The position numbers and the translations under genes are program-made. Below are positions 1-64,000 of a stretch of 64,000 nt of DNA, piece by piece; position 1 is the first letter of the stretch, and each line of letters begins with the position of its first letter. Source of the DNA: Candidatus Chloroploca mongolica (GTDB lineage Bacteria; Chloroflexota; Chloroflexia; Chloroflexales; Chloroflexaceae); NCBI RefSeq assembly GCF_004762035.2, contig NZ_SIJK02000003.1, positions 1 to 64,000 of the forward strand. Reading direction: 5' to 3'. Under the pieces are notes generated by a model. The model made no database searches. It was not told the origin of the DNA and saw only the letters and a program-made list of their open reading frames with translations.

Positions 1-49
1 GCGAAGAGGAGGGACTTGACAAACATTACCGTATCTCACTCCGTTCGGG

Positions 50-109
50 GTGACACTGCAGGCTACGCACCGGCACTGTTGCTCTCCACACCACTGGCCC
101 GCGGGCCAT
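50..109 (+). repeat. 60-bp direct repeat, copy 1
   Basis: This copy matches 387-446 at 57 of 60 positions by direct reading. Both copies contain the core ctctccacaccactggcccg and end in ggccat. The two copies flank the palindromic elements, which suggests a duplicated end or target of a lost mobile element. Confidence 0.85.
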
Positions 110-135
110 AACATACCCAGCATGACACGGGGGCG

Positions 136-186
136 CCGCAGGCCCATGTCATCCTACGCCGCGCCACCGCAGGCCCATGTCATCCT
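136..186 (+). repeat. Two 20-bp direct repeats, 31-bp period
   Basis: The 20-bp unit ccgcaggcccatgtcatcct occurs at 136-155 and again at 167-186. The second copy runs straight into the palindrome at 182-214, so the unit may be the shared end of two partly deleted elements. Confidence 0.85.
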
Positions 187-386
187 GAGCGGAGCCGGAG
201 GCGGAGCGAAGGATCTTCACGGGTACAGGGAGATGCGTCGCTGCGCTCCTGAGAAACAAGCCGTGTTGTCGGCTCCAGCGTGTCCTCTGTCATTCCGAAC
301 GGAGCGGAGCGGAGTGAGGAATCTGCCCTGATCCGCACGGAAGACCCCTCACGGCGTGTACCCTGAGCGTAGTCGAAGGGTTCAGG

Positions 387-446
387 GTGACCGTGCAGGC
401 TACGCACCGGCACTGTTGCTCTCCACACCACTGGCCCGCAGGCCAT
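387..446 (+). repeat. 60-bp direct repeat, copy 2
   Basis: This is the second copy of the repeat at 50-109. The three mismatches are two near the left end and one in gcgggcc versus gcaggcc. It begins inside the right arm of the ACCCTGA/TCAGGGT palindrome. Confidence 0.85.
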
Positions 447-566
447 TTGATACTCAGGGCGACACAAACATCGGGAAACGTACGTTACACACTAATCAGT
501 GTGGTTTCGCTGAGGCGCAAAGCCAGCTTTGCTAGCTTTGGGTCGGATCCGCATTGCATGAGGGCT

Positions 567-1529
567 TCACAACGAACCAGCGAGCACCACGGTTGTCCCC
601 GGCGTGGCACTGCCGCCATCGGGTTCGATCGTGACCATGACGCGTTGGAACGCATTGACTTCGCGTGGTGCTTGCACGACCAGGCGGGCAATGCCCGTGT
701 GATCAACCTGGAAGGTTCCTGCGGCTACTTCACTCGAGCCATCAGCGAGCCAGAATTGATAGACCTCGCCCGTCTCCAGGGTGGGCAGCCCACTGAAGAG
801 CACGACGGCGTTTGGTTCACCAGGATACATATACATTTCACCACGTGCGCTCGCGTCGGGGCGTGCAGGGACTAGTTCGCGGGTTGCAACCCCGGGCGCA
901 CTCACAAAGGTGACAATTTGCTGGTCGTACGCCAGACGTGCATTGAGTTGCCCGATCCGATCCTCACTGGCGAGCCACTGGTCGCTGATTGCGAGCCACT
1001 GGTCCTGGCTAGCGGCAAGTTGCCCCGATAACGTTTCCTGGCGGGCCTGAGTTTCGGTCAGGCTCTGCTGCAATTCGGCGATGGCCGTGGTCAACTCACG
1101 GTTAGCCTCATCAAGGCGGCGTACGGTGCTACTCAACATGAGTGTCAGGTTCCCCAGGGCAAAGACAATGACGGCCAGGACGACCGCAAACCCTGGCAGC
1201 ATCCACCGGCGCATGTGCCGCCCTACCCGTGGGGCCGCTGCCGAGGGCGCGGGCGCCTGCAGACGGGTCGCGCGATCAGCCTCGACACGGGCAAAGAGTT
1301 GTGTTTTGACGTGGGCTGGCGGTTCCGCGGCAAGGGTTGCATAGGGTAACAGCGCTGCCACCTCGCGCAACTGCCGTAACTCCTTCTGATGGGCCGGCGA
1401 GGTTGCCAGTAAAGCCTCGAGTTCCGCCTGCTCATCAAGGTCGAGTGCCCCCAGGGCAAATGCAGCGAGCAGGCTATCAGCTTCATGACCCTCTGCGGAT
1501 GGATTTTCTATCTGGTCATGTTTGTTCAT
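567..1529 (-). CDS. RskA-type anti-sigma factor
   Basis: This 320-residue membrane protein should hold the neighbouring ECF sigma factor inactive until a signal arrives. The N-terminal 60 residues (LLAAFALGALDLDEQAELEA) match the RskA sigma-binding region and lack the HxxxCxxC zinc motif of ZAS proteins. One membrane segment near residues 110-132 is followed by a coiled-coil stretch rich in Gln and Glu. The last 95 residues form the extracytoplasmic RskA domain (GEVYQFWLADGS near the middle). Release is expected to need regulated proteolysis, as in the RskA family. It starts 15 bases after the sigma stop, so the two are cotranscribed. The start codon has no clear Shine-Dalgarno (SD) sequence. 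Confidence 0.88.
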   Translation of the reverse strand: MNKHDQIENPSAEGHEADSLLAAFALGALDLDEQAELEALLATSPAHQKELRQLREVAALLPYATLAAEPPAHVKTQLFARVEADRATRLQAPAPSAAAPRVGRHMRRWMLPGFAVVLAVIVFALGNLTLMLSSTVRRLDEANRELTTAIAELQQSLTETQARQETLSGQLAASQDQWLAISDQWLASEDRIGQLNARLAYDQQIVTFVSAPGVATRELVPARPDASARGEMYMYPGEPNAVVLFSGLPTLETGEVYQFWLADGSSEVAAGTFQVDHTGIARLVVQAPREVNAFQRVMVTIEPDGGSATPGTTVVLAGSL

Positions 1530-1544
1530 GAACGGCTACACATT

Positions 1545-2150
1545 CTAGCGGTCGTCGAGGCTTATGCCTTGATCTTGCAAGGCTCCTTTGAGTTTCTGCA
1601 GGGCCAGCCTGATCCTGGTTTTCACCGTACCAAGCGGATGTTCAAGTTGATCGGCAATTTCACGCTGTGAGAGACCGCCGAAATAGGCCATTTCAATCAC
1701 CTGACGCTGGTCAGAAGGCAATTCACCGAGCGCATGGATGATCAAGCGTCGCCGTTCAGCATCCCAGGTCACATCATCTACTGCGGGCTGAAGATCAGGG
1801 ATGCTCAGCAGGATCTGGTCGTCGTCTCCCCCGGTTGCTGGGCGCGCCTGGCGACGGCGTAACTCATCAATGCACAGGTTGCGTGCAATACCAAACAGCC
1901 AGGGTAAAAACTGGCTACTTCCATGACGAAACGTGCTGGCGCGCCGCCACACACGCCAGAAAGTCTCCTGGACAATATCTTCAGCCTGTTCGGCATTCTT
2001 GACAATGCGCACTGCTAACCCATAGACCACACGACTGTAACGATGATACAGTACTTCGAGAGCCTGATTGTCACCCGTAGCTACCTTGACAATCAACACT
2101 TCATCGCTGATCTGGGCCTGTTCAGTTCTTTGTTCGGACGTGCCAGTCAC
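1545..2150 (-). CDS. ECF RNA polymerase sigma factor (SigK-like)
   Basis: The product is a sigma-70 family ECF factor of about 201 residues. Region 2 covers roughly residues 30-100 (AVRIVKNAEQAEDIVQETFW), and region 4 lies near the C-terminus with the helix-turn-helix GGLSQREIADQLEHPLGTVK. I place the start at GTG 2150 because GGAG lies five bases before it and the protein then has normal ECF length. The open frame continues to a GTG at 2213 without a good SD. The partner anti-sigma gene follows directly. The stimulus is unknown. Confidence 0.9.
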   Translation of the reverse strand: MTGTSEQRTEQAQISDEVLIVKVATGDNQALEVLYHRYSRVVYGLAVRIVKNAEQAEDIVQETFWRVWRRASTFRHGSSQFLPWLFGIARNLCIDELRRRQARPATGGDDDQILLSIPDLQPAVDDVTWDAERRRLIIHALGELPSDQRQVIEMAYFGGLSQREIADQLEHPLGTVKTRIRLALQKLKGALQDQGISLDDR

Positions 2151-2238
2151 GATCACTCCGTGATCTCTACTCTCTTTACGTACCATGCTCTTGCACTGGA
2201 TGTATCCCAGCACGGTGCATTTTTTTCAAAGTGCGCGT

Positions 2239-2244
2239 ATTATA
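2239..2244 (-). promoter_or_regulatory. Candidate -10 box for the sigma/anti-sigma operon
   Basis: TATAAT reads on the minus strand about 90 bases before the GTG start. No good -35 hexamer is visible 17 bases upstream. A 10-bp direct repeat cacggtgcat lies at 2211-2220 and 2322-2331 on either side and could be an operator. Confidence 0.35.
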
Positions 2245-2354
2245 CACGAAGGCACGATCTTTCTGGATCATGCATCCTCAAATCTGGTAGAATAATGGGC
2301 AAAGCTTGTGCAAAATACGTACACGGTGCATAATGTAAAGAGGAAGCTACCAAC

Positions 2355-2382
2355 TTGACAGTTGGTTTGTTCATGTTATACT
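2355..2382 (+). promoter_or_regulatory. Sigma-70 promoter of the prenyltransferase gene
   Basis: A perfect -35 TTGACA (2355-2360) is followed after 16 bases by TATACT (2377-2382). A second option, the extended -10 TGATATAAT, lies at 2391-2399. Either gives a leader of about 100 bases before the start at 2506. Confidence 0.7.
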
Positions 2383-2505
2383 TCTGATTGTGATATAATA
2401 CACAATCAGGCAATGTGCTGTACCAGACACACGACCTGGCCCACAGTACAGGCCCTGACAGACGACCGTTCCGGACGCCTGCAGGCCCGAGAGAGGAACT
2501 GCCTG

Positions 2506-3585
2506 ATGGCAATGTATCAATCAACTTCGAGCGGAGCGGACGTCAGTGTGACAGTTGGGCCACGTACCAGCAATGGTGACGGCTATGCGCAGTTGTCACG
2601 TTCCAACTCGGTGAATACTATTGTTGAACTCTTTGAGCGTGCGCAGCTCACGGCTGATCTCTATGCTGTTGAGCATTTGCTGCTTGAGCATACCGCTTCA
2701 CGTTCGTTGTTGATCGCGTCGGCCAGTACCCATACGATTCGCTCAGGCGGGAAACGTCTGCGGGCGGCGCTGGCTCTGCTTGCCGCTCGCCTCGGCCAGT
2801 ACTCGCTGCCTAATGTGATCCATGCGGCTGCCGCCGTTGAGTTGATCCAGGCCGCTTCGCTTGTCCACGATGATCTGGTTGACCAGGCGGCACGGCGGCG
2901 AGGCCGCATCACCGTGCATGCGCGCTGGGATAATGACGTGGCTTTGATGGTCGGCGACTATTTTTTTGCGCTTGCTGCTGCCGAAATGGGGCGCAGCCCC
3001 GACTCGCGCATTATTGGCTATTATGCCCACGCGGTGCAGACGATTGTTGAAGGTGAACTGAGCCCCGTTACCGTGGTTGAGCCAACCGAGCTTGCACTTG
3101 AGCAATATTATTATAAGACCGGGGCCAAGACAGCCTCGCTCTTTGAGGCAGCCTGTAAGTCTGGGATGGCCGCTGGTGGTGGGAGTGAGCAGCAGATCGC
3201 TGCGCTTGGCCGGTATGGCTTTGACCTCGGGGTCGCTTTTCAGATTATTGATGATGTGCTCGATTTCACTGGTGATGAGCAGACGCTGGGCAAGCCGGCT
3301 GGCAATGATCTGCGTCAGGGTACGATTACCCTCCCGCTGATCCTGGCTCTGTCCCGTACCAAGAGTCCGACGCTCCGCACGTTTCTTGAGCACGCGCAAC
3401 CTTCTGATGCACAGGTCGAGGCGGTGATTAGCGAGGTGCTCGCCTCCGGAGGAGTCGATGCGGCGATTGCCGAGGCACGGCGGTTTATCAGTCAGGCTGT
3501 CGCGCAACTGGCCGAGTTTCCTCCCTCGGTGGCCCATCGTGGTCTGGTCGAACTCGCGATGTTTGTCCTTGACCGTAAGGCCTGA
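2506..3585 (+). CDS. All-trans polyprenyl diphosphate synthase
   Basis: This 359-residue enzyme condenses isopentenyl diphosphate with allylic diphosphates to make a long prenyl chain, most likely for menaquinone or carotenoids. Both aspartate-rich motifs are present: DDLVD at residues 122-126 and DDVLD at 249-253, together with SGGKRLRA near residue 80. I chose ATG 2506 because GAGAGGA precedes it at good distance; the frame is open for 48 more codons upstream but that part has no family similarity. The chain length cannot be read from sequence. A mevalonate kinase at 34877 fits the same supply route. Confidence 0.9.
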   Translation: MAMYQSTSSGADVSVTVGPRTSNGDGYAQLSRSNSVNTIVELFERAQLTADLYAVEHLLLEHTASRSLLIASASTHTIRSGGKRLRAALALLAARLGQYSLPNVIHAAAAVELIQAASLVHDDLVDQAARRRGRITVHARWDNDVALMVGDYFFALAAAEMGRSPDSRIIGYYAHAVQTIVEGELSPVTVVEPTELALEQYYYKTGAKTASLFEAACKSGMAAGGGSEQQIAALGRYGFDLGVAFQIIDDVLDFTGDEQTLGKPAGNDLRQGTITLPLILALSRTKSPTLRTFLEHAQPSDAQVEAVISEVLASGGVDAAIAEARRFISQAVAQLAEFPPSVAHRGLVELAMFVLDRKA

Positions 3586-3627
3586 GCGACTCTGTTGAGT
3601 CCTCGATGCCATATAAATCCGTTGGAA

Positions 3628-3656
3628 TTGGTACCAGGTGACGGGCGGAATATGCT
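3628..3656 (+). promoter_or_regulatory. Candidate promoter of the two-component operon
   Basis: TTGGTA (3628-3633) and TATGCT (3651-3656) are 17 bases apart. The -10 box ends 11 bases before the kinase ATG at 3668, so the transcript would have almost no leader, which agrees with the lack of an SD there. Confidence 0.4.
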
Positions 3657-3667
3657 ACACTATAGCC

Positions 3668-5677
3668 ATGAATCGCCTGGCATCTCAGCACAGAATATCC
3701 CGTACCCAGGCGTCATACCCACTGGCTGTGCAGGGTGTGGCGCTGCTTGCGCTGGTGGCGATCATCATCGCTGCTCTGGGTCTTGATCTGCCGCCTGTTC
3801 GCCTTGGGGCTCTGGCAGGGGTTTGTCTTGCCCACGGGCTTGCGCTGGCGCTGGTGCCCGCCCGTCGTTTACCCCGCTGGGCCCAGGTGCTCTACCTCTT
3901 GGCTCAGGTTGGCATGGCAAGTGTGGCGCAGATGCTTGCCCCCGCTGGACTCACCGGCTTTGTCTACCTTGCCGTTGTGCTTCAGGCCATGGTGCTCTTT
4001 CCCCTCTGGCTCTGGATTCCCTTTGCCCTCAGCATTTATGCCGTCTGGAGCGGCATGCTTCTGATGGCGACCGCCAGTTTTGTGACCTGGCTTCAAGGGA
4101 ATCTGGCCCTCGCTTTTCCTGCAACCTGTGCCATGATTGCCGTTATCCTCTATCTGCGCCAGCAACGCCGCAGCGAGCAGGTGCAGCAGATGCTGCTGCA
4201 AGTTCAGCAGCACTACGATCAGTTGACAAGCAGTCTGCGCGATGTGCAGCAGTATACGATGCTTGAAGAACGCCACCGCCTGACCCAGACGATTGTCCAG
4301 GAAGTTCAGGTGGCCCTCAGTCGTACCGAGCAACATGTCAATAGCGCCTTGAACCTGGCCCAGGCGAATCTTTCTCGCTTGGAGATGATGGTCGGTCAGA
4401 CCCGTACGTCGGCGTCGCAGGCCGTTGACCGCCTGCGCGGGGCCGTCGCTGCGCTACGTGGCGATGATCCTGCGCAACAACCAGTCCCGGTTTTGCCCTC
4501 GATGCTCTTTGCCAATGATGAACTGGTGCTCAATGGCCGCCCTGCAACCGTGCTGACGTGGACCCTCCCTTCCGTCTTTGTGGTGATGGCCGCCGGGTTG
4601 ACCTTGATGCGCCACGACTTTAGTCTTGTGCTTGTGCTGACTTTGTTGATCGGCTCGCTGCTGCTTTTGTTCGTCTATGTGGCGACACAGCGCACCCGGC
4701 ATGCACTCTTGTTTCAGATCGGCCTCTTTGTTCAGGTGCTCGTCATTCTTGCGATGACGACCATGACCCATACCGTGCCCCTCTTGATCGGGCTTCTGCT
4801 GGTGCTCTGGCAGCTTTCGTTGCGCCTTTCGCTGGTGCAGGTGCTCCTCTATTTGATCGGTTTGCCGACCATTGCGGCGTTGCTGGTGGCCCGCCTTGAT
4901 CCCGTGGAACTCAGCAGCGAAGCCTTGATGATGGGGGTGGTGGCAACGGTCGCGGTGGGCGGGCCGCTGCTGCTGGCTCGCTCCCAGCTTGATCGGCGCA
5001 AGCAGACCGAGTTGCGTCTTTCGTTGCTCAATGCCGAGGTTGAACAACAGATGGCCGAGGTGCGTGCGCTGGCCGTGGCCGCCGAGCGCGCCCGGATGGC
5101 CCGTGAAGTTCACGATGAGCTTGGTTCACGCTTGATGCTTGTTAGTCTCCAGTTGCAACTCGCCGAGGAACTTGCCGCTGAAGATGCACAGGCGGCCCTT
5201 GAACAGTTGCAGATCAGCCGTGAGCATCTGCGCAATGCGTGGTCTAGCGTACGCAGTGTCGCCGACGCCGAGTTGCCTTTTGCCGCTGGGATCGGCACGC
5301 TCTATATGGCCCTGATGGAACTGGTACAATGTTCACATGATGCAATCTCGTTGGTCTGCGAGGGTGACCTTGATGATCTGCCGTTCGCTGTGGTGACGAC
5401 GATCTATCGTACGGTTCAGGAGGGTCTGACGAATGCCCGTAAGTATGCACCCGGGGCCACCGTGAGCGTCTCTATCGTTAGCCTTAACGCATATGTGACC
5501 GTGACCCTGACCAATGCAGCGGCAGATACGGCAGCGTTGTCGTTCTCACCCCGGCATACGGGTGGCGGTTTTGGCCTGGTGGGTCTGCGTGAGCGGGTCG
5601 AAGCCCTTGGTGGTGGCCTTGAAGCCGCGCCAAGCGCTGAGGGTGGCTGGCGTGTACGGGTGGTGCTGCCTGCGTAG
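3668..5677 (+). CDS. Sensor histidine kinase, HisKA_3/NarL class
   Basis: The protein (669 residues from ATG 3668) is a membrane sensor kinase for the response regulator downstream. It has two membrane blocks, at about residues 15-160 and 300-440. The functional dimerisation domain follows the second block, with the phosphoacceptor in REVHDELGSRL at His482. The HATPase domain has NARKYA and a glycine-rich GGGFGLVGLRERV. After the first membrane block lies EERHRLTQTIVQEVQVAL, which resembles a HisKA_3 domain that has lost its histidine. The protein may therefore be an internal duplication. The signal is unknown. Confidence 0.9.
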   Translation: MNRLASQHRISRTQASYPLAVQGVALLALVAIIIAALGLDLPPVRLGALAGVCLAHGLALALVPARRLPRWAQVLYLLAQVGMASVAQMLAPAGLTGFVYLAVVLQAMVLFPLWLWIPFALSIYAVWSGMLLMATASFVTWLQGNLALAFPATCAMIAVILYLRQQRRSEQVQQMLLQVQQHYDQLTSSLRDVQQYTMLEERHRLTQTIVQEVQVALSRTEQHVNSALNLAQANLSRLEMMVGQTRTSASQAVDRLRGAVAALRGDDPAQQPVPVLPSMLFANDELVLNGRPATVLTWTLPSVFVVMAAGLTLMRHDFSLVLVLTLLIGSLLLLFVYVATQRTRHALLFQIGLFVQVLVILAMTTMTHTVPLLIGLLLVLWQLSLRLSLVQVLLYLIGLPTIAALLVARLDPVELSSEALMMGVVATVAVGGPLLLARSQLDRRKQTELRLSLLNAEVEQQMAEVRALAVAAERARMAREVHDELGSRLMLVSLQLQLAEELAAEDAQAALEQLQISREHLRNAWSSVRSVADAELPFAAGIGTLYMALMELVQCSHDAISLVCEGDLDDLPFAVVTTIYRTVQEGLTNARKYAPGATVSVSIVSLNAYVTVTLTNAAADTAALSFSPRHTGGGFGLVGLRERVEALGGGLEAAPSAEGGWRVRVVLPA

Positions 5678-5705
5678 TGGTGGGTAGCAGGGACGAGGAA
5701 CGGCA

Positions 5706-6380
5706 ATGCCCGAGAAAATTCGTGTCCTGATCGTCGATGACCAGGCTTTGATCCGTACGGGGATTGCGACGTTGCTTGCGCGTAAACCCGATATTGAAGT
5801 TGTTGGACAGGCCGGCAATGGGGCCGAGGCACTTGCCCAGGTTGATGCGCTTGATCCCGACGTGGTCTTGATGGATTTGCAAATGCCCGGTATGGACGGT
5901 ATCGAGGCCACCCGTCGTCTGACGGCGGTTGCTCGCCGCCCCGTCGTGCTGATTTTGACCACCTTTCGCGATGATGAGCATATCTTGCAAGGGCTTGCCG
6001 CCGGTGCCAGGGGTTATCTGCTCAAAGATATGGATCATCGTTCGCTCGCCGAAGCGGTGCGGACGGTCGCCGCTGGTGGCGCGCTGTTGCATCCCGAGAT
6101 TACGGCCCAACTCTTGCCCTACCTCGGCAAACTGGTTCCTGCACAACCTGACCCTGCCCGTGAACTTGACCCTAGCGGCCCCGATCGCCTGGCCCTCTTA
6201 ACCGAACGCGAACGGCGCATCCTTGGCATGCTCGCTCATGGCCTGACGAATCAGGAGATCAGCGATCAACTCACGATCAGCATTGGTACCGTGAAAAATC
6301 ATATCAGTAGCATCCTTAGCAAACTCGCTGTACGTGACCGAACGCAAGCCGCCCTCTGGGCCCGTCAGCATGGTCTGTAG
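5706..6380 (+). CDS. NarL/LuxR-family response regulator
   Basis: This 224-residue regulator has a receiver domain with the acidic pair D11-D12 and phosphoacceptor D57 (VVLMDLQMPGMDG), then a LuxR-type helix-turn-helix (LTERERRILGMLAHGLTNQE). It starts 28 bases after the kinase, with GAGGA upstream of the ATG, so the pair is an operon. DNA targets are unknown; transketolase just downstream has its own promoter. Confidence 0.93.
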   Translation: MPEKIRVLIVDDQALIRTGIATLLARKPDIEVVGQAGNGAEALAQVDALDPDVVLMDLQMPGMDGIEATRRLTAVARRPVVLILTTFRDDEHILQGLAAGARGYLLKDMDHRSLAEAVRTVAAGGALLHPEITAQLLPYLGKLVPAQPDPARELDPSGPDRLALLTERERRILGMLAHGLTNQEISDQLTISIGTVKNHISSILSKLAVRDRTQAALWARQHGL

Positions 6381-6387
6381 CCGCCAG

Positions 6388-6396
6388 TGCTATAAT
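6388..6396 (+). promoter_or_regulatory. Extended -10 promoter of transketolase
   Basis: TGCTATAAT, an extended -10 of the form TGn-TATAAT, lies 43 bases before the ATG. No good -35 is visible, as at the other copies of this sequence in the window. Confidence 0.6.
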
Positions 6397-6438
6397 CAAG
6401 AAGGTTTTGCGCTGTTCGTCTGACGAGGAGTGATTGAC

Positions 6439-8490
6439 ATGAATGAAGGCAATGCTATGCCTGAGCCCGCCGATGCTGAACTTGACCGGCTCTGTGCTAC
6501 GGCTATTCGTGCGCTTGCGATTGATGGTGTTCAACAAGCGAATAGTGGACACCCTGGGCTGCCACTCGGAATCGCCGACGCGGCCTATATTCTCTGGACG
6601 CGCTTTCTCAAGCATAATCCTGAAGATCCAACCTGGGTTGACCGTGACCGGTTTGTGCTCTCAGCAGGGCATGGCTCGATGTTGCTCTATGCGCTCTTGC
6701 ACCTGACTGGCTACGATCTCTCGCTCGATGAACTGCGCAATTTTCGTCAGTGGGGCACCCGCACCCCCGGCCATCCTGAGTATCATGATACGCCTGGGGT
6801 CGAGACAACCACTGGCCCACTTGGGCAGGGTTTCGCAACCGCCGTTGGCATGGCCCTCGCCGAGCGCTGGCTTGCCGAGCAGTTCAATCGTCCCGGCCTT
6901 CCGCTTGTTGACCATGCGACCTATGTGCTCTGTTCGGATGGCGATCTGATGGAGGGCGTCTCGCACGAGGCGGCGAGCCTGGCCGGTCATCTCAGGCTTG
7001 GCAAGCTGATTGTGCTTTATGATGCCAATAAGATTTCGCTTGATGGCGACCTCGATCTCTCCTTCTCTGAAGATGTCCGGCTTCGCTTCGAGGCGTATGG
7101 CTGGCAGGTGCTTGAGGTTGATGGGCATCATATGGGTGAGATCGCGCTGGCACTTGCTGAGGCCAAGGAAGAGACCGGACGCCCTTCGTTGCTCATTGCC
7201 GAAACCCAGATTGGCTTTGGGAGCCCCAATAAAGCAGGAACCCACAAGGCGCACGGTGAGCCCCTTGGCGTTGATGAGGTGCGCCTGACCAAGCAGCAAC
7301 TGGGGTGGCCGACCGAGCCGGCCTTCTTTGTGCCTGAGCAGGTCTATGAGCATATGCAACTCGCGGTTGAAGTCGGCCTTACCCGTCAACGTGAGTGGGA
7401 GGCGATGGTGGCCCGTTATAAGACCGGCCATCCCGAGCTCTATGCCCGTTGGGAGCAGATGCAAGCCCGAGTTTTGCCTGCTGTCTGGGAAGAAGTGTTG
7501 CCCCACTTTGCCCCAACCGAGAAAGCCGGTGGCACCCGAGTCGCTGCGGGCAAGACGCTCAATGCGCTCGCCGAGGTGATTCCCTCGATCATGGGCGGCT
7601 CGGCTGATCTCCATAGCTCGAATAATACCTTGCTGGCCGGTTCGCCACCGTTGTCGGGGGCCAGTTTTGCTGGGCGCAATATCTACTTTGGCGTACGTGA
7701 ACACGCGATGGGCGCGGCGTTGAACGGTATGGCGCTCCACGGCGGGTTTATTCCCTACGGCGGCACGTTTCTCGTCTTTAGCGACTATATGCGCCCCGCC
7801 ATTCGCCTCGCTGCGCTGATGGGCCTCCAGGTGATCTATGTCTTTACCCACGATAGTGTTGGTCTGGGGGAGGATGGCCCGACGCATCAACCGGTCGAGC
7901 ATGTGATGAGTCTGCGGCTCATTCCCAACCTGCATGTCTACCGGCCCGGCGACGCCAATGAAGCAGCGCAGGCCTGGCGTGCCGCGCTGGAACGGCGTAC
8001 TGGCCCTACGGCTCTGATTCTGTCGCGCCAGAATGTGCCAACGCTTGACCGCAGCAATGGTCTTGCCCCTGCCGCCGGAACGCTGCGAGGGGCCTACGTG
8101 CTCCGCGATGATCCCGAGGCCAAAGTCATTCTGCTGGCAAGTGGCTCGGAGTTGCCGCTGGCGATGCAGGCGGCTGATTTGCTCGCCGAACGTGGCTTGG
8201 CGGCACGGGTGGTGAGCATGCCCTGCTGGGAGGCGTTCGAGGCGCAGCCCGAGAGCTACCGCCACGAGGTTTTGCCGCCCCAGATGCGTGCGCGGGTCGC
8301 GATGGAGGCCGGACGTACGATGGGCTGGGAGCGTTACGTTGGATCCGAGGGCGTCGTGATTGGGGTTGACCGTTTTGGGGCCTCGGCCCCCTATCCTGAA
8401 ATCTTCACCCGCCTCGGGCTTACCGCCGAGGCCATGTGTGAGGCTGCGTTGCACGTGACCAGTCACGTCCGCCCTACCCCTGAAGTGTAG
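6439..8490 (+). CDS. tkt: Transketolase
   Basis: The enzyme moves two-carbon units between sugar phosphates in the pentose phosphate (or Calvin) pathway using thiamine diphosphate. At 683 residues it is of normal length. Visible motifs are [10 protein letters not shown] near residue 30, the cofactor site [10 protein letters not shown]-like region ([14 protein letters not shown]) and the Pyr-domain stretch [19 protein letters not shown] place the start at ATG 6439 because GAGGAG ends eight bases before it. A GTG nine bases upstream overlaps that SD and is less likely. Confidence 0.95.
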
Positions 8491-8497
8491 GCCTGCT

Positions 8498-8556
8498 GCA
8501 TACGCAACGCATCACCTGGTGTAGGGCGCAAGCCCTACACCAGGTCGTGCGTATGC
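8498..8556. terminator. Bidirectional hairpin between convergent genes
   Basis: The core is a perfect 14-bp stem (8514-8527 with 8532-8545) closed by a GCAA loop. An outer stem of nine pairs (8498-8506 with 8548-8556) extends it and is followed by six A residues on the plus strand. The right arm contains the stop codon of the minus-strand hydrolase, so both genes end in it. Confidence 0.8.
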
Positions 8557-9284
8557 AAAAAACGCCTCACCCGCTCGCGGAAAGAGGAAGGGTTGCGCCA
8601 GGCGATCAGGTGCCCCGCTTCGGCTTCATAGACGAGGCGTGCGCCCCGGATGCCGGTGACAATCACCCGTGCTTGCGCGTCGGGCACAAACGCATCCTTG
8701 CCCCCCTGGAAGACGATGGTCGGCACCTTGATTGATGGCAGGCAGGGCGCGACAATTGTCCGTGAAGCCGCCATCAATTCAATTGCGCGCTCGATCCGAT
8801 CATTCAAGACTGGCCACCACGCCTCGCCATGCTGGCGCGCCATATACCGGTGCCACGATGGCGACATGTTGGCGGTGCTGTGGTGATGCGCATCAACCGT
8901 CGCGGTCGTCACCTGATGAAAGACGCCGTCTAGGATCAGTGCGGCGACCAGGTCGGGCCGGTGGCAGACTGCGTTGAGTGCGGTAATGCCCCCGGCGCTC
9001 ATGCCAAAGAGCGGCACCGGTGTGGCAAAAAGTTGTTCAAGCAGATCGGCTAAGGCTTCGCCCTGCATCGCAAAGTAGCGCGTGCTAAAGAGCCCCTCGG
9101 GACGGGCCGATTGCCCATGCCCAAGCAGATCGACACTAATGACCTGATGCTCGTCGGCAAACCGCGCCGCGAGCCGCTCCTGGGTTGCTGCACTATAGGT
9201 GTTGCCATGCAGCAGTACCAGGGGCGCACCGCTGCCAACTTCAAGATAATGAAGCGCCCCGTGGCGCGTCGAAGCAACGTTCAC
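8535..9284 (-). CDS. Alpha/beta hydrolase
   Basis: This 249-residue cytoplasmic protein has the alpha/beta hydrolase fold. The oxyanion stretch is VLLHGNTYSA, the nucleophile elbow is GMSAGG, the acid lies in GGKDAFVPD and the histidine in AEAGHLIAW, so the triad is complete. I prefer GTG 9284, which lies seven bases after the stop of the upstream gene and has AAGGTAAG before it. The open frame reaches an ATG at 9320 inside that gene. The substrate cannot be inferred. The final codons lie within the terminator stem. Confidence 0.85.
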   Translation of the reverse strand: MNVASTRHGALHYLEVGSGAPLVLLHGNTYSAATQERLAARFADEHQVISVDLLGHGQSARPEGLFSTRYFAMQGEALADLLEQLFATPVPLFGMSAGGITALNAVCHRPDLVAALILDGVFHQVTTATVDAHHHSTANMSPSWHRYMARQHGEAWWPVLNDRIERAIELMAASRTIVAPCLPSIKVPTIVFQGGKDAFVPDAQARVIVTGIRGARLVYEAEAGHLIAWRNPSSFRERVRRFLHTHDLV

Positions 9285-9291
9285 CGCTAAC

Positions 9292-9858
9292 TTACCTTTT
9301 TCGCCAGAGGCTGATGGCAATCACAACCCCGATCACCAGCGCGAGCAGACTGAGTCCAATTGGCAACCATGGCGTTTCGAGCGTCATCGCTGAAACTGGT
9401 ACGGCCCCCGAAGAGATAGGAATGCCCGATCCGAGAGCACGCCGGTCTTCACGGGTCGCATCAAAGCGTGCGGTGCGACTGCAGAGGTCGGTCGTCAACT
9501 GACCATCCGTTGTCTGTGCGTAGATCAGGTACTGCTCTCCTTCTGCAAACGGGAAGCCACATGCGGCACTGCTCCCTGGCGTTGTCAGCGTCACCTGCCC
9601 TTCTAACTCACTCTTCCAGCGTCGTTCAAGTGCCACAGTGACCAGCAGTTCCTCTTCGTCGCCGACAATGCTGATGACCCGCCCACTAAAGACTGCTGCT
9701 GCTTCTTCAAATGCCTGTCGTGGCGATGGCACCGGCGCACAGGAACAGGCATACGCTACCTGTGGTGCGCCAATGATGCCGAAACTTGCCAGGGCAACCA
9801 GCAAGACCCCGACCACTGCGAGCCTTCGTCGTACCCAGTCTACTATGTTATGCTCCAC
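9292..9858 (-). CDS. Membrane-anchored TIMP-like (NTR domain) protein
   Basis: The 188-residue protein starts with a signal peptide ending in QVAYA, followed at once by CSCAPVPSPRQAF. This matches the start of the netrin/TIMP fold, where a CxC at the mature N-terminus chelates the zinc of metalloproteases. Two more cysteines occur in ACGFPF and LCSRT. A single C-terminal membrane helix (near residues 163-183) ends in WRKR, so the domain faces outward. GTG 9858 has GGGAG upstream and overlaps the amylase end by 16 bases. Protease inhibition is inferred from the fold only; bacterial NTR proteins are mostly uncharacterised. Confidence 0.75.
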   Translation of the reverse strand: MEHNIVDWVRRRLAVVGVLLVALASFGIIGAPQVAYACSCAPVPSPRQAFEEAAAVFSGRVISIVGDEEELLVTVALERRWKSELEGQVTLTTPGSSAACGFPFAEGEQYLIYAQTTDGQLTTDLCSRTARFDATREDRRALGSGIPISSGAVPVSAMTLETPWLPIGLSLLALVIGVVIAISLWRKR

Positions 9859-11693
9859 ACCATCACTCCCACCGCCGGTAGTCCCGTCAGCGGGAGTGAA
9901 CCGGCTTCAACTCTTGTTTCCGTTTCCCCAAGCAGATCGTAGGCAAAGGCACCATCAGGCACGCCGGCATGGCGCACTGGCAAGCTCTTCAGCCCATCAT
10001 CAGCGCGGCGGGCGACAATAATCAAGCGCTCTTCTGCTACCTCGCGTTGATACGCCACCGTATGCCCGCCAGCATAGAGCACCTGAAAGCCTCCCCGTCG
10101 CAAGGCCAGACTCGTGCGTCGTAGCCGAATAAGCTGTTGAAAAAAGGCCCGCAATTCGTGGTTCCAGGTCGTTGGGTCCCACTCCATACAGCGACGGCAA
10201 TCCGGGTCAACCAGGCCTTCCAGCCCCAGTTCATCGCCGTAATAGATGCACGGAACCCCTGGGTAGGTCAGCAACAGGGCCACGGCAATCCTGACGAGGC
10301 GCAGGTCGCCCCCAAGCAGACTCCGCAACCGGGCCGTATCGTGGCTCCCCAAAAGATTGAATTGCTGGGTCACGATCTGCCAGGGAATGGCGGCGCGAAA
10401 GGCTTGCCACTGGGCAACCATGTCCTCGGTTGACATTGGCAACACATCGGCCCAGGGGCGATCTTGCACCGAGGCAAGCTCGAAGCCCGCCAACCAGCGC
10501 CAGACGGGAAAGGTAAACCCCTGATAATTCATCGAGGCATCAAGTTCTTGCCCTTGCAGATGCGGTGTCCCGTCAAAAAAATGCTCCCCGAGCAGATAAG
10601 CCTCTGGTTGTTCGGCTTTGATCGCCCGACGGATGCCGCGCCCGATCTTATGCCCAAGATTGAGCGGTCCCTGCCGCCCAAGCATGTTGGCGACATCAAT
10701 GCGCCAGCCATCAATCGCATAAGGTGGGCGGAGCCAGTGCCGCATAATGGCGTTTTCACCGGCATACATCAACTCACGCAGCCGTTCACTCCGGTAATCG
10801 AGCTTGGGCAGCGTATCAACGCCCAGCCAGCTCTCATACTCATCAGGATGGCGGCGAAAGGTAAAAAACTCAGCTGTGGGTGCAGCGGGGTCGGCCTGCG
10901 CTGCCACAAACCAGGGATGGGTCGCGCCGCAGTGATTCGGCACAATATCGAGGATCAGGCGCATCCCGCGGGCCGTCAGCGCCTCGCGCAACGCAACCAA
11001 CGCAGCCTCGCCGCCAAGATGCGGGTCAATCGTCGCATAATCAGCGACGTCATATTTGTGGTTACTGGGGGCCGTAAAGATTGGATTGAGATAAATGGCA
11101 TTGACTCCCAGATCGGCGAGGTAGTCGAGCCGTTGGGTAATCCCCTGCAGATCGCCGCCAAAAAACTCACCCGAGCTATGCTCGCGGCGTGGCATTTCGC
11201 CCCACTGTCGTGCGACCACCGACTTGCCCATGTAGACATACTGCCCATCACGGACATTATTTGTCGGATCACCGTCAGCAAACCGATCGGGAAAGATCTG
11301 GTAAAAAACAGCACCTTCTAACCATGCCGGGGCATGATAATCGGCTAAAAGCTTGAAGTCATTGGTATCCGTAGGATAATGGGGCACAAGCCCAGCGGCG
11401 TTATACCAGAGATTGCCACTATGCAGCGTCCGCAGCAAAAACCGATAGCCGGTCGAAAGCATGCGCAATGGCAATTCGATCCGCCACCAGCGACAGACGC
11501 TATCCGCCCCGGCTGGCTCCATTGGCACAATCGTCTGTTCGCCATCGGGGCAACTACGCAGATAGACGGCGGTGAGCGGTGCATCAAGCGCCGCACGCAA
11601 ACGCAGCGTTGCTGTTGCCCCGAGACGCTGTTCAGCCACCTCGACATAGAGTGGTGAGCCATCGTGATGCACCGACTCAGTCCAATTGATCAT
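9843..11693 (-). CDS. GH13 alpha-amylase / neopullulanase-like
   Basis: The enzyme (616 residues) should hydrolyse alpha-1,4 (and perhaps alpha-1,6) glucans or cyclodextrins. An N-terminal beta domain (about residues 1-120) precedes the barrel, as in neopullulanases and maltogenic amylases. The nucleophile is in DGWRIDVAN (about D333), the acid/base in LLGEHFF (about E370) and the third acid in LLGSHDTARL. There is no signal peptide, so it is probably cytoplasmic and works on stored glycogen or imported maltodextrins. ATG 11693 is preferred because GAAAGG precedes it; an ATG at 11720 lacks an SD. It follows gltX closely. Confidence 0.9.
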   Translation of the reverse strand: MINWTESVHHDGSPLYVEVAEQRLGATATLRLRAALDAPLTAVYLRSCPDGEQTIVPMEPAGADSVCRWWRIELPLRMLSTGYRFLLRTLHSGNLWYNAAGLVPHYPTDTNDFKLLADYHAPAWLEGAVFYQIFPDRFADGDPTNNVRDGQYVYMGKSVVARQWGEMPRREHSSGEFFGGDLQGITQRLDYLADLGVNAIYLNPIFTAPSNHKYDVADYATIDPHLGGEAALVALREALTARGMRLILDIVPNHCGATHPWFVAAQADPAAPTAEFFTFRRHPDEYESWLGVDTLPKLDYRSERLRELMYAGENAIMRHWLRPPYAIDGWRIDVANMLGRQGPLNLGHKIGRGIRRAIKAEQPEAYLLGEHFFDGTPHLQGQELDASMNYQGFTFPVWRWLAGFELASVQDRPWADVLPMSTEDMVAQWQAFRAAIPWQIVTQQFNLLGSHDTARLRSLLGGDLRLVRIAVALLLTYPGVPCIYYGDELGLEGLVDPDCRRCMEWDPTTWNHELRAFFQQLIRLRRTSLALRRGGFQVLYAGGHTVAYQREVAEERLIIVARRADDGLKSLPVRHAGVPDGAFAYDLLGETETRVEAGSLPLTGLPAVGVMVWSIT

Positions 11694-11726
11694 ATACAAG
11701 GCCTTTCGGCGTAGCTCCATGAACCG

Positions 11727-13232
11727 TTAGCCCAGGGCTGTATAGCCTCGTTCAAGGCGGGCAAGGGTGCGTTCACGGCCCAGGGCCACGAGCATCTCAA
11801 AGAGCGGCGGTGCGACCGTACGTCCACTGACGGCGACACGGATCGCGCCAAAGAGCGGCCCAGGTTTCACCTCGAGGCGTGCGACCAGCGCACGCAACGC
11901 CGCTTCCACCTGCTCGATACCCCAGATCTTAACCTGACTCAGCGCTTCATGGGCCGCCCGCAAAAGCTCGGCCGTCTGGGCGGCCTCCATCTTTTTGGGT
12001 ACCAGGAGGGCCGGATCATACCCCTCGGGGCCAGGGCTTGGTTCGCGGAAGAAGAATTCGAGCAAGTCCGGCGCTTCGCTCAGTTCGACCAACCGCTCGT
12101 GGATCAACGGCGTCAAGCTGACCACATAGGCACGCTCGTCGGCGGTCGGCGGATCAGCAATCAGGCCAGCCTTGGTCAGATACGGCAACAACCGTTCGGC
12201 AACCTGCTCGGTCGTCAGGCGCCGGATATAGAGCCCATTCAGATCCTTGAGTTTATCGGGATTCCAGCGTGCTGGCGAGGGTTGCACGCGCTCAATCGTG
12301 AACCGCTCGATAATCTCGTCGCGGGACATCAATTCCGTATGGTCGTCGTAGCTCCACCCTTGCAACGCGAGATAGTTGAACATCGCCTCGGGCAGGTAGC
12401 CGCGTTCCCAGAAACGGTTCGTTAAGATATCATCTTTGCGTTTCGAGAGCTTGCCCTTGCCGTCCTGGCGCAAAATGACGGGTAGGTGGGCAAAGACGGG
12501 CAAATTCCAGCCAAAGGCATGGTAGAGCAGCACATGATAGGGCGTCGAGGGCACCCACTCTTCAGCGCGCATCACGTGGGTAATCTGCATCAGATGGTCA
12601 TCAACGAGGTGGGCAAAATGGTAGACGGGCATCCCACTCGCTTTGATCAAGACAATATCCTGCAACTGGGAGTGTTGCACCACGATCTGATCGCCGCCGC
12701 GCACCAGATCCTGAAACCGGGTTTCACCCTCAAGCGGCGTCTTCAGGCGAATGGTAAAAGGCCGCCCACGGGCCGCCATTTCTTGCTGCTGTTCGAGGGG
12801 CCACGCGCGCTCGGGACCACGGAAACGAAACGACTTGATGCCCTGCGCTTCGGCAGCGGCGCGCATCTGCGCCAGTTCTTCTTCAGTTGTAAACGACATA
12901 TAGGCCAGGCCCGCCTCGAGCAACTGCGTGCTATATGTCGCATAGATGCCCTCGGCGTGACGTTGCGACTGCACATATGGGCCAAACGGGCCGCCTATGT
13001 CAGGGCCTTCATCCCAATCAAGGCCAGCCCAACGTAGCGATGCCATAATATCAGCGGCAGCATCATCAACAAAACGCTTCTCGTCCGTGTCCTCAATGCG
13101 TAGCACAAACTGGCCCCCGTAATGGCGGGCAAAGAGCCAGTTGAAAAGTGCCGTACGCACACCACCAATATGCAGATAACCAGTCGGACTCGGGGCAAAA
13201 CGCACCCGTACCGGGCCAGAAACAACACTCAT
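11727..13232 (-). CDS. gltX: Glutamate--tRNA ligase
   Basis: This class I aminoacyl-tRNA synthetase charges tRNA-Glu. At 501 residues it is of usual length. The HIGH signature appears as FAPSPTGYLHIGG and the KMSKS loop as KLSKRK. The C-terminal anticodon-binding part is complete. It is the first gene of a minus-strand run with the amylase and NTR genes. It cannot be told from sequence alone whether it also charges tRNA-Gln. Confidence 0.96.
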   Translation of the reverse strand: MSVVSGPVRVRFAPSPTGYLHIGGVRTALFNWLFARHYGGQFVLRIEDTDEKRFVDDAAADIMASLRWAGLDWDEGPDIGGPFGPYVQSQRHAEGIYATYSTQLLEAGLAYMSFTTEEELAQMRAAAEAQGIKSFRFRGPERAWPLEQQQEMAARGRPFTIRLKTPLEGETRFQDLVRGGDQIVVQHSQLQDIVLIKASGMPVYHFAHLVDDHLMQITHVMRAEEWVPSTPYHVLLYHAFGWNLPVFAHLPVILRQDGKGKLSKRKDDILTNRFWERGYLPEAMFNYLALQGWSYDDHTELMSRDEIIERFTIERVQPSPARWNPDKLKDLNGLYIRRLTTEQVAERLLPYLTKAGLIADPPTADERAYVVSLTPLIHERLVELSEAPDLLEFFFREPSPGPEGYDPALLVPKKMEAAQTAELLRAAHEALSQVKIWGIEQVEAALRALVARLEVKPGPLFGAIRVAVSGRTVAPPLFEMLVALGRERTLARLERGYTALG

Positions 13233-13320
13233 AGCGATCTCATTGCTCCTGCATCACCAGCCAGACGAACCCTGCCAACCAAGCGCAGGCGTTGCCCCGT
13301 AACAGGGCCATACCATACCC

Positions 13321-13326
13321 ATTATA
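13321..13326 (-). promoter_or_regulatory. Candidate -10 box for gltX
   Basis: TATAAT reads on the minus strand 89 bases before the gltX ATG. The -35 region is poor. Confidence 0.35.
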
Positions 13327-13593
13327 CGCCACATAGCCATCAAGGCTACCGCAATGTTGCCCAGGCACCTTTGAGAGTGGCCTGAGCAACCTGGGCGCTC
13401 CCAAAAGGATCGCTCAAACAGTCGTATCTGGAGCACCGGCAAACAGTTGCGCAACCTCGACCGTGATCGGAAAATGGAGTGGCGTCAGGGCTTCTCCAAC
13501 TCTGACCAGGTGGGTTGCCGTATAGTCGCCAAGCCCGCTTGGCTATTGGCTGGCATACTTCATGATAATTCTGGCCCCGAGTGAAGTCAAATA

Positions 13594-13602
13594 TGCTATA
13601 AT
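13594..13602 (+). promoter_or_regulatory. Extended -10 promoter of the methylase operon
   Basis: TGCTATAAT lies 125 bases before the GTG start of the methylase. The leader would contain the hairpin at 13648-13664. Confidence 0.55.
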
Positions 13603-13647
13603 CAACCTTCGGAACGCTCTGCAACGCGCTACGAGATTGACGTAATG

Positions 13648-13664
13648 TGCCAGCCTGGCTGGCA
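13648..13664 (+). terminator. Leader hairpin with short T tract
   Basis: A perfect 7-bp stem (TGCCAGC with GCTGGCA, loop CTG) is followed by TCTTTT. It lies inside the predicted methylase leader, so it could be an attenuator or a weak terminator. Confidence 0.35.
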
Positions 13665-13726
13665 TCTTTTGTCAGTATGCCATGCATTCCTGTAGGAGGT
13701 TGTGCCTCCCCTTCCCGGAGTAAAAA

Positions 13727-14632
13727 GTGCCAGCTCGTCCTTTCCTCAAGTGGGCCGGTGGTAAAGGTCAGTTGCTGGCCGAATTGACGGCACGCTTGCC
13801 AATGACGTTTGAGCGCTACCACGAGCCTTTTGTTGGCGGTGGGGCTTTCTTTTTTCATCTCTGGAATCATGGTCTGCTGGCCCATGGCGCGGTCTTGAGC
13901 GACTCGAATCCTGAGTTGATCGATTGTTATGAGGTTGTTCGCGAGCACGTTGAAGACTTGATTGAGCTACTTGTCGCGATGCGGGTTCATTTCGCTGATC
14001 GTGACTTCTTCTACGAAGTCCGGTCGTGGGATCGCCAGGCGAACTTTCATCTCCGCCCCAAAGTTGAACGAGCCGCCCGCACCATCTTTCTCAATCGCAC
14101 GTGCTATAACGGTCTCTATCGGCTCAATAATAAGCGTCAGTTCAATGCTCCCTTTGGACACTACAAAAAGCCTTTGATTGTCGATCCTGATAATATGCGT
14201 GAAGTGAGTCGCGCTTTGCGTGAGGTTGAGCTACGGGTTGAGCATTTTGATGGGGTGTTGCAGCGTGCCCGGCCCGATGATTTGATCTATTTCGATCCTC
14301 CGTATGTGCCTGTGAGTCCTACATCCTCGTTTACCGCCTATACGCACCGCGGTTTCACTGAAGTGGAGCAGCGTGAACTGGCTCATACCTTCTTTGCGCT
14401 GGCCGAGCGTGGCTGTGCCGTGATACTTTCGAATTCGCACACGCCGCTCGTGGCTGAGCTTTATGCGCCTGCGACGACCAACGATATCGTGATGGCGAGC
14501 CGCAAGATTAACTGTGATGGCAAAAAGCGCGGTGAGGTCGCCGAGATGATTGTCTGTAGTTTTCCGGTGGGCCTGGTGCAACCCCGCCGGGTTGCGCTGC
14601 TTGCTCAGCCGGTGGGGCTGACCGGCAAGTAG
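13727..14632 (+). CDS. Solitary Dam-type DNA adenine methylase
   Basis: This 301-residue D12-class enzyme transfers a methyl group from S-adenosylmethionine to N6 of adenine. Motif I appears as FLKWAGGKGQLL plus EPFVGGGAFF, and the catalytic motif IV as DPPY. KWAGGK and the spacing match the Dam/DpnM group, so GATC is the likely site, although this is inferred. No restriction endonuclease is nearby; the next gene, four bases on, is a glycosyltransferase. The GTG start is supported by GGAG seven bases upstream. A role in regulation, repair or phage defence is possible. Confidence 0.87.
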   Translation: MPARPFLKWAGGKGQLLAELTARLPMTFERYHEPFVGGGAFFFHLWNHGLLAHGAVLSDSNPELIDCYEVVREHVEDLIELLVAMRVHFADRDFFYEVRSWDRQANFHLRPKVERAARTIFLNRTCYNGLYRLNNKRQFNAPFGHYKKPLIVDPDNMREVSRALREVELRVEHFDGVLQRARPDDLIYFDPPYVPVSPTSSFTAYTHRGFTEVEQRELAHTFFALAERGCAVILSNSHTPLVAELYAPATTNDIVMASRKINCDGKKRGEVAEMIVCSFPVGLVQPRRVALLAQPVGLTGK

Positions 14633-14636
14633 CAGT

Positions 14637-15902
14637 ATGCACATTCTGCATCTCAATCAGCTCTACAATCCTGCCTCGGGTGCCTCGCGCTATTTTCGTG
14701 AAATAGGGGCGCGCCTCGTCCGTGAAGGCCATCGCGTGACGCTGCTCAGCACGGATGCCCTGGATCTTGAGTATTTCTGGGATGCCCGTTGCCGCCACGT
14801 CGAGCCTGGTGTCACCGAGCAGGATGGGATGCGCATCATTCGTTTCCCTGTGCAGCGGATGCCCGGCCCTTCGCTTGCCTATCAGATCCTCCGTCGGCTG
14901 ATGGTTGACCTGGGCCGCCTGGGCCAGCCCGTTGCCCCACTTTTGATGCGCCTTGCGACCGTGACCCCGCGCCTCCCCGCGCTTGAACATTTCCTGGCAA
15001 CGGCCCCCGAACTCGCGGATGTGACGGTGCTGCATACGACGAATATTACGCTCGATTTTGCCGTCATTCCCGCTGCACGCTGGGCCAGGCAGCGTGGCAT
15101 ACGCCATCTCTGTACCCCGTTTGTGCATCTGGGCGAGCCGGGCAAGCGCCAGATTGTGCAGTACTATACGATGCCCCATCAGATCGCGTTGCTGCAAGAG
15201 TGCGCGGCGGTTGCAACGATGACGACGCTCGAACGAGACGCGCTTGTTGCGTATGGGGTGCCCGCTGAGCAGGTGCATGTTGTTGGTGCTGGCATTGATC
15301 CTGCCGAGGTTGCTGGTGGCGATGGTGAGGCGTTCCGGGCGCACTATCAGATCAGTGGCCCGCTTGTGCTCTCCCTCGGGGCTGCGGCCTACGACAAGGG
15401 AACCATTCACGTGCTCGAAGCAATGCAGCGCCTGTGGGCCAGCGGTGTCGAGGCAACCTGGGTGCAGTGCGGGCCACTGCTTGCCCACTTCGAGCACTAT
15501 TGCAAGCGCTTGCCCGCCGAGGCCAGGGCACGGATCCATGTGCTTGGTTATGTTAGCGACGCAACGCGCCGCGATGCACTGGCTGCCGCAACGGTCTATG
15601 CGCAACCATCGCGCACCGACAGCTTTGGCATTAGCTACCTCGAAGCGTGGGCCTATGGTGTGCCCGTTGTTGGCGCACTGGCCGGCGGCGTCCCCGCTGT
15701 CATCCGCGATGGCCTTGACGGGATGCTTGTCCCCTTTGGCGACAGCGCCGCACTCGCCGAGGCGCTCAAGCGCTTGCTTAGCGATCCTGGATATGCCCGG
15801 CAACTCGGCGCGTCTGGCCAGGCGCGGGTCATGCGCGAGTTGACCTGGGAGGCCGCGTATCAGCGGATACGCGGCCTCTACGAAGCCTCGCTGCAACGTT
15901 GA
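14637..15902 (+). CDS. GT4-family glycosyltransferase
   Basis: The 421-residue protein has the two-domain GT-B layout. The N-terminal part begins MHILHLNQLYNPASGASRYF, typical of the acceptor domain, and the C-terminal donor site contains DSFGISYLEAWAYGVPVVG with the expected glutamate. It should add a sugar from a nucleotide donor to an envelope glycan or lipid. It starts four bases after the methylase stop, so the two are translationally linked even though no functional link is obvious. Confidence 0.9.
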   Translation: MHILHLNQLYNPASGASRYFREIGARLVREGHRVTLLSTDALDLEYFWDARCRHVEPGVTEQDGMRIIRFPVQRMPGPSLAYQILRRLMVDLGRLGQPVAPLLMRLATVTPRLPALEHFLATAPELADVTVLHTTNITLDFAVIPAARWARQRGIRHLCTPFVHLGEPGKRQIVQYYTMPHQIALLQECAAVATMTTLERDALVAYGVPAEQVHVVGAGIDPAEVAGGDGEAFRAHYQISGPLVLSLGAAAYDKGTIHVLEAMQRLWASGVEATWVQCGPLLAHFEHYCKRLPAEARARIHVLGYVSDATRRDALAAATVYAQPSRTDSFGISYLEAWAYGVPVVGALAGGVPAVIRDGLDGMLVPFGDSAALAEALKRLLSDPGYARQLGASGQARVMRELTWEAAYQRIRGLYEASLQR

Positions 15903-15910
15903 GTGCGCAC

Positions 15911-17854
15911 CTAACGGCTGACTAGAGGAAGATATACTCTCCACTCATCATCTGGTATCACCGTGCCTGTAATATCAATCGTATGCGTCGCAGTGACTTC
16001 ACTCAATTCGTTGGCAACATTGACGCCAATCGTCTTTGTGCCACTGGTGGGCCAGCTATACGTAACAGTAACCGTCGAACTTGCCGTGACGAGGGTAACG
16101 GGTTCAGCTACATCAGTGACTGTTGCGGTATAGGTATAGGGCGATGTCGCCCCGAGCGGCGCAACATCAAAAACAAACGTGTAGGTCATCCCTGCGGTGC
16201 CTGTGATTGGCCCTGTGATGTTGAGCTCGCTCAACGGCAGATAGAGCTTTGAGACCTGCGTTGTCGTGCCACTCAGGTAGTTGCTAATCACCCCGGCAGA
16301 TTGTGTGGTACTACTTGTACGAAGGCCCACCCCTGCTTGCAGAGGTGCGCTCAGCGTGACCGTAAAGGCTCCAGTCTCATCCGCAATCGCCTCACCAAGA
16401 TAGCTCAGCGTTTCGGCAATCTCGTCGCCATTATCGCTGTAGAGATCGATCAAACATCCGGGACAGGGACTATTGAGTCCACTGGTTCCCCGTACGATGG
16501 TTCCATCAATGGACGTAACGCGGGCTGGTTGGAAAGTACGCAGCACTGCGGGTATGCCAGGCCCAAAGGCATAGACTCGCCCAGGGCCACGCTCGACCAG
16601 ATTGCGTCGCACGGTGATTTGCCCAAAGGTAGGCGAGGTGTCGCTGGCAAGGATCGCAGTCGATTCGTCATCCTCAAACCCAGCCCGACTGCCTGTAATC
16701 AGGTTGTCAATGATCTGCGTATTGCTCCCCGAAACTTTGATGCCCTGCCCACAGACGCCCACGGGATTATCGGCGCTGTCAATGCCAATGACATTGTCAC
16801 GCACTTCGTGGCCGCTGCCAAAGATCTCAATGGCGATAGGTGGCGTATCGTTGAGTGACTGAATGATATGCAAGCCAGCAATGCGATTGCCAATGAGCCG
16901 ATTATTGCTGCCACTCAAAGCAATGCCCCAGCCCCCGTACCAATTTTGCGGATCAAGGCTGAGCGATCGGAGACACTGCGCCGCTGCAGGCACCTCAGGC
17001 ACGGTACCATCTGCCCGTGTGCCAATCAAATTATTCTGAATCGTATTGTTTGTGCGGCTCCCATCAATATTGATGGCACGGGCAAACGCCCCAGCAATGA
17101 TGTTATTCTGGACGAGGTTGTCATTGGAGGCAATGAAAATACCGCCCCCGGCCATACGATTTGGTTGGGCCGGTGTCCGAAAAACGATGGAGGTACCATC
17201 ATCGCTCAGACCCATCCAGATCTGCTCGACCGTATTGTCATTCTCTTTCAGAAAGATCGCACCGCCACCCTTAAACGCCAGATGGCGGATCGTATTGCCA
17301 GTACTTTCGACCTCCAGGCTGCGGTCATTTGTCGCAAGAATGATCGGTGGCCCATCCGTACGACCCCCTGGTTGCGTTGATCCATCAATCGTTACATCGC
17401 CGGTCTTATCAAGAATTGACTGGGTTCTCAGCGTAGGCAACGCCGCATCAATTGGTAGCGTCCATGTCCCACTTACCTCGCGATCTTTATTCGGATCATC
17501 ATCAGCCAGATTGAAGCGAATTTCGATCGGGCGATCAGCCGGTGGTCGGGCCGCTGCCTCAAGGATCGCACGGCGCAGGGTACATCCATCGGTTGCGGGC
17601 ACAAAAATAGCCCCGGAGGTGTAGGTACACGTCTTGCGCGCACTGCTACTATCGAGGTCTTCACTGGTATCAACCACGATTACCGTTGTAGCCTGGCTAA
17701 GGTTGCCAGCAGTATTTTGCCGTTCTAGCGCAGGGGATTGGGCTTGCGAAGGGGTACGAGCAATGAAGCCAAGGATGAGCACAAGAACTGCAAGCAATGT
17801 AACCCACAGCGAACGACGACCGGTTCGATCCTCTGGATAATGCATCTGGGGCAC
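15911..17854 (-). CDS. Secreted beta-helix protein with CSLREA-like motif
   Basis: This 647-residue exoprotein has an N-terminal signal segment (SLWVTLLAVLVLILGFIA), then GCTLRRAILEA, which corresponds to the CSLREA motif found before right-handed beta-helices in Chloroflexota exoproteins. Repeated stretches such as NNTIQNNLIG and NTQIIDNLITGS build the helix at about residues 150-420. Two Ig-like modules follow, and the chain ends in WRVYLPLVSR. GTG 17854 has AAAGGAG upstream. It could be an adhesin or a polysaccharide-binding surface protein. No catalytic residues are assignable. The T/S-rich C-terminal part suggests exposure outside the cell. Confidence 0.82.
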   Translation of the reverse strand: MPQMHYPEDRTGRRSLWVTLLAVLVLILGFIARTPSQAQSPALERQNTAGNLSQATTVIVVDTSEDLDSSSARKTCTYTSGAIFVPATDGCTLRRAILEAAARPPADRPIEIRFNLADDDPNKDREVSGTWTLPIDAALPTLRTQSILDKTGDVTIDGSTQPGGRTDGPPIILATNDRSLEVESTGNTIRHLAFKGGGAIFLKENDNTVEQIWMGLSDDGTSIVFRTPAQPNRMAGGGIFIASNDNLVQNNIIAGAFARAINIDGSRTNNTIQNNLIGTRADGTVPEVPAAAQCLRSLSLDPQNWYGGWGIALSGSNNRLIGNRIAGLHIIQSLNDTPPIAIEIFGSGHEVRDNVIGIDSADNPVGVCGQGIKVSGSNTQIIDNLITGSRAGFEDDESTAILASDTSPTFGQITVRRNLVERGPGRVYAFGPGIPAVLRTFQPARVTSIDGTIVRGTSGLNSPCPGCLIDLYSDNGDEIAETLSYLGEAIADETGAFTVTLSAPLQAGVGLRTSSTTQSAGVISNYLSGTTTQVSKLYLPLSELNITGPITGTAGMTYTFVFDVAPLGATSPYTYTATVTDVAEPVTLVTASSTVTVTYSWPTSGTKTIGVNVANELSEVTATHTIDITGTVIPDDEWRVYLPLVSR

Positions 17855-17932
17855 TCTTTGTCTCCTTTGACTTTACGGGGAACGTATGTCCACGCCTATA
17901 TGGGGGGAAGAGTTCAGCGTTGGGCATCCGCC

Positions 17933-17995
17933 CCTGGGAGCGAAGGTGTCTCGCCCTCGAACGCATGACGAGCACGAGACGCCCTCGCTCCCAGG
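17933..17995. terminator. 21-bp imperfect hairpin
   Basis: Arms at 17933-17953 and 17975-17995 pair at 19 of 21 positions, and the two others can form G-U pairs in one strand. The loop is 21 bases. It lies downstream of the minus-strand HD gene and before the beta-helix gene. Its sequence (ctgggagcga...) also looks like a dispersed palindromic repeat. Confidence 0.6.
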
Positions 17996-18043
17996 AGAAA
18001 GGATGAACAATTCCTCTGCCGGGCATAGGGGCCTGCTGTGGCC

Positions 18044-18715
18044 TTACCGAGTATCAACCTGAGGTTGCGGCAACGCAACCCCCAATTCTTCACTCAGTTG
18101 TTGGAGGAACTGGGTAAGGAAGACCGTGCGGCGTTCGGCTTCAGCTTTGCCAGCCGCAGTGGTCATTGTTGCGGCAAGACCAAGCAGTTTGGTGTAGAAA
18201 TGATCAATAGCTGAAAGCGTATCATCCGCAGGGCGTTCGGTAGGGAATGGTTCGGCAGGATCGTAGAGTGGGCGTCCAAGCTGTCCGTTGAGCATCAGAC
18301 ACCGGGCGAGACCGATGGCACCAAGGGCATCGAGGCGATCTGCATCCTGGACGACCCTCGCTTCAATGGTCAAAGGGGCAATGTTGGCTGTGAAGCTGTG
18401 GGCCATGATTGCATGGGCAATTGCAGGAATACGAAAAGGCGGATAGCCTGACCAGGTCAGGAACGAACTCGCCGCTGTTGCCGCCATCGTTGAAGCAAAG
18501 GGGCGTTGGAGCGAATCTTTGGGCACACTGACACAATCGTGCAACCAGGCTGCTGGCAACACGACCGTAAGATCAGCGTTTTCGGCAACGGCAAGGCGGC
18601 GTGCATTGGCGACTACCCGCCTGAGATGCTCACGATCATGGGCAGCATCATGCTGTGCTTCGCGTGAGTCAAGAAAGGCGATAAAGCGTGGTTCCCAGAA
18701 AGTTTCATCAATCAT
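18044..18715 (-). CDS. HD-domain phosphohydrolase
   Basis: The 223-residue protein has the HD metal-binding pattern: His in AAHDREHLRRV, the HD pair in AAWLHDCVS, and a distal Asp in VVQDADRLDALG. This is the YedJ-like branch of the superfamily, which acts on nucleotides or related phosphates. ATG 18715 lies 17 bases after the upstream thiolase stop; the frame is open further but overlaps that gene. The substrate is unknown. Its operon partner is the OleA-like protein. Confidence 0.83.
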   Translation of the reverse strand: MIDETFWEPRFIAFLDSREAQHDAAHDREHLRRVVANARRLAVAENADLTVVLPAAWLHDCVSVPKDSLQRPFASTMAATAASSFLTWSGYPPFRIPAIAHAIMAHSFTANIAPLTIEARVVQDADRLDALGAIGLARCLMLNGQLGRPLYDPAEPFPTERPADDTLSAIDHFYTKLLGLAATMTTAAGKAEAERRTVFLTQFLQQLSEELGVALPQPQVDTR

Positions 18716-18732
18716 AGACTCTTGACCCAACC

Positions 18733-19752
18733 TTACCAGGTGACACTCATCATCGAACAATTAATTCCAGAGCCGATCCCGAGCAAACCGACGTGATCGC
18801 CAGCTTTGATCCGGCCTGCCTCGGCCGCTTGCGCCAGACTGATCGGGAGCGCCGCAGGCCCGATGTTGCCGAGCACCTGGAAATTCAAGGCAAGCTTCGC
18901 CGGTGTCAAGCCAAGGGCTTCGCCTACGGCGGCCATATGTCGGCCACTGACCTGGTGGGGGGTATAGAGTGCGATCTGCTCGTCAGACCAGTTGGGCAAC
19001 CGCTCCTGGGCGCGTGCCCACGTTTCGGTGGCGAGTTTGACCCCGGCTACCAGCAGGGCGCTTGCATCGGTCTTCATATAATCAGGATTGCCAATGCAGA
19101 GCTCGTTGTGTTCGGTGGCCGCCAGTGAGACCAGGCCATTGAGCCGGTGTGGCGACCGGGCGACGCTGCGATGCGCAAGCAACATTGCCGCTGCGCCAGA
19201 GCCAAGGGTCAACGCGGCAAAGTTATCGCGGAACTCGATCGCGCTTGTCTCAGGGCGCTTCAAGCGCTCGAGTGTTGCCATCACAATCTCTTGCGAGCCT
19301 TCGCCATTGACGATCAGGGCATACTCGATCTCTCCCATCTCGATCATCATGGCCCCGACGTGCATCCCATTCAAGAAGCCCAGACAGGCATTGCGCAGAT
19401 CATAGTTGATCGCCTTTGGTGCCAGGCCGAGACTACGATGGACAAAGCAGGCCGTTGAAGGTTCCAGAAAATCCTGACAGACCGAGGTGTTGAGCAAGAG
19501 CCCGATCCGGCCTGGATCAACCTCGGCGGCCGCCAGGACTTTTGCGCCAGCCAGCGTTGCTGTCGCACTGGGGCGGGTACCGGCATCCCAGAAACGGCGT
19601 TCCTGAATTCCCGAGAGTTGCTCTAGACGGCCCTTTGGTACCCCAAGGCGCTCCATGGTCTCACTGATCTGATCTTCAAGCCAGGCCGAACTGATCCGGT
19701 GCGGGGCCAACTCATACCCCAGCGCCTCGATGGCGACATTCTGAAAGAGCAC
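18733..19752 (-). CDS. KASIII / OleA-like thiolase-fold enzyme
   Basis: This 339-residue enzyme belongs to the ketoacyl-ACP synthase III superfamily. The triad is visible as Cys in NACLGFLNG, His in TPHQVSGRH and Asn in LGNIGPAALP. NACLGFLNG is closer to OleA-like proteins (head-to-head fatty acyl condensation) than to housekeeping FabH, but oleB, oleC and oleD are not adjacent. I place the start at GTG 19752 because GGGAGG lies six bases upstream. An ATG at 19782 has no SD. The product may be a long-chain ketone precursor or a specialised fatty acid. Confidence 0.8.
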   Translation of the reverse strand: MLFQNVAIEALGYELAPHRISSAWLEDQISETMERLGVPKGRLEQLSGIQERRFWDAGTRPSATATLAGAKVLAAAEVDPGRIGLLLNTSVCQDFLEPSTACFVHRSLGLAPKAINYDLRNACLGFLNGMHVGAMMIEMGEIEYALIVNGEGSQEIVMATLERLKRPETSAIEFRDNFAALTLGSGAAAMLLAHRSVARSPHRLNGLVSLAATEHNELCIGNPDYMKTDASALLVAGVKLATETWARAQERLPNWSDEQIALYTPHQVSGRHMAAVGEALGLTPAKLALNFQVLGNIGPAALPISLAQAAEAGRIKAGDHVGLLGIGSGINCSMMSVTW

Positions 19753-19841
19753 GCCAGACCTCCCGATTTGCAAAAGTGACATTTCATGGGGTATCGTACC
19801 ACATTTCTTGTGGGCAGGATGACACCGGCATCGCAAATCTA

Positions 19842-19850
19842 TGCTATCCT
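19842..19850 (+). promoter_or_regulatory. Candidate promoter of the exopolysaccharide operon
   Basis: TGCTATCCT is a near-match to the extended -10 seen elsewhere in the window. It lies 77 bases before the first gene of the operon. The -35 is poor. Confidence 0.35.
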
Positions 19851-19927
19851 ATGGTAGACTAACCGGCGTGCAAACTGCCGGACTGCGGGCCGCGTTCGCC
19901 TGTAGGCAGGCTTGGTGATACTGAATT

Positions 19928-21043
19928 ATGCGCGTCGCGATCATTCACGATTATCTGAATCAGTACGGTGGTGCCGAGCGGGTACTCGAGGCCCTCTGCG
20001 AGTTGTTCCCTGGTGCGCCTGTCTATACCTCGATTTATGACGCCGAGGCGATGCCAGGCCACTATCGTACCTGGGATATTCGCACCTCGTTTATGCAGCG
20101 CCTCCCGGGTTGGCGCAAGTACTTTCGTCGGTACTTCTTGCTCTATCCGACCGCCTTCGAGAGCTTTGACTTCAGTGAGTATGACCTGTTGATCTCGAGC
20201 AGCAGCGCCTATGCCAAGGGGGTGATTCCTCGGCCCGGTGCGTTGCATATCTGCTATTGCCATACGCCAATGCGTTTTGCGTGGCGGACACGTGAGTATA
20301 TCGAGCGTGAAGAGATTACCGGGTTGCAACGGGTGCTGTTGCCTATCGGTCTGACCTATGTTAGACTCTGGGATGTCATTACGGCGAATCGCGTCGATCG
20401 CTTTGTTGCCAATTCATACGAGGTGGCCGGACGCATTGCGCGCTATTACGGTCGTTCCTCGCAGGTGATCGCCCCGCCTGTGGATCTGCCTCCGTACGAG
20501 CCACAGCCTGCGGGTGATTTCTATCTGGCTGGTGGTCGGCTTATTCCGTATAAGCGGATCGAGTTGATTATCGAGGCGTTTACGAAATTGCGCCTACCGC
20601 TCAAGGTTTTTGGCGATGGCCGCGACCGCCAGCGTCTCCAGCAACTTGCTGGCCCGAATATCGAGTTTCTTGGCTGGGTTGATGAAGGAACCCGCTGCGA
20701 TCTCTTTGCTCGCTGCCGTGCGTTTATCTTTCCCGGTGAAGAAGATTTTGGCATTACTCCGCTCGAAGCAATGGCTGCCGGGCGCCCGGTGATTGCCTAT
20801 GGTGCCGGTGGTGCGCTCGAAACAGTGATTGATGGCGTGACCGGGCGCTTTTTTCATCAGCAGACGGCGGCAGCAGTCGCGGCAGCAGTTGCAGCTTCAC
20901 ACGCAGACTGGTATGATCAAGCTGCGATCCGTCGTCACGCCGAGCAGTATCGGCGCGATCTCTTTCTTAGTCGGATGCGCACGGTGATCGATGAGACGCT
21001 GCAAGATCATCAACAGCAGCGCCTCCCACACGTTCGTTCGTAA
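19928..21043 (+). CDS. GT4 glycosyltransferase (WbaZ-like)
   Basis: The 371-residue enzyme resembles mannosyltransferases of capsule and O-antigen clusters. The N-terminal motif is HDYLNQYGGAERVLEAL and the donor site is FGITPLEAMAAGRPVIAYGAGG with the catalytic glutamate. CYCHTPMRFAW is typical of this subgroup. It opens a tight operon of chain-length and tyrosine kinase genes, so it should act in exopolysaccharide assembly at the inner face of the membrane. Confidence 0.9.
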   Translation: MRVAIIHDYLNQYGGAERVLEALCELFPGAPVYTSIYDAEAMPGHYRTWDIRTSFMQRLPGWRKYFRRYFLLYPTAFESFDFSEYDLLISSSSAYAKGVIPRPGALHICYCHTPMRFAWRTREYIEREEITGLQRVLLPIGLTYVRLWDVITANRVDRFVANSYEVAGRIARYYGRSSQVIAPPVDLPPYEPQPAGDFYLAGGRLIPYKRIELIIEAFTKLRLPLKVFGDGRDRQRLQQLAGPNIEFLGWVDEGTRCDLFARCRAFIFPGEEDFGITPLEAMAAGRPVIAYGAGGALETVIDGVTGRFFHQQTAAAVAAAVAASHADWYDQAAIRRHAEQYRRDLFLSRMRTVIDETLQDHQQQRLPHVRS

Positions 21044-21047
21044 GCCT

Positions 21048-21737
21048 ATGCATCTTCGTGAATACATTGCGCTGCTGCTCCGTTATTGGCCAGTGCTGGT
21101 TCTTTTGCCCTTGCTGACGGCTGGTCTGAGTACGCTGACGCTGCTCGGGCGTACCCCGGTCTTCCAGACAACGGTGCGTTTGATGGTGACCCAGGCTCCT
21201 GAACCTGATCCTGAGTTGCCGCTGCCGCCCCTTGATGTCGGTACGACCTGGCTCACAACGGCGTATATCCTTGATGATCTGCCCGCTGTGATCTCCAGTG
21301 CGCTCTTTGCTACCGATGTCCAGGCCGCGATGGCTGCACAGGGCTATGCCCTTGAGGTGCCTGCGATCCAGGGCGGTTTGCGTGTCGAGACGACCCATCG
21401 CTCGGTGCTGCTTAGCGCCACGGCCGCAACCCCCGAACTCGCTGTTGCGATGGCGCAGGCGGCTGTGACGAGTCTCCGTGAGGGAGGGTTGGTCTACTGG
21501 GGCCGCGACCCCGCCGGTGGGTTGCAGGTGCAGGTGATTGATCCCCCGGGGGCCGCCGCTTCGTCCCAGAGCCTCACCGGGCTTGTGCGTGAAGTGGGCC
21601 TGCGGGTTGCGCTGGCGCTTGTCGCGGCGGTGGGCATTGCGTTGGGCCTTGCGTATCTTGATGATCGAATCTATCATGCACGTCAGGCCGAACGCTGGAC
21701 GGGCGCACCTGTGCTTGCCGTGATTCCTGAAGAATGA
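21048..21737 (+). CDS. Wzz-like chain-length protein 1
   Basis: This 229-residue protein has two membrane helices, near residues 12-32 and 185-205, with an extracytoplasmic domain between them, as in polysaccharide co-polymerases. It begins MHLREYIALLLRYW four bases after the glycosyltransferase stop. The domain is short and lacks a fused kinase, which is the Gram-positive arrangement. Together with the next gene it should control chain length or export. Confidence 0.82.
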   Translation: MHLREYIALLLRYWPVLVLLPLLTAGLSTLTLLGRTPVFQTTVRLMVTQAPEPDPELPLPPLDVGTTWLTTAYILDDLPAVISSALFATDVQAAMAAQGYALEVPAIQGGLRVETTHRSVLLSATAATPELAVAMAQAAVTSLREGGLVYWGRDPAGGLQVQVIDPPGAAASSQSLTGLVREVGLRVALALVAAVGIALGLAYLDDRIYHARQAERWTGAPVLAVIPEE

Positions 21738-22402
21738 GTGAGGGTGCGATGCAGTTACGTGATTATGGGCTTGTGCTCGCGAAACGCTGGTGGGTCATTG
21801 TGTTGACCCTCGTCGCTGCGGCAGTGGCGGCGTATGGGGTCAGCAAGTTGATCCCTCAGACGTTTCGCTCGCAGGCGGTCTATCTGGCTCTAGCCAACCA
21901 GGCTGATAATGGCCTGAATATTGTGCTCCGTAATTCGATGAATAGCTACCGCGAACTGGTGATGCAGCCCGATGTGCTTGACCAGATTAGCCAGGAAATT
22001 GGCCTGGATATTAGCGGTGAACGCTGGATGCGCGATGTCAATATCCAGCCTCGCCCTGATGAGCAGAAAATTATTATTGAGGTGGACGCGCCAACGCTCG
22101 ATCAGTCGATGGCAATGGCCGACGCCGTGGGCAATCGCCTCGTTGCGGAAGTGAATCGCATTAATGCGACGCTCGAGGGAACCGCCCGGATCAATGTGCA
22201 ACGCATTCAGCAGGCCCGCCTGACCGCTATTCAACCCAATACACGGATCAACGTGCTTGCCGGGGCGCTGCTTGGTCTGATGCTCGGGGTGTTGCTGGCC
22301 TATGTGCTTGAGTATCTTGATGATACGCTCAAGAGTAGTAGCGATGTTGAGCGTTTTGTTGGCTTGACGACCTTGGGTGCGATTCCTACCGTTGAGCCAT
22401 AA
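21734..22402 (+). CDS. Wzz-like chain-length protein 2
   Basis: The 222-residue protein is a second polysaccharide co-polymerase with membrane helices near residues 18-38 and 175-195. Its ATG overlaps the previous stop as ATGA. ATG 21749 is an alternative with GAGGGTG just before it. The two tandem Wzz proteins differ clearly in sequence, so they may form a hetero-oligomer or serve different polymers. The C-terminal cytoplasmic stretch (EYLDDTLKSSSDVERF) is where the BY-kinase is expected to dock. Confidence 0.85.
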   Translation: MSEGAMQLRDYGLVLAKRWWVIVLTLVAAAVAAYGVSKLIPQTFRSQAVYLALANQADNGLNIVLRNSMNSYRELVMQPDVLDQISQEIGLDISGERWMRDVNIQPRPDEQKIIIEVDAPTLDQSMAMADAVGNRLVAEVNRINATLEGTARINVQRIQQARLTAIQPNTRINVLAGALLGLMLGVLLAYVLEYLDDTLKSSSDVERFVGLTTLGAIPTVEP

Positions 22403-22417
22403 AACGAGGAGATAGCT

Positions 22418-23086
22418 GTGGGTGCCAATGGTTCTTCGCCCGAGGCGATGTTGATTACGCTGCGTGACCCGGGCTCGCCTGCTGCTGAGGCGTTTCGTAC
22501 CCTGCGTACTAATCTGCTTTTTTCGAGCCTTGACCGGCCTCTCCATACGCTGCTGGTCACCAGTGTGGCCCCTGATGAGGGCAAGAGTACGACCCTGGCG
22601 AATCTGGCCGTGACGATGGCTCAGGCCGAACAGCGGGTGCTGATGGTTGATTGCGACCTGCGCCGCCCGAGTTTGCATACGCTCTTTGGGGTGCCCAATG
22701 AGCGCGGCCTCACCAGTGCCGTGCTCGCGCAGGACGATGGCCCCTTGCCCATTCAGCCGACGAGTGTCCCCGGTCTCCATGTGCTGACCAGTGGCCCGTT
22801 GCCCCCGCGTCCCGCCGATCTGCTTGGCTCACGCCGTATGGGCGCACTGATCGAGCGGATGCGCTCTGAGGCCGAGATTGTGCTTTTTGATACGCCCCCG
22901 GTTGTGGTTGTTACCGATGCCGCTACGCTGGCCCCGCGGGTTGATGGCGTCCTGCTCGTGCTCCATGCTGGGCAGACCCGCCGCGACCGTGCCCGTGAGG
23001 CGCGCCGCCTGCTCGAGCAGGTCAAGGCAAATATCGTTGGGGTGGTGCTGAATGGGGCGAAGGTTGAGCGGGGTTATGCGTATTAG
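22418..23086 (+). CDS. BY-kinase (CpsD/CapB family)
   Basis: This 222-residue bacterial tyrosine kinase has Walker A (APDEGKSTTLANLA), Walker A' (VLMVDCDLRRP) and Walker B (IVLFDTPPV). The start is GTG 22418 with GAGGAG upstream. Only two tyrosines occur at the C-terminus (GYAY), while family members usually carry a cluster of four or more, so autophosphorylation may be reduced. The Wzz partner is encoded separately just upstream and the phosphatase just downstream. Confidence 0.92.
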   Translation: MGANGSSPEAMLITLRDPGSPAAEAFRTLRTNLLFSSLDRPLHTLLVTSVAPDEGKSTTLANLAVTMAQAEQRVLMVDCDLRRPSLHTLFGVPNERGLTSAVLAQDDGPLPIQPTSVPGLHVLTSGPLPPRPADLLGSRRMGALIERMRSEAEIVLFDTPPVVVVTDAATLAPRVDGVLLVLHAGQTRRDRAREARRLLEQVKANIVGVVLNGAKVERGYAY

Positions 23087-23094
23087 GTGAGCAT

Positions 23095-23874
23095 ATGATT
23101 GATCTGCATTCCCATATTCTCCACAATATTGATGACGGTACTCGTTCACTGCAAGAGGCTGTTGCCCTTGCCCGGGCTGCCGTTGCTGATGGCGTGACGA
23201 TCATGGCTGCAACGCCCCACGGTGCTAGTTCGGTCAGTACCTGGACCCGCTATGAGGTTGACCTTGCACGCAAGCGCCTCGCCGAGATCCGCGCTGCCCT
23301 CGACCATGAGGGCGTGCCGCTCCAGCTTATCTCAGGAACTGAGATCTATGGTGAGCCGGGTGCGCTTGACCGGTTGCAGGCCGGTGCGCTCTTGCCCTAC
23401 GAAACAGGTCGTGCCGTGCTCATCGAGTTTCCGTTGCATATTACCCCGCAGGCCGCCGAGCAGATTATCTTTGGGTTTCAACTCGCAGGCTATCGGGTTG
23501 TGCTCGCTCATCCTGAACGCTATCATTTTGTGCTGCGCGACCCCAATACCTTGATTCCGATGATCGAGCGCGGGATTGTGATGCAACTCACCTGCGATGC
23601 GTTGCTCGGTGTCCAGGGTTCGCGCATGAAGATGCTGGGCGAATTGATGGTGCAGCATGGCCTGGTGCAGATCCTCGCGACCGACGCCCACGGCTTGCAC
23701 CTTGGTCGCGTGCCGAATCTGGGAGCCGCCCGCAAGCGTGTGGCTGAACTTGTCAGCGAGGAACTCGCCGATGCCCTCACCCGCCTGCACCCCGAGGCTA
23801 TTCTCGCTGATGCGCCGCTGACGCCCATGCCTCCCTCGCGCATCCGCAATTGGGATGGTTCACGCTACGCTTGA
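23095..23874 (+). CDS. PHP-family tyrosine phosphatase (CpsB/YwqE-like)
   Basis: The 259-residue protein begins MIDLHSHILHNIDDGTRS, the metal-binding start of the PHP domain, and ends its active site with LATDAHGLHL. Members of this family use a trinuclear metal centre to remove phosphate from BY-kinases. It starts eight bases after the kinase and should reverse its phosphorylation, so cycling of the kinase controls polymer export. Confidence 0.92.
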   Translation: MIDLHSHILHNIDDGTRSLQEAVALARAAVADGVTIMAATPHGASSVSTWTRYEVDLARKRLAEIRAALDHEGVPLQLISGTEIYGEPGALDRLQAGALLPYETGRAVLIEFPLHITPQAAEQIIFGFQLAGYRVVLAHPERYHFVLRDPNTLIPMIERGIVMQLTCDALLGVQGSRMKMLGELMVQHGLVQILATDAHGLHLGRVPNLGAARKRVAELVSEELADALTRLHPEAILADAPLTPMPPSRIRNWDGSRYA

Positions 23875-23893
23875 TGCGCTGTCATACCCGCGC

Positions 23894-24217
23894 TCATTGC
23901 TCCCAGTCAATCTCAATCCAGATCGTATCGTCACAGATCCGTACCGGGTAGGTTGCCAGGCGTAGCCCCACCGGAGGCACGAGGCTTTTGCCTGTCCGCA
24001 CATCGTAGGCCCATCCGTGCCACGGACATGTGATCGTCGCGCCGATGAGAACCCCCGCCGAAAGCGGTCCGCCTTCGTGACGGCAGGCATCACTGAAGGC
24101 ATAGAGGGTGCCATCCACATTGGCGACCGTAACTGGCAAGCCTTCGATCGCGGCATAGATCAGTTGCCCCGGTGCCAACTGGTTTGCCTCACCTATCTCC
24201 ACCCACTCACCGGCCAT
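23894..24217 (-). CDS. Rieske [2Fe-2S] ferredoxin-like protein
   Basis: This 107-residue protein binds a Rieske cluster through CRHEGG and CPWHGW. It is the small soluble form like those in dioxygenases or NirD. I place the start at ATG 24217, which has GGGAGA upstream. Extending to 24298 would add residues coded by an intergenic repeat. It ends the minus-strand operon with the serine hydrolase. No reductase or oxygenase partner is near, so the electron partner is unknown. Confidence 0.87.
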   Translation of the reverse strand: MAGEWVEIGEANQLAPGQLIYAAIEGLPVTVANVDGTLYAFSDACRHEGGPLSAGVLIGATITCPWHGWAYDVRTGKSLVPPVGLRLATYPVRICDDTIWIEIDWEQ

Positions 24218-24267
24218 ACGCGCTTCTCCCTCATCCTCGTTTGTCAACCAAATTTCCTGGCCTTCCC

Positions 24268-24296
24268 GCGCCTTTGCGCCTTTGCGCCTTTGCGTC
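24268..24296. repeat. Tandem gcgccttt repeat
   Basis: Three copies of the 8-bp unit gcgccttt are followed by gcgtc. The same core (gcgcctttgcgtc) occurs alone at 35870-35882 and in altered form at 62883-62897, each time right after a gene end, so this is a dispersed intergenic element. Confidence 0.75.
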
Positions 24297-24307
24297 AAAA
24301 AACCGTC

Positions 24308-25369
24308 TTATTGGAAAAGCACTTCCCTGAGCAGTTCTTCCAGGATCGTGGCCGTGACCGCATGATGACGGTACGGCGGGGGCGTGCGCTGCGGGTAGAC
24401 CCGATTGCTCAACACAACCAGGGCCAGTTGAGACCGTGGCACGCCAATGATGGCCGGCCCGGTAAAGCCTGTATGCCCAAAGCTTCCTCTGGGCGCAGCC
24501 CCCATAAAGTTGGCCCGATCCAGCATCCACCCCAACCCACTCTGCACTGCCTGCCCTGAGTCAGTTCGGAGCCCGGCAGTAGCATCACGTAAGGCTAGCG
24601 CAACCGTGGCTTCGCGCAGCACCTGCTGATCGGCCCATGCACCACCCTGCAGCCACATGCGCACTAGCCGTTCAAGATCGCGGGCGGTGCTGAAAAGCCC
24701 AGCGTGGCCTGCGACCCCGCCCAGTGCATAGGCACTCTCGTCGTGAACCACGCCATGCACGAGTCCCTGCCGCCAGGTATCATCCCATTCTGTTGGTACA
24801 ATGCGTTCGCGTAAGGCTCCTGAGGGGCAGTAGCCGGTTGCGTGCATTCCCAGAGGGTCAAGCACAAGTTTCTGGACGGCCTGGTCAAGAGGGAGGCCCG
24901 CAACGACTGCGACAATGTTGCCAAGCAACAGACTATTGATATTGGTATAGGCTAGATGCGTCCCTGGTGGTTTGACTGGTTCGGCGGCATAGATCGCAGC
25001 CTGAATGCCGGCTGCCGCTTCGTTGCGTAGCGTCGAGAGGCGCAGATCCAGGCCTGAACAATGGGTCAACAGATGGCGCACTGTGACGTATTGTGCTCGT
25101 GCCGCTGGTAGATAGAATGTGATTGCTCGGTCGAGAGTCAGTTCACCAAGATCATAGAGCCGCAAAGCCGCTGTCGCCGTCACTACTTTGGTCAGCGAGG
25201 CAATGTCAAAGATATCGTCACGCACAACTGATCGCGTGCCCTCATCTTCGTACATCGTTGTGCCATACGCCTGATCGAGCAGCGTTGCCCCGTCACGGGT
25301 TGCCAGGATCACCGCCCCTGGAAAGATGCGTGCTGCAATGGCCTGCTGGATCACAATCGTTTGTCTCAC
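24308..25369 (-). CDS. Serine hydrolase, class C beta-lactamase fold
   Basis: The 353-residue enzyme has SxxK in ASLTKVV, the tyrosine motif YTN and the third box GHTGF. It lacks a signal peptide, which is unusual for a penicillin-binding enzyme and fits a cytoplasmic esterase or peptidase. The GTG start overlaps the stop of the lipoprotein gene as GTGA, so translation is coupled. The substrate is unknown. Confidence 0.87.
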   Translation of the reverse strand: MRQTIVIQQAIAARIFPGAVILATRDGATLLDQAYGTTMYEDEGTRSVVRDDIFDIASLTKVVTATAALRLYDLGELTLDRAITFYLPAARAQYVTVRHLLTHCSGLDLRLSTLRNEAAAGIQAAIYAAEPVKPPGTHLAYTNINSLLLGNIVAVVAGLPLDQAVQKLVLDPLGMHATGYCPSGALRERIVPTEWDDTWRQGLVHGVVHDESAYALGGVAGHAGLFSTARDLERLVRMWLQGGAWADQQVLREATVALALRDATAGLRTDSGQAVQSGLGWMLDRANFMGAAPRGSFGHTGFTGPAIIGVPRSQLALVVLSNRVYPQRTPPPYRHHAVTATILEELLREVLFQ

Positions 25370-25941
25370 CCCTCGGTCATATACCAGCTACTGCCAACCT
25401 GGATGACGGGCAACCCGCCACTCGTTTGCCCAAGTACTTCTGTCAGCCCCCCGGTTCGCTCACGTAGCACGTTGCCGTCTGCATCAAGAAAGACCAGGAC
25501 GAATGTGCCGTCAACAACGTTGACAAGTGCCCGCCCCTCTTCACGACTCAAAATCTCGACATAGCTGTAGGTGATCGTGAGCGTGGTACGGCTTCCCACG
25601 ACGGGTTGGTTCGAGGTTGTCACAAAGTTGAGCAGCATCTGGCTCATCGCATTGCGTTGATCAACCCGCTCACTCGGGGCAAAATGGCTCGCCAGCCGTT
25701 CGGCCCAACTACGCCGCACCTCTGGATCTGTCAGGTTCTCTTCAGCGAGCGCGGTATTCAGATCTTCGATAAAACTTTCAACCACTGCCTGCGGGCTTGA
25801 AGCACCTGCGCCTGCGACTTCTTGCTCGGCTACCGTGACACAGCCGGATAGCAGCAACAGTACAAGCACCAGGAAGAGTCCCGGCATAGGCCAGGGCACG
25901 ACGCGAGGTTGCGTGTGTCGCACGCTTGGTTCGCCCCACAT
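25366..25941 (-). CDS. Small lipoprotein of unknown function
   Basis: This 191-residue protein has a lipoprotein signal ending in LLLLSGC, so it should be anchored outside the membrane. The mature part resembles a short alpha/beta domain of the NTF2-like kind (SPQAVVESFIEDLNTAL), though I am not sure. ATG 25941 follows the upstream stop by one base. It lies between the membrane beta-propeller protein and the serine hydrolase and may be part of the same surface complex. Confidence 0.78.
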   Translation of the reverse strand: MWGEPSVRHTQPRVVPWPMPGLFLVLVLLLLSGCVTVAEQEVAGAGASSPQAVVESFIEDLNTALAEENLTDPEVRRSWAERLASHFAPSERVDQRNAMSQMLLNFVTTSNQPVVGSRTTLTITYSYVEILSREEGRALVNVVDGTFVLVFLDADGNVLRERTGGLTEVLGQTSGGLPVIQVGSSWYMTEG

Positions 25942-25942
25942 C

Positions 25943-28522
25943 TTATGGTGTCCCTTCGCCATTCTCACGAAATGAACGTGGCGCTGCCGGCAGTTCAGCC
26001 TGGATGATCTGGTTAGCATTGACGAGGTAGAGCTTCGTGCGGATGCCATCGTTCGTGACCGTCAGATTATTCAACTCATCGAGGCGAAGAGGTCCGTCAG
26101 TCCGAACCTTGATCTGTTGAATAATGGTTCCGCTTACCTTTTCCATCTGGAGAATACGCTCATTCAGGGTGTCAAGGAGAAAGAAGTAGCCATCTTCAGG
26201 TGACGTTCCGGTCACAACAAAGCCGCGCACGATCGTCAACGGAGGATTGATCGCTTCTGGTTTCACTTCACCAACAAATTGACCCTGACTAAAGACGAGC
26301 ACAGTGCCATCGGCCCGCAGTAAATAGATGCTCCCATCAACAGCCATGTCAACCACGGTACTCAGATCGACTTCAGCCAGACTATTGACATCAAGCCAGT
26401 AATCGGGGGCATCACTATAACTACCCGAGCGAAAGCGCAAGACTTCATTGGCGACGGCGCCCCAGACATAGAGATTGCCGCCATACTCACGCACCCGCAA
26501 GCGGTCGCGTAGACGCCAGATCTCGCTTGCCCCGAGTTTGGCGTAGTTCCAGGTTGATCCGGTACGAAAATAGTACCCAAAACCACTCGTCGCCTCGTCA
26601 ACCGCGACGACCTGGTCAATGCGCCAGGTCGCTGCCCGCACTGGCCCGACGACCGTTGAACCAACCCCCTGCCCAGGGCTGAGAAATGGCTCGGCACGGC
26701 CTCCCTCCTGGGGAATACGGTACAGACGGCTATTCTGGGTGTCGATATCAACGGCATAGATATACTGCAAGCGTTCGAGCAGATTTGTATCGGTCACATT
26801 GGTCATCACTGGAGGCACAATCACATCGGCAAAGCGTCCGGTGGCAAGGGGATGCACCGCCATCACCACAGGTTCATCAAGAAAGGTGATGCGTTGCACG
26901 GATGCTAGGGCACGTTCGTATTCGCGTTGTAATTCTTGATAGCGGAGCCAGAGCGTTGGATTCGTCGTCGTAATCAGCGCACTGCTCCGTAGCTCATCAA
27001 TCGCTTCACGGGCAAACTCCAGCGTCACCAGCGCTTCGTTGGCATCCTCGGCACTCCGCACGGTCGCCAATTGCTCGTCGGCGACCCTGAAGTATTCGAG
27101 CACAATCTGCTGGTCATTCTGGTGGCTCAAATTCATGCCGTAGATCACCAGGATGGTGATCATCAGCAACAGGCCAAGAAAGAGCACCCATGGAAAAGGA
27201 GGCCCTTTGCGCCGGTACGAAAGCCCATGGCCCCGATGGATCGGACGTTGCGGTTGCATCGTTCGACGGACGCGACGTTCACGGAAATAGCCGTTGATGC
27301 TACTGCTCATCCGTTGGAAGGGTAGGGCAAGTCGTTCGCCCCAGGTCAGGTCAACGAGGGGGCGTTCTTCGTAGCGGGGGCGGTATGGTCCGGCCCCGCT
27401 GATCGGCTCTTCACTACTCAGATCGATGCGACGGTTGCCTGAAACGGGCACCGTCCCTTCACCGAGAAAGGTTGAAGGGGGCAGGTTTTCGAGCCGTAGC
27501 GGTGCGGTGTCGGCCCGTGCCTCGCGTAGCCGTGCGTAACGATCCCCGATCCCGCCACCAAGATTGATTGGTGTTGCGCGAGGGATTGGTGCCGTTGAGT
27601 ACGTTGGCTCTTCCGGCATCCGTTGCATCATATCAATCGGTTCAGCCCCGGGCTCCTCCGTGCCCTGTTGCTTGCTTCGTTCGGGTCGCCTCCTCAGCGT
27701 GTGCCTCAGTTTGTCTAGCCATCCACGCATCCCTGCCATCTGCGCCCCTTGCATCGTGCGGGTCGCGCTTTTGCTGGGGACGACCTGGCGGTTGCGAGGC
27801 GGCGCTTCTGGGGTAAACCTGATTATCAGGGCATGGGGATTGTCGAGGTCATGGGTGTGGGCAAGCTGTTCCAGGCGTTCCAGCATGACCGCGGTGTCAT
27901 CTTGGCACAGCCTGGTTTCTACGTCGGTGCGGTTGAGCAGTTGGGCAAAATTACTCGAACAGAGCAAGGCCCCGCCGCCGGTTCCTATGCTTGCACGGTA
28001 GAGTTCGGGCTCGACAAAGAGACTTGCGCCCAGGGCCGTCGCCTGGGTAAAAGGCAGGGCGTTGGTGCTGGTAGGATCCCAGACAGCATGGGTTGGCACG
28101 GCTCGAATGCGCCCTTCACTCAGGATATAGGCCTGTGCGGGCTGTACCTGAACAAGAAAGAGATCGGTGTCACGGACGATGGCACAGGTTAGCCCAATCA
28201 GCACTCGTTTGTCGCTTGCATGCTTGAAATTGTGCTCGTAGAGCGCCTTGTTGGCTGCGCGGATCGCGGACCGTAGGGCTGACGTGATACTGGACGAGGT
28301 GTCCCCATAGAAGGTGCGCTCGATCACACTGGCTACCAATTCACAGGCGGCCAGGCTTGCTTTGCTCTGATCAGTCGCTTCAACGACCAGATAGAGCCGT
28401 CCTTTGCGTGCCTCGGGGCCAAAAGGCGAGGCTGGCATGGCTTCGCTGATCAACGCACGCTGGGCCTGTTTGTTCTCGGGAACCAGCCTGAACTGAGCAC
28501 TCTGGATCGCAATGCGCGACAT
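25943..28522 (-). CDS. Degenerate PP2C-like domain fused to membrane beta-propeller
   Basis: The product has about 859 residues. Residues 1-250 follow the PP2C fold (the stretch YLVVEATDQSKASLAACELV stands where active enzymes have ADGMGGH), so the metal-binding Asp-Gly is missing and the domain is probably not catalytic. A basic linker of about 180 residues leads to one membrane helix near residue 455 (PWVLFLGLLLMITILVIYG). A helical segment and then a repeated beta structure resembling a propeller (LYRIPQEGG, LLDTLNERILQ) face outward. The start at ATG 28522 has GGAGAGAGA upstream. It may relay signals to the FHA-cyclase encoded divergently. Confidence 0.75.
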   Translation of the reverse strand: MSRIAIQSAQFRLVPENKQAQRALISEAMPASPFGPEARKGRLYLVVEATDQSKASLAACELVASVIERTFYGDTSSSITSALRSAIRAANKALYEHNFKHASDKRVLIGLTCAIVRDTDLFLVQVQPAQAYILSEGRIRAVPTHAVWDPTSTNALPFTQATALGASLFVEPELYRASIGTGGGALLCSSNFAQLLNRTDVETRLCQDDTAVMLERLEQLAHTHDLDNPHALIIRFTPEAPPRNRQVVPSKSATRTMQGAQMAGMRGWLDKLRHTLRRRPERSKQQGTEEPGAEPIDMMQRMPEEPTYSTAPIPRATPINLGGGIGDRYARLREARADTAPLRLENLPPSTFLGEGTVPVSGNRRIDLSSEEPISGAGPYRPRYEERPLVDLTWGERLALPFQRMSSSINGYFRERRVRRTMQPQRPIHRGHGLSYRRKGPPFPWVLFLGLLLMITILVIYGMNLSHQNDQQIVLEYFRVADEQLATVRSAEDANEALVTLEFAREAIDELRSSALITTTNPTLWLRYQELQREYERALASVQRITFLDEPVVMAVHPLATGRFADVIVPPVMTNVTDTNLLERLQYIYAVDIDTQNSRLYRIPQEGGRAEPFLSPGQGVGSTVVGPVRAATWRIDQVVAVDEATSGFGYYFRTGSTWNYAKLGASEIWRLRDRLRVREYGGNLYVWGAVANEVLRFRSGSYSDAPDYWLDVNSLAEVDLSTVVDMAVDGSIYLLRADGTVLVFSQGQFVGEVKPEAINPPLTIVRGFVVTGTSPEDGYFFLLDTLNERILQMEKVSGTIIQQIKVRTDGPLRLDELNNLTVTNDGIRTKLYLVNANQIIQAELPAAPRSFRENGEGTP

Positions 28523-28554
28523 AGCTTCTCTCTCCTCCTCCTTCACTCCTTGCG

Positions 28555-28563
28555 ATTATAGCA
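28555..28563 (-). promoter_or_regulatory. Extended -10 promoter of the PP2C-like operon
   Basis: TGCTATAAT reads on the minus strand, 33 bases before the ATG. Its upstream end overlaps the first unit of the 20-bp tandem repeat. Confidence 0.6.
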
Positions 28564-28620
28564 TGGTTGCTCTGAACCCCGCATGGTTGCCCTCAACCCC
28601 GCATGGTTGCCCTCAACCCC
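28561..28620 (+). repeat. Three 20-bp tandem repeats between divergent promoters
   Basis: The unit gcatggttgccctcaacccc occurs three times without spacers; the first copy differs at two positions. The repeats fill the space between the minus-strand promoter at 28555 and the plus-strand -10 at 28630, and the third copy supplies the plus-strand -35. This is a good candidate operator, with two helical turns per unit. Confidence 0.9.
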
Positions 28621-28635
28621 GGTGCGGACTATAAT
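28607..28635 (+). promoter_or_regulatory. Promoter of the FHA-cyclase gene
   Basis: TTGCCC (28607-28612, within repeat unit 3) and TATAAT (28630-28635) are 17 bases apart. The leader would be about 110 bases. Confidence 0.6.
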
Positions 28636-28750
28636 AGACCCAGGTTTGTTGCAATGTGCCAGCCGACACTGTGATGCATCATGCCACAGGTCTCCAGGAT
28701 GGATCGGGGCACAACCATGGCTGCCGTCGTTTGCCAGCCCGGAGTCTCGC

Positions 28751-30286
28751 ATGGCGCGCATTACCGTCACCTTACATGATGAACTTCGTACCTTTGCCGT
28801 TGCCACCGGCGGACTCTCGCTTGGTCGCCAGTTAGATAATGCCATTGTCCTGAATCATCCGATCGTTTCCCGGAGGCATGCACGCATCGAGTGGCGAGGG
28901 CGTCAGGTCTGGGTCAAAGATCTCGATAGCCGCAATGGGGTCACGGTCAATCGCCTTCGGGTCAAAGAAGAGCAACTCACCGATGGCGATATTATTGGTA
29001 TTGGCCCTTTTGAACTTCAGTTTGAAGATCGGGCCGTCCAGAGTGTCTTCCTCGATGACCAGCGTTATTATCCCCTTGCGTCGGATGGCCGTACGGTTAG
29101 AGCCCACGAAATTCCTCTTGAACCTGCCGATCTCCAGACCGTTTATATGATCGGGATCAGGTTGAACCAGGTGCTCGATTTTCGTGAATTGCTTGATTTG
29201 GTGATGGAGGAGGTGCTCCAGGTTGTTCCGGCTGAACGCGGTCTGCTTTTGCTGCGCAAGGATGATGAACTGGTGCCCAGGGTTGTGCTGCCTGTCGGTA
29301 CTGGTGATGTCGCTATTTCCAGTACGATTGTCCGTAAGGCGATTGATGCCCGCGAGGCGATTTTGACGCGTGATGCCCGGCTCGATTTTGCCGAGGCCGA
29401 TAGCATTATCAGTGCCAATATGCGCTCGGCCATCTGTGCGCCTCTCTTGCTCCAGGGAAGTGCCATCGGGATCATTTTACTTGATGCCGCCGGGCGTGAT
29501 CAGTTTGGTGAACGTGAACGCGATCTGGTCGTTGCTATCGCTAATTTTGCCGCCGTTGCGATCGAACGCGCCCGTCTCACCGAAGAGTTGCGCCACCAGG
29601 GGCAGCTCCGCCAGAACCTTGAACGGTTTCTTTCGCCGAATGTTGCTCATGCCCTCGCTCGCTATGTTGCCCAACATGGCAAACTCTGGGAGGCTCAGGA
29701 ACAGCAGGTCTCGGTGCTCTTTGCTGATATCAAGGGTTTTACTTCGCTTGCGGAACAACTTTCCCCCCGTGAGGTGCAGGATCTGCTCAATGAGTATCTC
29801 CACGAAATGACGGATGTCATTTTTCGTTACAATGGTACCGTAGACAAATATATCGGAGATGGTATCATGGCCGTGTTTGGTGCGCCACGTTTGCCTGATG
29901 AACCCGAGGATGATCAGCATGCCTTCCGTGCGGTCGCTGCTGCCCTCGAAATGCAGGCCGCCCAGCGCCGTCTTGTTAGCAGGGCGATCTCGGGGCGTAC
30001 TTTTGCCATCCGGATCGGGGTCAACACGGGGATGGCGTATACCGGGTTTTTTGGAACGCGCCATCGCCTTGAATATACGGCCATTGGTGATACCGTCAAT
30101 ACGGCCTCGCGTCTCGAAGGTGCCGCCGAACCTGGCTCGGTCTTTATTGGTCAGGATACCGCTGATGTGGTGTGCCATCACTTCGATCTTCAGGCAATGG
30201 GCGAACTGCAACTCAAAGGCAAGCAACAGCGCGTTCGGGCCTTCAAAGTGCTGAAACCGCGCGAAACGAGTCAACGCGCTGAGTGA
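28751..30286 (+). CDS. FHA-GAF-class III adenylate/guanylate cyclase
   Basis: The 511-residue signalling enzyme has three parts. An FHA domain (about residues 15-95; LGRQLDNAIVLNHPIVSRRH, DLDSRNGVTVN) binds phosphothreonine. A GAF domain follows (about 145-290). The cyclase domain (about 315-495) has metal-binding aspartates in FADIKGF (D326) and GDGIMAVFGAP and the substrate region EYTAIGDTVNTASRLEG, consistent with an active adenylate cyclase. ATG 28751 has GGAG six bases upstream. It is soluble. It diverges from the PP2C-like gene, which fits a Ser/Thr phosphorylation circuit, although no kinase is in the window. Confidence 0.92.
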   Translation: MARITVTLHDELRTFAVATGGLSLGRQLDNAIVLNHPIVSRRHARIEWRGRQVWVKDLDSRNGVTVNRLRVKEEQLTDGDIIGIGPFELQFEDRAVQSVFLDDQRYYPLASDGRTVRAHEIPLEPADLQTVYMIGIRLNQVLDFRELLDLVMEEVLQVVPAERGLLLLRKDDELVPRVVLPVGTGDVAISSTIVRKAIDAREAILTRDARLDFAEADSIISANMRSAICAPLLLQGSAIGIILLDAAGRDQFGERERDLVVAIANFAAVAIERARLTEELRHQGQLRQNLERFLSPNVAHALARYVAQHGKLWEAQEQQVSVLFADIKGFTSLAEQLSPREVQDLLNEYLHEMTDVIFRYNGTVDKYIGDGIMAVFGAPRLPDEPEDDQHAFRAVAAALEMQAAQRRLVSRAISGRTFAIRIGVNTGMAYTGFFGTRHRLEYTAIGDTVNTASRLEGAAEPGSVFIGQDTADVVCHHFDLQAMGELQLKGKQQRVRAFKVLKPRETSQRAE

Positions 30287-30341
30287 TCGCTGCTTGCGTA
30301 TCTGGAATCTTGTTTTTTTTGACTAGATAAGTAGTCTTTGT

Positions 30342-31559
30342 ATGCCAATTGTGATAGGAATCCGCTTTAAAGATAGTGGTAAAGTTTACTACTTTGATCC
30401 GCAAGAGTTCGAGTTGCAAGTTGGTGAACCGGTGATTGTTGAGACGGTACGCGGGCTGGAATTGGCACGGGTGGCCTATGAGCGTCGTGAAGTTCCCGTG
30501 ACTGAGATTGTTGGTGAACTCAAGCCAGTTGTGCGCCGCGCTGAATCCGCTGATCTCGAACGCTTCCGCGATCTCCAGGCTCGCCACGCTGAGGTGCTTG
30601 AACGCTGTGCCGAGAAGGTGCGTGAACACGGCCTGCCGATGAGCCTGGTCAAGGCTGAGTATAGTTTTGATGGGTCGCGCCTGACTTTCTATTTTACCGC
30701 TGAAAAACGGGTTGATTTTCGTCTGCTCGTGCGCGATCTCGCTCGTACCTTTAAGAGCCGGATCGAGTTGCGCCAGATTGGTCCTCGCGATGAGGCCCGT
30801 TTGCTTGGTGGGATTGGCCCGTGTGGCCGTGTGCTCTGCTGTGCCTCTTTCTTGCCTGATTATGCCCGGGTCAGTATCAAGATGGCAAAAGATCAGGATC
30901 TGCCGCTCAATCCTTCGAAGATCAGTGGGGTCTGTGGGCGTCTGCTCTGCTGCCTTTCGTATGAACACGAGCAGTATGTGGCGATGCGCGCCGAGTTGCC
31001 CCGCAAAGGGACGTGGGTGCAAACCCCCGATGGCCCCGGTGAGGTCGTTGCTCAGCAGGTGCTCAAACAGCAGTTGATTGTTCAGCTCGTCGGTAGTGGG
31101 ATCCAAGAGACCTATGGCATGGATCAGATTGAGCTTGCCACAACCCAGGTTGCCGCCACGGCTCGTGCGCGTAATACTGAAGGTGTTACTCCGGTGGCCC
31201 AGCAACGTCGCACGAGTCCCCCTGAACGCCATGACCGCCGCAAGCTCCGTGATGAGATTGATCAGTACGATCTCCTTGACGATCTCGAGTTGCTCGAAGA
31301 TGACTTTGAGTCACCTTTCCGTGATACTACCCCCGCGGCTCGCCCTGCGCCGCGCGCTGCTCCACCATCTCATCAGGCCCAGCCGCCTGTTGAGCCTCCC
31401 AGAAAGTCGCCGCGGCGGGCCGCCTCCCCGACCTCTCCCACTTCCAGCGCTGCCTCTCCCGCCGAGCCTGCTGCCGAAACGCCTCCTGCGCCAGCGCCGC
31501 GTCGCCGTCGCCGCCGGAGTGGGCGCGGCGGTGCGAAACCTGATCCCGACACCCAATGA
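30342..31559 (+). CDS. PSP1-domain protein, RicT/YaaT-like
   Basis: This 405-residue protein carries the PSP1 domain with two cysteine clusters, GPCGRVLCCASF and SGVCGRLLCCLSYE, which in RicT bind a [4Fe-4S] cluster. In Bacillus the RicT complex affects RNA processing and phosphorelay. After about residue 285 the chain becomes a low-complexity tail rich in Pro, Ala and Arg, ending RRRRRRSGRGG, likely to bind RNA. It follows the cyclase by 55 bases and has no clear SD. Confidence 0.88.
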   Translation: MPIVIGIRFKDSGKVYYFDPQEFELQVGEPVIVETVRGLELARVAYERREVPVTEIVGELKPVVRRAESADLERFRDLQARHAEVLERCAEKVREHGLPMSLVKAEYSFDGSRLTFYFTAEKRVDFRLLVRDLARTFKSRIELRQIGPRDEARLLGGIGPCGRVLCCASFLPDYARVSIKMAKDQDLPLNPSKISGVCGRLLCCLSYEHEQYVAMRAELPRKGTWVQTPDGPGEVVAQQVLKQQLIVQLVGSGIQETYGMDQIELATTQVAATARARNTEGVTPVAQQRRTSPPERHDRRKLRDEIDQYDLLDDLELLEDDFESPFRDTTPAARPAPRAAPPSHQAQPPVEPPRKSPRRAASPTSPTSSAASPAEPAAETPPAPAPRRRRRRSGRGGAKPDPDTQ

Positions 31560-32788
31560 TCCGCCGCGTTTCCCTGCTGCTGTGGTTGCTCGTCGCTGCA
31601 CTCGGCTTCACTGCCTGTATCCGTACGACCGAGCAACCAGTCTCAGCGCCGCCAACTCAGCCGCCAGCAACCCTTGCCCCGCTTACGCCGGCGCTCTTGC
31701 CGACAAGCACGCTTCCAGTGCCGACGCCACGCACCCAGCCTGAGCGCATGGGAACCTTCTTTTTCTACTGGTACCATTGCCCCGAGCGTGCCTGTGATGC
31801 CAGTGAATTGACGGCGATCCCTCCGGGTTGGCTGACGCCGTTACCTGACGATCCTGATCCCCGCGATGGTCTGGCCTACTCGTCGATCAATTATGATTGG
31901 TTTGAAGGCGAGCTACGGGATCTTGTTGATGTTGGCTTTGATCTTATCTTGCCAGTAAGCTGGGGTGATCATCCGCATCCCTGGTTTCGCCAGGATCGTC
32001 TCGATCTCCTTGTTCAGGCCAATGGCATCCTCGAAGAGCCACTGGCTATCGGTATGTTTCTCGATACCACGGCTCAGCAGGCCATGTACAACGATTTTGT
32101 CGCGGATGGCTATCGTTTTGGCCCAACGATCCCTCGTATGCCGCTCAGCGATGCACGTAGCGGCTACTTCTTCTATGATCTGCACATCAAAGGCTTTTTC
32201 GAGCGCATTCCCCGTGAGATGTGGGCCACCGAGCAGGGCCGGCCGATCATTGTGACCTATACCGCCCTCTGTTGTGATGAACTCTACCGTGCAGGTGAAC
32301 TCTGGCATGCGGTGAAAGCGGCTTTTCGCGCCGATTTTGGCGTCGAGCCCTGGCTTATCCTCGAAGAGACCTGGTTTACCCCCGAGGCCCGTGCCCCCGG
32401 CGAGGGGCTTCAGCCACTTGAACTAGTCGCTGATGGTCGCTACCATTGGGGCACGGCGTTGCATGGCCCACAGACAGCCACGCTGCGGAATTTCTCGGTC
32501 ACAAGCGTTGGTCCCGGTTTCGACAACCGACGCATTGTTGGCATCACCGATCCCCGCTCTCAACCCCGTGAAGAGCCGCCTGGCGGTGGCCCGCGTAGCA
32601 ACGGGGCCTTCTTCCGCGCCAGTCTTGCGGCTGTTCCCCCTGAGACCGATCTGCTCTTGATTGAAACCTGGAACGAATGGCCGGAAAGCACCGGGATCGC
32701 ACGCGCAAGCCACCAGGGCCTTGATGGACAACCGCTCCCTGACGATTTCTACATGGATCTTTTGCGCCGCTGGCGTCGTGGGGGCTGA
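31556..32788 (+). CDS. Lipoprotein with DUF5010/GH99-like fold
   Basis: The 410-residue protein has a lipoprotein signal ending in GFTAC and a Pro/Thr-rich spacer of about 45 residues. The main domain resembles DUF5010 and related endo-mannosidase-like barrels, with FFFYWYHC at the start, DLILPVSWGDHPHPW in the middle and LLIETWNEWPESTGI near the end, where the acidic residues would sit in the active site. It probably acts on extracellular glycans. Its ATG overlaps the PSP1 stop as ATGA, an odd pairing of an RNA-related gene and an exported one. Confidence 0.78.
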   Translation: MIRRVSLLLWLLVAALGFTACIRTTEQPVSAPPTQPPATLAPLTPALLPTSTLPVPTPRTQPERMGTFFFYWYHCPERACDASELTAIPPGWLTPLPDDPDPRDGLAYSSINYDWFEGELRDLVDVGFDLILPVSWGDHPHPWFRQDRLDLLVQANGILEEPLAIGMFLDTTAQQAMYNDFVADGYRFGPTIPRMPLSDARSGYFFYDLHIKGFFERIPREMWATEQGRPIIVTYTALCCDELYRAGELWHAVKAAFRADFGVEPWLILEETWFTPEARAPGEGLQPLELVADGRYHWGTALHGPQTATLRNFSVTSVGPGFDNRRIVGITDPRSQPREEPPGGGPRSNGAFFRASLAAVPPETDLLLIETWNEWPESTGIARASHQGLDGQPLPDDFYMDLLRRWRRGG

Positions 32789-32818
32789 GCTTATGCGTAT
32801 AGCGTAGCCCTGTAAGCT

Positions 32819-32853
32819 GCATATTCCTGGGGGCGTAGCCCCCAGGAATATGC
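32819..32853. terminator. 16-bp perfect hairpin
   Basis: Arms 32819-32834 and 32838-32853 pair perfectly around a GTA loop. It ends the lipoprotein transcript, and its right arm runs directly into the next promoter, whose -35 region lies inside the hairpin. Confidence 0.8.
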
Positions 32854-32859
32854 TATAAT
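32851..32859 (+). promoter_or_regulatory. Extended -10 promoter of the CBM48 gene
   Basis: TGCTATAAT starts in the last three bases of the terminator stem and lies 56 bases before the ATG. No -35 is expected to contribute because that position is hairpin sequence. Confidence 0.6.
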
Positions 32860-32914
32860 CCCATTGATATGCGCCGACAGCGACGTTGGTGCAGCGCAAC
32901 AAAGGAGTTAGCGC

Positions 32915-33304
32915 ATGATTACCAAGCGACTGGGTCGTCATGGAGGTGTGCTGGTTACGTTTGTGGTGCCTGCCTCGCTCTGGGCTGATACAATCTGTGT
33001 CGTTGGTGACTTTAATCGCTGGGAAGAGCAGGCAACGCCGCTTCGCTTGACCGAAAATGGCTGGATAGCAACGCTTGAGCTTGAAGCAGGTCGTTCGTAT
33101 CAGTATCGCTACCTCGTCAATGGGGTTGAGTGGCACATCGACTGGAATGCCGATGCGTATGTGCCGAATCGTTTTGGTGGCGATAATTCTGTGGTGATTA
33201 CGCCGGATTTTCTAACTCCGCAGCCTGAGGACAAAAAAGCTTCTTCCAATGACGTTGTCCTCCCCTTTGTGCGTCCGCAGTTGCGCTTGATTTCATCTGG
33301 TTAA
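32915..33304 (+). CDS. Stand-alone CBM48 / isoamylase N-terminal domain protein
   Basis: This 129-residue protein is made of one CBM48-type beta-sandwich: [13 protein letters not shown], then YQYRYLVNG and [13 protein letters not shown]. Such domains bind glycogen and are usually fused to branching or debranching enzymes or to AMPK beta subunits. Here it stands alone without a catalytic part. AAAGGAG precedes the ATG. It may target a partner to glycogen, for example the GH13 enzyme at 9843. Confidence 0.85.
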
Positions 33305-33330
33305 GGCCCCAGAAGGGGCCTTTGCCTCTT
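33303..33330 (+). terminator. Intrinsic terminator just before guaA
   Basis: An 8-bp stem (33303-33310 with 33315-33322, AGAA loop) is followed by tgcctctttt. It begins within the CBM48 stop codon and ends only about a dozen bases before the guaA ATG. Confidence 0.75.
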
Positions 33331-33341
33331 TTCTCAAAACC

Positions 33342-34886
33342 ATGTCAAATCAGAGTGTCCCTGTCCTCGATTTTGGTTCGCAGACAGCCCAGTTGATTGT
33401 CCGACGCCTCCGCGAGCTGGGGGTCTATAGCGAGTTGTTGCCCCACGATGCGTCCGAAGCGCAGGTGCGCGCCCTCAATCCTATCGGGGTTGTGCTTTCT
33501 GGTGGCCCCGCCAGTGTCTATGCGCCTGATGCGCCGTCGCTGCCTGCGTGGCTGCCTGCCTCGGGCTTGCCTGCTCTTGGGGTCTGTTATGGCATGCAGT
33601 TGATGAGTCATACCCTCGGTGGTGTGGTGCTGCGCCCCGATGCACGTGAGTATGGCCCCGCGATGATTACGCGCAATGAGGAGCATCCTCTTTTTGCTGG
33701 CCTCCCCGCTGAACAGCCGGTCTGGATGAGTCACGGCGATAGGATCGAGGCCCTGCCCCCTGGGTTTCGTGCGCTTGCGGCGAATCCTGCGACGCCTTTT
33801 GCTGCAATGGGTGATGATGCCCGTCGTTGGTATGGGGTTCAGTTCCATCCCGAGGTTGTCCATACCACCCACGGCCAGGCGTTGCTCGGTAATTTCCTCT
33901 TTCATATCTGCGCTGCCGAAGCTTCGTGGCGCCCCACCGCGTTTGTCGCCGAGGCGGTTGAGCGTGTGCGTCAGCAGGTTGGCCCCGACGAACGTGTGAT
34001 CTGTGCCCTCTCGGGTGGGGTTGACTCGGCTGTCGCTGCGCTGCTTATTCATCGTGCCATCGGTGAACGGCTGATCTGTATCTTTGTTGATAATGGCCTC
34101 TTGCGCCTGGGTGAGGCTGAACAGGTCATTGCAACGTTCCGCGAGCATGTGCATGTGCCCCTTGTGGCTGTGGATGCCCGCGAGGAGTTCCTCGCTGCCC
34201 TCGAAGGCGTCGCCGATCCTGAACGCAAACGCAAAATTATTGGCGAGAAGTTTATTCGCATTTTTGAACGCGAGGCCCGTAGCCTCGGTGATGTGCGGTT
34301 TCTTGCCCAGGGAACCCTCTATCCCGATGTGATCGAGTCGCGTGCCCCCGATCGTACCAAGGGCGTGACGATCAAGACGCACCATAATGTCGGTGGTTTG
34401 CCCGCTGATATGCAGATGAAATTGGTCGAGCCTTTGCGCTATCTCTTTAAGGACGAGGTGCGTGCGGCTGGCCTCGAACTCGGTTTGCCTGAAGATTGGG
34501 TCTGGCGCCATCCGTTCCCCGGTCCTGGCCTTGCGGTGCGGGTCATCGGGCCGGTCTCTTTTGCCCGCCTCGAGACGCTGCGCCAGGCCGATGCGATCTT
34601 TCTGGCCGAGTTGCGCGCCGCTGGCCTCTATCGGGCAACTCAGCAGGCTTTTGCTGTGCTCTTGCCTGTCCAGAGTGTCGGGGTGATGGGTGATGAACGA
34701 ACCTATGCCGATACGCTTGCCCTGCGTGCGATTACGACCGAAGATTATATGACCGCCGATTGGGCGCGTTTGCCTCACGAATTGCTCGCTACGATTAGTA
34801 GTCGTATCGTCAATGAGGTTCCTGGAGTCAATCGGGTTGTCTATGATCTCTCGTCAAAACCACCTGCTACGATTGAATGGGAGTAA
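33342..34886 (+). CDS. guaA: GMP synthase (glutamine-hydrolysing)
   Basis: The enzyme converts XMP to GMP with ATP and glutamine. It is 514 residues long, as usual. The class I amidotransferase domain has the nucleophile in GVCYGMQ (C82) and the partner in QFHPEV. The ATP pyrophosphatase loop is [12 protein letters not shown], and the C-terminal dimer domain ends in [18 protein letters not shown]. There is no SD, and a terminator stands right upstream, so expression may depend on read-through or an internal promoter. Confidence 0.97.
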
Positions 34887-35845
34887 GCGCGCTGATCCAA
34901 TCTGCCCCATCCAAGCTGATTCTCTGCGGTGAGCACGCGGTTGTCTATGGTCAACCCGCGCTTGCTGTCCCCCTTGGCGATCTGCGCGCTTATGCTGAGG
35001 TCTCTGCTGGTGCCCCTGGTTCTGGGTTTTATCTTGTGGCCCCTGATCTCGGTGAAGCCTGGCACGCTCACGTCAAGCCTGAGCATCCGCTTAGCGAACT
35101 GGCTTTGGCTGTCCTCGCCTCTTTCGGTGTTACGCAGGCTGATCTGGTGCTCAGGTTGCATGCCGAGATTCCGCTCGCCAGCGGTATGGGTAGTGGCGCC
35201 GCAATTGGTACGGCGCTCGTCCGTGCTCTGGCCGCCTGGTTTGACCAGGAACTCCCCCCGGTCCAGATTGCCGAGCTTGTCTATGCCAGTGAGCGTCGGT
35301 TCCACGGTACGCCCAGTGGCATTGATAATACGGTGGTTGCGCACGAGCAGGCTATCTGGTATGTGCGCCACCTTACCCCTGGTGCGCAGGCCTTCACGGC
35401 GACGATTGAGCCGGTGGTGATCAAAGCCCCGCTCCACCTTGTGATCGGTGATACGGGTGTGCGGAGCATGACCCGCTTGCCTGTCGGTGCGGTGCGCGAA
35501 GCCTGGCAGGCTGATCCCCCACGCTACGAGGCGTTCTTTGCTGCCATTGGACAGGTCGTCTATCGGGTGCGTACGGCCCTCTCCGAGGGTGACCAGCAGC
35601 AACTTGGTGCGCTGTTCAACGAAAATCAGGCGCTCCTTGAAGAAATCGGGGTCTCCTCACCCGAGTTGAATCATCTTGTTGCGGCTGCACGCCAGGCCGG
35701 TGCCCTCGGTGCCAAACTCTCAGGGGCAGGTTGGGGTGGGGTTATGTTTGCCCTTGTCACGCCCGACCAGCGCTCAACGGTTGTCCAGGCTCTCCAACAG
35801 GCTGGTGCCACCAGTGTCATCGCAACTACCGTGGCCTCAAGCTGA
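34877..35845 (+). CDS. mvk: Mevalonate kinase
   Basis: This 322-residue GHMP kinase phosphorylates mevalonate on the way to isopentenyl diphosphate. Visible motifs are [17 protein letters not shown] at the N-terminus, the ATP loop [11 protein letters not shown] and the third motif [11 protein letters not shown]. The mevalonate route is known in Chloroflexia, whereas most bacteria use the MEP route. It overlaps the end of guaA by 10 bases with no clear SD, so it depends on translation of guaA. No other mevalonate pathway gene is in the window. Confidence 0.9.
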
Positions 35846-35865
35846 GCCCCACACCTATTCTGAAT

Positions 35866-35885
35866 CTCTGCGCCTTTGCGTCAAA
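35866..35885. repeat. Dispersed ctctgcgcctttgcgtc element
   Basis: This 20-bp element follows the mevalonate kinase stop and shares gcgcctttgcgtc with the tandem form at 24268-24296. Confidence 0.6.
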
Positions 35886-35926
35886 TTATCATTAAGCACA
35901 GCTTCTGCCAACCTTTTCGCAGCGTG

Positions 35927-35935
35927 TGGTATAAT
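35927..35935 (+). promoter_or_regulatory. Extended -10 promoter of the Golvesin-like gene
   Basis: TGGTATAAT fits TGn-TATAAT. A start about seven bases later would give a leader of about 50 bases to the TTG start at 35992. Confidence 0.55.
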
Positions 35936-35991
35936 AAAACGATGTCACCTTGTTCGTGATTTCTACCATGAACGTAGAACAGGAGGTCTTA

Positions 35992-37443
35992 TTGCGATCA
36001 ACACGAACCCCCATGCTGTGGTTACGCTTTGTCTGGGCCCTCTTGATCATGGTCTTCTTTGGTTCCGTAACCCTCACCCAGGCCCAGGGATCAACCGGTG
36101 CCAGGCCGCACCAGACCGCCGTCGGCCTTGCTCAGTTCGATGGCGTGCTGAGCCAGGGAGACGGTTCGGTCACCCTCATTGAAACGTTGCTCCCTTCACC
36201 TGCCGTTCTTTCCCACGTTGACCGGTACGGTACCCTCACGTCTGAGCAACTCTTCTTTGTCCAGCCTGCGACCCGTCTGCAACTCACCTATGCGGCTCAG
36301 ACTCCGTCTGGATCTGCCGTTCGTGTTGATGTGCGCGGCAGTCTCGATGGGCAGCGCTGGCAGCCCTGGGTTGTGGATCTTGCCTCTCGTGACGTCATTG
36401 ATTTTCGCCAGCCGATCAAGTATGCGCAGTATCGCCTGACGCTCACCGGCAGCCAGTTCAGTGCGCCTGTGGTGCGCGATGTGCGCCTTGAGCTCACGAG
36501 TCGGGCGGCGTCAGTTGAGGCGACCCCGGCTGACCCCTATGCGGTTGCCCCGACTTTGCGTGTCCGGGCTACGCGTCAGGGCATGGTTGGTGGCCGTACT
36601 GCCAATGGCTATATCATTCCACCCAATGCCCGCTTTGTCTCGCTTCCTTCGTGGAGTTCGCTCTCGAGTCGGGGTGGCAATGAGTATCAGGTACGTCTGA
36701 CCTATCGCGGCCGCAGCACCGTCGTGCCGGTCTACGATGTTGGTCCGTACAATACGCGTGATGACTACTGGGCGACTCAGCGTACCGGCTTCCCCGATCT
36801 CCAGTGGGGCTGGCCAATGGATCACGCCGCCTACTATGATGGCTACAACAACGGCCGTGCCGAAAAGGGCTATGTCCGTTTTCCCACCGCTGTTGATGTC
36901 GGCGATGGCGCATGGATCCAGGATCTCGGCATTGTTGGGGATCAGGCCGAAGTCGAAGCCACCTTCCTCTGGATGGGTCAGGATCCTGCCAATGGCCGTC
37001 CCCTCCGCAATCCCGAGGCAAGTGAACATCTCGTTGATGAGCTTGATGGCGATTTCTGGAGCAATACGCCGCTCCTGAGTGCGAGCGCTATGCGCTGTGG
37101 GGCCAACCTGCACGCTTACTGGTCACGTACCACCTCGAACCCCGAGAACGCGACGGTCGTGCGGTGGCAACCCAATTTGCCCATCGAGGCCGCCTACGAC
37201 CTCTTTGTGCATGTCCCGATTTGCCCGCAACGCCTGTCCGCAACGACAACGGCAGCGTATATTGTCGGGCACCGCGATGGTGTCAACGAAATTGTTGTCA
37301 ACCAACGCTCGCAGACTGGCTGGGTTCACCTGGGCCAGTTCCCCTTTGCCGCTGGTGATCAGGGCTATGTGCAGCTTGGGGCCGTTGCGAGCGATGGCGG
37401 CGTCATCTGGTTTGATCAGGTGCGCTGGGTTCCCGTGCGGTAA
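35992..37443 (+). CDS. Secreted protein with Golvesin-like C-terminal domain
   Basis: The product has 483 residues if it begins at TTG 35992, which follows a perfect AGGAGG after five bases. An ATG at 35968 has no SD. A signal peptide (LRFVWALLIMVFFGSVTLTQA) leads to a beta-rich region at about residues 40-170 resembling a discoidin-like domain (SAVRVDVRGSLDGQRWQPW). The last 140 residues match the Golvesin or xanthan-lyase CBM-like domain (YDLFVHVP, GWVHLGQFPFAAG, GVIWFDQVRW). It is probably a surface protein that binds polysaccharide. No catalytic residues are assigned. Confidence 0.78.
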   Translation: MRSTRTPMLWLRFVWALLIMVFFGSVTLTQAQGSTGARPHQTAVGLAQFDGVLSQGDGSVTLIETLLPSPAVLSHVDRYGTLTSEQLFFVQPATRLQLTYAAQTPSGSAVRVDVRGSLDGQRWQPWVVDLASRDVIDFRQPIKYAQYRLTLTGSQFSAPVVRDVRLELTSRAASVEATPADPYAVAPTLRVRATRQGMVGGRTANGYIIPPNARFVSLPSWSSLSSRGGNEYQVRLTYRGRSTVVPVYDVGPYNTRDDYWATQRTGFPDLQWGWPMDHAAYYDGYNNGRAEKGYVRFPTAVDVGDGAWIQDLGIVGDQAEVEATFLWMGQDPANGRPLRNPEASEHLVDELDGDFWSNTPLLSASAMRCGANLHAYWSRTTSNPENATVVRWQPNLPIEAAYDLFVHVPICPQRLSATTTAAYIVGHRDGVNEIVVNQRSQTGWVHLGQFPFAAGDQGYVQLGAVASDGGVIWFDQVRWVPVR

Positions 37444-37463
37444 CGCTAAAGCTCTCTGCCCTC

Positions 37464-37522
37464 AAGCATAATCCCTCAGCGTAACCGCACTAAAGTTGCG
37501 GTTACGCTGAGGGATTATGCTT
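37464..37522. terminator. 26-bp perfect hairpin shared by convergent genes
   Basis: Arms 37464-37489 and 37497-37522 are perfectly complementary with a 7-base loop (ctaaagt). The minus-strand GTPase stop codon lies inside the right arm. No T tract follows in either direction. This is the longest perfect stem in the window. Confidence 0.85.
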
Positions 37523-38048
37523 CCTCACTATTTTCTTGAATAACATAGAGCAACTCAAGCAAAATATTTTTCACACTCGCACGATCCGAGGCCACGCACG
37601 GCAAAATCTTGACATGGGCTGGCTGCCGTAGGGCGAGGCGGAGTTCATCGGGTGCCCAGGCGTTGGGTCGATCTTGTTTGTTGGCCGCGATCACAAACGG
37701 TGTCTCGCGGAAGGAAACAAAAAAATCAATAATGCGATTCGTCTCACGAAATGTCTCGGGCCGGGTACTATCCACCAGGATCACAAGACCAAGCATCCCC
37801 TCCGACAGAATCTCCCACATAAAATCAAAACGCTTTTGCCCTGGTGTCCCAAACAGGTGCAACACCAGATCATCGGCAATCGCAATGCGCCCGAAATCCA
37901 TCGCGACCGTGGTCTCGTGTTTGATCATCCTGGTATCATCAGTCGCCCGGCGTTCGGTCGAGACCACTTCGATGTCGCTGATTGACCTGATGAACTCAGT
38001 CTTGCCTGCGTTCACGGCCCCGGTAACAACCATTTTTACAGTCTGCAC
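37515..38048 (-). CDS. MglA-like small GTPase
   Basis: The 177-residue protein has the P-loop GAVNAGKTEF, the switch II motif LFGTPGQKRF and the guanine specificity motif ANKQD, so it is a Ras-like GTPase of the prokaryotic MglA/GTPase type. Such proteins work with roadblock or DUF4388 partners in polarity and gliding motility. The DUF4388 gene lies directly upstream in the same direction. A role in filament gliding is plausible but inferred. The final codons are within the terminator stem. Confidence 0.87.
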   Translation of the reverse strand: MQTVKMVVTGAVNAGKTEFIRSISDIEVVSTERRATDDTRMIKHETTVAMDFGRIAIADDLVLHLFGTPGQKRFDFMWEILSEGMLGLVILVDSTRPETFRETNRIIDFFVSFRETPFVIAANKQDRPNAWAPDELRLALRQPAHVKILPCVASDRASVKNILLELLYVIQENSEEA

Positions 38049-38096
38049 GCCAGCCCTCCGCTATGGTGCTGTGCCCTGGCTGAAGCACATCGGGTT

Positions 38097-38909
38097 TTAC
38101 ATATCTTTAATGCGATGAATAATGCGGTTGACCAGACTCTTCTTGACTTTGGGTGGTTCTGCGGGTTGAGAACCCCGGCTTGTCGGCCTGGGTTTGCGTT
38201 GCACCTCGACCAGACCGGTCGTCAAAAAACCGTAGACTATCCGGCACACTTCAAAGTCACTCATGCCTGTCTTCTGCGCTAGTTCAGCGAGTGTATCACG
38301 GTCATTGATCCGTGCCAAAAGCCGCCACTCGGTCGTTGAGAGCTTCACACCTTTGAGGTGCTCTCGTGGCTGTTCGAGGAAATGTGCCACCATATCGGTC
38401 GAAGGAATGCGGTCTTTAATGCGTCCCCATTCATCAATCCGCCGTACACCTTCCATAATCAGGTGATCGACCGAGATAGGCATAGGAATGACGGGCGTAT
38501 CGTGCGCTGGCCGCTGGTTCTGTTCAAAGCGAAACTCACCCTCAGGCCACGCAAACAGCCCATAGACTGCCTCTTCCGTAAACGCCTGCAAAGCCCGTTG
38601 CAGGCGTTCACGGGGCACAAGTTGTTCTTCTACGATGACCTGGGTAAGCGTGGTTCCATCGGCACTCATCGCAAGCCCTGAACGAGCGCGGTTCAATTCT
38701 TCTGCTGTCAACACACCCAGGCGCACCAGCAAGGCCGCCTGCACATCCTCGGGCCGCCGTACTGCCAGCAGCAACTTGCCCTGTTCAAAAAAGAGCAAGG
38801 CCATCTCGTGCTGATAGGCAAGATGAAGCCCGCCCGTTTTATAGCCACGATCAACCAGATAGAGAAAATCAGAGAGGCCAAAATCGCGAAGGTTGCCTAC
38901 CAGTGCCAT
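38097..38909 (-). CDS. DUF4388 (PATAN-like) protein
   Basis: This 270-residue cytoplasmic protein starts MALVGNLRDFGLSDFLYLVD, the hallmark of DUF4388, and covers that domain to about residue 110. A helical C-terminal region (about 125-245; EWRLLARINDRDTLAELAQK) resembles a winged-helix module. A basic tail follows. I place the start at ATG 38909 because GGAGGG precedes it. DUF4388 proteins often accompany MglA-like GTPases and response regulators, and the GTPase here starts 48 bases after its stop. Confidence 0.85.
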   Translation of the reverse strand: MALVGNLRDFGLSDFLYLVDRGYKTGGLHLAYQHEMALLFFEQGKLLLAVRRPEDVQAALLVRLGVLTAEELNRARSGLAMSADGTTLTQVIVEEQLVPRERLQRALQAFTEEAVYGLFAWPEGEFRFEQNQRPAHDTPVIPMPISVDHLIMEGVRRIDEWGRIKDRIPSTDMVAHFLEQPREHLKGVKLSTTEWRLLARINDRDTLAELAQKTGMSDFEVCRIVYGFLTTGLVEVQRKPRPTSRGSQPAEPPKVKKSLVNRIIHRIKDM

Positions 38910-38995
38910 ACTACTACCCTCCGGAGCCGCTACGTGATGCAAACGAGGTCTGGACACAGGCGACCGAGGTGAGCCAGAAGGGGTCTATCATGGGT

Positions 38996-39919
38996 TCAAT
39001 ATACCACCTGGGCCAGTGGTTGTTCGGTTTCGAGCGTCTCATTGACGGGTGCCCCATCGGCAGCCAGAACTGGCAAAAGGGCTGCAATCGCGGTGGCAAG
39101 CATCGCATCATCAGGTTCGCGTGTGGTCAGGTATTGCGTCGAGAGGGCTGGCATAAGCAGGCGGCTTACCCAGGGCCGATGGTAGTGTGCAGCCGCAAAA
39201 CGCATCACTTCGAACGCGACTGCTGCAACCAGGGGAATGAGCACAATCCGTGCCCCGATGCGTGGCAACAGTGGTAATCCACTGACGGCAAGGAAGATTA
39301 CAAACCCGATGATGGCGGCAATCACCAGGAAACTTGTCCCACAGCGAGGATGGATCCGACTAAACGGGCGCACTGCCTCTACCGTGAGTGGCACGCCGGC
39401 TTCGTATGCATTGATAACCTTATGTTCAGCCCCATGATAGCCAAACACACGTTGAATATCGGAGAGCCGACTGATGGCATAAATGTACAGAATGACGAGC
39501 GTCAGATTGATCAGCCCTTCGATGATCTCACGTACCAGAACTGGTGCGCCACGTTGGGCTGCATAATTCGCAATAAGCGATGGCCCGACAACAAAGAGCC
39601 CAATGCCCACCGTGAGCGCCACCACCAAGATGATCCATTGCACCACCGGCGATAGATCTTCTTCGTGCTCTTCGCTCGTCACGGCTGCCGAGAAATCGAG
39701 CGCCTCTTTCCCAACGAGAAAGGCACTCCGGAGTCCCACCAACCCACGGATAATCGGCCAATGCATCCAGGCTGCGCGAGCGGATGGTGGCAAGGGGATA
39801 TGCTTGAGCGCCAGACTGCCATCGGGACGCCGCACGGCCACACTGGCGAGACGCCGTCCGCGCATCATGACGCCTTCGAGCACCGCCTGACCGCCATATG
39901 AAAATGTCTTATCGCTCAT
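38996..39919 (-). CDS. DUF1385 membrane protein (YqhQ-like)
   Basis: The 307-residue protein begins with GGQAVLEGVMMRG and contains HGAEHKVINAYE and HPRCGTSFLV, the conserved blocks of DUF1385. Four or so membrane helices lie between residues 95 and 250. The conserved His, Glu and Cys suggest a metal or catalytic site. Members are widespread in Firmicutes and Chloroflexota; the function is not known to me. It starts an operon that may include the DUF4388 and GTPase genes. Confidence 0.87.
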   Translation of the reverse strand: MSDKTFSYGGQAVLEGVMMRGRRLASVAVRRPDGSLALKHIPLPPSARAAWMHWPIIRGLVGLRSAFLVGKEALDFSAAVTSEEHEEDLSPVVQWIILVVALTVGIGLFVVGPSLIANYAAQRGAPVLVREIIEGLINLTLVILYIYAISRLSDIQRVFGYHGAEHKVINAYEAGVPLTVEAVRPFSRIHPRCGTSFLVIAAIIGFVIFLAVSGLPLLPRIGARIVLIPLVAAVAFEVMRFAAAHYHRPWVSRLLMPALSTQYLTTREPDDAMLATAIAALLPVLAADGAPVNETLETEQPLAQVVY

Positions 39920-40005
39920 GATCCACGTACCACAATCCTACACTCACACGCGCTGCTAGGGTATCCGCCGTGCTGCTTCATCGCCACCATCGTCGTCTTC
40001 CGGCT

Positions 40006-40506
40006 CTATCCACCCTGTGTGCCATTGAGGTCACCATTCTGCTGGGCCGCCACCTGCTCGGCGATGCTCTCAGGCGCACCACGCCGTGCCAGGGTAGTTG
40101 CCGCCGCACGGACACCCGTGGCAAGACTGGCAATGCGAATCACGGGTGAAACCACGCGTTCAGCCACGAAAGTTGTGGATCCCGTCACGGTTGCCGAAGA
40201 GTCGCGGACATTATTCGCCAGCGTGCGGGTACTATCAAGCACTTCATTGAGTTTGACGATCGACTCATCAACTTTTGGCACGAGCGTACCGCGGGCAAGA
40301 CGGTCGATCCGGTTGAGGATATAGAGCAAACCGAGCAGCACCGCAATCATCAAGATGACGCCGACCAGGGTGAACAGGCCAAGCAACACAATGAAAATAT
40401 CACGGAATGACTGGCGAACCTCTACTGGTGCCAGGGCCAGACCAACAATCAGCGCGATCAACGCAAGCAGTATCGTTCCGAAGCCAATTCCTACCCACTT
40501 TAACAC
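40006..40506 (-). CDS. Small membrane protein with helical cytoplasmic tail
   Basis: This 166-residue protein has two membrane helices (residues 7-27 and 38-62), then a helical region with SIVKLNEVLDSTRTLANNV that resembles DUF948-like or methyl-accepting coiled coils. I do not recognise a family with certainty. GTG 40506 has GGAGGAG upstream. The tail after residue 135 is probably disordered. Confidence 0.7.
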   Translation of the reverse strand: MLKWVGIGFGTILLALIALIVGLALAPVEVRQSFRDIFIVLLGLFTLVGVILMIAVLLGLLYILNRIDRLARGTLVPKVDESIVKLNEVLDSTRTLANNVRDSSATVTGSTTFVAERVVSPVIRIASLATGVRAAATTLARRGAPESIAEQVAAQQNGDLNGTQGG

Positions 40507-40595
40507 AGCGCTCCTCCGCTATCAGCGACGTAACAGGACGCCTGGATCTTTATGGCGGCTTTCCAATGCGGTGTTCAGGGACGGCAATGGTGCGG

Positions 40596-40604
40596 ATTAT
40601 ATCA
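40596..40604 (-). promoter_or_regulatory. Extended -10 promoter overlapping an upstream stop codon
   Basis: TGATATAAT reads on the minus strand, and its TGA is the stop codon of the 85-residue membrane protein. The leader to the GTG at 40506 would be about 83 bases. Confidence 0.5.
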
Positions 40605-40859
40605 CACCCTCAGACGCGAAACAACTATTAGCAAGATCCATGCCAACAGCACCGCTTCAAGTACAGGCACGCCTGCCGGAGCAGGCAGATCCAGTGGGAA
40701 GCGCCATCCGAGGCCATAGGCAAGCAAACATCCGACACAGGCGGTCAACCAGAAGACTGGCAACTGACGCCAGCGTTTCCCCAGCAAAACATGCGCCAGA
40801 CCTGCGCAGGCCGTGGCGAGCAACAGGATCAGCAGGGTTGCCGGTGCCCATCCCGTCAT
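40602..40859 (-). CDS. 85-residue membrane protein coupled to mnmA
   Basis: The protein is almost entirely hydrophobic, with three likely membrane helices (residues 5-25, 35-52 and 62-82). Its ATG overlaps the mnmA stop as ATGA, the strongest sign that it is a real gene. I know of no function. Confidence 0.7.
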   Translation of the reverse strand: MTGWAPATLLILLLATACAGLAHVLLGKRWRQLPVFWLTACVGCLLAYGLGWRFPLDLPAPAGVPVLEAVLLAWILLIVVSRLRV

Positions 40860-42001
40860 ACCAGACTCACTGCCTGGTTGTCGTCGGGCTCTGCCTGACG
40901 TTCGGGGTGGGGCTCCTTCACCGTACGTACAATGCGGCCCCCGCCAATGATCCGGTCGCCATCATAACAGACGGCTGCCTGTCCAGGGGTGATCGCCTTC
41001 ACGGGGGCCTGTAACCATACCTCCATCCGTCCATCGCCAAGCAGGGTAACTTCAGCCGGGGCCGGTTCGGCATGCGCTCGTACCTGTACATGACAGGTAA
41101 ATGGGGAGGGTGGGGGCACATCAGTGACAAAATTGAGCCGATCCACCAGAAACCGATCCCGCAGGATCGCTTCAGGTGGGCCTACGACCAGCGCATTACG
41201 GGCGACATCCAGTTCGACCACATAGAGCAACTGCCCGCCTCCCAGTCCCAGGCCGCGCCGTTGCCCAATGGTATAGAGGGGTAAACCCTGATGTTGCCCT
41301 ATTTCCCGCCCCATCAGATCCACAATTGGTCCTGGGGTCAGTTGCTCGGGAACCTCGTCGCGCAACAAATTGCGATAATCCCCATTGGGCACAAAACAGA
41401 TATCCTGGCTCTCGGGGCGGTCGGCACTCGCCAGGCCGCGTGCTGCCGCCATTGCACGAACCTCGGTTTTGCTCAACTCACCGAGCGGAAAGAAGAGGTG
41501 CGCCAGATCGCGCTGCCCAAGCATATAGACCATATACGACTGATCTTTATCACGATCAACCGCTCGCGCAAGCGTATAGCGTACACTCCCATCGGGAAGC
41601 TGTTCCTCAACTCGCCGTGCATAGTGGCCCGTCGCCACATACGTAAAACCAAGGGTCTGCGCACGATCAAGCAATGCCCGGAACTTGATCTCGCGGTTAC
41701 ACTCGAGACACGGATTTGGTGTATACCCCTGAGTGTACGCTTGCACGAAATAATCAATCACGTGACGTCGAAATTCACGCTGATAGTTAAAGACATAATA
41801 GGGCACGCCAAGCTGAGCACAGACTCGCCGCGCACTCTCGGTCATCTCCTGGGAACAACAGAGACTCTCGGCCATGCGTTCATCGTCATCGTCCCAGAGA
41901 TGCATCGTGACCCCGACGATCTCGTGGCCCTGTTCGTGGAGCAACGCTGCAGTCAGGGAGCTATCAACGCCGCCACTCATCGCAACCATAATCTTTGCCA
42001 T
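40856..42001 (-). CDS. mnmA: tRNA-specific 2-thiouridylase
   Basis: The enzyme makes 2-thiouridine at wobble position 34 of tRNAs for Lys, Glu and Gln. It is 381 residues long. The PP-loop is AMSGGVDSSL at the N-terminus, the first catalytic cysteine is in NPCLECNR and the second in ESQDICFVPNGDY. The start at ATG 42001 fits the family N-terminus MAKIMVAMSGG. The predicted transcription start falls on or next to that ATG, so the mRNA is probably leaderless. Confidence 0.96.
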   Translation of the reverse strand: MAKIMVAMSGGVDSSLTAALLHEQGHEIVGVTMHLWDDDDERMAESLCCSQEMTESARRVCAQLGVPYYVFNYQREFRRHVIDYFVQAYTQGYTPNPCLECNREIKFRALLDRAQTLGFTYVATGHYARRVEEQLPDGSVRYTLARAVDRDKDQSYMVYMLGQRDLAHLFFPLGELSKTEVRAMAAARGLASADRPESQDICFVPNGDYRNLLRDEVPEQLTPGPIVDLMGREIGQHQGLPLYTIGQRRGLGLGGGQLLYVVELDVARNALVVGPPEAILRDRFLVDRLNFVTDVPPPSPFTCHVQVRAHAEPAPAEVTLLGDGRMEVWLQAPVKAITPGQAAVCYDGDRIIGGGRIVRTVKEPHPERQAEPDDNQAVSLV

Positions 42002-42007
42002 ACGTGT

Positions 42008-42016
42008 ATTATAGCA
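42008..42016 (-). promoter_or_regulatory. Extended -10 promoter giving leaderless mnmA
   Basis: TGCTATAAT reads on the minus strand, and the -10 box ends seven bases before the mnmA ATG. Transcription should start at or within a base or two of the A of the ATG. Confidence 0.65.
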
Positions 42017-42036
42017 AATCTTGCCCGATGAGAAAG

Positions 42037-42087
42037 GTATTGCAGGTAGTTTTGGACGGCAAAGCCGTCCAAAACTACCTGCAATAC
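42037..42087. terminator. 24-bp perfect hairpin upstream of mnmA
   Basis: Arms 42037-42060 and 42064-42087 are perfectly complementary with a 3-base loop. It insulates mnmA from whatever is transcribed upstream on the minus strand, which implies a transcript ending here. Confidence 0.8.
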
Positions 42088-42100
42088 TGTTTATGATCAC

Positions 42101-42334
42101 TCAAGCCGCATTGATACGGCGTGCCTGAGACGGTGTCGCTACGCGCTCCTTGACGATACGCCGTTCTAACCTGACGTTTTGGCGCACAAGTGAAGGTTGC
42201 TTGATAATCGAACCTTGTCGCGTTTGCGTCTGCGCAGCCGCTTTCCAGTACTCTTGTGGTAGAACCCAATGACAGCATGAAAAAAACAGGTCTGGATGCA
42301 CTTCAGGCCCACTATACCAGCGCCGTGGCTTCAT
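42101..42334 (-). CDS. Possible 77-residue protein, unrecognised
   Basis: The frame starts at an ATG with GGAG seven bases upstream and ends 14 bases before the 24-bp terminator stem, which is how a real transcription unit should look. The product is basic and rich in Arg and Gln near the C-terminus (IVKERVATPSQARRINAA). I recognise no family. A 67-residue frame (42075-42278) overlaps it and lacks an SD. Confidence 0.35.
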   Translation of the reverse strand: MKPRRWYSGPEVHPDLFFSCCHWVLPQEYWKAAAQTQTRQGSIIKQPSLVRQNVRLERRIVKERVATPSQARRINAA

Positions 42335-42532
42335 TGAACAACTCCAGCAAACAAGGCTGACCAGCTATAGAACATATAGATACAGACAGGGTTTGAAAGG
42401 CAATTTTATTATATGTAACGGGTCAATAATACAGTACTATCTATAATGGTGTAGTGCGCAATTGTATCCTCAGGTCAAACATTTGTCAATATAATCCTGT
42501 CGCCGCATAGGGCAAACGCATCTTCTTCCGTC

Positions 42533-42638
42533 GCCGTGAACGGCTCAGCTTCTGGCTTGCAAAGGCCACCTGCGTGGCCTGATCGAGCCGGTGAAGACCG
42601 GCTTCCCACGCGGTAAGCCGAGGCGTTTACGCCGACGG
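42533..42638. ncRNA. Candidate structured RNA: ladder of four hairpins
   Basis: Four short perfect stems with four-base loops follow one another: 42533-42544 (4 bp), 42563-42580 (7 bp, AGGCCAC/GTGGCCT), 42586-42603 (7 bp, AGCCGGT/ACCGGCT) and 42618-42638 (4 bp plus an outer 3 bp). It does not match tmRNA, RNase P RNA, 6S or SRP RNA as I know them. The minus-strand stretch around gtgggaagccggtc recalls IS200/IS605 right ends and omega RNA, so a TnpB-element relic is possible. The strand is undetermined. Confidence 0.35.
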
Positions 42639-42724
42639 TATGAGCGGATGGGGGTGATCCTCAGACATGGTGGGGTGCACGAATGCAAGCTGCAAGCGCC
42701 CTACGTTTTTCAGGCTCAGGCATT

Positions 42725-42796
42725 GCTCATACCAGAGCCAGAGAGTTGGCTCTGGTGTGAGCGTTATCTGGCAGCCGAGGGCTGCCAGATAACGCT
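42725..42796. terminator. Tandem hairpins after ftsZ
   Basis: The stem nearest ftsZ is a perfect 17 bp (42760-42776 with 42780-42796, GAG loop). A second stem of 16 bp with one G-U pair (42725-42740 with 42747-42762) overlaps it by three bases. Together they should end the dcw transcript 20 bases after the ftsZ stop. Confidence 0.8.
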
Positions 42797-42816
42797 CTGG
42801 GGAGGAATCGGGAGGA

Positions 42817-43983
42817 TTAGCGATTGCGGTTGCGGTTGCGCAGGAAGGGCGGGATGTCCAGGTCTTCACTATTCGTGAAGTTGGGGGCCACCCGCGGCTG
42901 TTGTGGCTGTTGTTGGGCCGGGGCCGGCTGGGTTGGGCGCTGCTGTGGCTGCTGTTGGGCTGCATTCGGATTCGTTGTGGCCCCAGGGTACGAACGAGTA
43001 CGCTGCACGTTGGGTTTGCTCAGATCAAAGCCGGTTGCAATCAGCGTGACTTTCACTTCGCCAGGTGAGTAGGCTGGATCGATGACGGCACCAACAATGA
43101 TATTGGCATCGGGATCAACTTGCTTGGCGACAATGTCGGCGGCTTCGTAGACCTCGAGAATGCCCAGATCTTCGCCACCGGTGACGTTGAAGAGCACACC
43201 TTTGGCCCCATCAATGCTGACTTCAAGCAGCGGGCTGGCAATCGCCATATTGACGGCATCAATCATGCGGCTATCACCTTTGCCAAAGCCCATTGCCATC
43301 AGCGCTGAACCCTGCTGCGCCATAATGGTCTTGACGTCGGCAAAGTCGACGTTGATCAACCCACGCTGGGTGATCAAGTCACTGATGCCCTGAATACCCT
43401 GGCGCAGCACATTGTCGGCCATCTGGAACGCCTGCGTAAAGGTGGTATTCTTGCTCGCGGTCTGCAACAGGCGGTCGTTGGGGATGACAATCAACGTGTC
43501 AACCACTGGACGCAACTGGTCAATCCCTGCTTCACCGATCTTCCGCCGGTGGTTGCCCTCAAAGGTAAACGGCCGCGTCACCACCCCGACCGTCAGCGCC
43601 CCTAGATCGTGGGCAATGCCCGCAATAATCGGCGATGCGCCCGTCCCTGTGCCGCCGCCCATGCCTGCGGCAACAAAGACCATATCGGCCCCTTTGAGTT
43701 GCTCGTAGACATCTTCCTGGTTCTCTTCCGCAGCTTTCTGCCCGATGACTGGGTTGCCACCACTACCGAGCCCCCTGGTCAATTTGTCGCCAATCCGAAT
43801 CCGCACGGGGGCGAGCGAGTGCATCAACGCCTGGACGTCGGTGTTGACCGTCATGAACTCAACCCCTTGCACGCCGTCGGCAATCATCCGATCAATTGCA
43901 TTCGAACCACCACCACCGACGCCCACGACCTTGATCTGGGCAAAATCCTCGTAGCTAAAGCCCCCACTGTTACGATCAACCAT
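42817..43983 (-). CDS. ftsZ: Cell division protein FtsZ
   Basis: This tubulin-like GTPase forms the division ring. The product from ATG 43983 has 388 residues. The nucleotide site includes [15 protein letters not shown] and the tubulin signature [11 protein letters not shown]7-loop residues appear in [12 protein letters not shown] Pro/Gln-rich linker (about residues 330-370) leads to the conserved C-terminal peptide [10 protein letters not shown], which binds FtsA and other partners. GGGGAG precedes the ATG. It is the last gene of the dcw cluster, 26 bases after ftsA. Confidence 0.97.
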
Positions 43984-44009
43984 AGCTCCCCTCCCCATTA
44001 TTGCATGTT

Positions 44010-45260
44010 TTATGGTAGAAATTCCCGCATCCAACCCTTGAAGCGCTCGTAGACATTGCCCCATCCCTGGCGCTCTTCTGAGCGATGGGTTGGACCCAAC
44101 ATCCCCAGTCCATGACGTGCGCCCCAGCGTAGCAGACCCACCCCGGTGGCATATGAGGGGCTGTCGAGTGAGTCGGCGAGTCCGCTGAGGTCGGTCGGTG
44201 TTCCGATGCGGACGGGCATGCCCAGCATTTCGCGCATCAACTCATCAAATTGGCCCAGTTGGGCGGCTCCCCCGGTCAGGACAATCCCTGCTGGCAACAT
44301 CCCTTCATAGCCGCTCCGCCGGATCTCGTTATATATCAACTCCACCACCTGCTCGGCTCGCGCCTGAAGAATTTGATTGAGCAAGTGGCGGCTAATTTTC
44401 TGCTGCTCACCGACCGTCAAGGTCTCGATCTCGATCTGATCCTGTTCATCACCCGCTGCGGGTGGTTCACCGGCAATGGCACTGCCATAGCGCAACTTCA
44501 GGTATTCGGCCGTATTGTGCGGCGTGTGCAAGACATAGGTCAGGTCGTTGGTGAAATGATTGCCCCCAACTGAGATGACACTGGTATGCCAGACCCCGCC
44601 CTGTACAAAGATGGCAACATCAGTTGTTCCTCCTCCAATGTCAACGAGCATGACGCCGCGATCTTTGTCTTCATCGCTCAGCACTGCTTCGCCCGAGGCC
44701 AGCGGCTGTAAAACGAGATCATCTATTTCAACCCCGGTTCGCTGGACACTCTTGATCAGATTTTGGATTGCCATCATTTCGCCGGTAACGATATGCGTTT
44801 CCACTTCAAGGCGGAAGCCACTCATCCCGATCGGGTCACGAATCCCTTCGTGTCCATCCAGCACATACGCCCGCGGAATGACATGAATAATCTCGCGCTG
44901 GGTTGGGATCGCGACCGCCTGGGCTGATTCAACAGCCCGTGCGACATCGTTGCGGGTGATTTCATGATCGGGGCGTTGCACGGCTACGACGCCCCGGCTG
45001 TTGAGGGATGAAATATGCCGTCCACTGACTCCCACAAAAGCCGTCCCAATCCGATAGCCACTCAGGCGCTCGGCTTTCTCGACACTGGCCGTAATCGCGT
45101 TGACGGCATCGTCAATGTTGACCACCACACCCTTGTCGAGACCCTTGCTGGGCATTACGCCAACACCCAGAATATTCAGACGCCCGCCATCGGCTACTTG
45201 GGCCACAATGGTACAGACTTTGGTTGTGCCGACATCAATTCCGACAATGGTTCGCTGCAT
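44010..45260 (-). CDS. ftsA: Cell division protein FtsA
   Basis: This actin-like ATPase anchors FtsZ to the membrane. The product is 416 residues long from ATG 45260, where AGAGG lies seven bases upstream. Phosphate-1 is [17 protein letters not shown], phosphate-2 is [13 protein letters not shown] and the adenosine motif is [17 protein letters not shown]. The SHS2 insertion lies near residues 85-165. The C-terminal amphipathic helix ([14 protein letters not shown]) should bind the membrane. Confidence 0.96.
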
Positions 45261-45381
45261 AGATGCCTCTGTCTTTTCGCTCGTTGGCTCGCAAACAACC
45301 AGCAAAAAGGGTGTTGTAGCTTCCTTCCAATCGAACGTTTCGTTTCATACATGCGCTCAGGGACTGACTGTTTCACTTGTG

Positions 45382-46209
45382 CTATGGCTCTGGTTCGCCC
45401 GTTGCTGGTGCTTGGAGCATCTCGGGGCGGTACTGGTAAAATGGTGTTGCAGGACGGAGATCAAGATAGGTAAATTCGGTCTGTTCATTGAGGAGCAACG
45501 TCAGGATCGCTAGCTTGCGCTCAAGGTCTTCGCTTGGCCCAAAGACAATGGTTTGTCCAATGGTGGTGCGTACATATACCCCCAACCCATAATCCCAACC
45601 GATCTGCGCCGGGGTGAAGCTTAGTTCAATCGGCAGCCGGAGGGCCAGCACCTGGGCCAGTTGAATGGCATCAAGATCGAGATGTTCATTCGGGCTCAGT
45701 TGTGTATGCGATGTGTCAATGATGACAAGAACGTCGTTTTCTGCCGGTTCCTGCGCAGCATCAAGCACTTTGCCACTCGCATCAACCAGATATTGGATAC
45801 CTCCTGCTTGCCAGCGCACTTCCGGGCGGCGTTCGATGATCTGGATCGTTGCTTGATCAGGGAGCGCTATCGTCAGTGAGGCCGAGGCGATATAGGCATT
45901 CTCTTTGAGGCGGGCCAGGGCACCCTGCTGGTCAACAAACCAGATCGAATGCCCACGAATGCCCGCCAGTTCGGCAATCGTTGCTGCATCAAGTGCCTGG
46001 TAGCCGTCAACCTTGATCTGTTGCACGCTGAACCTGGCATCGGTAAAGACATACCCGAGCCCCCCGGTCGCAGCCACGAAGAGCAGCAGTCCCACGATGC
46101 GCCCGCTTGTTACCCAGGTGAGTAACGAACGCCACGGCCCCGGTGTAGCCTGCTGGCCTGGCACCGGTTGAGCGGGGCGACGACGTCGGGTTGCCATCTC
46201 TCGCGACAT
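45382..46209 (-). CDS. ftsQ: Cell division protein FtsQ/DivIB
   Basis: The 275-residue protein has a basic cytoplasmic head, one membrane helix at about residues 38-58, a POTRA domain (ARFSVQQIKVDGYQALDAAT) and the beta domain. It links early and late division proteins through FtsL and FtsB. AAGGAG lies eight bases before the ATG. A 121-bp gap to ftsA is longer than other gaps in the cluster but I see no clear promoter there. Confidence 0.9.
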   Translation of the reverse strand: MSREMATRRRRPAQPVPGQQATPGPWRSLLTWVTSGRIVGLLLFVAATGGLGYVFTDARFSVQQIKVDGYQALDAATIAELAGIRGHSIWFVDQQGALARLKENAYIASASLTIALPDQATIQIIERRPEVRWQAGGIQYLVDASGKVLDAAQEPAENDVLVIIDTSHTQLSPNEHLDLDAIQLAQVLALRLPIELSFTPAQIGWDYGLGVYVRTTIGQTIVFGPSEDLERKLAILTLLLNEQTEFTYLDLRPATPFYQYRPEMLQAPATGEPEP

Positions 46210-46214
46210 AAAGG

Positions 46215-47324
46215 CTACTCCTTTGTCCGGCTTAACGCCAGTTCAATCAGCCGGTCAAGCAAGGTTGCATATGCCAGTCCGTCCGCCGACCACATTTTGG
46301 CGTACATACTGATGGGGGTAAAACCTGGCATCGTATTGACTTCGTTCAACCACAATGCGCCGCTCTGCTTGTCGAGCAAGAAGTCGACCCGCGCCAACCC
46401 CGCTCCATCAAGCGCCTGAAAGGCTTTGATGGCCAGTTCTTGAACCCGTGCCGTCTGGGCATGGTCGATGGGGGCCGGGATATACGTTTTAGACGCATCA
46501 TCAATGTATTTGGCCTCGTAGTCGTACCACTCGCCTGAAGGGACAATTTCACCTGGCGTGCTGGCAAGCGGGTCTTCGTTGCCAAGGATGCTCACCTCGA
46601 TTTCGCGGGCGGCAATGCCTTGTTCCACCACAATGCGCCGGTCATAGCGACCTGCTTCGGCCAGCGCCGCCCGTAGACTTGCCCGGTTCGTTGCTTTGCT
46701 CACCCCGACACTACTGCCCATATTGGCTGGTTTGACAAAGACCGGATAGTGCAGCGCGGCTTCAATGCGCTCACAGACTTCGCTCGGCGCACATTCGAAG
46801 TCACGCCGCCGTACCAGTAACCAGGGCAGCAAAGGCAAGTCAGCCGCGGCAAACGCGGCTTTCATTAGGGCTTTATCCATCCCGACGGCACTAGCGGCCA
46901 CGCCACAACCGACATAGGGCAAGGCCGCTAGTTCCAGCAAGCCCTGAATGGTGCCGTCTTCGCCTTTTGGTCCGTGTAAGACCGGAAAGACCACATCAAT
47001 CCCTGGTGGCAAGAGGCGCGCAACACTTGGCATCCCGCTATCAGGGATCATTGAGGTCAAGTGCGCAACCGGCCCTGGCGTCACCTCGCTTGCTTGCGCA
47101 TTGGTAAAACTCGTCGGTAACATAATGGGATTAGCTTCCGCGACCAGCGCGGCGAGCACCCCTGGCCCGGAAAGCCAGCGCCCGTCTTTGCGGATGCCAA
47201 TGGGCAAGACGTCGTATTTTTCCGGGTCGAGCGCTTTCATCACGGCATGGGCCGAGACCAGTGACACTTCATGCTCGCCACTCTGACCGCCAAAGAGGAC
47301 GGCTATAGTTTGTCGCTTCTTCAT
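46215..47324 (-). CDS. ddl: D-alanine--D-alanine ligase
   Basis: This ATP-grasp enzyme makes the D-Ala-D-Ala dipeptide for peptidoglycan. It is 369 residues long. It begins [22 protein letters not shown], and the catalytic region contains [16 protein letters not shown] and [16 protein letters not shown]. Its ATG overlaps the murB stop as ATGA. The D-Ala end implies ordinary glycopeptide sensitivity if the wall is accessible. Confidence 0.96.
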
Positions 47325-48268
47325 ATGATCCGTACCTCCAGTTCGAGCGTGATCCCGGTCTGTTGTTCAACCTCTTGTTGTACATGGCGAATCAGGTTGA
47401 GAATGTCGGTCGCAGTCGCTTGGCCGGTGTTGATGATATAGTTGGCGTGCAGCGGGCTGACAATGGCCCCCCCAAGCATAAAGCCTTTCAGTCCGACCTG
47501 TTCAATCAGGCGACCGGCACTCTCGCCAGGCGGGTTCTTGAAGACACTGCCACACGAACTGCCCGCTGGCGTGCGTGCCTTGCGCTGCATCGCGATGGCG
47601 GCCATGCGGCTATGCAGTGAAGCCGGATCACTCCGCAAGAGGCGAAACGTTGCGGCCACCACCAGCGGAGGCTGCGGCCACCACTCACGTGAACTCTGTT
47701 CGGCCTGGGTGTGCCTTGCTGCTTCGACTGCCGCCTCGCCGCGCTTCAAGACACTCGTTCGGTAGCCGTAGCCCATCCGTTCAACTGTCCAGACCTCAAG
47801 CGCTTCGCCGAGCACTTCCACGCTGACCAGACTTCCGGCCATATCGCCACCATAACACCCGGCATTGCCAATCACGGCCCCCCCCACGGTGCCAGGTAAG
47901 CCTTCAGCCCATTCGAGCCCGGCCAGACCCATCGCGGCAACGCGGCGTACCAGGCTCGTCATCGTCGCCCCGGCCTCGATCCGCAGATGAACGAGATCGT
48001 CATCAGGCTTTTCCTCAAGCTCCCAGGCCTGACCACGATAGGCCGCGATCAACCCGGGAAAGCCCGTCTCGCGGACAAGCAGATTGGTGCCGCGTCCGAT
48101 CCAGATCAGCGGCATCTCCATCTCACGTGCCCAGTCTGCCAGGGCCTGGGCCTCGTGCATACTGGTTGGCTCGGCATAAAAACGGGCAATCCCACCCGTA
48201 CGCCACGAAGTGTGACGTTGCATTGGTTCAGCTTCACGTACGCCCGACGGTACCTGCATGGTTCCCAT
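47321..48268 (-). CDS. murB: UDP-N-acetylenolpyruvoylglucosamine reductase
   Basis: The FAD enzyme reduces the enolpyruvyl group to give UDP-N-acetylmuramate. It has 315 residues. [34 protein letters not shown] and the catalytic serine region [10 protein letters not shown] are all present, matching the type II form. The start at 48268 has GGGGAAA before it. An ATG three codons later is also possible. Confidence 0.95.
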
Positions 48269-48274
48269 TTTCCC

Positions 48275-49693
48275 CTAATCAGCTTCCTGGCAGCGTAACC
48301 TTTCGAGCAGGCGTACACCGAGAAGCGAACTATCACCAGCACCCATTGTCACAACCAGATCGCCAGCCTGTACCAGCGCACCGAGGTGGTCGAGGGCCTG
48401 TTCGAGTGAACCGACCGGATGCACATCAAGGCCGGTTGCGGCCATCCGTGCTGCCAGTTCTTGTGACGCAGCGGTCGCATCACCTTCTTCACGTGCCGCA
48501 TAGACATCGCCCACCAGGACGATATCAGCTGCTGCACATGCTGTTGTCCATACATTGCTCAGCGCTGTCGTGCGGCTAAAGGTGTGCGGCTGAAGATAGG
48601 CAATCAGGCGCCGCCCCGGATAGGCAGCACGAGCCGTTGACAGCGTGGCTTGCACAGCCGTGGGATGATGGGCATAATCATCAATCACCAGCACACCGCA
48701 CGCTTCACCCTTCTGCTCAAACCGGCGTAGCGCACCCCCAAAGTTCGCGAGCGCAGCCGATGCTGCTGCCAGATCGCCCTCGAGCATCGCAACGACCGCC
48801 AGCGCAGCCAGGGCATTGCGAACATTATGCAGCCCCGAAAGGCGCAAGTTCTGCGTGCCGAGGCGTCGCTGGGCCATCCGGCGTCGGTCGTAGCGCCAGA
48901 GATCAAACGTGACGCCCCCACCTTTATTCGTCTGTACTCCGCTTGCCGTCCAATCAAAGGGGGCCAGGCGACACGAGACTGGATCAGTCGCGAGCCGTTC
49001 TTCGATGCCATACAGTGCGGCTTCGTGCAACCCGAGGCTCATCGCCCCCTGATCATCACCACAGAGAATGACGCGCTGCGGTTTGGCGACCGCCGCCGCA
49101 AACTGGGCAAAAGTCTCGTGATAGACGGAGGCATCTGGGTAACAGTCGGGGTGATCCCATTCGACATTCGTGATCACGGCCACGTCCGGGCTCAGCGCAA
49201 GAAACACCTGGGCATACTCATCGGCTTCGATCACCAGAGGGGTTTCAGGGTCGCCCCACGCTGCATTGCCGCCAAGCTCAGGCACTTCCGCCCCGATCAG
49301 ATACCCTGCTGGCACCCCGGCGGCTCTGAGGGCTACGGCGACCATGGCACTGGTCGTTGTTTTGCCGTGCGTCCCGGCGATGGCGATCACCCGTCGTTGG
49401 GCCGACCAGTCGCGCCACAGGTCCGCCCGGCTCAACACAGGCACGCCCGCTGCCCGTGCCGCCTCAAGCTCACAATGGTCAGCCGTCACGGCTGCGGTTG
49501 CCACAAGCGCATCGGCCCCTTGCACATACGCCGGGCTGTGGCCCAGGTAGATCGTCGCGCCTCGTTCGATCAGCGCCGCTGTCTGACGATTGGCAACGCG
49601 ATCCGAGCCACTCACCGTGTGACCCTGATCGAGCAATAGATTGGCAAGTGCACTGAAGCCTGTGCCCGCAATTCCTACCAGATGATAATGCAT
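48275..49693 (-). CDS. murC: UDP-N-acetylmuramate--L-alanine ligase
   Basis: The first Mur ligase adds L-Ala to UDP-MurNAc. The product is 472 residues long. It starts [18 protein letters not shown], the ATP loop is [15 protein letters not shown], and the central domain contains [12 protein letters not shown]. The C-terminal domain has [10 protein letters not shown]. It begins three bases after the poly-Gly membrane protein gene. Confidence 0.96.
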
Positions 49694-49696
49694 ATG

Positions 49697-50422
49697 CTAT
49701 TTCTTCCCGCCGCCACCACCACCGCCACCACCGCCGCCGCCCGCATCGCCCTTCCAGACTTTCGGGAAATTGAAGACAATCAACACCATGAGTACCAGAA
49801 AAAAGATGACAATCAACGAAGTCAAAAAGTTGCTGACATTTGGTAACGTATTGAGCACCTGGGCCAATGGTTCACCCAACGTCCCTCCCTGCTCGCGAAA
49901 GGTTTCCCAGAACACAACCACCGCGTTAGTCCACAGTTGCAGCACAAGCACCCCGGCAAAGAACCCGAGTGGCTTGGCCAGCGGCTCTTTTGGTGCTGGT
50001 GCTCCGCGCCAGCTTGCCGAGCGATCAAAGAAAAACCCGAGCAAGACAAGCACCGCAAACATCACCATGCGAAAAAAGAGGGGAACCTGAAAATCGGTCG
50101 CGATCAGCGGATCTAGGGCCGGAACCTCATTGACCGGACGTCCTAGGGCAAAAGCGGCGAGTCGCGGCCCGTTGACCCAGAAACGGTTAAGAATTTCAAC
50201 CACAATATTACCACCCTGCACCGTCGTGAGATAGGCAATAATCGTCCACAGGGTGATCGTAATCATATTCCGAAAGCCCTGTTGAAACCCCCAGTAACCC
50301 CCCAGGGCCAGCAGGATCAACAGGAGCCGCGCACTATCCAGATCGACCTGAAAGCTCTCCTGCGCGAGAGGGAGCAGCGGAATTTCAAACAAGAGCGGGT
50401 GTGCAGCCGTCGCGTTACTCAT
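49697..50422 (-). CDS. Membrane protein with poly-glycine tail, in the dcw cluster
   Basis: This 241-residue protein has about five membrane helices (for example LLLILLALGGYWGFQQGF and SLIVIFFLVLMVLIVFNF) and ends with about twelve glycines followed by two lysines. The overall layout resembles CvpA-like proteins, but I cannot confirm this. The glycine codons are mixed GGC and GGT, so it is not a simple base run. Its ATG overlaps the murG stop by one base and murC follows after three bases. This position suggests a role in cell wall synthesis or division that is particular to this lineage. Confidence 0.8.
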   Translation of the reverse strand: MSNATAAHPLLFEIPLLPLAQESFQVDLDSARLLLILLALGGYWGFQQGFRNMITITLWTIIAYLTTVQGGNIVVEILNRFWVNGPRLAAFALGRPVNEVPALDPLIATDFQVPLFFRMVMFAVLVLLGFFFDRSASWRGAPAPKEPLAKPLGFFAGVLVLQLWTNAVVVFWETFREQGGTLGEPLAQVLNTLPNVSNFLTSLIVIFFLVLMVLIVFNFPKVWKGDAGGGGGGGGGGGGKK

Positions 50423-51642
50423 CAGCTACCACTCCTTGCGGCCAGGCTGAGCACTGCTTCAGCCAGGTGGCGTGCCGCATCTGGTCGAGCCAGGGCCCGA
50501 CTCTGCTCGGCCATACGTTGACGTTCAAGTGGATTGTCTAGCAGTCGGGTGACCGCAGCAAAGAGGGGCCCCTCTTCTGGTTGATGCGACCCCAGCAAGG
50601 CTGCATCAGCCACTTTGACTGCCGCGCCACGTTCCACCAGGTAATCAGCATTCTCATCCTGATGCACGTACGGATACGGCACAAGCACGGCTGGCAGGGC
50701 TGCTGCGGGCAGTTCAGCCAGGGTCGAGGCTCCACTCCGACAGATGCTCAAGTCAGCCACGCCAAAGGCGGCGGTCATTGATGGTTCGGATGTGCTATCG
50801 GTCTTTGCTTCGAGATACGGGTAGAGGCGGTAGCGGGCCTGTAGGGTTTGAGGCAAGGCTGAGGCAGCCTCTTTCAGCCATACTTCATCTCCTTCGCGCC
50901 CGCATACATGGATCAGTTGGCACCGTTCGAGCAGTGCTCGCAAGAGTGCTGCAATCGCCCGGTTGATGCTCCGTGCGCCGCGGCTTCCTCCATAGACTAG
51001 CACGATGGGCAGCGCTGGATCAAGTGCAAAGCGGCTGACGCAGGTGGGCCGATCTTGCCCAAATAATTCGCTGCGGACAGGGTATCCCGTCACGAGTGCG
51101 CGTGCCGAGTTGCGCTCTAACCCAAGCCGCGGTAGGGCATCTTCGACGTTGACGGCGGTGAGTGTCGCGATACGTGACAGCATCTTTACCGCCAGACCAG
51201 GTACGACATCGGGCAGGTAAATCATTGTTGGTACCCCCTTGCTGCGTGCAGCCAGAAAGAGCGGTACACAGACATACCCGCCTGTCCCTAGGATCGCACG
51301 TGGCTGAAGCGAGGTGAGCAAGCGCCGGGCCATGCGGGTGCCTGCTACCATTGTGGCTAACCCGCGCATCAGCGCCACGGGGTTGCGCCCGCGTAGCGCT
51401 GCGGCGGGCAAGGCCCGAAACGGCAATTGACTTTCCCGTGCGACAATGCGCTCCTCCATACCACCTTCGCTTCCCACATAGACGAGCGAGACAGGGGCTT
51501 GCCCAAGGCTGACGGTTCTTTTAACGTCGTCGAGCGCTGCGGCTACTGCTAGCGCCGGATACACGTGCCCGCCCGTTCCCCCGCCACACAGTAAGATGGT
51601 CGAGGAAGCGAAAGGCGGAGCCACGGCGGGTGAACGGGCCAT
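50422..51642 (-). CDS. murG: MurG, lipid II-forming GlcNAc transferase
   Basis: The GT28 enzyme adds GlcNAc to lipid I on the inner face of the membrane. It is 406 residues long from ATG 51642. LLCGGGTGGHVYPALAVA gives the first G-loop and VYGGSRGARSINRAI the second; the donor site is ICRSGASTLAELPAAALP. AGGAG lies about seven bases before the ATG, and the start lies inside ftsW, giving a 122-base overlap in a different frame. Confidence 0.94.
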   Translation of the reverse strand: MARSPAVAPPFASSTILLCGGGTGGHVYPALAVAAALDDVKRTVSLGQAPVSLVYVGSEGGMEERIVARESQLPFRALPAAALRGRNPVALMRGLATMVAGTRMARRLLTSLQPRAILGTGGYVCVPLFLAARSKGVPTMIYLPDVVPGLAVKMLSRIATLTAVNVEDALPRLGLERNSARALVTGYPVRSELFGQDRPTCVSRFALDPALPIVLVYGGSRGARSINRAIAALLRALLERCQLIHVCGREGDEVWLKEAASALPQTLQARYRLYPYLEAKTDSTSEPSMTAAFGVADLSICRSGASTLAELPAAALPAVLVPYPYVHQDENADYLVERGAAVKVADAALLGSHQPEEGPLFAAVTRLLDNPLERQRMAEQSRALARPDAARHLAEAVLSLAARSGS

Positions 51643-52783
51643 CACTACTCTCCTGAGCCTGTCCTGCAACCATGTGTTTGGAAATGTTGAGCAAAATGCC
51701 CACGCCGACCATGGTCGTGTAGAGAGACGTACTGCCATACGAAAGAAACGGTAAGGTCAATCCGGTAAAGGGCAAGAGCGATGTGGTTACGCCAAGGTTG
51801 ACCATCGCTTGAATAACGATCCAACTGGTAATGCCTACGGCTACCAGGGCGGCAAATGGATCAGGGGCACGCCCTGCAATGCGATAACCCCGGTACGCAA
51901 TCATCGCAAAGGCGATCAAAATGGCCGTGGTGCCAATCAGGCCCAGTTCTTCGCCGATGATGGCAAAAATTGTATCGGTGTGTGCCTGGGGCAACCACTG
52001 AAACTTCTGTCGCCCCTGCCCCAGGCCGAGCCCAAAGATGCCGCCGTTGCCCAGCGCATACATCGCGTGGATCGGCTGAAACCCAAACGTGTCGTAGTAT
52101 TTCCACGGATCCAGATAGGCCAGAATGCGGTAGTTGCGTATGCCCATCACTCCCACCAGCATCCAGAAGGCCAGCGCTGCTGTTCCGATGGCCCCCCCCA
52201 GGTGCCATAGATTGGCCCCAGCGGCAAAATAGACTGCCCCTCCGATGAGCACCAGAATGACAGCCGTTCCCAGGTCAGGTTGCAGGATCACAAGGCCACA
52301 GACAAGCCCGAGCATAACACTGAATGGGATGAGACCGTAGGTGACGTTGCCGACATGCTCGCCCCGTCGTGAGAGCCAGTCGGCAAAGTAGATGATGATG
52401 GCGAGTTTCGCGAGTTCGGCTGGCTGAATGCTAAAGAGACCGAAGACCCCGCCTTCGCCAAAGCGGATCCACGAACGTGACCCGTTGACTTCGGTCATCG
52501 AAGCTGGCAAAATCAGCACCAGGAAGAGCAAAAGCAGGCAGATCCCCATGATGTGAACCGAGTATTTCCGCCAGACTTTATAGTCGATCCGCATCACGAT
52601 GAGCAAGCCCACCGTGCCAATGACCGCTCCGACTAGTTGTCGTAAGAGGTAGAAATACTGGTTTTTGTGGAGGACAAACGCCTCGATGAAACTGGCACTA
52701 TAGACCATCACGAGACCGAAGGCTACCAGCGAGCCGACAGTCGCCAGGAGGACATAGTCCGGCTTTGTGCTGCGATCGGTCAC
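51521..52783 (-). CDS. ftsW: FtsW, SEDS peptidoglycan glycosyltransferase
   Basis: The SEDS-family polymerase works with FtsI at the septum. It is 420 residues long with about ten membrane helices. Typical blocks are FSIQPAELAKLAIIIYFADW, ILQPDLGTAVIL and LTLPFLSYGSTSL. I prefer GTG 52783 because AAAGGAAAA precedes it; the open frame runs upstream into the rhomboid gene. The last 40 residues (rich in Arg and Ser) overlap murG and look unlike the rest, so they may be tolerated rather than functional. Confidence 0.94.
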   Translation of the reverse strand: MTDRSTKPDYVLLATVGSLVAFGLVMVYSASFIEAFVLHKNQYFYLLRQLVGAVIGTVGLLIVMRIDYKVWRKYSVHIMGICLLLLFLVLILPASMTEVNGSRSWIRFGEGGVFGLFSIQPAELAKLAIIIYFADWLSRRGEHVGNVTYGLIPFSVMLGLVCGLVILQPDLGTAVILVLIGGAVYFAAGANLWHLGGAIGTAALAFWMLVGVMGIRNYRILAYLDPWKYYDTFGFQPIHAMYALGNGGIFGLGLGQGRQKFQWLPQAHTDTIFAIIGEELGLIGTTAILIAFAMIAYRGYRIAGRAPDPFAALVAVGITSWIVIQAMVNLGVTTSLLPFTGLTLPFLSYGSTSLYTTMVGVGILLNISKHMVAGQAQESSDGPFTRRGSAFRFLDHLTVWRGNGRARVSGASSSRSARRR

Positions 52784-52814
52784 GCGCTTTTCCTTTCTCA
52801 AACCTCCCCTGGAT

Positions 52815-53615
52815 TTAACTAGCTCCGGGAAGGACGACTGCCAGGGCACTCAAGACGGCAAAGACGGCAACGGCCATGCCCCAGCCCCAGCTTTCAAAAT
52901 GACGCACAAGCGTTGGTGGAAACCAGGTCTGATTGACCGTCAGACGTGGTGCGAGGGCAAACCCGACGGCAAGGCCAGCCATCAGGCCTCCCAGGTGGCC
53001 CCAGTTGTCAATCACACCGGGTGCCGAAAAGCCAATCACGAGGTTGATGCCGGCAATGGCCGCCATACTCTGCACCTGTGCTCGCCCCCAGGCTCCCAGA
53101 ATCTGACGGTTGAGATAGAAGAAGATCCCAAGTCCCCCGATCAACCCAAAGATAGCCCCACTTGCTCCGACCGATGGCACGGGTGACATCAGGTACGAGG
53201 CGACGCTTCCTCCGATGCCAGCAATGAAATAGAGTGCGAGAAAGCGCGCTGTGCCATAGATGCGCTCACTCTCGGGCCCGAGGGCATAGAGGGCGAAGCT
53301 GTTGAAAAAGATATGGACAAGGTTGCCATGGAGAAAGGTCGCGGTCAAGAGACGCCAGTACTGGCCCTGGTCAATCAAGCTATTCTCTTTGGCCCCGAGA
53401 ACCAAGAGCGCCCGTAAACTCGGTTGAAATAGGCTGCCACTCAACAGACTACTCAGGATATAGATAACAATAATCGCTGCCAGAATAATCCAGACTGCAA
53501 TCACTCTGGGGCGTTCACCTGATCCTATGCCTGTCGTCTGACCTGATGACTCATCGGGAGGTGACGAGGGTAAAGGGTCGTTGTGCAACCGGTACAGGCC
53601 AATCCTGTCAATCAT
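52815..53615 (-). CDS. Rhomboid-family intramembrane serine protease
   Basis: The 266-residue protein has six to seven membrane helices. The catalytic serine is in PSVGASGAIFGLIGG and the histidine in NWGHLGGLMAG; the L1-loop region is YWRLLTATFLHGNLVHIFFN. All parts of an active rhomboid are present. ATG 53615 has AGGA five bases before it; ATG 53642 is an alternative without an SD. It sits between murD and ftsW, where a protease is unusual. It may cleave a division or wall protein, but no substrate can be named. Confidence 0.9.
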   Translation of the reverse strand: MIDRIGLYRLHNDPLPSSPPDESSGQTTGIGSGERPRVIAVWIILAAIIVIYILSSLLSGSLFQPSLRALLVLGAKENSLIDQGQYWRLLTATFLHGNLVHIFFNSFALYALGPESERIYGTARFLALYFIAGIGGSVASYLMSPVPSVGASGAIFGLIGGLGIFFYLNRQILGAWGRAQVQSMAAIAGINLVIGFSAPGVIDNWGHLGGLMAGLAVGFALAPRLTVNQTWFPPTLVRHFESWGWGMAVAVFAVLSALAVVLPGAS

Positions 53616-53648
53616 GCCGTTCCTGTCGTGCTCAAGTTTCATAGGTAA

Positions 53649-55181
53649 TTATGTGTCTGCTCGGGTCTGCTCGGGCGGATCAGCTTCTTGCTGTGACATC
53701 AGAGCGGCGACGTGCTGACGAAACATGTCGCCCCGGTGGAATTCGTTCCGAAACATGCCAAAACTCGCACATCCCGGCGAAAGAAGCACCGTATCACCTG
53801 GTTCGGCAAGTTCGCGTGCTCTGCTTAGCGCCATGCCGAGATCGAGGAACGGGCCGACAACGGGGAGGTCGCGACGGTGGAGGGCGACGGTCCCAGCGAG
53901 CCGTGTGGTCGCTGTCCCTTCGAGCAAGATCAGCGCCTTGACCCGGTGCGCAATCGCTGCCCCCAGGCTGGTAAACTCCAGTGCTTTGTCGGCACCACCT
54001 GCAATCAGTACCAGCGGCGTTGTCAACGCCTCCAGGGCCGCAATGGTTGCCGCCGGATTGGTTGCGGTGGTGTCATTGACATAATGTATGCCATCAAGCT
54101 CACGTACCAGTTCGAGGCGATGTTCAACACCAGTAAAATGCTGGAGGGCGTGCTGAATGGCGGCGCTATCGAGGCCAAAGGCGCGAGCCAGGGCCGCTGC
54201 CTGCATTGCATTGGCGAGATTGTGCCAGCCCGGTACCCGTAGATCGGAGCGCCGGAAGAGAACCTCGCCCTCAACCGGGGTGGCCGAACCACTTCTGCCC
54301 CCGGCATCATACCAGATCACTTCCTCGTGCCGTAGTTCAACGCGGGTTGAGACGTCACGAACAGATGGTTGCGGGTAATGACTGCGTACGCGTGACCAGT
54401 GTGGCCCGGCCCCAACCCAGATGGCCTGACCACCGCGCCGTGCGCCCTGTTCATCAAAGAGCGTATAGTAGTCTACCGAACCGTCATCGGCCCCATTCAA
54501 GACGACGGCCCCATCAGCGTGCTGGTGCCAGTAGATCTGACGCTTCGCCGCTGCGTACGCCTCAAGAGTGCCATGCCAGTTGAGGTGATCGCCCGAGAAA
54601 TTGGTGAGCAGGCTATATTGGGGACTCAGCCCGACCGCCCCCATGCGCTCGAGTTGGAAACTCGACAATTCGAGCACGACCGGCGTGCCTTTGGGCAGGT
54701 GCTCCAGCGCTTCCAGGGCCGAGACCCGCAGATTGCCTGCCGCAAGGGTGGCAGGGTAGCGTTCGCGGAGCATAGCGGCCAACATCAGTGCCGTGGTCGT
54801 CTTGCCTTTGGTGCCGGTAACGCCCAGCACTGGCCCGCCGTAGGTACGCAAAAAGATGGTCATCTCGGTCTCGACCGGCACCCCAAGTTCGGCAGCGCGA
54901 GCGAGCCATGGTGAATCAGGCCGTACCGCCGGATTGACAACCACTAGATCCGCCGCCGCTAGATCGGCCTCTTCGTGACGGCCAAGCGTATAGTGGACGC
55001 TGGTTCCTAGCGCTGAGGCTGCCGCATCAAGGGCCTCAAGCGAGCTAGCGAGCAGCTCGCGTTCGGCGAGATCGGTCACAGTAACTTGCGCACCCTGGGC
55101 AAGCAACCAGCGTGCCACGCCAAGCCCGCCACCGTGAATCCCCAACCCCATCACTAGCACATGTTTATCTGACCATTGCAT
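53649..55181 (-). CDS. murD: UDP-N-acetylmuramoylalanine--D-glutamate ligase
   Basis: The second Mur ligase adds D-Glu. It is 510 residues long, somewhat longer than the usual 440-460. The ATP loop is GVTGTKGKTTTALMLAAM, and the C-terminal domain contains YVNDTTATNP and SPGCASFGMFRNEFHRGD. The added length is an insertion of about 60 residues in the central domain (about residues 225-290; the stretch around HYPQPSVRDVSTRVELRHEE). ATG 55181 follows the mraY stop by one base. Confidence 0.94.
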   Translation of the reverse strand: MQWSDKHVLVMGLGIHGGGLGVARWLLAQGAQVTVTDLAERELLASSLEALDAAASALGTSVHYTLGRHEEADLAAADLVVVNPAVRPDSPWLARAAELGVPVETEMTIFLRTYGGPVLGVTGTKGKTTTALMLAAMLRERYPATLAAGNLRVSALEALEHLPKGTPVVLELSSFQLERMGAVGLSPQYSLLTNFSGDHLNWHGTLEAYAAAKRQIYWHQHADGAVVLNGADDGSVDYYTLFDEQGARRGGQAIWVGAGPHWSRVRSHYPQPSVRDVSTRVELRHEEVIWYDAGGRSGSATPVEGEVLFRRSDLRVPGWHNLANAMQAAALARAFGLDSAAIQHALQHFTGVEHRLELVRELDGIHYVNDTTATNPAATIAALEALTTPLVLIAGGADKALEFTSLGAAIAHRVKALILLEGTATTRLAGTVALHRRDLPVVGPFLDLGMALSRARELAEPGDTVLLSPGCASFGMFRNEFHRGDMFRQHVAALMSQQEADPPEQTRADT

Positions 55182-55182
55182 A

Positions 55183-56283
55183 CTATGGTTGACCTTCAAC
55201 AACCTGCGAAGCTGGGGGCAAATCGGCGCGGATGGGCGTACTTGGAGCGGTGAAGATCAAGGCGAGCGAAATGCCCACCATGGCCGCAACGGTGCCAATG
55301 AGCACAAAACGCTGCGTTACCTGCACCTGGCTCCATCCGAGCAATTCAAAATGGTGATGCAGCGGAGCCATGCGGAAGACGCGACGGCCTTCGCCAAAGC
55401 GCCACTTTGTCCACTTGAAATAACCGGTTTGAATAATGACCGAAAGGGCTTCAACGACGAACACAATGCCGACGACCGGTAGCAACAACCACTGCTGCGA
55501 TTGCAAGGCCACCACAGCTAGGGTTGCCCCGAGGGCAAGCGATCCGAGATCGCCCATAAAGACCTGCGCGGGATGCGCATTAAACCAGAGGAAGGCTGCA
55601 CACGCCCCAACCAGGGTAAAACAAAAGCCCATCAGATTGATCAACTGCGGCTCGGCCAGGAAGGTCATCACCCCATACGCTGCAAAGGCGAGCGTCAGAT
55701 TCCAACCAGCCAGACTATCGAGCCCATCGGTCAAGTTCACCGCATTGGCTGTGCCCACGATGATCAGGGTCGCAATCGGAATGAAAAAAAGCCCGATATC
55801 GCGTTGCCCAACAAACGGTATCTGCACCAGGCCCTCGTGATCGAGGCCAAATGGTGGCGGCAGATAGAGGGCGAGGCTTGCGACCAATGCTACCAGGATC
55901 ATGAGCCAGAACTTGTAGCGCACGGTAAAGCCATAGGTTTTTGACTTCGAGCCAGTCAGCGTCATCCAGTCATCAACGCCTCCCAGCACCGCAAAACTCA
56001 CGAGTACCGCCAGGGGCAGCAAGATTGACCAGCGATCCACCACATTGACCAGGGCGGTCAAGACGACCACCGTACCCACAATCATCACCCCACCCATCGT
56101 CGGGGTGCCCATCTTCGTCAAATGGCTCTGCGGGCCATCAAGACGGATCTGTTTGCCAAGTTTATGGCGGCGTGCAAAACGTACCCACCAGGCCCCAACA
56201 AACAGGGTCAGCACAAAGGCTGCGGCTGCCAGCAACAAGGCCCGGGCCATATCTTGCACGAGAACCGCGCGTAGGACATCCAA
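55183..56283 (-). CDS. mraY: Phospho-N-acetylmuramoyl-pentapeptide transferase
   Basis: MraY moves the MurNAc-pentapeptide onto undecaprenyl phosphate to form lipid I. It is 366 residues long with about ten membrane helices. The conserved blocks are GTPTMGGVMI, LGGVDDWMTL, NAVNLTDGLDSLAGW and the HHH motif in APLHHHFELLGW. Catalytic aspartates are intact. It begins three bases after murF. Confidence 0.96.
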   Translation of the reverse strand: MDVLRAVLVQDMARALLLAAAAFVLTLFVGAWWVRFARRHKLGKQIRLDGPQSHLTKMGTPTMGGVMIVGTVVVLTALVNVVDRWSILLPLAVLVSFAVLGGVDDWMTLTGSKSKTYGFTVRYKFWLMILVALVASLALYLPPPFGLDHEGLVQIPFVGQRDIGLFFIPIATLIIVGTANAVNLTDGLDSLAGWNLTLAFAAYGVMTFLAEPQLINLMGFCFTLVGACAAFLWFNAHPAQVFMGDLGSLALGATLAVVALQSQQWLLLPVVGIVFVVEALSVIIQTGYFKWTKWRFGEGRRVFRMAPLHHHFELLGWSQVQVTQRFVLIGTVAAMVGISLALIFTAPSTPIRADLPPASQVVEGQP

Positions 56284-56286
56284 GGT

Positions 56287-57765
56287 TTATTCCTCCTCCA
56301 GATGACGTTGTAGTGCTGCAACGATCTGCTCCATCTCCATACCGCGCGATCCTTTGATCAAGACATAATCGCCAGCGTGCAAGCTTGCGGTGAGCAGGGC
56401 AACCGCTTCGGCATTGGTTGCGCAGCAATGGATCTGATTGGTTGCCATGCCAGCGTCTCTTGCTCCTTCGGCGTACCAGTGCGCACGTGGCCCAACTGCA
56501 ACTAGGGTGGTGACGATCTCAGCCGCTTGTCGACCAACCTCGTGGTGGCTGGCTTGCTCAACGCTCCCCAGTTCGAGCATATCACCAAGCACGGCAATTC
56601 GACGCCCTGGGGCTTCGGCCAGCAAGGCAAGGGCGGCACATGTTGAAGCTGGCGCTGCGTTGTAGGCATCATCAATGAGCGTTACTTCATGGCGTGTCTT
56701 GATGATGCTCACGCGACTCTGGCTGCCCGAAGCTTGCAAGCCCGCAATGATGGCCGGCCACTCCATACCAAGAACGAGTCCTGTACTGATGGCTGCCAGG
56801 GCCGTATACACGTTATGTTTGCCGAGCAAGGGCAGACGTATTTGTACTGCATCACTGGCGGTTGTGGCAACAAAGCCAAGGCCAGCAAGGCCAAAACTCT
56901 CCACCTGAGTAGCACGCAGATCAGCCTCAGGGTCAAAGCCAAACCGGAAAACCCGCGCTGCGGTTCGCCCGGCCATTGTGGCTACCCGTGGATCATCAAT
57001 ATTGAGCAGACACCATCCATCGGCAGGCAAAGCCTCGGGCAACTCGGCTTTTGCGTGGGCAATTGCCTCGATACTTCCCAGGCGTTCAAGGTGCGATGGC
57101 CCCACATTGGTGACAATCCCGACGTGGGGCCGGGCCAGTTCGGCCAGAAACCGAATCTCACCCGGCGCCCACATCCCCATCTCCAGCACCGCAACCTCGT
57201 GATCTGCGGTCAACTGAAGTAGGGTCGTCGGGAGCGTTGCCTCGCTATTAAAACTACGTTGACTTTTTAAGGTTCGGAATTGGCGAGCCAGAACGGCCGC
57301 CGTGACTTCTTTTGTCGAAGTCTTGCCCACGCTCCCGGTGATACCAACAACGGTGGGCGTGAACTTTCTACGATGGTAGACGGCCAGCCGCTGGATCGCC
57401 ATCAGCGGGTCGTCTACGGCGATGAACAGACACGCATCGGGTGGAGCTTCGGTGAGCGTGGCCCCTGATGCTGGATCAACCACGACCCAGGGACGCTCGC
57501 TTGTGCGTAAGTGTTCGCTCCGAGCTTCAACCGCCGCCCGCGTGACGAGTGCCCCGCGTGCGCCGCGTTTCATCACATCGACCAGATAGTTATGTCCGTC
57601 GGTACGTTCGCCACTCAGCGCCAGAAAGAGCTCTCCCGGCCCTACCTCGCGTGAGTCGGTGACCACATTGCCGAGCACGAGACTCTGCCATTGGTCTGGC
57701 AGGTGTGGCATGCTCCGTGACCACGCTGGCTGCACACCATACAGTACATCTTCTAATTGCAACAC
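56287..57765 (-). CDS. murF: UDP-MurNAc-tripeptide--D-Ala-D-Ala ligase
   Basis: MurF adds D-Ala-D-Ala to complete the pentapeptide. It has 492 residues from GTG 57765, which has GGAGG six bases upstream. Motifs are VVTDSREVGPGELFLAL at the N-terminus, the ATP loop GITGSVGKTSTKE, and LIDDAYNAAPAS in the C-terminal half. The gene before it is ftsI and murE is not present, so the third ligase must be encoded elsewhere. It has its own promoter. Confidence 0.95.
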   Translation of the reverse strand: MLQLEDVLYGVQPAWSRSMPHLPDQWQSLVLGNVVTDSREVGPGELFLALSGERTDGHNYLVDVMKRGARGALVTRAAVEARSEHLRTSERPWVVVDPASGATLTEAPPDACLFIAVDDPLMAIQRLAVYHRRKFTPTVVGITGSVGKTSTKEVTAAVLARQFRTLKSQRSFNSEATLPTTLLQLTADHEVAVLEMGMWAPGEIRFLAELARPHVGIVTNVGPSHLERLGSIEAIAHAKAELPEALPADGWCLLNIDDPRVATMAGRTAARVFRFGFDPEADLRATQVESFGLAGLGFVATTASDAVQIRLPLLGKHNVYTALAAISTGLVLGMEWPAIIAGLQASGSQSRVSIIKTRHEVTLIDDAYNAAPASTCAALALLAEAPGRRIAVLGDMLELGSVEQASHHEVGRQAAEIVTTLVAVGPRAHWYAEGARDAGMATNQIHCCATNAEAVALLTASLHAGDYVLIKGSRGMEMEQIVAALQRHLEEE

Positions 57766-57809
57766 GATGCCCTCCAGAATTCCCCGTTTGCTCAGGGCTA
57801 CTGCGGGCA

Positions 57810-57818
57810 ATTATAGCA
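57810..57818 (-). promoter_or_regulatory. Internal extended -10 promoter before murF
   Basis: TGCTATAAT reads on the minus strand 45 bases before the murF GTG. It lies in the 123-bp gap after ftsI, the largest gap in the first half of the cluster, so murF and later genes can be expressed apart from MraZ control. Confidence 0.6.
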
Positions 57819-57888
57819 CCTCCCTCTTTCGTTCTGAGCATAGCTCATCCCTGCGTGCAATGATAGGTAGCTGATAGCGCCATGGCAA

Positions 57889-59706
57889 CTAGCGCTGCCC
57901 AGGGCTAAAGAGCGCCGGATCGGGTGGGATGCGTTCGTATTGCAGCAATTCTTTCATGACGTTGTAGAAGACCGGAATCGCCGTCCCCACACCCCAGATA
58001 TCGTCTTTGGGCCGGTCAATTTTGACCAGGACGGCAAAATGTGCATCCTCGGCGGGTGCAAACCCAAGCACCGAGCCAATCGTATAGCTGGGATCATACC
58101 CGCCACCGGGCAGCGGAATGCTGGACGTTCCCGTCTTGGCCCCGATCTCATAGCCCGGGACGAGCCACTGATCTGACCAGTTCCCAATCCGTGGTCCCCA
58201 GACAACCGGGGCATAGTGATTGGCCGACTTGACCATCATGCGCCGTACGGTCCACGCCACACCGGGTTCAACCGGCTCGCCGGCTACGACCGGCTGAGTT
58301 TCACTACAGTTCTCACCTTCGTAGTCGCATGTTTTTTCAATAATATATGGCTTCATCATCACGCCATCATTGGCGATCGCCGCTGCCGCCTGCACCATCT
58401 GGAGTGGTGTGACTGAAATGCTCTGACCGTACGAATTGATCAAAAATGAGAGATCATTATAAAATGGGCTGCCCGGCCCATGCACAATCCCAACTTCTTC
58501 GCCGCCGAGTTCAACGCCCGTTGCCCGGCCAAACCCAAACGCATCAAGGCTGCGATAGAAGTTTTCAGGCCCCATCAACTCGTTGAGTTGGATGGCACCA
58601 ACATTGCTCGAGTAATAGATCACGCCAGCCGAGTCGAGCATGCCATTTGCCCCGGCATTCCAATTCCGCAGCATCTGATCATGCCGAAAGATCACGCCGG
58701 TATCATTCACCAGCGTATCTGCGGTGAATGAACGACTCTGCAATCCGGCGGCCACCGTCACCATCTTGAACGTACTCCCTGGCTCGTAGAGGTTGCTGAT
58801 CGCCGGGTTGCGGGCATAGACCTCTTCGGGATACTCGGTATACCGATTGGGATCAAAGGGTGGCCACGAGGCCATACCCCGAATCGCTCCGGTACGTGGA
58901 TCCATCACAATGATCGAGCCACCATCGGCGTTGTGGCGTTCCACCGCCTGTTTGAGTTCATTTTCGATCACATATTGAATCAACGGGTCAATCGTGGTCT
59001 GGATATTGATCCCATTGCGGGGCGAGACGGTGCGGCTCTCGGCAATCACGATCAACTGCTGGCCGGGGCCAAATTCGCCTTCAACAAAGCCTGCGACCCC
59101 TTCGAGTTGACGATCGAAGAAGCCCTCGATTCCACTGATACCATCACCATTATGGTTGACAGCCCCAATAAGCTGCGCTGCAAAGGAATTTTGCGGATAG
59201 ATGCGCCGCGGCTCGTGGATCAGCCGCAGCCCCGGCTCGCTCAGCGCCTCAATCTGGGCTGCTACCTCCGGTTCAAGCCAGCGGGCAATGGGGAGCCAGT
59301 AGAAGCGGGTATCACCAAGGGCCGCGAGGATGCTCTGGGAATCTTTGCCAATCAGCGCCGACAGCGTGAGCGCCAGGCGGGGCGCACGTTCTTGATTGAT
59401 GTGCGCTGGTACAACCCAGAGACTCTCGCGTTCAACATCCATCGCCAGTACATTGCCAGCATGATCAGTAATCAGGCCGCGGGTGGGCAACAGGGCAATC
59501 TCTTGCTCGATCTCGCCACGCGCTTTCATGCTCAATTCTTCATGGCGCACGACCTGCAATTCGCCGAGACGCAAAAAGATGCGTCCAACGAGGATGACCG
59601 CAAAGAGCAGCAAAAAATTAATTCGCCAGCGCGGGAGCCGCACCCTACTGGGTGCGGCTGACGCCGGGGGGCGTGTGCCAAGACGAGTTGTCGTGCGGGT
59701 TGCCAT
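57889..59706 (-). CDS. ftsI: Division-specific transpeptidase (PBP3/FtsI)
   Basis: The class B penicillin-binding protein cross-links septal peptidoglycan. It is 605 residues long with one membrane helix at about residues 28-48. The catalytic serine is in EPGSTFKM, the SxN motif in YYSSNVG and the KTG box in GAKTGTSS. The N-terminal pedestal domain spans about residues 60-240. No PASTA repeats follow; the end is short. It starts 25 bases after the ftsL-like gene. Confidence 0.95.
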   Translation of the reverse strand: MATRTTTRLGTRPPASAAPSRVRLPRWRINFLLLFAVILVGRIFLRLGELQVVRHEELSMKARGEIEQEIALLPTRGLITDHAGNVLAMDVERESLWVVPAHINQERAPRLALTLSALIGKDSQSILAALGDTRFYWLPIARWLEPEVAAQIEALSEPGLRLIHEPRRIYPQNSFAAQLIGAVNHNGDGISGIEGFFDRQLEGVAGFVEGEFGPGQQLIVIAESRTVSPRNGINIQTTIDPLIQYVIENELKQAVERHNADGGSIIVMDPRTGAIRGMASWPPFDPNRYTEYPEEVYARNPAISNLYEPGSTFKMVTVAAGLQSRSFTADTLVNDTGVIFRHDQMLRNWNAGANGMLDSAGVIYYSSNVGAIQLNELMGPENFYRSLDAFGFGRATGVELGGEEVGIVHGPGSPFYNDLSFLINSYGQSISVTPLQMVQAAAAIANDGVMMKPYIIEKTCDYEGENCSETQPVVAGEPVEPGVAWTVRRMMVKSANHYAPVVWGPRIGNWSDQWLVPGYEIGAKTGTSSIPLPGGGYDPSYTIGSVLGFAPAEDAHFAVLVKIDRPKDDIWGVGTAIPVFYNVMKELLQYERIPPDPALFSPGQR

Positions 59707-59731
59707 AGCTAGCGCTTGTTCTCCTCAATGC

Positions 59732-60142
59732 TCACGGTTGGCGCTCTTCCGTCGTAGCGCCAGAAGGTTCCGGCGCTATCGGAACGGTCGCTGGCTTGAT
59801 CATCAGATCAACATAGCGTACCTGATCAGCGGTAACTGGCTGCATTCCAAGCTGCTCGGCGCGACGACGAATCCGATCCAGTGACTGCGCACGCGCCTGG
59901 CGCTCTTGCAAGAGGCTTCGCTCGCGCAGCAAGATCACTTTCTCGCCTTCGAGACTCGCGAGGGCGTATCCCTTGGTTGCGACAACCCCGGTCTGGACAA
60001 GGACAATGAGGCTCATCAGGCTCAAAATAAGCACCAGCCCTAGCAGGTAACGGCTCCCATCAATGCGTAGGTAGCGAGGCAGCGCCATCCGTCGTGCGCG
60101 AGCCCCTTCGATGAGCGAGATGCGTTGAGAATTGATAGCCAT
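59732..60142 (-). CDS. ftsL: FtsL-like division protein
   Basis: This 136-residue bitopic protein has a basic head, one membrane helix (residues 33-55, LGLVLILSLMSLIVLV) and a coiled coil (EGEKVILLRERSLLQERQA). Sequence similarity in this family is low, so the call rests on topology and on its place between rsmH and ftsI. It should recruit FtsW and FtsI. AAGGGA precedes the ATG. Confidence 0.82.
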   Translation of the reverse strand: MAINSQRISLIEGARARRMALPRYLRIDGSRYLLGLVLILSLMSLIVLVQTGVVATKGYALASLEGEKVILLRERSLLQERQARAQSLDRIRRRAEQLGMQPVTADQVRYVDLMIKPATVPIAPEPSGATTEERQP

Positions 60143-60182
60143 TGTGGCGTTCCCTTCAGCACAGAGTCAACTTCGACCCGAC

Positions 60183-61094
60183 CTATAGTTTCTCGGCAAC
60201 CCGCAATTTTGCACTACGCGCACGCGGATTCACGTCACGTTCGTCGGGGCCAGCAACGATTGGCTTGCGGGTGATGATGCGTAGATGGGGTGTTCGTTCA
60301 TTCATACTGCCGCCATAGCCTGATTCATCACGAAAAAATTGCTTGACAATGCGATCTTCTAACGAATGAAAACTGATTACTGCCAGACGCCCTCCCGAGC
60401 GGAGCAACGCTACCGCCTGGGGTAATACGCTTGCGAGTTGCTCAAGTTCGTCGTTAACCGCGATCCGTAACGCCTGAAAGGTGCGCGTTGCCGGGTGGAT
60501 GCGGTCACGCCCTCCTCGTCCAATAGCCTGGGTGACCAGGTCGGCCAGTGCGGCGGTGGTCGTGATAGGGGTGTGCCGACGGCGTTCGACAATGAGACGT
60601 GCAATGCGGCGCGAGCCGCGCTCTTCACCATAACGATAGATAAGATCAGCCAGTTGCTGTTCACTCAGTTCGGCGATCAGGTCGGCTGCGGTTGGTCCTC
60701 GGGTTGGATCGAGGCGCATATCGAGCGGGCCGTCAGCACGAAAACTAAAACCTCGTTCCGGTGTATCAAGTTGGTATGACGAGACCCCGAGATCGAGGAG
60801 AATGCCATCAACATCTATTAGTTGAGTTGCTTCAGCCAAGGTGGTCAGGTCACGAAAATGGCCGTGGCATAGATGAAACTGATCCGTCGCTATCCCCCCT
60901 GCAACCAGGCGTTCGTGCGCCCTCGCAAGGGCTACCGGGTCAGCATCAAGGCCCAGCAAGCGCCCATCTGGTTGGCTTGCCGTAAGCAAGGCGAGCGCGT
61001 GCCCTCCGGCCCCCAGGGTACAATCAATGAAGCGACTGCCCGGCCCTGGGGCCAGCATGCTCTGAACTTCCTGGGGTAACACGGCAACATGCAC
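60183..61094 (-). CDS. rsmH: 16S rRNA (cytosine-1402-N4) methyltransferase
   Basis: RsmH (MraW) methylates C1402 of 16S rRNA with S-adenosylmethionine. The product has 303 residues from GTG 61094, which gives the family start HVAVLPQEV and has GGAGG just upstream. An open frame reaches TTG 61130 without an SD. Motifs are [26 protein letters not shown] and [18 protein letters not shown]. It follows mraZ, as in most dcw clusters. Confidence 0.94.
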
Positions 61095-61156
61095 AATTCC
61101 TCCCACCCTCGCTTCGTCGTTGGCGCTCAACGAGGCCCACGATACCCTTCAACTGG

Positions 61157-61606
61157 TTAGATCCCAAGTTCAGCCATCTGTTCAGCAATCGAACTGCCAC
61201 TGCCTTGTAACTCTTCTTGCAAGGTTTGCCATTGTGTCCGTGACCAGACTTCAAAATAGGTATTCATGCCTGTGATCAGAACCTCTTCGGCTAGGCCTGC
61301 ATACTCGCGTAACCCCTGAGGAATGACGATACGTCCCTGACGATCAAGTTCTACTTCTGCGGCTGGTGCGAAGAGGATGCGCCGCATGTTACGCGCCTGA
61401 GGACTGCCGAGTGGTAACTGATCAACTTTGGTTGCTAGTTGTTCCCACATCGTAAGCGGGAAGGCCTGAAGGCATAGCTCGAAGCCGCGAGTCAACACAA
61501 AACGCTCGCCGAGCGCTTCACGAAAGCGGGCTGGAATGGCGACACGGCCCTTGTCGTCGATAACATGCTCGAACTCTCCAAGGAACACCGGATCCTCCAT
61601 ATGCAT
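61157..61606 (-). CDS. mraZ: Transcriptional regulator MraZ
   Basis: MraZ is an AbrB-like DNA-binding protein that represses the dcw cluster. It is 149 residues long with two SpoVT-AbrB repeats, seen as DDKGRVAIPARFREAL (about residue 17) and DRQGRIVIPQGLREYA (about residue 88). It is the first gene of the cluster, and three perfect MraZ boxes lie just upstream. A second ATG two codons later is equally possible. No clear SD precedes either. Confidence 0.95.
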   Translation of the reverse strand: MHMEDPVFLGEFEHVIDDKGRVAIPARFREALGERFVLTRGFELCLQAFPLTMWEQLATKVDQLPLGSPQARNMRRILFAPAAEVELDRQGRIVIPQGLREYAGLAEEVLITGMNTYFEVWSRTQWQTLQEELQGSGSSIAEQMAELGI

Positions 61607-61637
61607 AGTAAGAGAAAAGAGAACTTTCGTTCATATT

Positions 61638-61663
61638 CCCCACTTTGCCCCACTTTGCCCCAC
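61638..61663 (-). promoter_or_regulatory. MraZ operator: three GTGGGG boxes, 10-bp period
   Basis: On the minus strand GTGGGG occurs three times, each followed by CAAA between copies, at 61658-61663, 61648-61653 and 61638-61643. TGGG boxes repeated every 10 bases are the known MraZ recognition pattern. They lie between the predicted transcription start and mraZ, which fits autorepression. Confidence 0.88.
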
Positions 61664-61682
61664 TTTTTGCTAGTTCTTAGGC

Positions 61683-61711
61683 ATTATATACCAGTCCCTC
61701 CTTCATTTCAA
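61683..61711 (-). promoter_or_regulatory. Promoter of the dcw cluster
   Basis: On the minus strand TTGAAA (61711-61706) and TATAAT (61688-61683) are exactly 17 bases apart. Transcription should start near 61676, about 13 bases before the first MraZ box. Confidence 0.75.
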
Positions 61712-61920
61712 GCAGAGATATGCGTGATTTTGCCGCAATCTGGGCTAGATTATGATCGACAGCACGCTTTTTGTGCTGGCCTCTTTTATGCCTAGCATAG
61801 CATAGCCGCCGTAAAAAGTCTACTACAGTGCGTGGTAAATAGCACAAAAGTGAAGAGAATGTGTACAATAGGGTGACGATTTTTCACGGTGTCTAGCGAT
61901 TATGACAGAAAGTAACACAT

Positions 61921-62409
61921 ATGAGCGAAGAAGCGCCTGCTTTAACCCATCTTGATCAGCAAGGCCGTGCGCATATGGTGGATGTAGGGGCAAAAGAGGT
62001 AACGCCACGTGAGGCGATCGCTGCTGGCCGTGTGGTTATGCAACCAGCCACGCTGGCCTTGCTTCTGCAGGGTGGGATGCCCAAAGGCGATGTGCTCGCC
62101 ACTGCTCGCATCGCGGGCATTATGGCAGCCAAACGTGTCCCCGAGTTGATTCCGCTGTGCCATACGCTCTTGCTCACCCACGTTCATATCACGATCGAAC
62201 CCCTCGTTGATGCGCCCGCCCTCGATATTCAGGCAACGGTACGCACAACGGGTCAGACTGGGGTCGAGATCGAGGCCCTGACCGCCGTGAGTGTCGCGGC
62301 CCTTACGATCTATGATATGTGCAAAGCGGTTGATCGCACCATGCGCATTACTGATGTCCGCCTGCTCGAAAAACGCGGTGGACGCAGTGGCGAGATGGTG
62401 CTTGAATAA
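61921..62409 (+). CDS. moaC: Cyclic pyranopterin monophosphate synthase
   Basis: MoaC makes cyclic pyranopterin phosphate in molybdenum cofactor synthesis. It is 162 residues long. [31 protein letters not shown] and the catalytic region [12 protein letters not shown] (K and D of KxxDR-like site) are all conserved. There is no clear SD. No other mo genes are nearby, so the pathway is scattered in this genome. Confidence 0.95.
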
Positions 62410-62425
62410 GCCTACAGTCTTCTTG

Positions 62426-62454
62426 TTGACATTGTACAAATGTTCTGTTATACT
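62426..62454 (+). promoter_or_regulatory. Near-consensus sigma-70 promoter
   Basis: TTGACA (62426-62431) and TATACT (62449-62454) are exactly 17 bases apart. It lies just after moaC and should drive the 100-residue protein with a leader of about 80 bases. Confidence 0.75.
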
Positions 62455-62541
62455 CAAGCGACAAGCAGAGGTTTCTACGTAACTGTTAGTGTCGGGCAAG
62501 GCGCTCGTGCGTCGCAACTTGTCTGGCTACAAAGGTCTGTG

Positions 62542-62844
62542 ATGATGAATGTGCAAAGCCCGCCCTTTCTCGTCTGGTATGATGATAACCCCAAGATCAC
62601 TGTTACCCAGAAGATCGAGGCGGCTATTGCCGCGTATGGTCATCGTTTCCGTGGGGTTCAACCAACCCTGGTGCTCGTCAATGAAGCTGAAGTGACTGAA
62701 CTCCAGGGCGTTGAGGTGCGTAGTGCTACCAATGTCCGTCGCCATACCTACTGGGTTGGGCTCGACGAGCAGACCGCCGCTGCGCTCCCCTCTCCCGAAA
62801 CGGCGCCGCTCAAACCTGCACCGGCCTCGCGCCGCAAAAAGTGA
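62542..62844 (+). CDS. 100-residue protein of unknown function
   Basis: The protein (FLVWYDDNPKITVTQKIEAA near the start) is small, soluble and has a basic tail ending in SRRKK. I recognise no family. AAAGG lies six bases before the ATG, and a near-consensus promoter stands upstream, so it is likely to be well expressed. The frame is open further upstream but that part lacks a ribosome site. Confidence 0.75.
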   Translation: MMNVQSPPFLVWYDDNPKITVTQKIEAAIAAYGHRFRGVQPTLVLVNEAEVTELQGVEVRSATNVRRHTYWVGLDEQTAAALPSPETAPLKPAPASRRKK

Positions 62845-62878
62845 TCCGCGACCGCTCATCTGAAATATCGTTATTGCT

Positions 62879-62903
62879 TCTCTCCGCGCCTCCGCGTTAA
62901 AGA
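62879..62903. repeat. Diverged gcgcctttgcg element
   Basis: The sequence ctctccgcgcctccgcgtta resembles the gcgcctttgcgtc element at 24268 and 35866 with a few changes. It sits between two convergent genes. Confidence 0.45.
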
Positions 62904-62937
62904 AGCAGCCTGGATGTAACGTAGGCGTGCTGCGGCG

Positions 62938-63693
62938 CTAACTCACCTCGATCCGTTGCCCGTCACGCCCGATCTCTGCCTGTCCCAAAAACCCACCCGC
63001 CCGTATCGCCGCTAGGGCTTGCTCTTCAGCCATCGTCCAGCGTGGGCTATAGTGAACCAGAACCAGGCGCTTTACCCCCGCCTCCGCCGCTACTGCTCCG
63101 GCTTGCTTGGGTGAGCTGTGTCCTTCAAACGGCTCAGCTGTGGTCGCTTCATGGATAAGCACCGTTGCTCCGCTGGCAAGTTCCTGCACTTCAGGGCTCG
63201 GTTCGGTATCTGCCGAATAGACCAGCGCTTGCCCGGTTGCGCTCTGTTCAAAGCGCAGGGCAAGGCACGGGCGGCTATGTCTGGCCGGTGCGGTCAGTAG
63301 GTGCCAGCCCTCATCAAGCGCAAGACGACTGCCTGGCGGCAACTTTTGCCACTCGAGTGGCACATGGTATTCGACCTGCATCGCCCCCATCGTCGCTTGT
63401 ACGATTGCCAGTGTTGCATCGAGACCATAGATTGGTAGCGGGTCTTCCCGTCCTGCTAGGCGCATACTAAAGACCAGCCCGGGTAACCCGTTGATATGGT
63501 CACAATGGCTATGGGTCAACACAATCCCGGCTAACTTCTGCGGATCAATCCCGGCTCGCAACAATCGCTCGTATGTGCTTCCACCTGCATCAATGAGGAG
63601 GGGGCCTCCTGGTCCATCCCATACCATATGCGTATTGCCCCGATCCACATCGGGCAACCCGGTGCCGGTTCCCAATAAAATCATGGTTGCCAT
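62938..63693 (-). CDS. MBL-fold hydrolase, RNase Z-like
   Basis: The 251-residue protein has the metallo-beta-lactamase motif THSHCDHINGL, with later metal ligands in SADTEPS and VLVHYSPRW, and HEATTAEPFEGHSS near residue 190. This matches the RNase Z (ElaC) and arylsulfatase-like branch. It could mature tRNA 3' ends or act as a phosphodiesterase; it is shorter than typical RNase Z (about 305 residues). AAGGAGGG precedes the ATG. Confidence 0.85.
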   Translation of the reverse strand: MATMILLGTGTGLPDVDRGNTHMVWDGPGGPLLIDAGGSTYERLLRAGIDPQKLAGIVLTHSHCDHINGLPGLVFSMRLAGREDPLPIYGLDATLAIVQATMGAMQVEYHVPLEWQKLPPGSRLALDEGWHLLTAPARHSRPCLALRFEQSATGQALVYSADTEPSPEVQELASGATVLIHEATTAEPFEGHSSPKQAGAVAAEAGVKRLVLVHYSPRWTMAEEQALAAIRAGGFLGQAEIGRDGQRIEVS

Positions 63694-63708
63694 AGCGCAT
63701 CCCTCCTT

Positions 63709-64000
63709 CTACTGATCATCCATTGGAACCAGACGTTTGCGGAGTGCATAGATCGCCACCTGCGTGCGATCCGCCAGATGCAATTTCGAGAGGATATTGC
63801 TGAGGTGCGTTTTGGTCGTCTTTTCCGAGATGATCAGCGCTTCGGCAATCTCTTTGTTTGACATCCCCCGGGCAACCAGGCGCAACACATCCATCTCGCG
63901 GGGGGTCAATTGATCCACCGGCGCTTCGTTGGGGCGCGGTGAGCTAAATTCTTGCATCAGTTTCGTCGCGACCTCGGGGTGCAAGACGGCTTCATTGCGC
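63709..64000 (-). CDS. LuxR/NarL-type response regulator, C-terminal part
   Basis: The visible 97 or so residues are the linker (EAVLHPEVATKLMQEF) and the LuxR-type DNA-binding domain (LTPREMDVLRLVARGMSNKEI, HLSNILSKLHLADRTQVAIY). The reading frame stays open to the window edge, so the receiver domain lies outside. It is a second NarL-type regulator, distinct from the one at 5706. Confidence 0.9.
   Translation of the reverse strand, partial: RNEAVLHPEVATKLMQEFSSPRPNEAPVDQLTPREMDVLRLVARGMSNKEIAEALIISEKTTKTHLSNILSKLHLADRTQVAIYALRKRLVPMDDQ

Follow-up and report, generated by a model that had tools for sequence, protein, structure and literature searches.

Between ftsZ and mnmA, a stretch of 64,000 nucleotides from Candidatus Chloroploca mongolica (NCBI RefSeq assembly GCF_004762035.2, contig NZ_SIJK02000003.1, positions 1 to 64,000 of the forward strand; hereafter the window) carries a ladder of four short hairpins. 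This ladder is probably the core of a mobile non-coding element, a REPIN-like, non-autonomous derivative of a Y1 element that was later carried inside MITEs with ISAs1-type ends. The element in the window is itself an ordinary old insertion, one old copy of a MITE family with such ends. Elsewhere, the two arms of the core, hairpins A-B and C-D, also flank a single-gene, subclass 1.2-like HuH/Y1 transposase and mostly point inward.

Exactly four perfect stems with 4-nt loops, adding up to 22 stem base pairs, occupy positions 42533-42638 (Table 1), as the preliminary description had reported. Its second claim, a hairpin density far above that of ordinary spacer, also stands: none of 2000 dinucleotide shuffles of the 106-mer matches the 22 stem pairs, and within the window no 106-nt stretch elsewhere scores as high for perfect hairpins with 4-nt loops. 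Folding of the 226-nt hairpin region gives z = -3.9 on the + strand and -2.65 on the - strand. The flanking genes, ftsZ (Pfam Tubulin and FtsZ_C) and mnmA (tRNA_Me_trans), both lie on the - strand. The four hairpins are real, but the region is not unique spacer: a blastn search of the own genome with 42400-42800 returns 30 matches including itself, and the natural unit is 42508-42703 rather than 42533-42638. Phage and plasmid collections searched with 42480-42720 yielded no match.

Table 1. Coordinates of the element between ftsZ and mnmA and of its parts, in positions of the window
Feature	Position	Strand	Remarks
MITE-like element	42508..42703	+	196 bp; dispersed matches start at 42508/42509 and run to 42703
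Left terminal inverted repeat	42508..42525	+	3 mismatches to consensus AGGGCGATTGCATCTTC
Right terminal inverted repeat	42686..42703	-	3 mismatches to consensus AGGGCGATTGCATCTTC
Core A-B-C-D	42527..42639	+	model R1, 102.6 bits; the window copy is among the 43 rows from which R1 was built
Hairpin A	42528..42549	+	inner perfect stem 42533-42544; inverted partner of D
Hairpin B	42563..42580	+	loop CTGC
Hairpin C	42586..42603	+	loop GAAG
Hairpin D	42617..42638	+	inner perfect stem 42622-42633
5' foot of hairpin D	42613-42617		GTAAG, related to the GTAG foot of many copies
Perfect stem 1	42533-42544		4 bp; inside hairpin A
Perfect stem 2	42563-42580		7 bp; hairpin B
Perfect stem 3	42586-42603		7 bp; hairpin C
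Perfect stem 4	42622-42633		4 bp; inside hairpin D

The surroundings of the element differ between congeners. The spacer from mnmA to the element (~42045-42495), which holds no supported gene, is 84% identical in the congener G014 and missing in the congener G015. Long near-perfect palindromes adjoin mnmA and ftsZ at 42037-42087 and 42725-42797, respectively; at their places both congeners have other palindromes with a different stem sequence, as if whole hairpins beside these genes had been replaced. Adjacency to long terminator-like palindromes could suit a cassette that works as terminator or insulator and that selection maintains between the two genes. Such a cassette is nevertheless highly improbable, since the element is missing at the orthologous place in both congeners examined (G014 and G015), each of which has many copies elsewhere in its genome, and dozens of dispersed copies lie in other settings.

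Only small mechanical ORFs overlap the element, and there is no transposase gene inside it. Full copies, aligned by eye, run from TAGGGCGATTGCATCTTC to GAAGATGCAATCGCCCTA over about 195 bp. With up to 2 mismatches, the end pattern occurs at 181 places in the own genome, compared with 2 for the reversed pattern; many of the 181 come from a second MITE type, whose interior has GGGCACCCGCAAGGGGTGCCC palindromes. This second type (L034, L035, L040, L041, L044, L048, L059, L060 and others) is the more numerous one, and the ISAs1-like ends are common to both; several assembly contigs break inside it (contig ends L033, L036, L039 and L054). The window copy has degenerate ends and no target duplication left in its flanks (TGTCGCCGCA before, CGTTTTTCAG after), so that its mode of arrival has to be read from sister copies.

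CAGGGC ends and 10-bp target duplications are features of the ISAs1 family. Among 31 end pairs, 16 are bordered by a 10-bp duplication with at least 8 of 10 bases matching, 8 of them perfect, while the best of eight shifted controls reaches 3/31. Genes of the ISAs1 family (PF13808) are present in 18 of the 41 genomes of the family, and the ends of related ISAs1 elements read CAGGG..AT.GCAT. A scan of 29 loci (L274-L302) for CAGGG ends with a 10-bp duplication of at least 8/10 bases found five in which such ends and a perfect duplication surround an ISAs1 gene. At one of the loci, L278 in the congener G015, an ISAs1-type PF13808 gene lies between the very ends of the window's MITE; its open frame has only 171 aa, so this copy has possibly decayed itself. 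The only ISAs1 hit in the window genome has different ends but likewise, as read from the sequence, a duplication length of 10 bp. The MITE ends and the 10-bp target duplications in the window's genus are those of ISAs1-family transposons. A 1.4-kb insertion between MITE ends (L013) was rejected as autonomous parent: its ends are different and it is nested in a MITE of the second type. The insertion (L013:889-2107) holds a DDE_Tnp_1 gene between AAAGGGTTTCAC ends.

Ends, target duplications, ISAs1 parents and a second palindrome-rich MITE type with ends in common could all be expected of an ordinary ISAs1-derived MITE, whose hairpins would be no more than the foldback interior and whose likeness to Y1 flanks would be incidental or due to palindromic convergence. 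We consider this unlikely, because a covarying core recurs inside unrelated ends in other genera and because its halves are much more frequent beside related Y1 genes than beside control Y1 genes; both observations are described below.

In the core, which is 112 nt long, two arms of two hairpins each, A-B and C-D, meet tip to tip in inverted orientation. In the alignment of 43 copies, 92.5% of the cells of the four hairpins and a short enclosing stem hold a pair, versus 82.2% after shuffling. Two-sided change affects 21 of the 34 pairs, in 115 cells compared with 29.8 in shuffled alignments (0/500) and 14 to 35 in slid controls. In the alignment of half-units the corresponding figures are 139 and 42.7 (0/500). 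RNAalifold finds a similar set of stems in the core alignment, and an alternative four-way form scores alike; as the core is nearly palindromic, the four-hairpin and the four-way forms are both possible. In the window copy, one pair of hairpin C is T-A, a compensated change peculiar to this copy; almost all others have C-G at that position. In 20 of the 43 units the loop of B is the exact complement of that of C, versus 12.5 in shuffled data (p = 0.003), which may reflect kissing or a shared palindromic origin; near-palindromic ancestry explains it equally well.

Such strong compensatory change would also be expected if transposons had spread a family of structured non-coding RNAs and selection acted on the transcripts, and on the given strand of alignment A1 G-T pairs outnumber A-C mismatches (73 versus 29), as RNA wobble would give. 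However, the excess comes mostly from two column pairs (38 versus 24 without them), and in the half-unit set, which is of mixed orientation, G-T is not above A-C (8 versus 13). As G-T does not clearly exceed A-C, selection on RNA explains the pattern no better than selection on DNA hairpins would. Moreover, many R1 copies score similarly on both strands, near palindromy giving no preferred strand, and Rfam has no match at gathering thresholds anywhere in the 64 kb, omega-RNA families included. Candidate Rfam matches below threshold in 42000-43000 were discarded, being mostly hairpin look-alikes such as microRNA models. An RNA family thus seems quite improbable. The preliminary description had envisaged a small RNA and a covariance search of the stems: compensatory change is indeed found, in both the core and the half-unit alignments, but the small RNA is not supported, as the unit is a dispersed mobile repeat, scoring similarly on both strands and without an Rfam match at gathering thresholds. 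Lack of conservation or covariation of the stems in relatives, together with lack of a transcript, had been named as grounds for refutation; R1 finds the core in 43 of the 158 genomes of the class.

These R1 matches are spread over 23 of 78 genera; since at most 24 candidates per genome were scored, copy counts are at least those given. A family-wide search located the core interior in other genera inside different ends. Around the core, at least five distinct inverted end types can be distinguished (39 units read, 47 tested for inverted flanks): AGGGCGATTGCATCTTC in the own genus, TAGTACTACAGTTGTA in G023, GCAATACCGCA.AAGTCACGC in G033, G034 and G036, GGGTGTGACGTAAAGTTCTGCACG in G024 and G025, and GGCGGTTGCAACGT in G003, with TATAGCAATCCTAC as a single case in G002. 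Inverted ends beat all 60 shuffles by at least 6 in 15 of the 47 units; the remaining units have eroded, clustered or otherwise unclear ends. In G064, some twelve four-hairpin units, or parts of them, follow one another in a tandem run (L204:960-2618) with a periodicity of ~115 bp.

A Y1/HuH gene of the window genome (L241:772-1206, at C69) has R1 hits on its upstream and its downstream side; its 144-aa product matches PF01797 and an NCBIfam IS200-type model and has IS200/IS605-type transposases as its nearest solved structures. The association was quantified with R2, a model of one half-unit (A plus B) built from 56 halves, none of them from a Y1 locus. Reversed C-D fits R2 as well; in other words, the core has two inverted arms of one kind. 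R2 occurs within 300 bp on both sides of the related Y1 gene at 16 of 30 loci and on at least one side at 23, compared with 0/27 and 1/27 (a weak hit) at control loci (Fisher, 2.7e-6 for both sides and 1.2e-8 for at least one side). The controls were IS605-type and classic RAYT Y1 loci, 28 of which were run and one (L155) removed as being of the tested kind. Among the nearest half-units at Y1 loci, 33 of 39 point inward, and both halves do so at 11 of the 16 two-sided loci (5/16 not both inward). The arrangement A-B-gene-C-D is clearest at L247, L248, L249, L251, L253, L263, L264, L267, L268, L269 and L271, several of which belong to other families of the class. Seven of the 30 related Y1 loci, including that of G064 (51% identity), have no half-unit within 300 bp, and the window genome's own Y1 locus L244 is crowded, with nearest halves that do not point inward. 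Across the class, a Y1 gene reaching at least 50% identity is present in 11 genomes, in two of them as a partial match; R1 matches are found in 10 of these 11 versus 33 of the 147 others. The outer hairpin has an exact GTAG foot in 23 of the 56 halves and the inner hairpin GAAG in 43. Larger Y1 genes of other kinds have their own repeated hairpin flanks at L160, L162 and L163, e.g., GTAGCACGGGCTTAAGCCTGTGCTCC arrays.

A relic of an IS200/IS605 element with TnpB and omega-RNA had been proposed in the preliminary description, and IS605-type Y1 genes are present in the genome. Taken literally, this explanation is barely credible in view of the control loci, none of which has half-units on both sides, and of the lack of any omega-RNA family at threshold in the window. 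What survives of the proposal is the superfamily: the core matches the flanks of a single-gene Y1/HuH transposase, and this enzyme belongs to the IS200 superfamily.

The Y1 protein carries the motifs DHVH, WQ and YIRNQKEHH; alignment A3 has invariant DH.H, WQ and Q..HH and a nearly invariant Tyr, i.e., Y---Q--HH. A scan of public genomes collected 80 relatives from Chloroflexota, Cyanobacteria, Gemmatimonadota, Armatimonadota, Proteobacteria, Myxococcota and KSB1. Outside Chloroflexota, R2 hits lie on either side of the gene in, for example, L314 (Armatimonadetes), L316 and L318 (Gemmatimonadetes) and L319 (Thermosynechococcus), while Nostoc and others have a similar layout of outer hairpin, linker and inner hairpin in quite different sequence. 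Hairpins with a perfect stem of 6 bp or longer were counted at those 58 of the 80 loci whose flanks were long enough: the mean is 3.69 in the pair of 250-bp windows adjoining the gene versus 0.62 at a distance of 1.35-1.6 kb (Wilcoxon p = 5.5e-10, kinship ignored); they stand on both sides in 41/58 near and 5/58 far cases, kinship again being ignored. In the literature covered, with most subscription journals outside it, there was no report of hairpins at subclass 1.2 genes. One Myxococcaceae relative (L327) lies between very long inverted repeats with an arm score of 204.

The simplest account would take A-B-Y1 gene-C-D as the complete form, from which the gene-less A-B-C-D is derived as an equivalent of a REPIN with four hairpins. 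The Y1 enzyme would recognise A-B-C-D as single-stranded hairpins and mediate mobility of the unit. Related TnpA-REP proteins are described from experiments as cutting single strands folded into hairpins, with the foot sequence as guide (PMC8266576), and by analogy this suggests a mechanism for the present enzyme. In the window's genus, an ISAs1-type DDE transposase is the most likely agent to have spread the composite MITE: cores are numerous in G014, where a Y1 gene of the tested kind is lacking, and in G015, whose only match to it has 26% identity, so that spread in these two does not depend on the Y1 enzyme. One composite copy would then have landed between ftsZ and mnmA and decayed; today it may act as a terminator or mRNA stabiliser, or have no role.

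More broadly, we give about even chances to the idea that the whole subclass 1.2-like group, from Chloroflexota to Cyanobacteria, Gemmatimonadota and others, has a dedicated substrate, namely paired double-hairpin arms which spin off four-hairpin units, and that these units are modular cargo captured repeatedly by unrelated MITEs, one module being spread by two enzyme classes. The interest of the ladder beyond the window copy lies in a repeated double-hairpin partner for a Y1 subclass that had been described without one. It offers a candidate substrate for this subclass of HuH endonucleases and hence a hint at what such enzymes act on. A single palindromic module inside several unrelated miniature transposons also bears on the origin of MITE interiors and on the persistence of such hairpins between genes.

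The closest known counterparts are REPINs or BIMEs with their TnpA-REP (RAYT) enzymes, and the REPtron. As outlined in the reports on these systems, they share with the present case dispersed inverted hairpins, here in part with the 5' GT[AG]G tetranucleotide foot of REPs, repeat copies flanking a single Y1 gene, and non-coding units elsewhere (PMC6006769, PMC3733652, PMC8266576). However, a REPIN arm is described as one hairpin where the present arm has two, the GTAG foot is found here only in part, and the present Y1 has class 1-like motifs (Y---Q--HH) instead of the class 2 Y..NP type given for RAYTs. In the 2018 survey of TnpA-Y1 proteins, subclass 1.2 is given DH[IV]H, WQ and YIKNQKEHH and a median length of 148 aa (PMC6006769). 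The Y1 gene resembles this subclass in motifs and length, and the low copy number is another likeness. Table 1 of the survey places the subclass mainly in Cyanobacteria and Bacteroidetes and lists no REP for it (PMC6006769), whereas the present gene occurs in Chloroflexota and is flanked by double hairpins; set against the "no REP" criterion, these flanks restrict the assignment to "subclass 1.2-like". Class 3, as characterized in the survey, is likewise flanked by atypical secondary structures that occur in many copies, but its NHVH, YV..EQ and CnGA foot are unlike the present Y1 and unit (PMC6006769). The TIRYTs and the double inverted repeats of P. putida also combine Y1 genes with longer compound inverted-repeat flanks that are dispersed as well; compared by description, they differ in their hosts and in pairing degenerated GTAG units with unrelated stem-loops (PMC3733652). 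With IS and MITEs of the ISAs1 family the present element shares the CAGGGC ends, the 10-bp target duplications and, at L278, a gene between the MITE's own ends; it differs from them in its interior, a four-hairpin core that elsewhere is found inside other ends.
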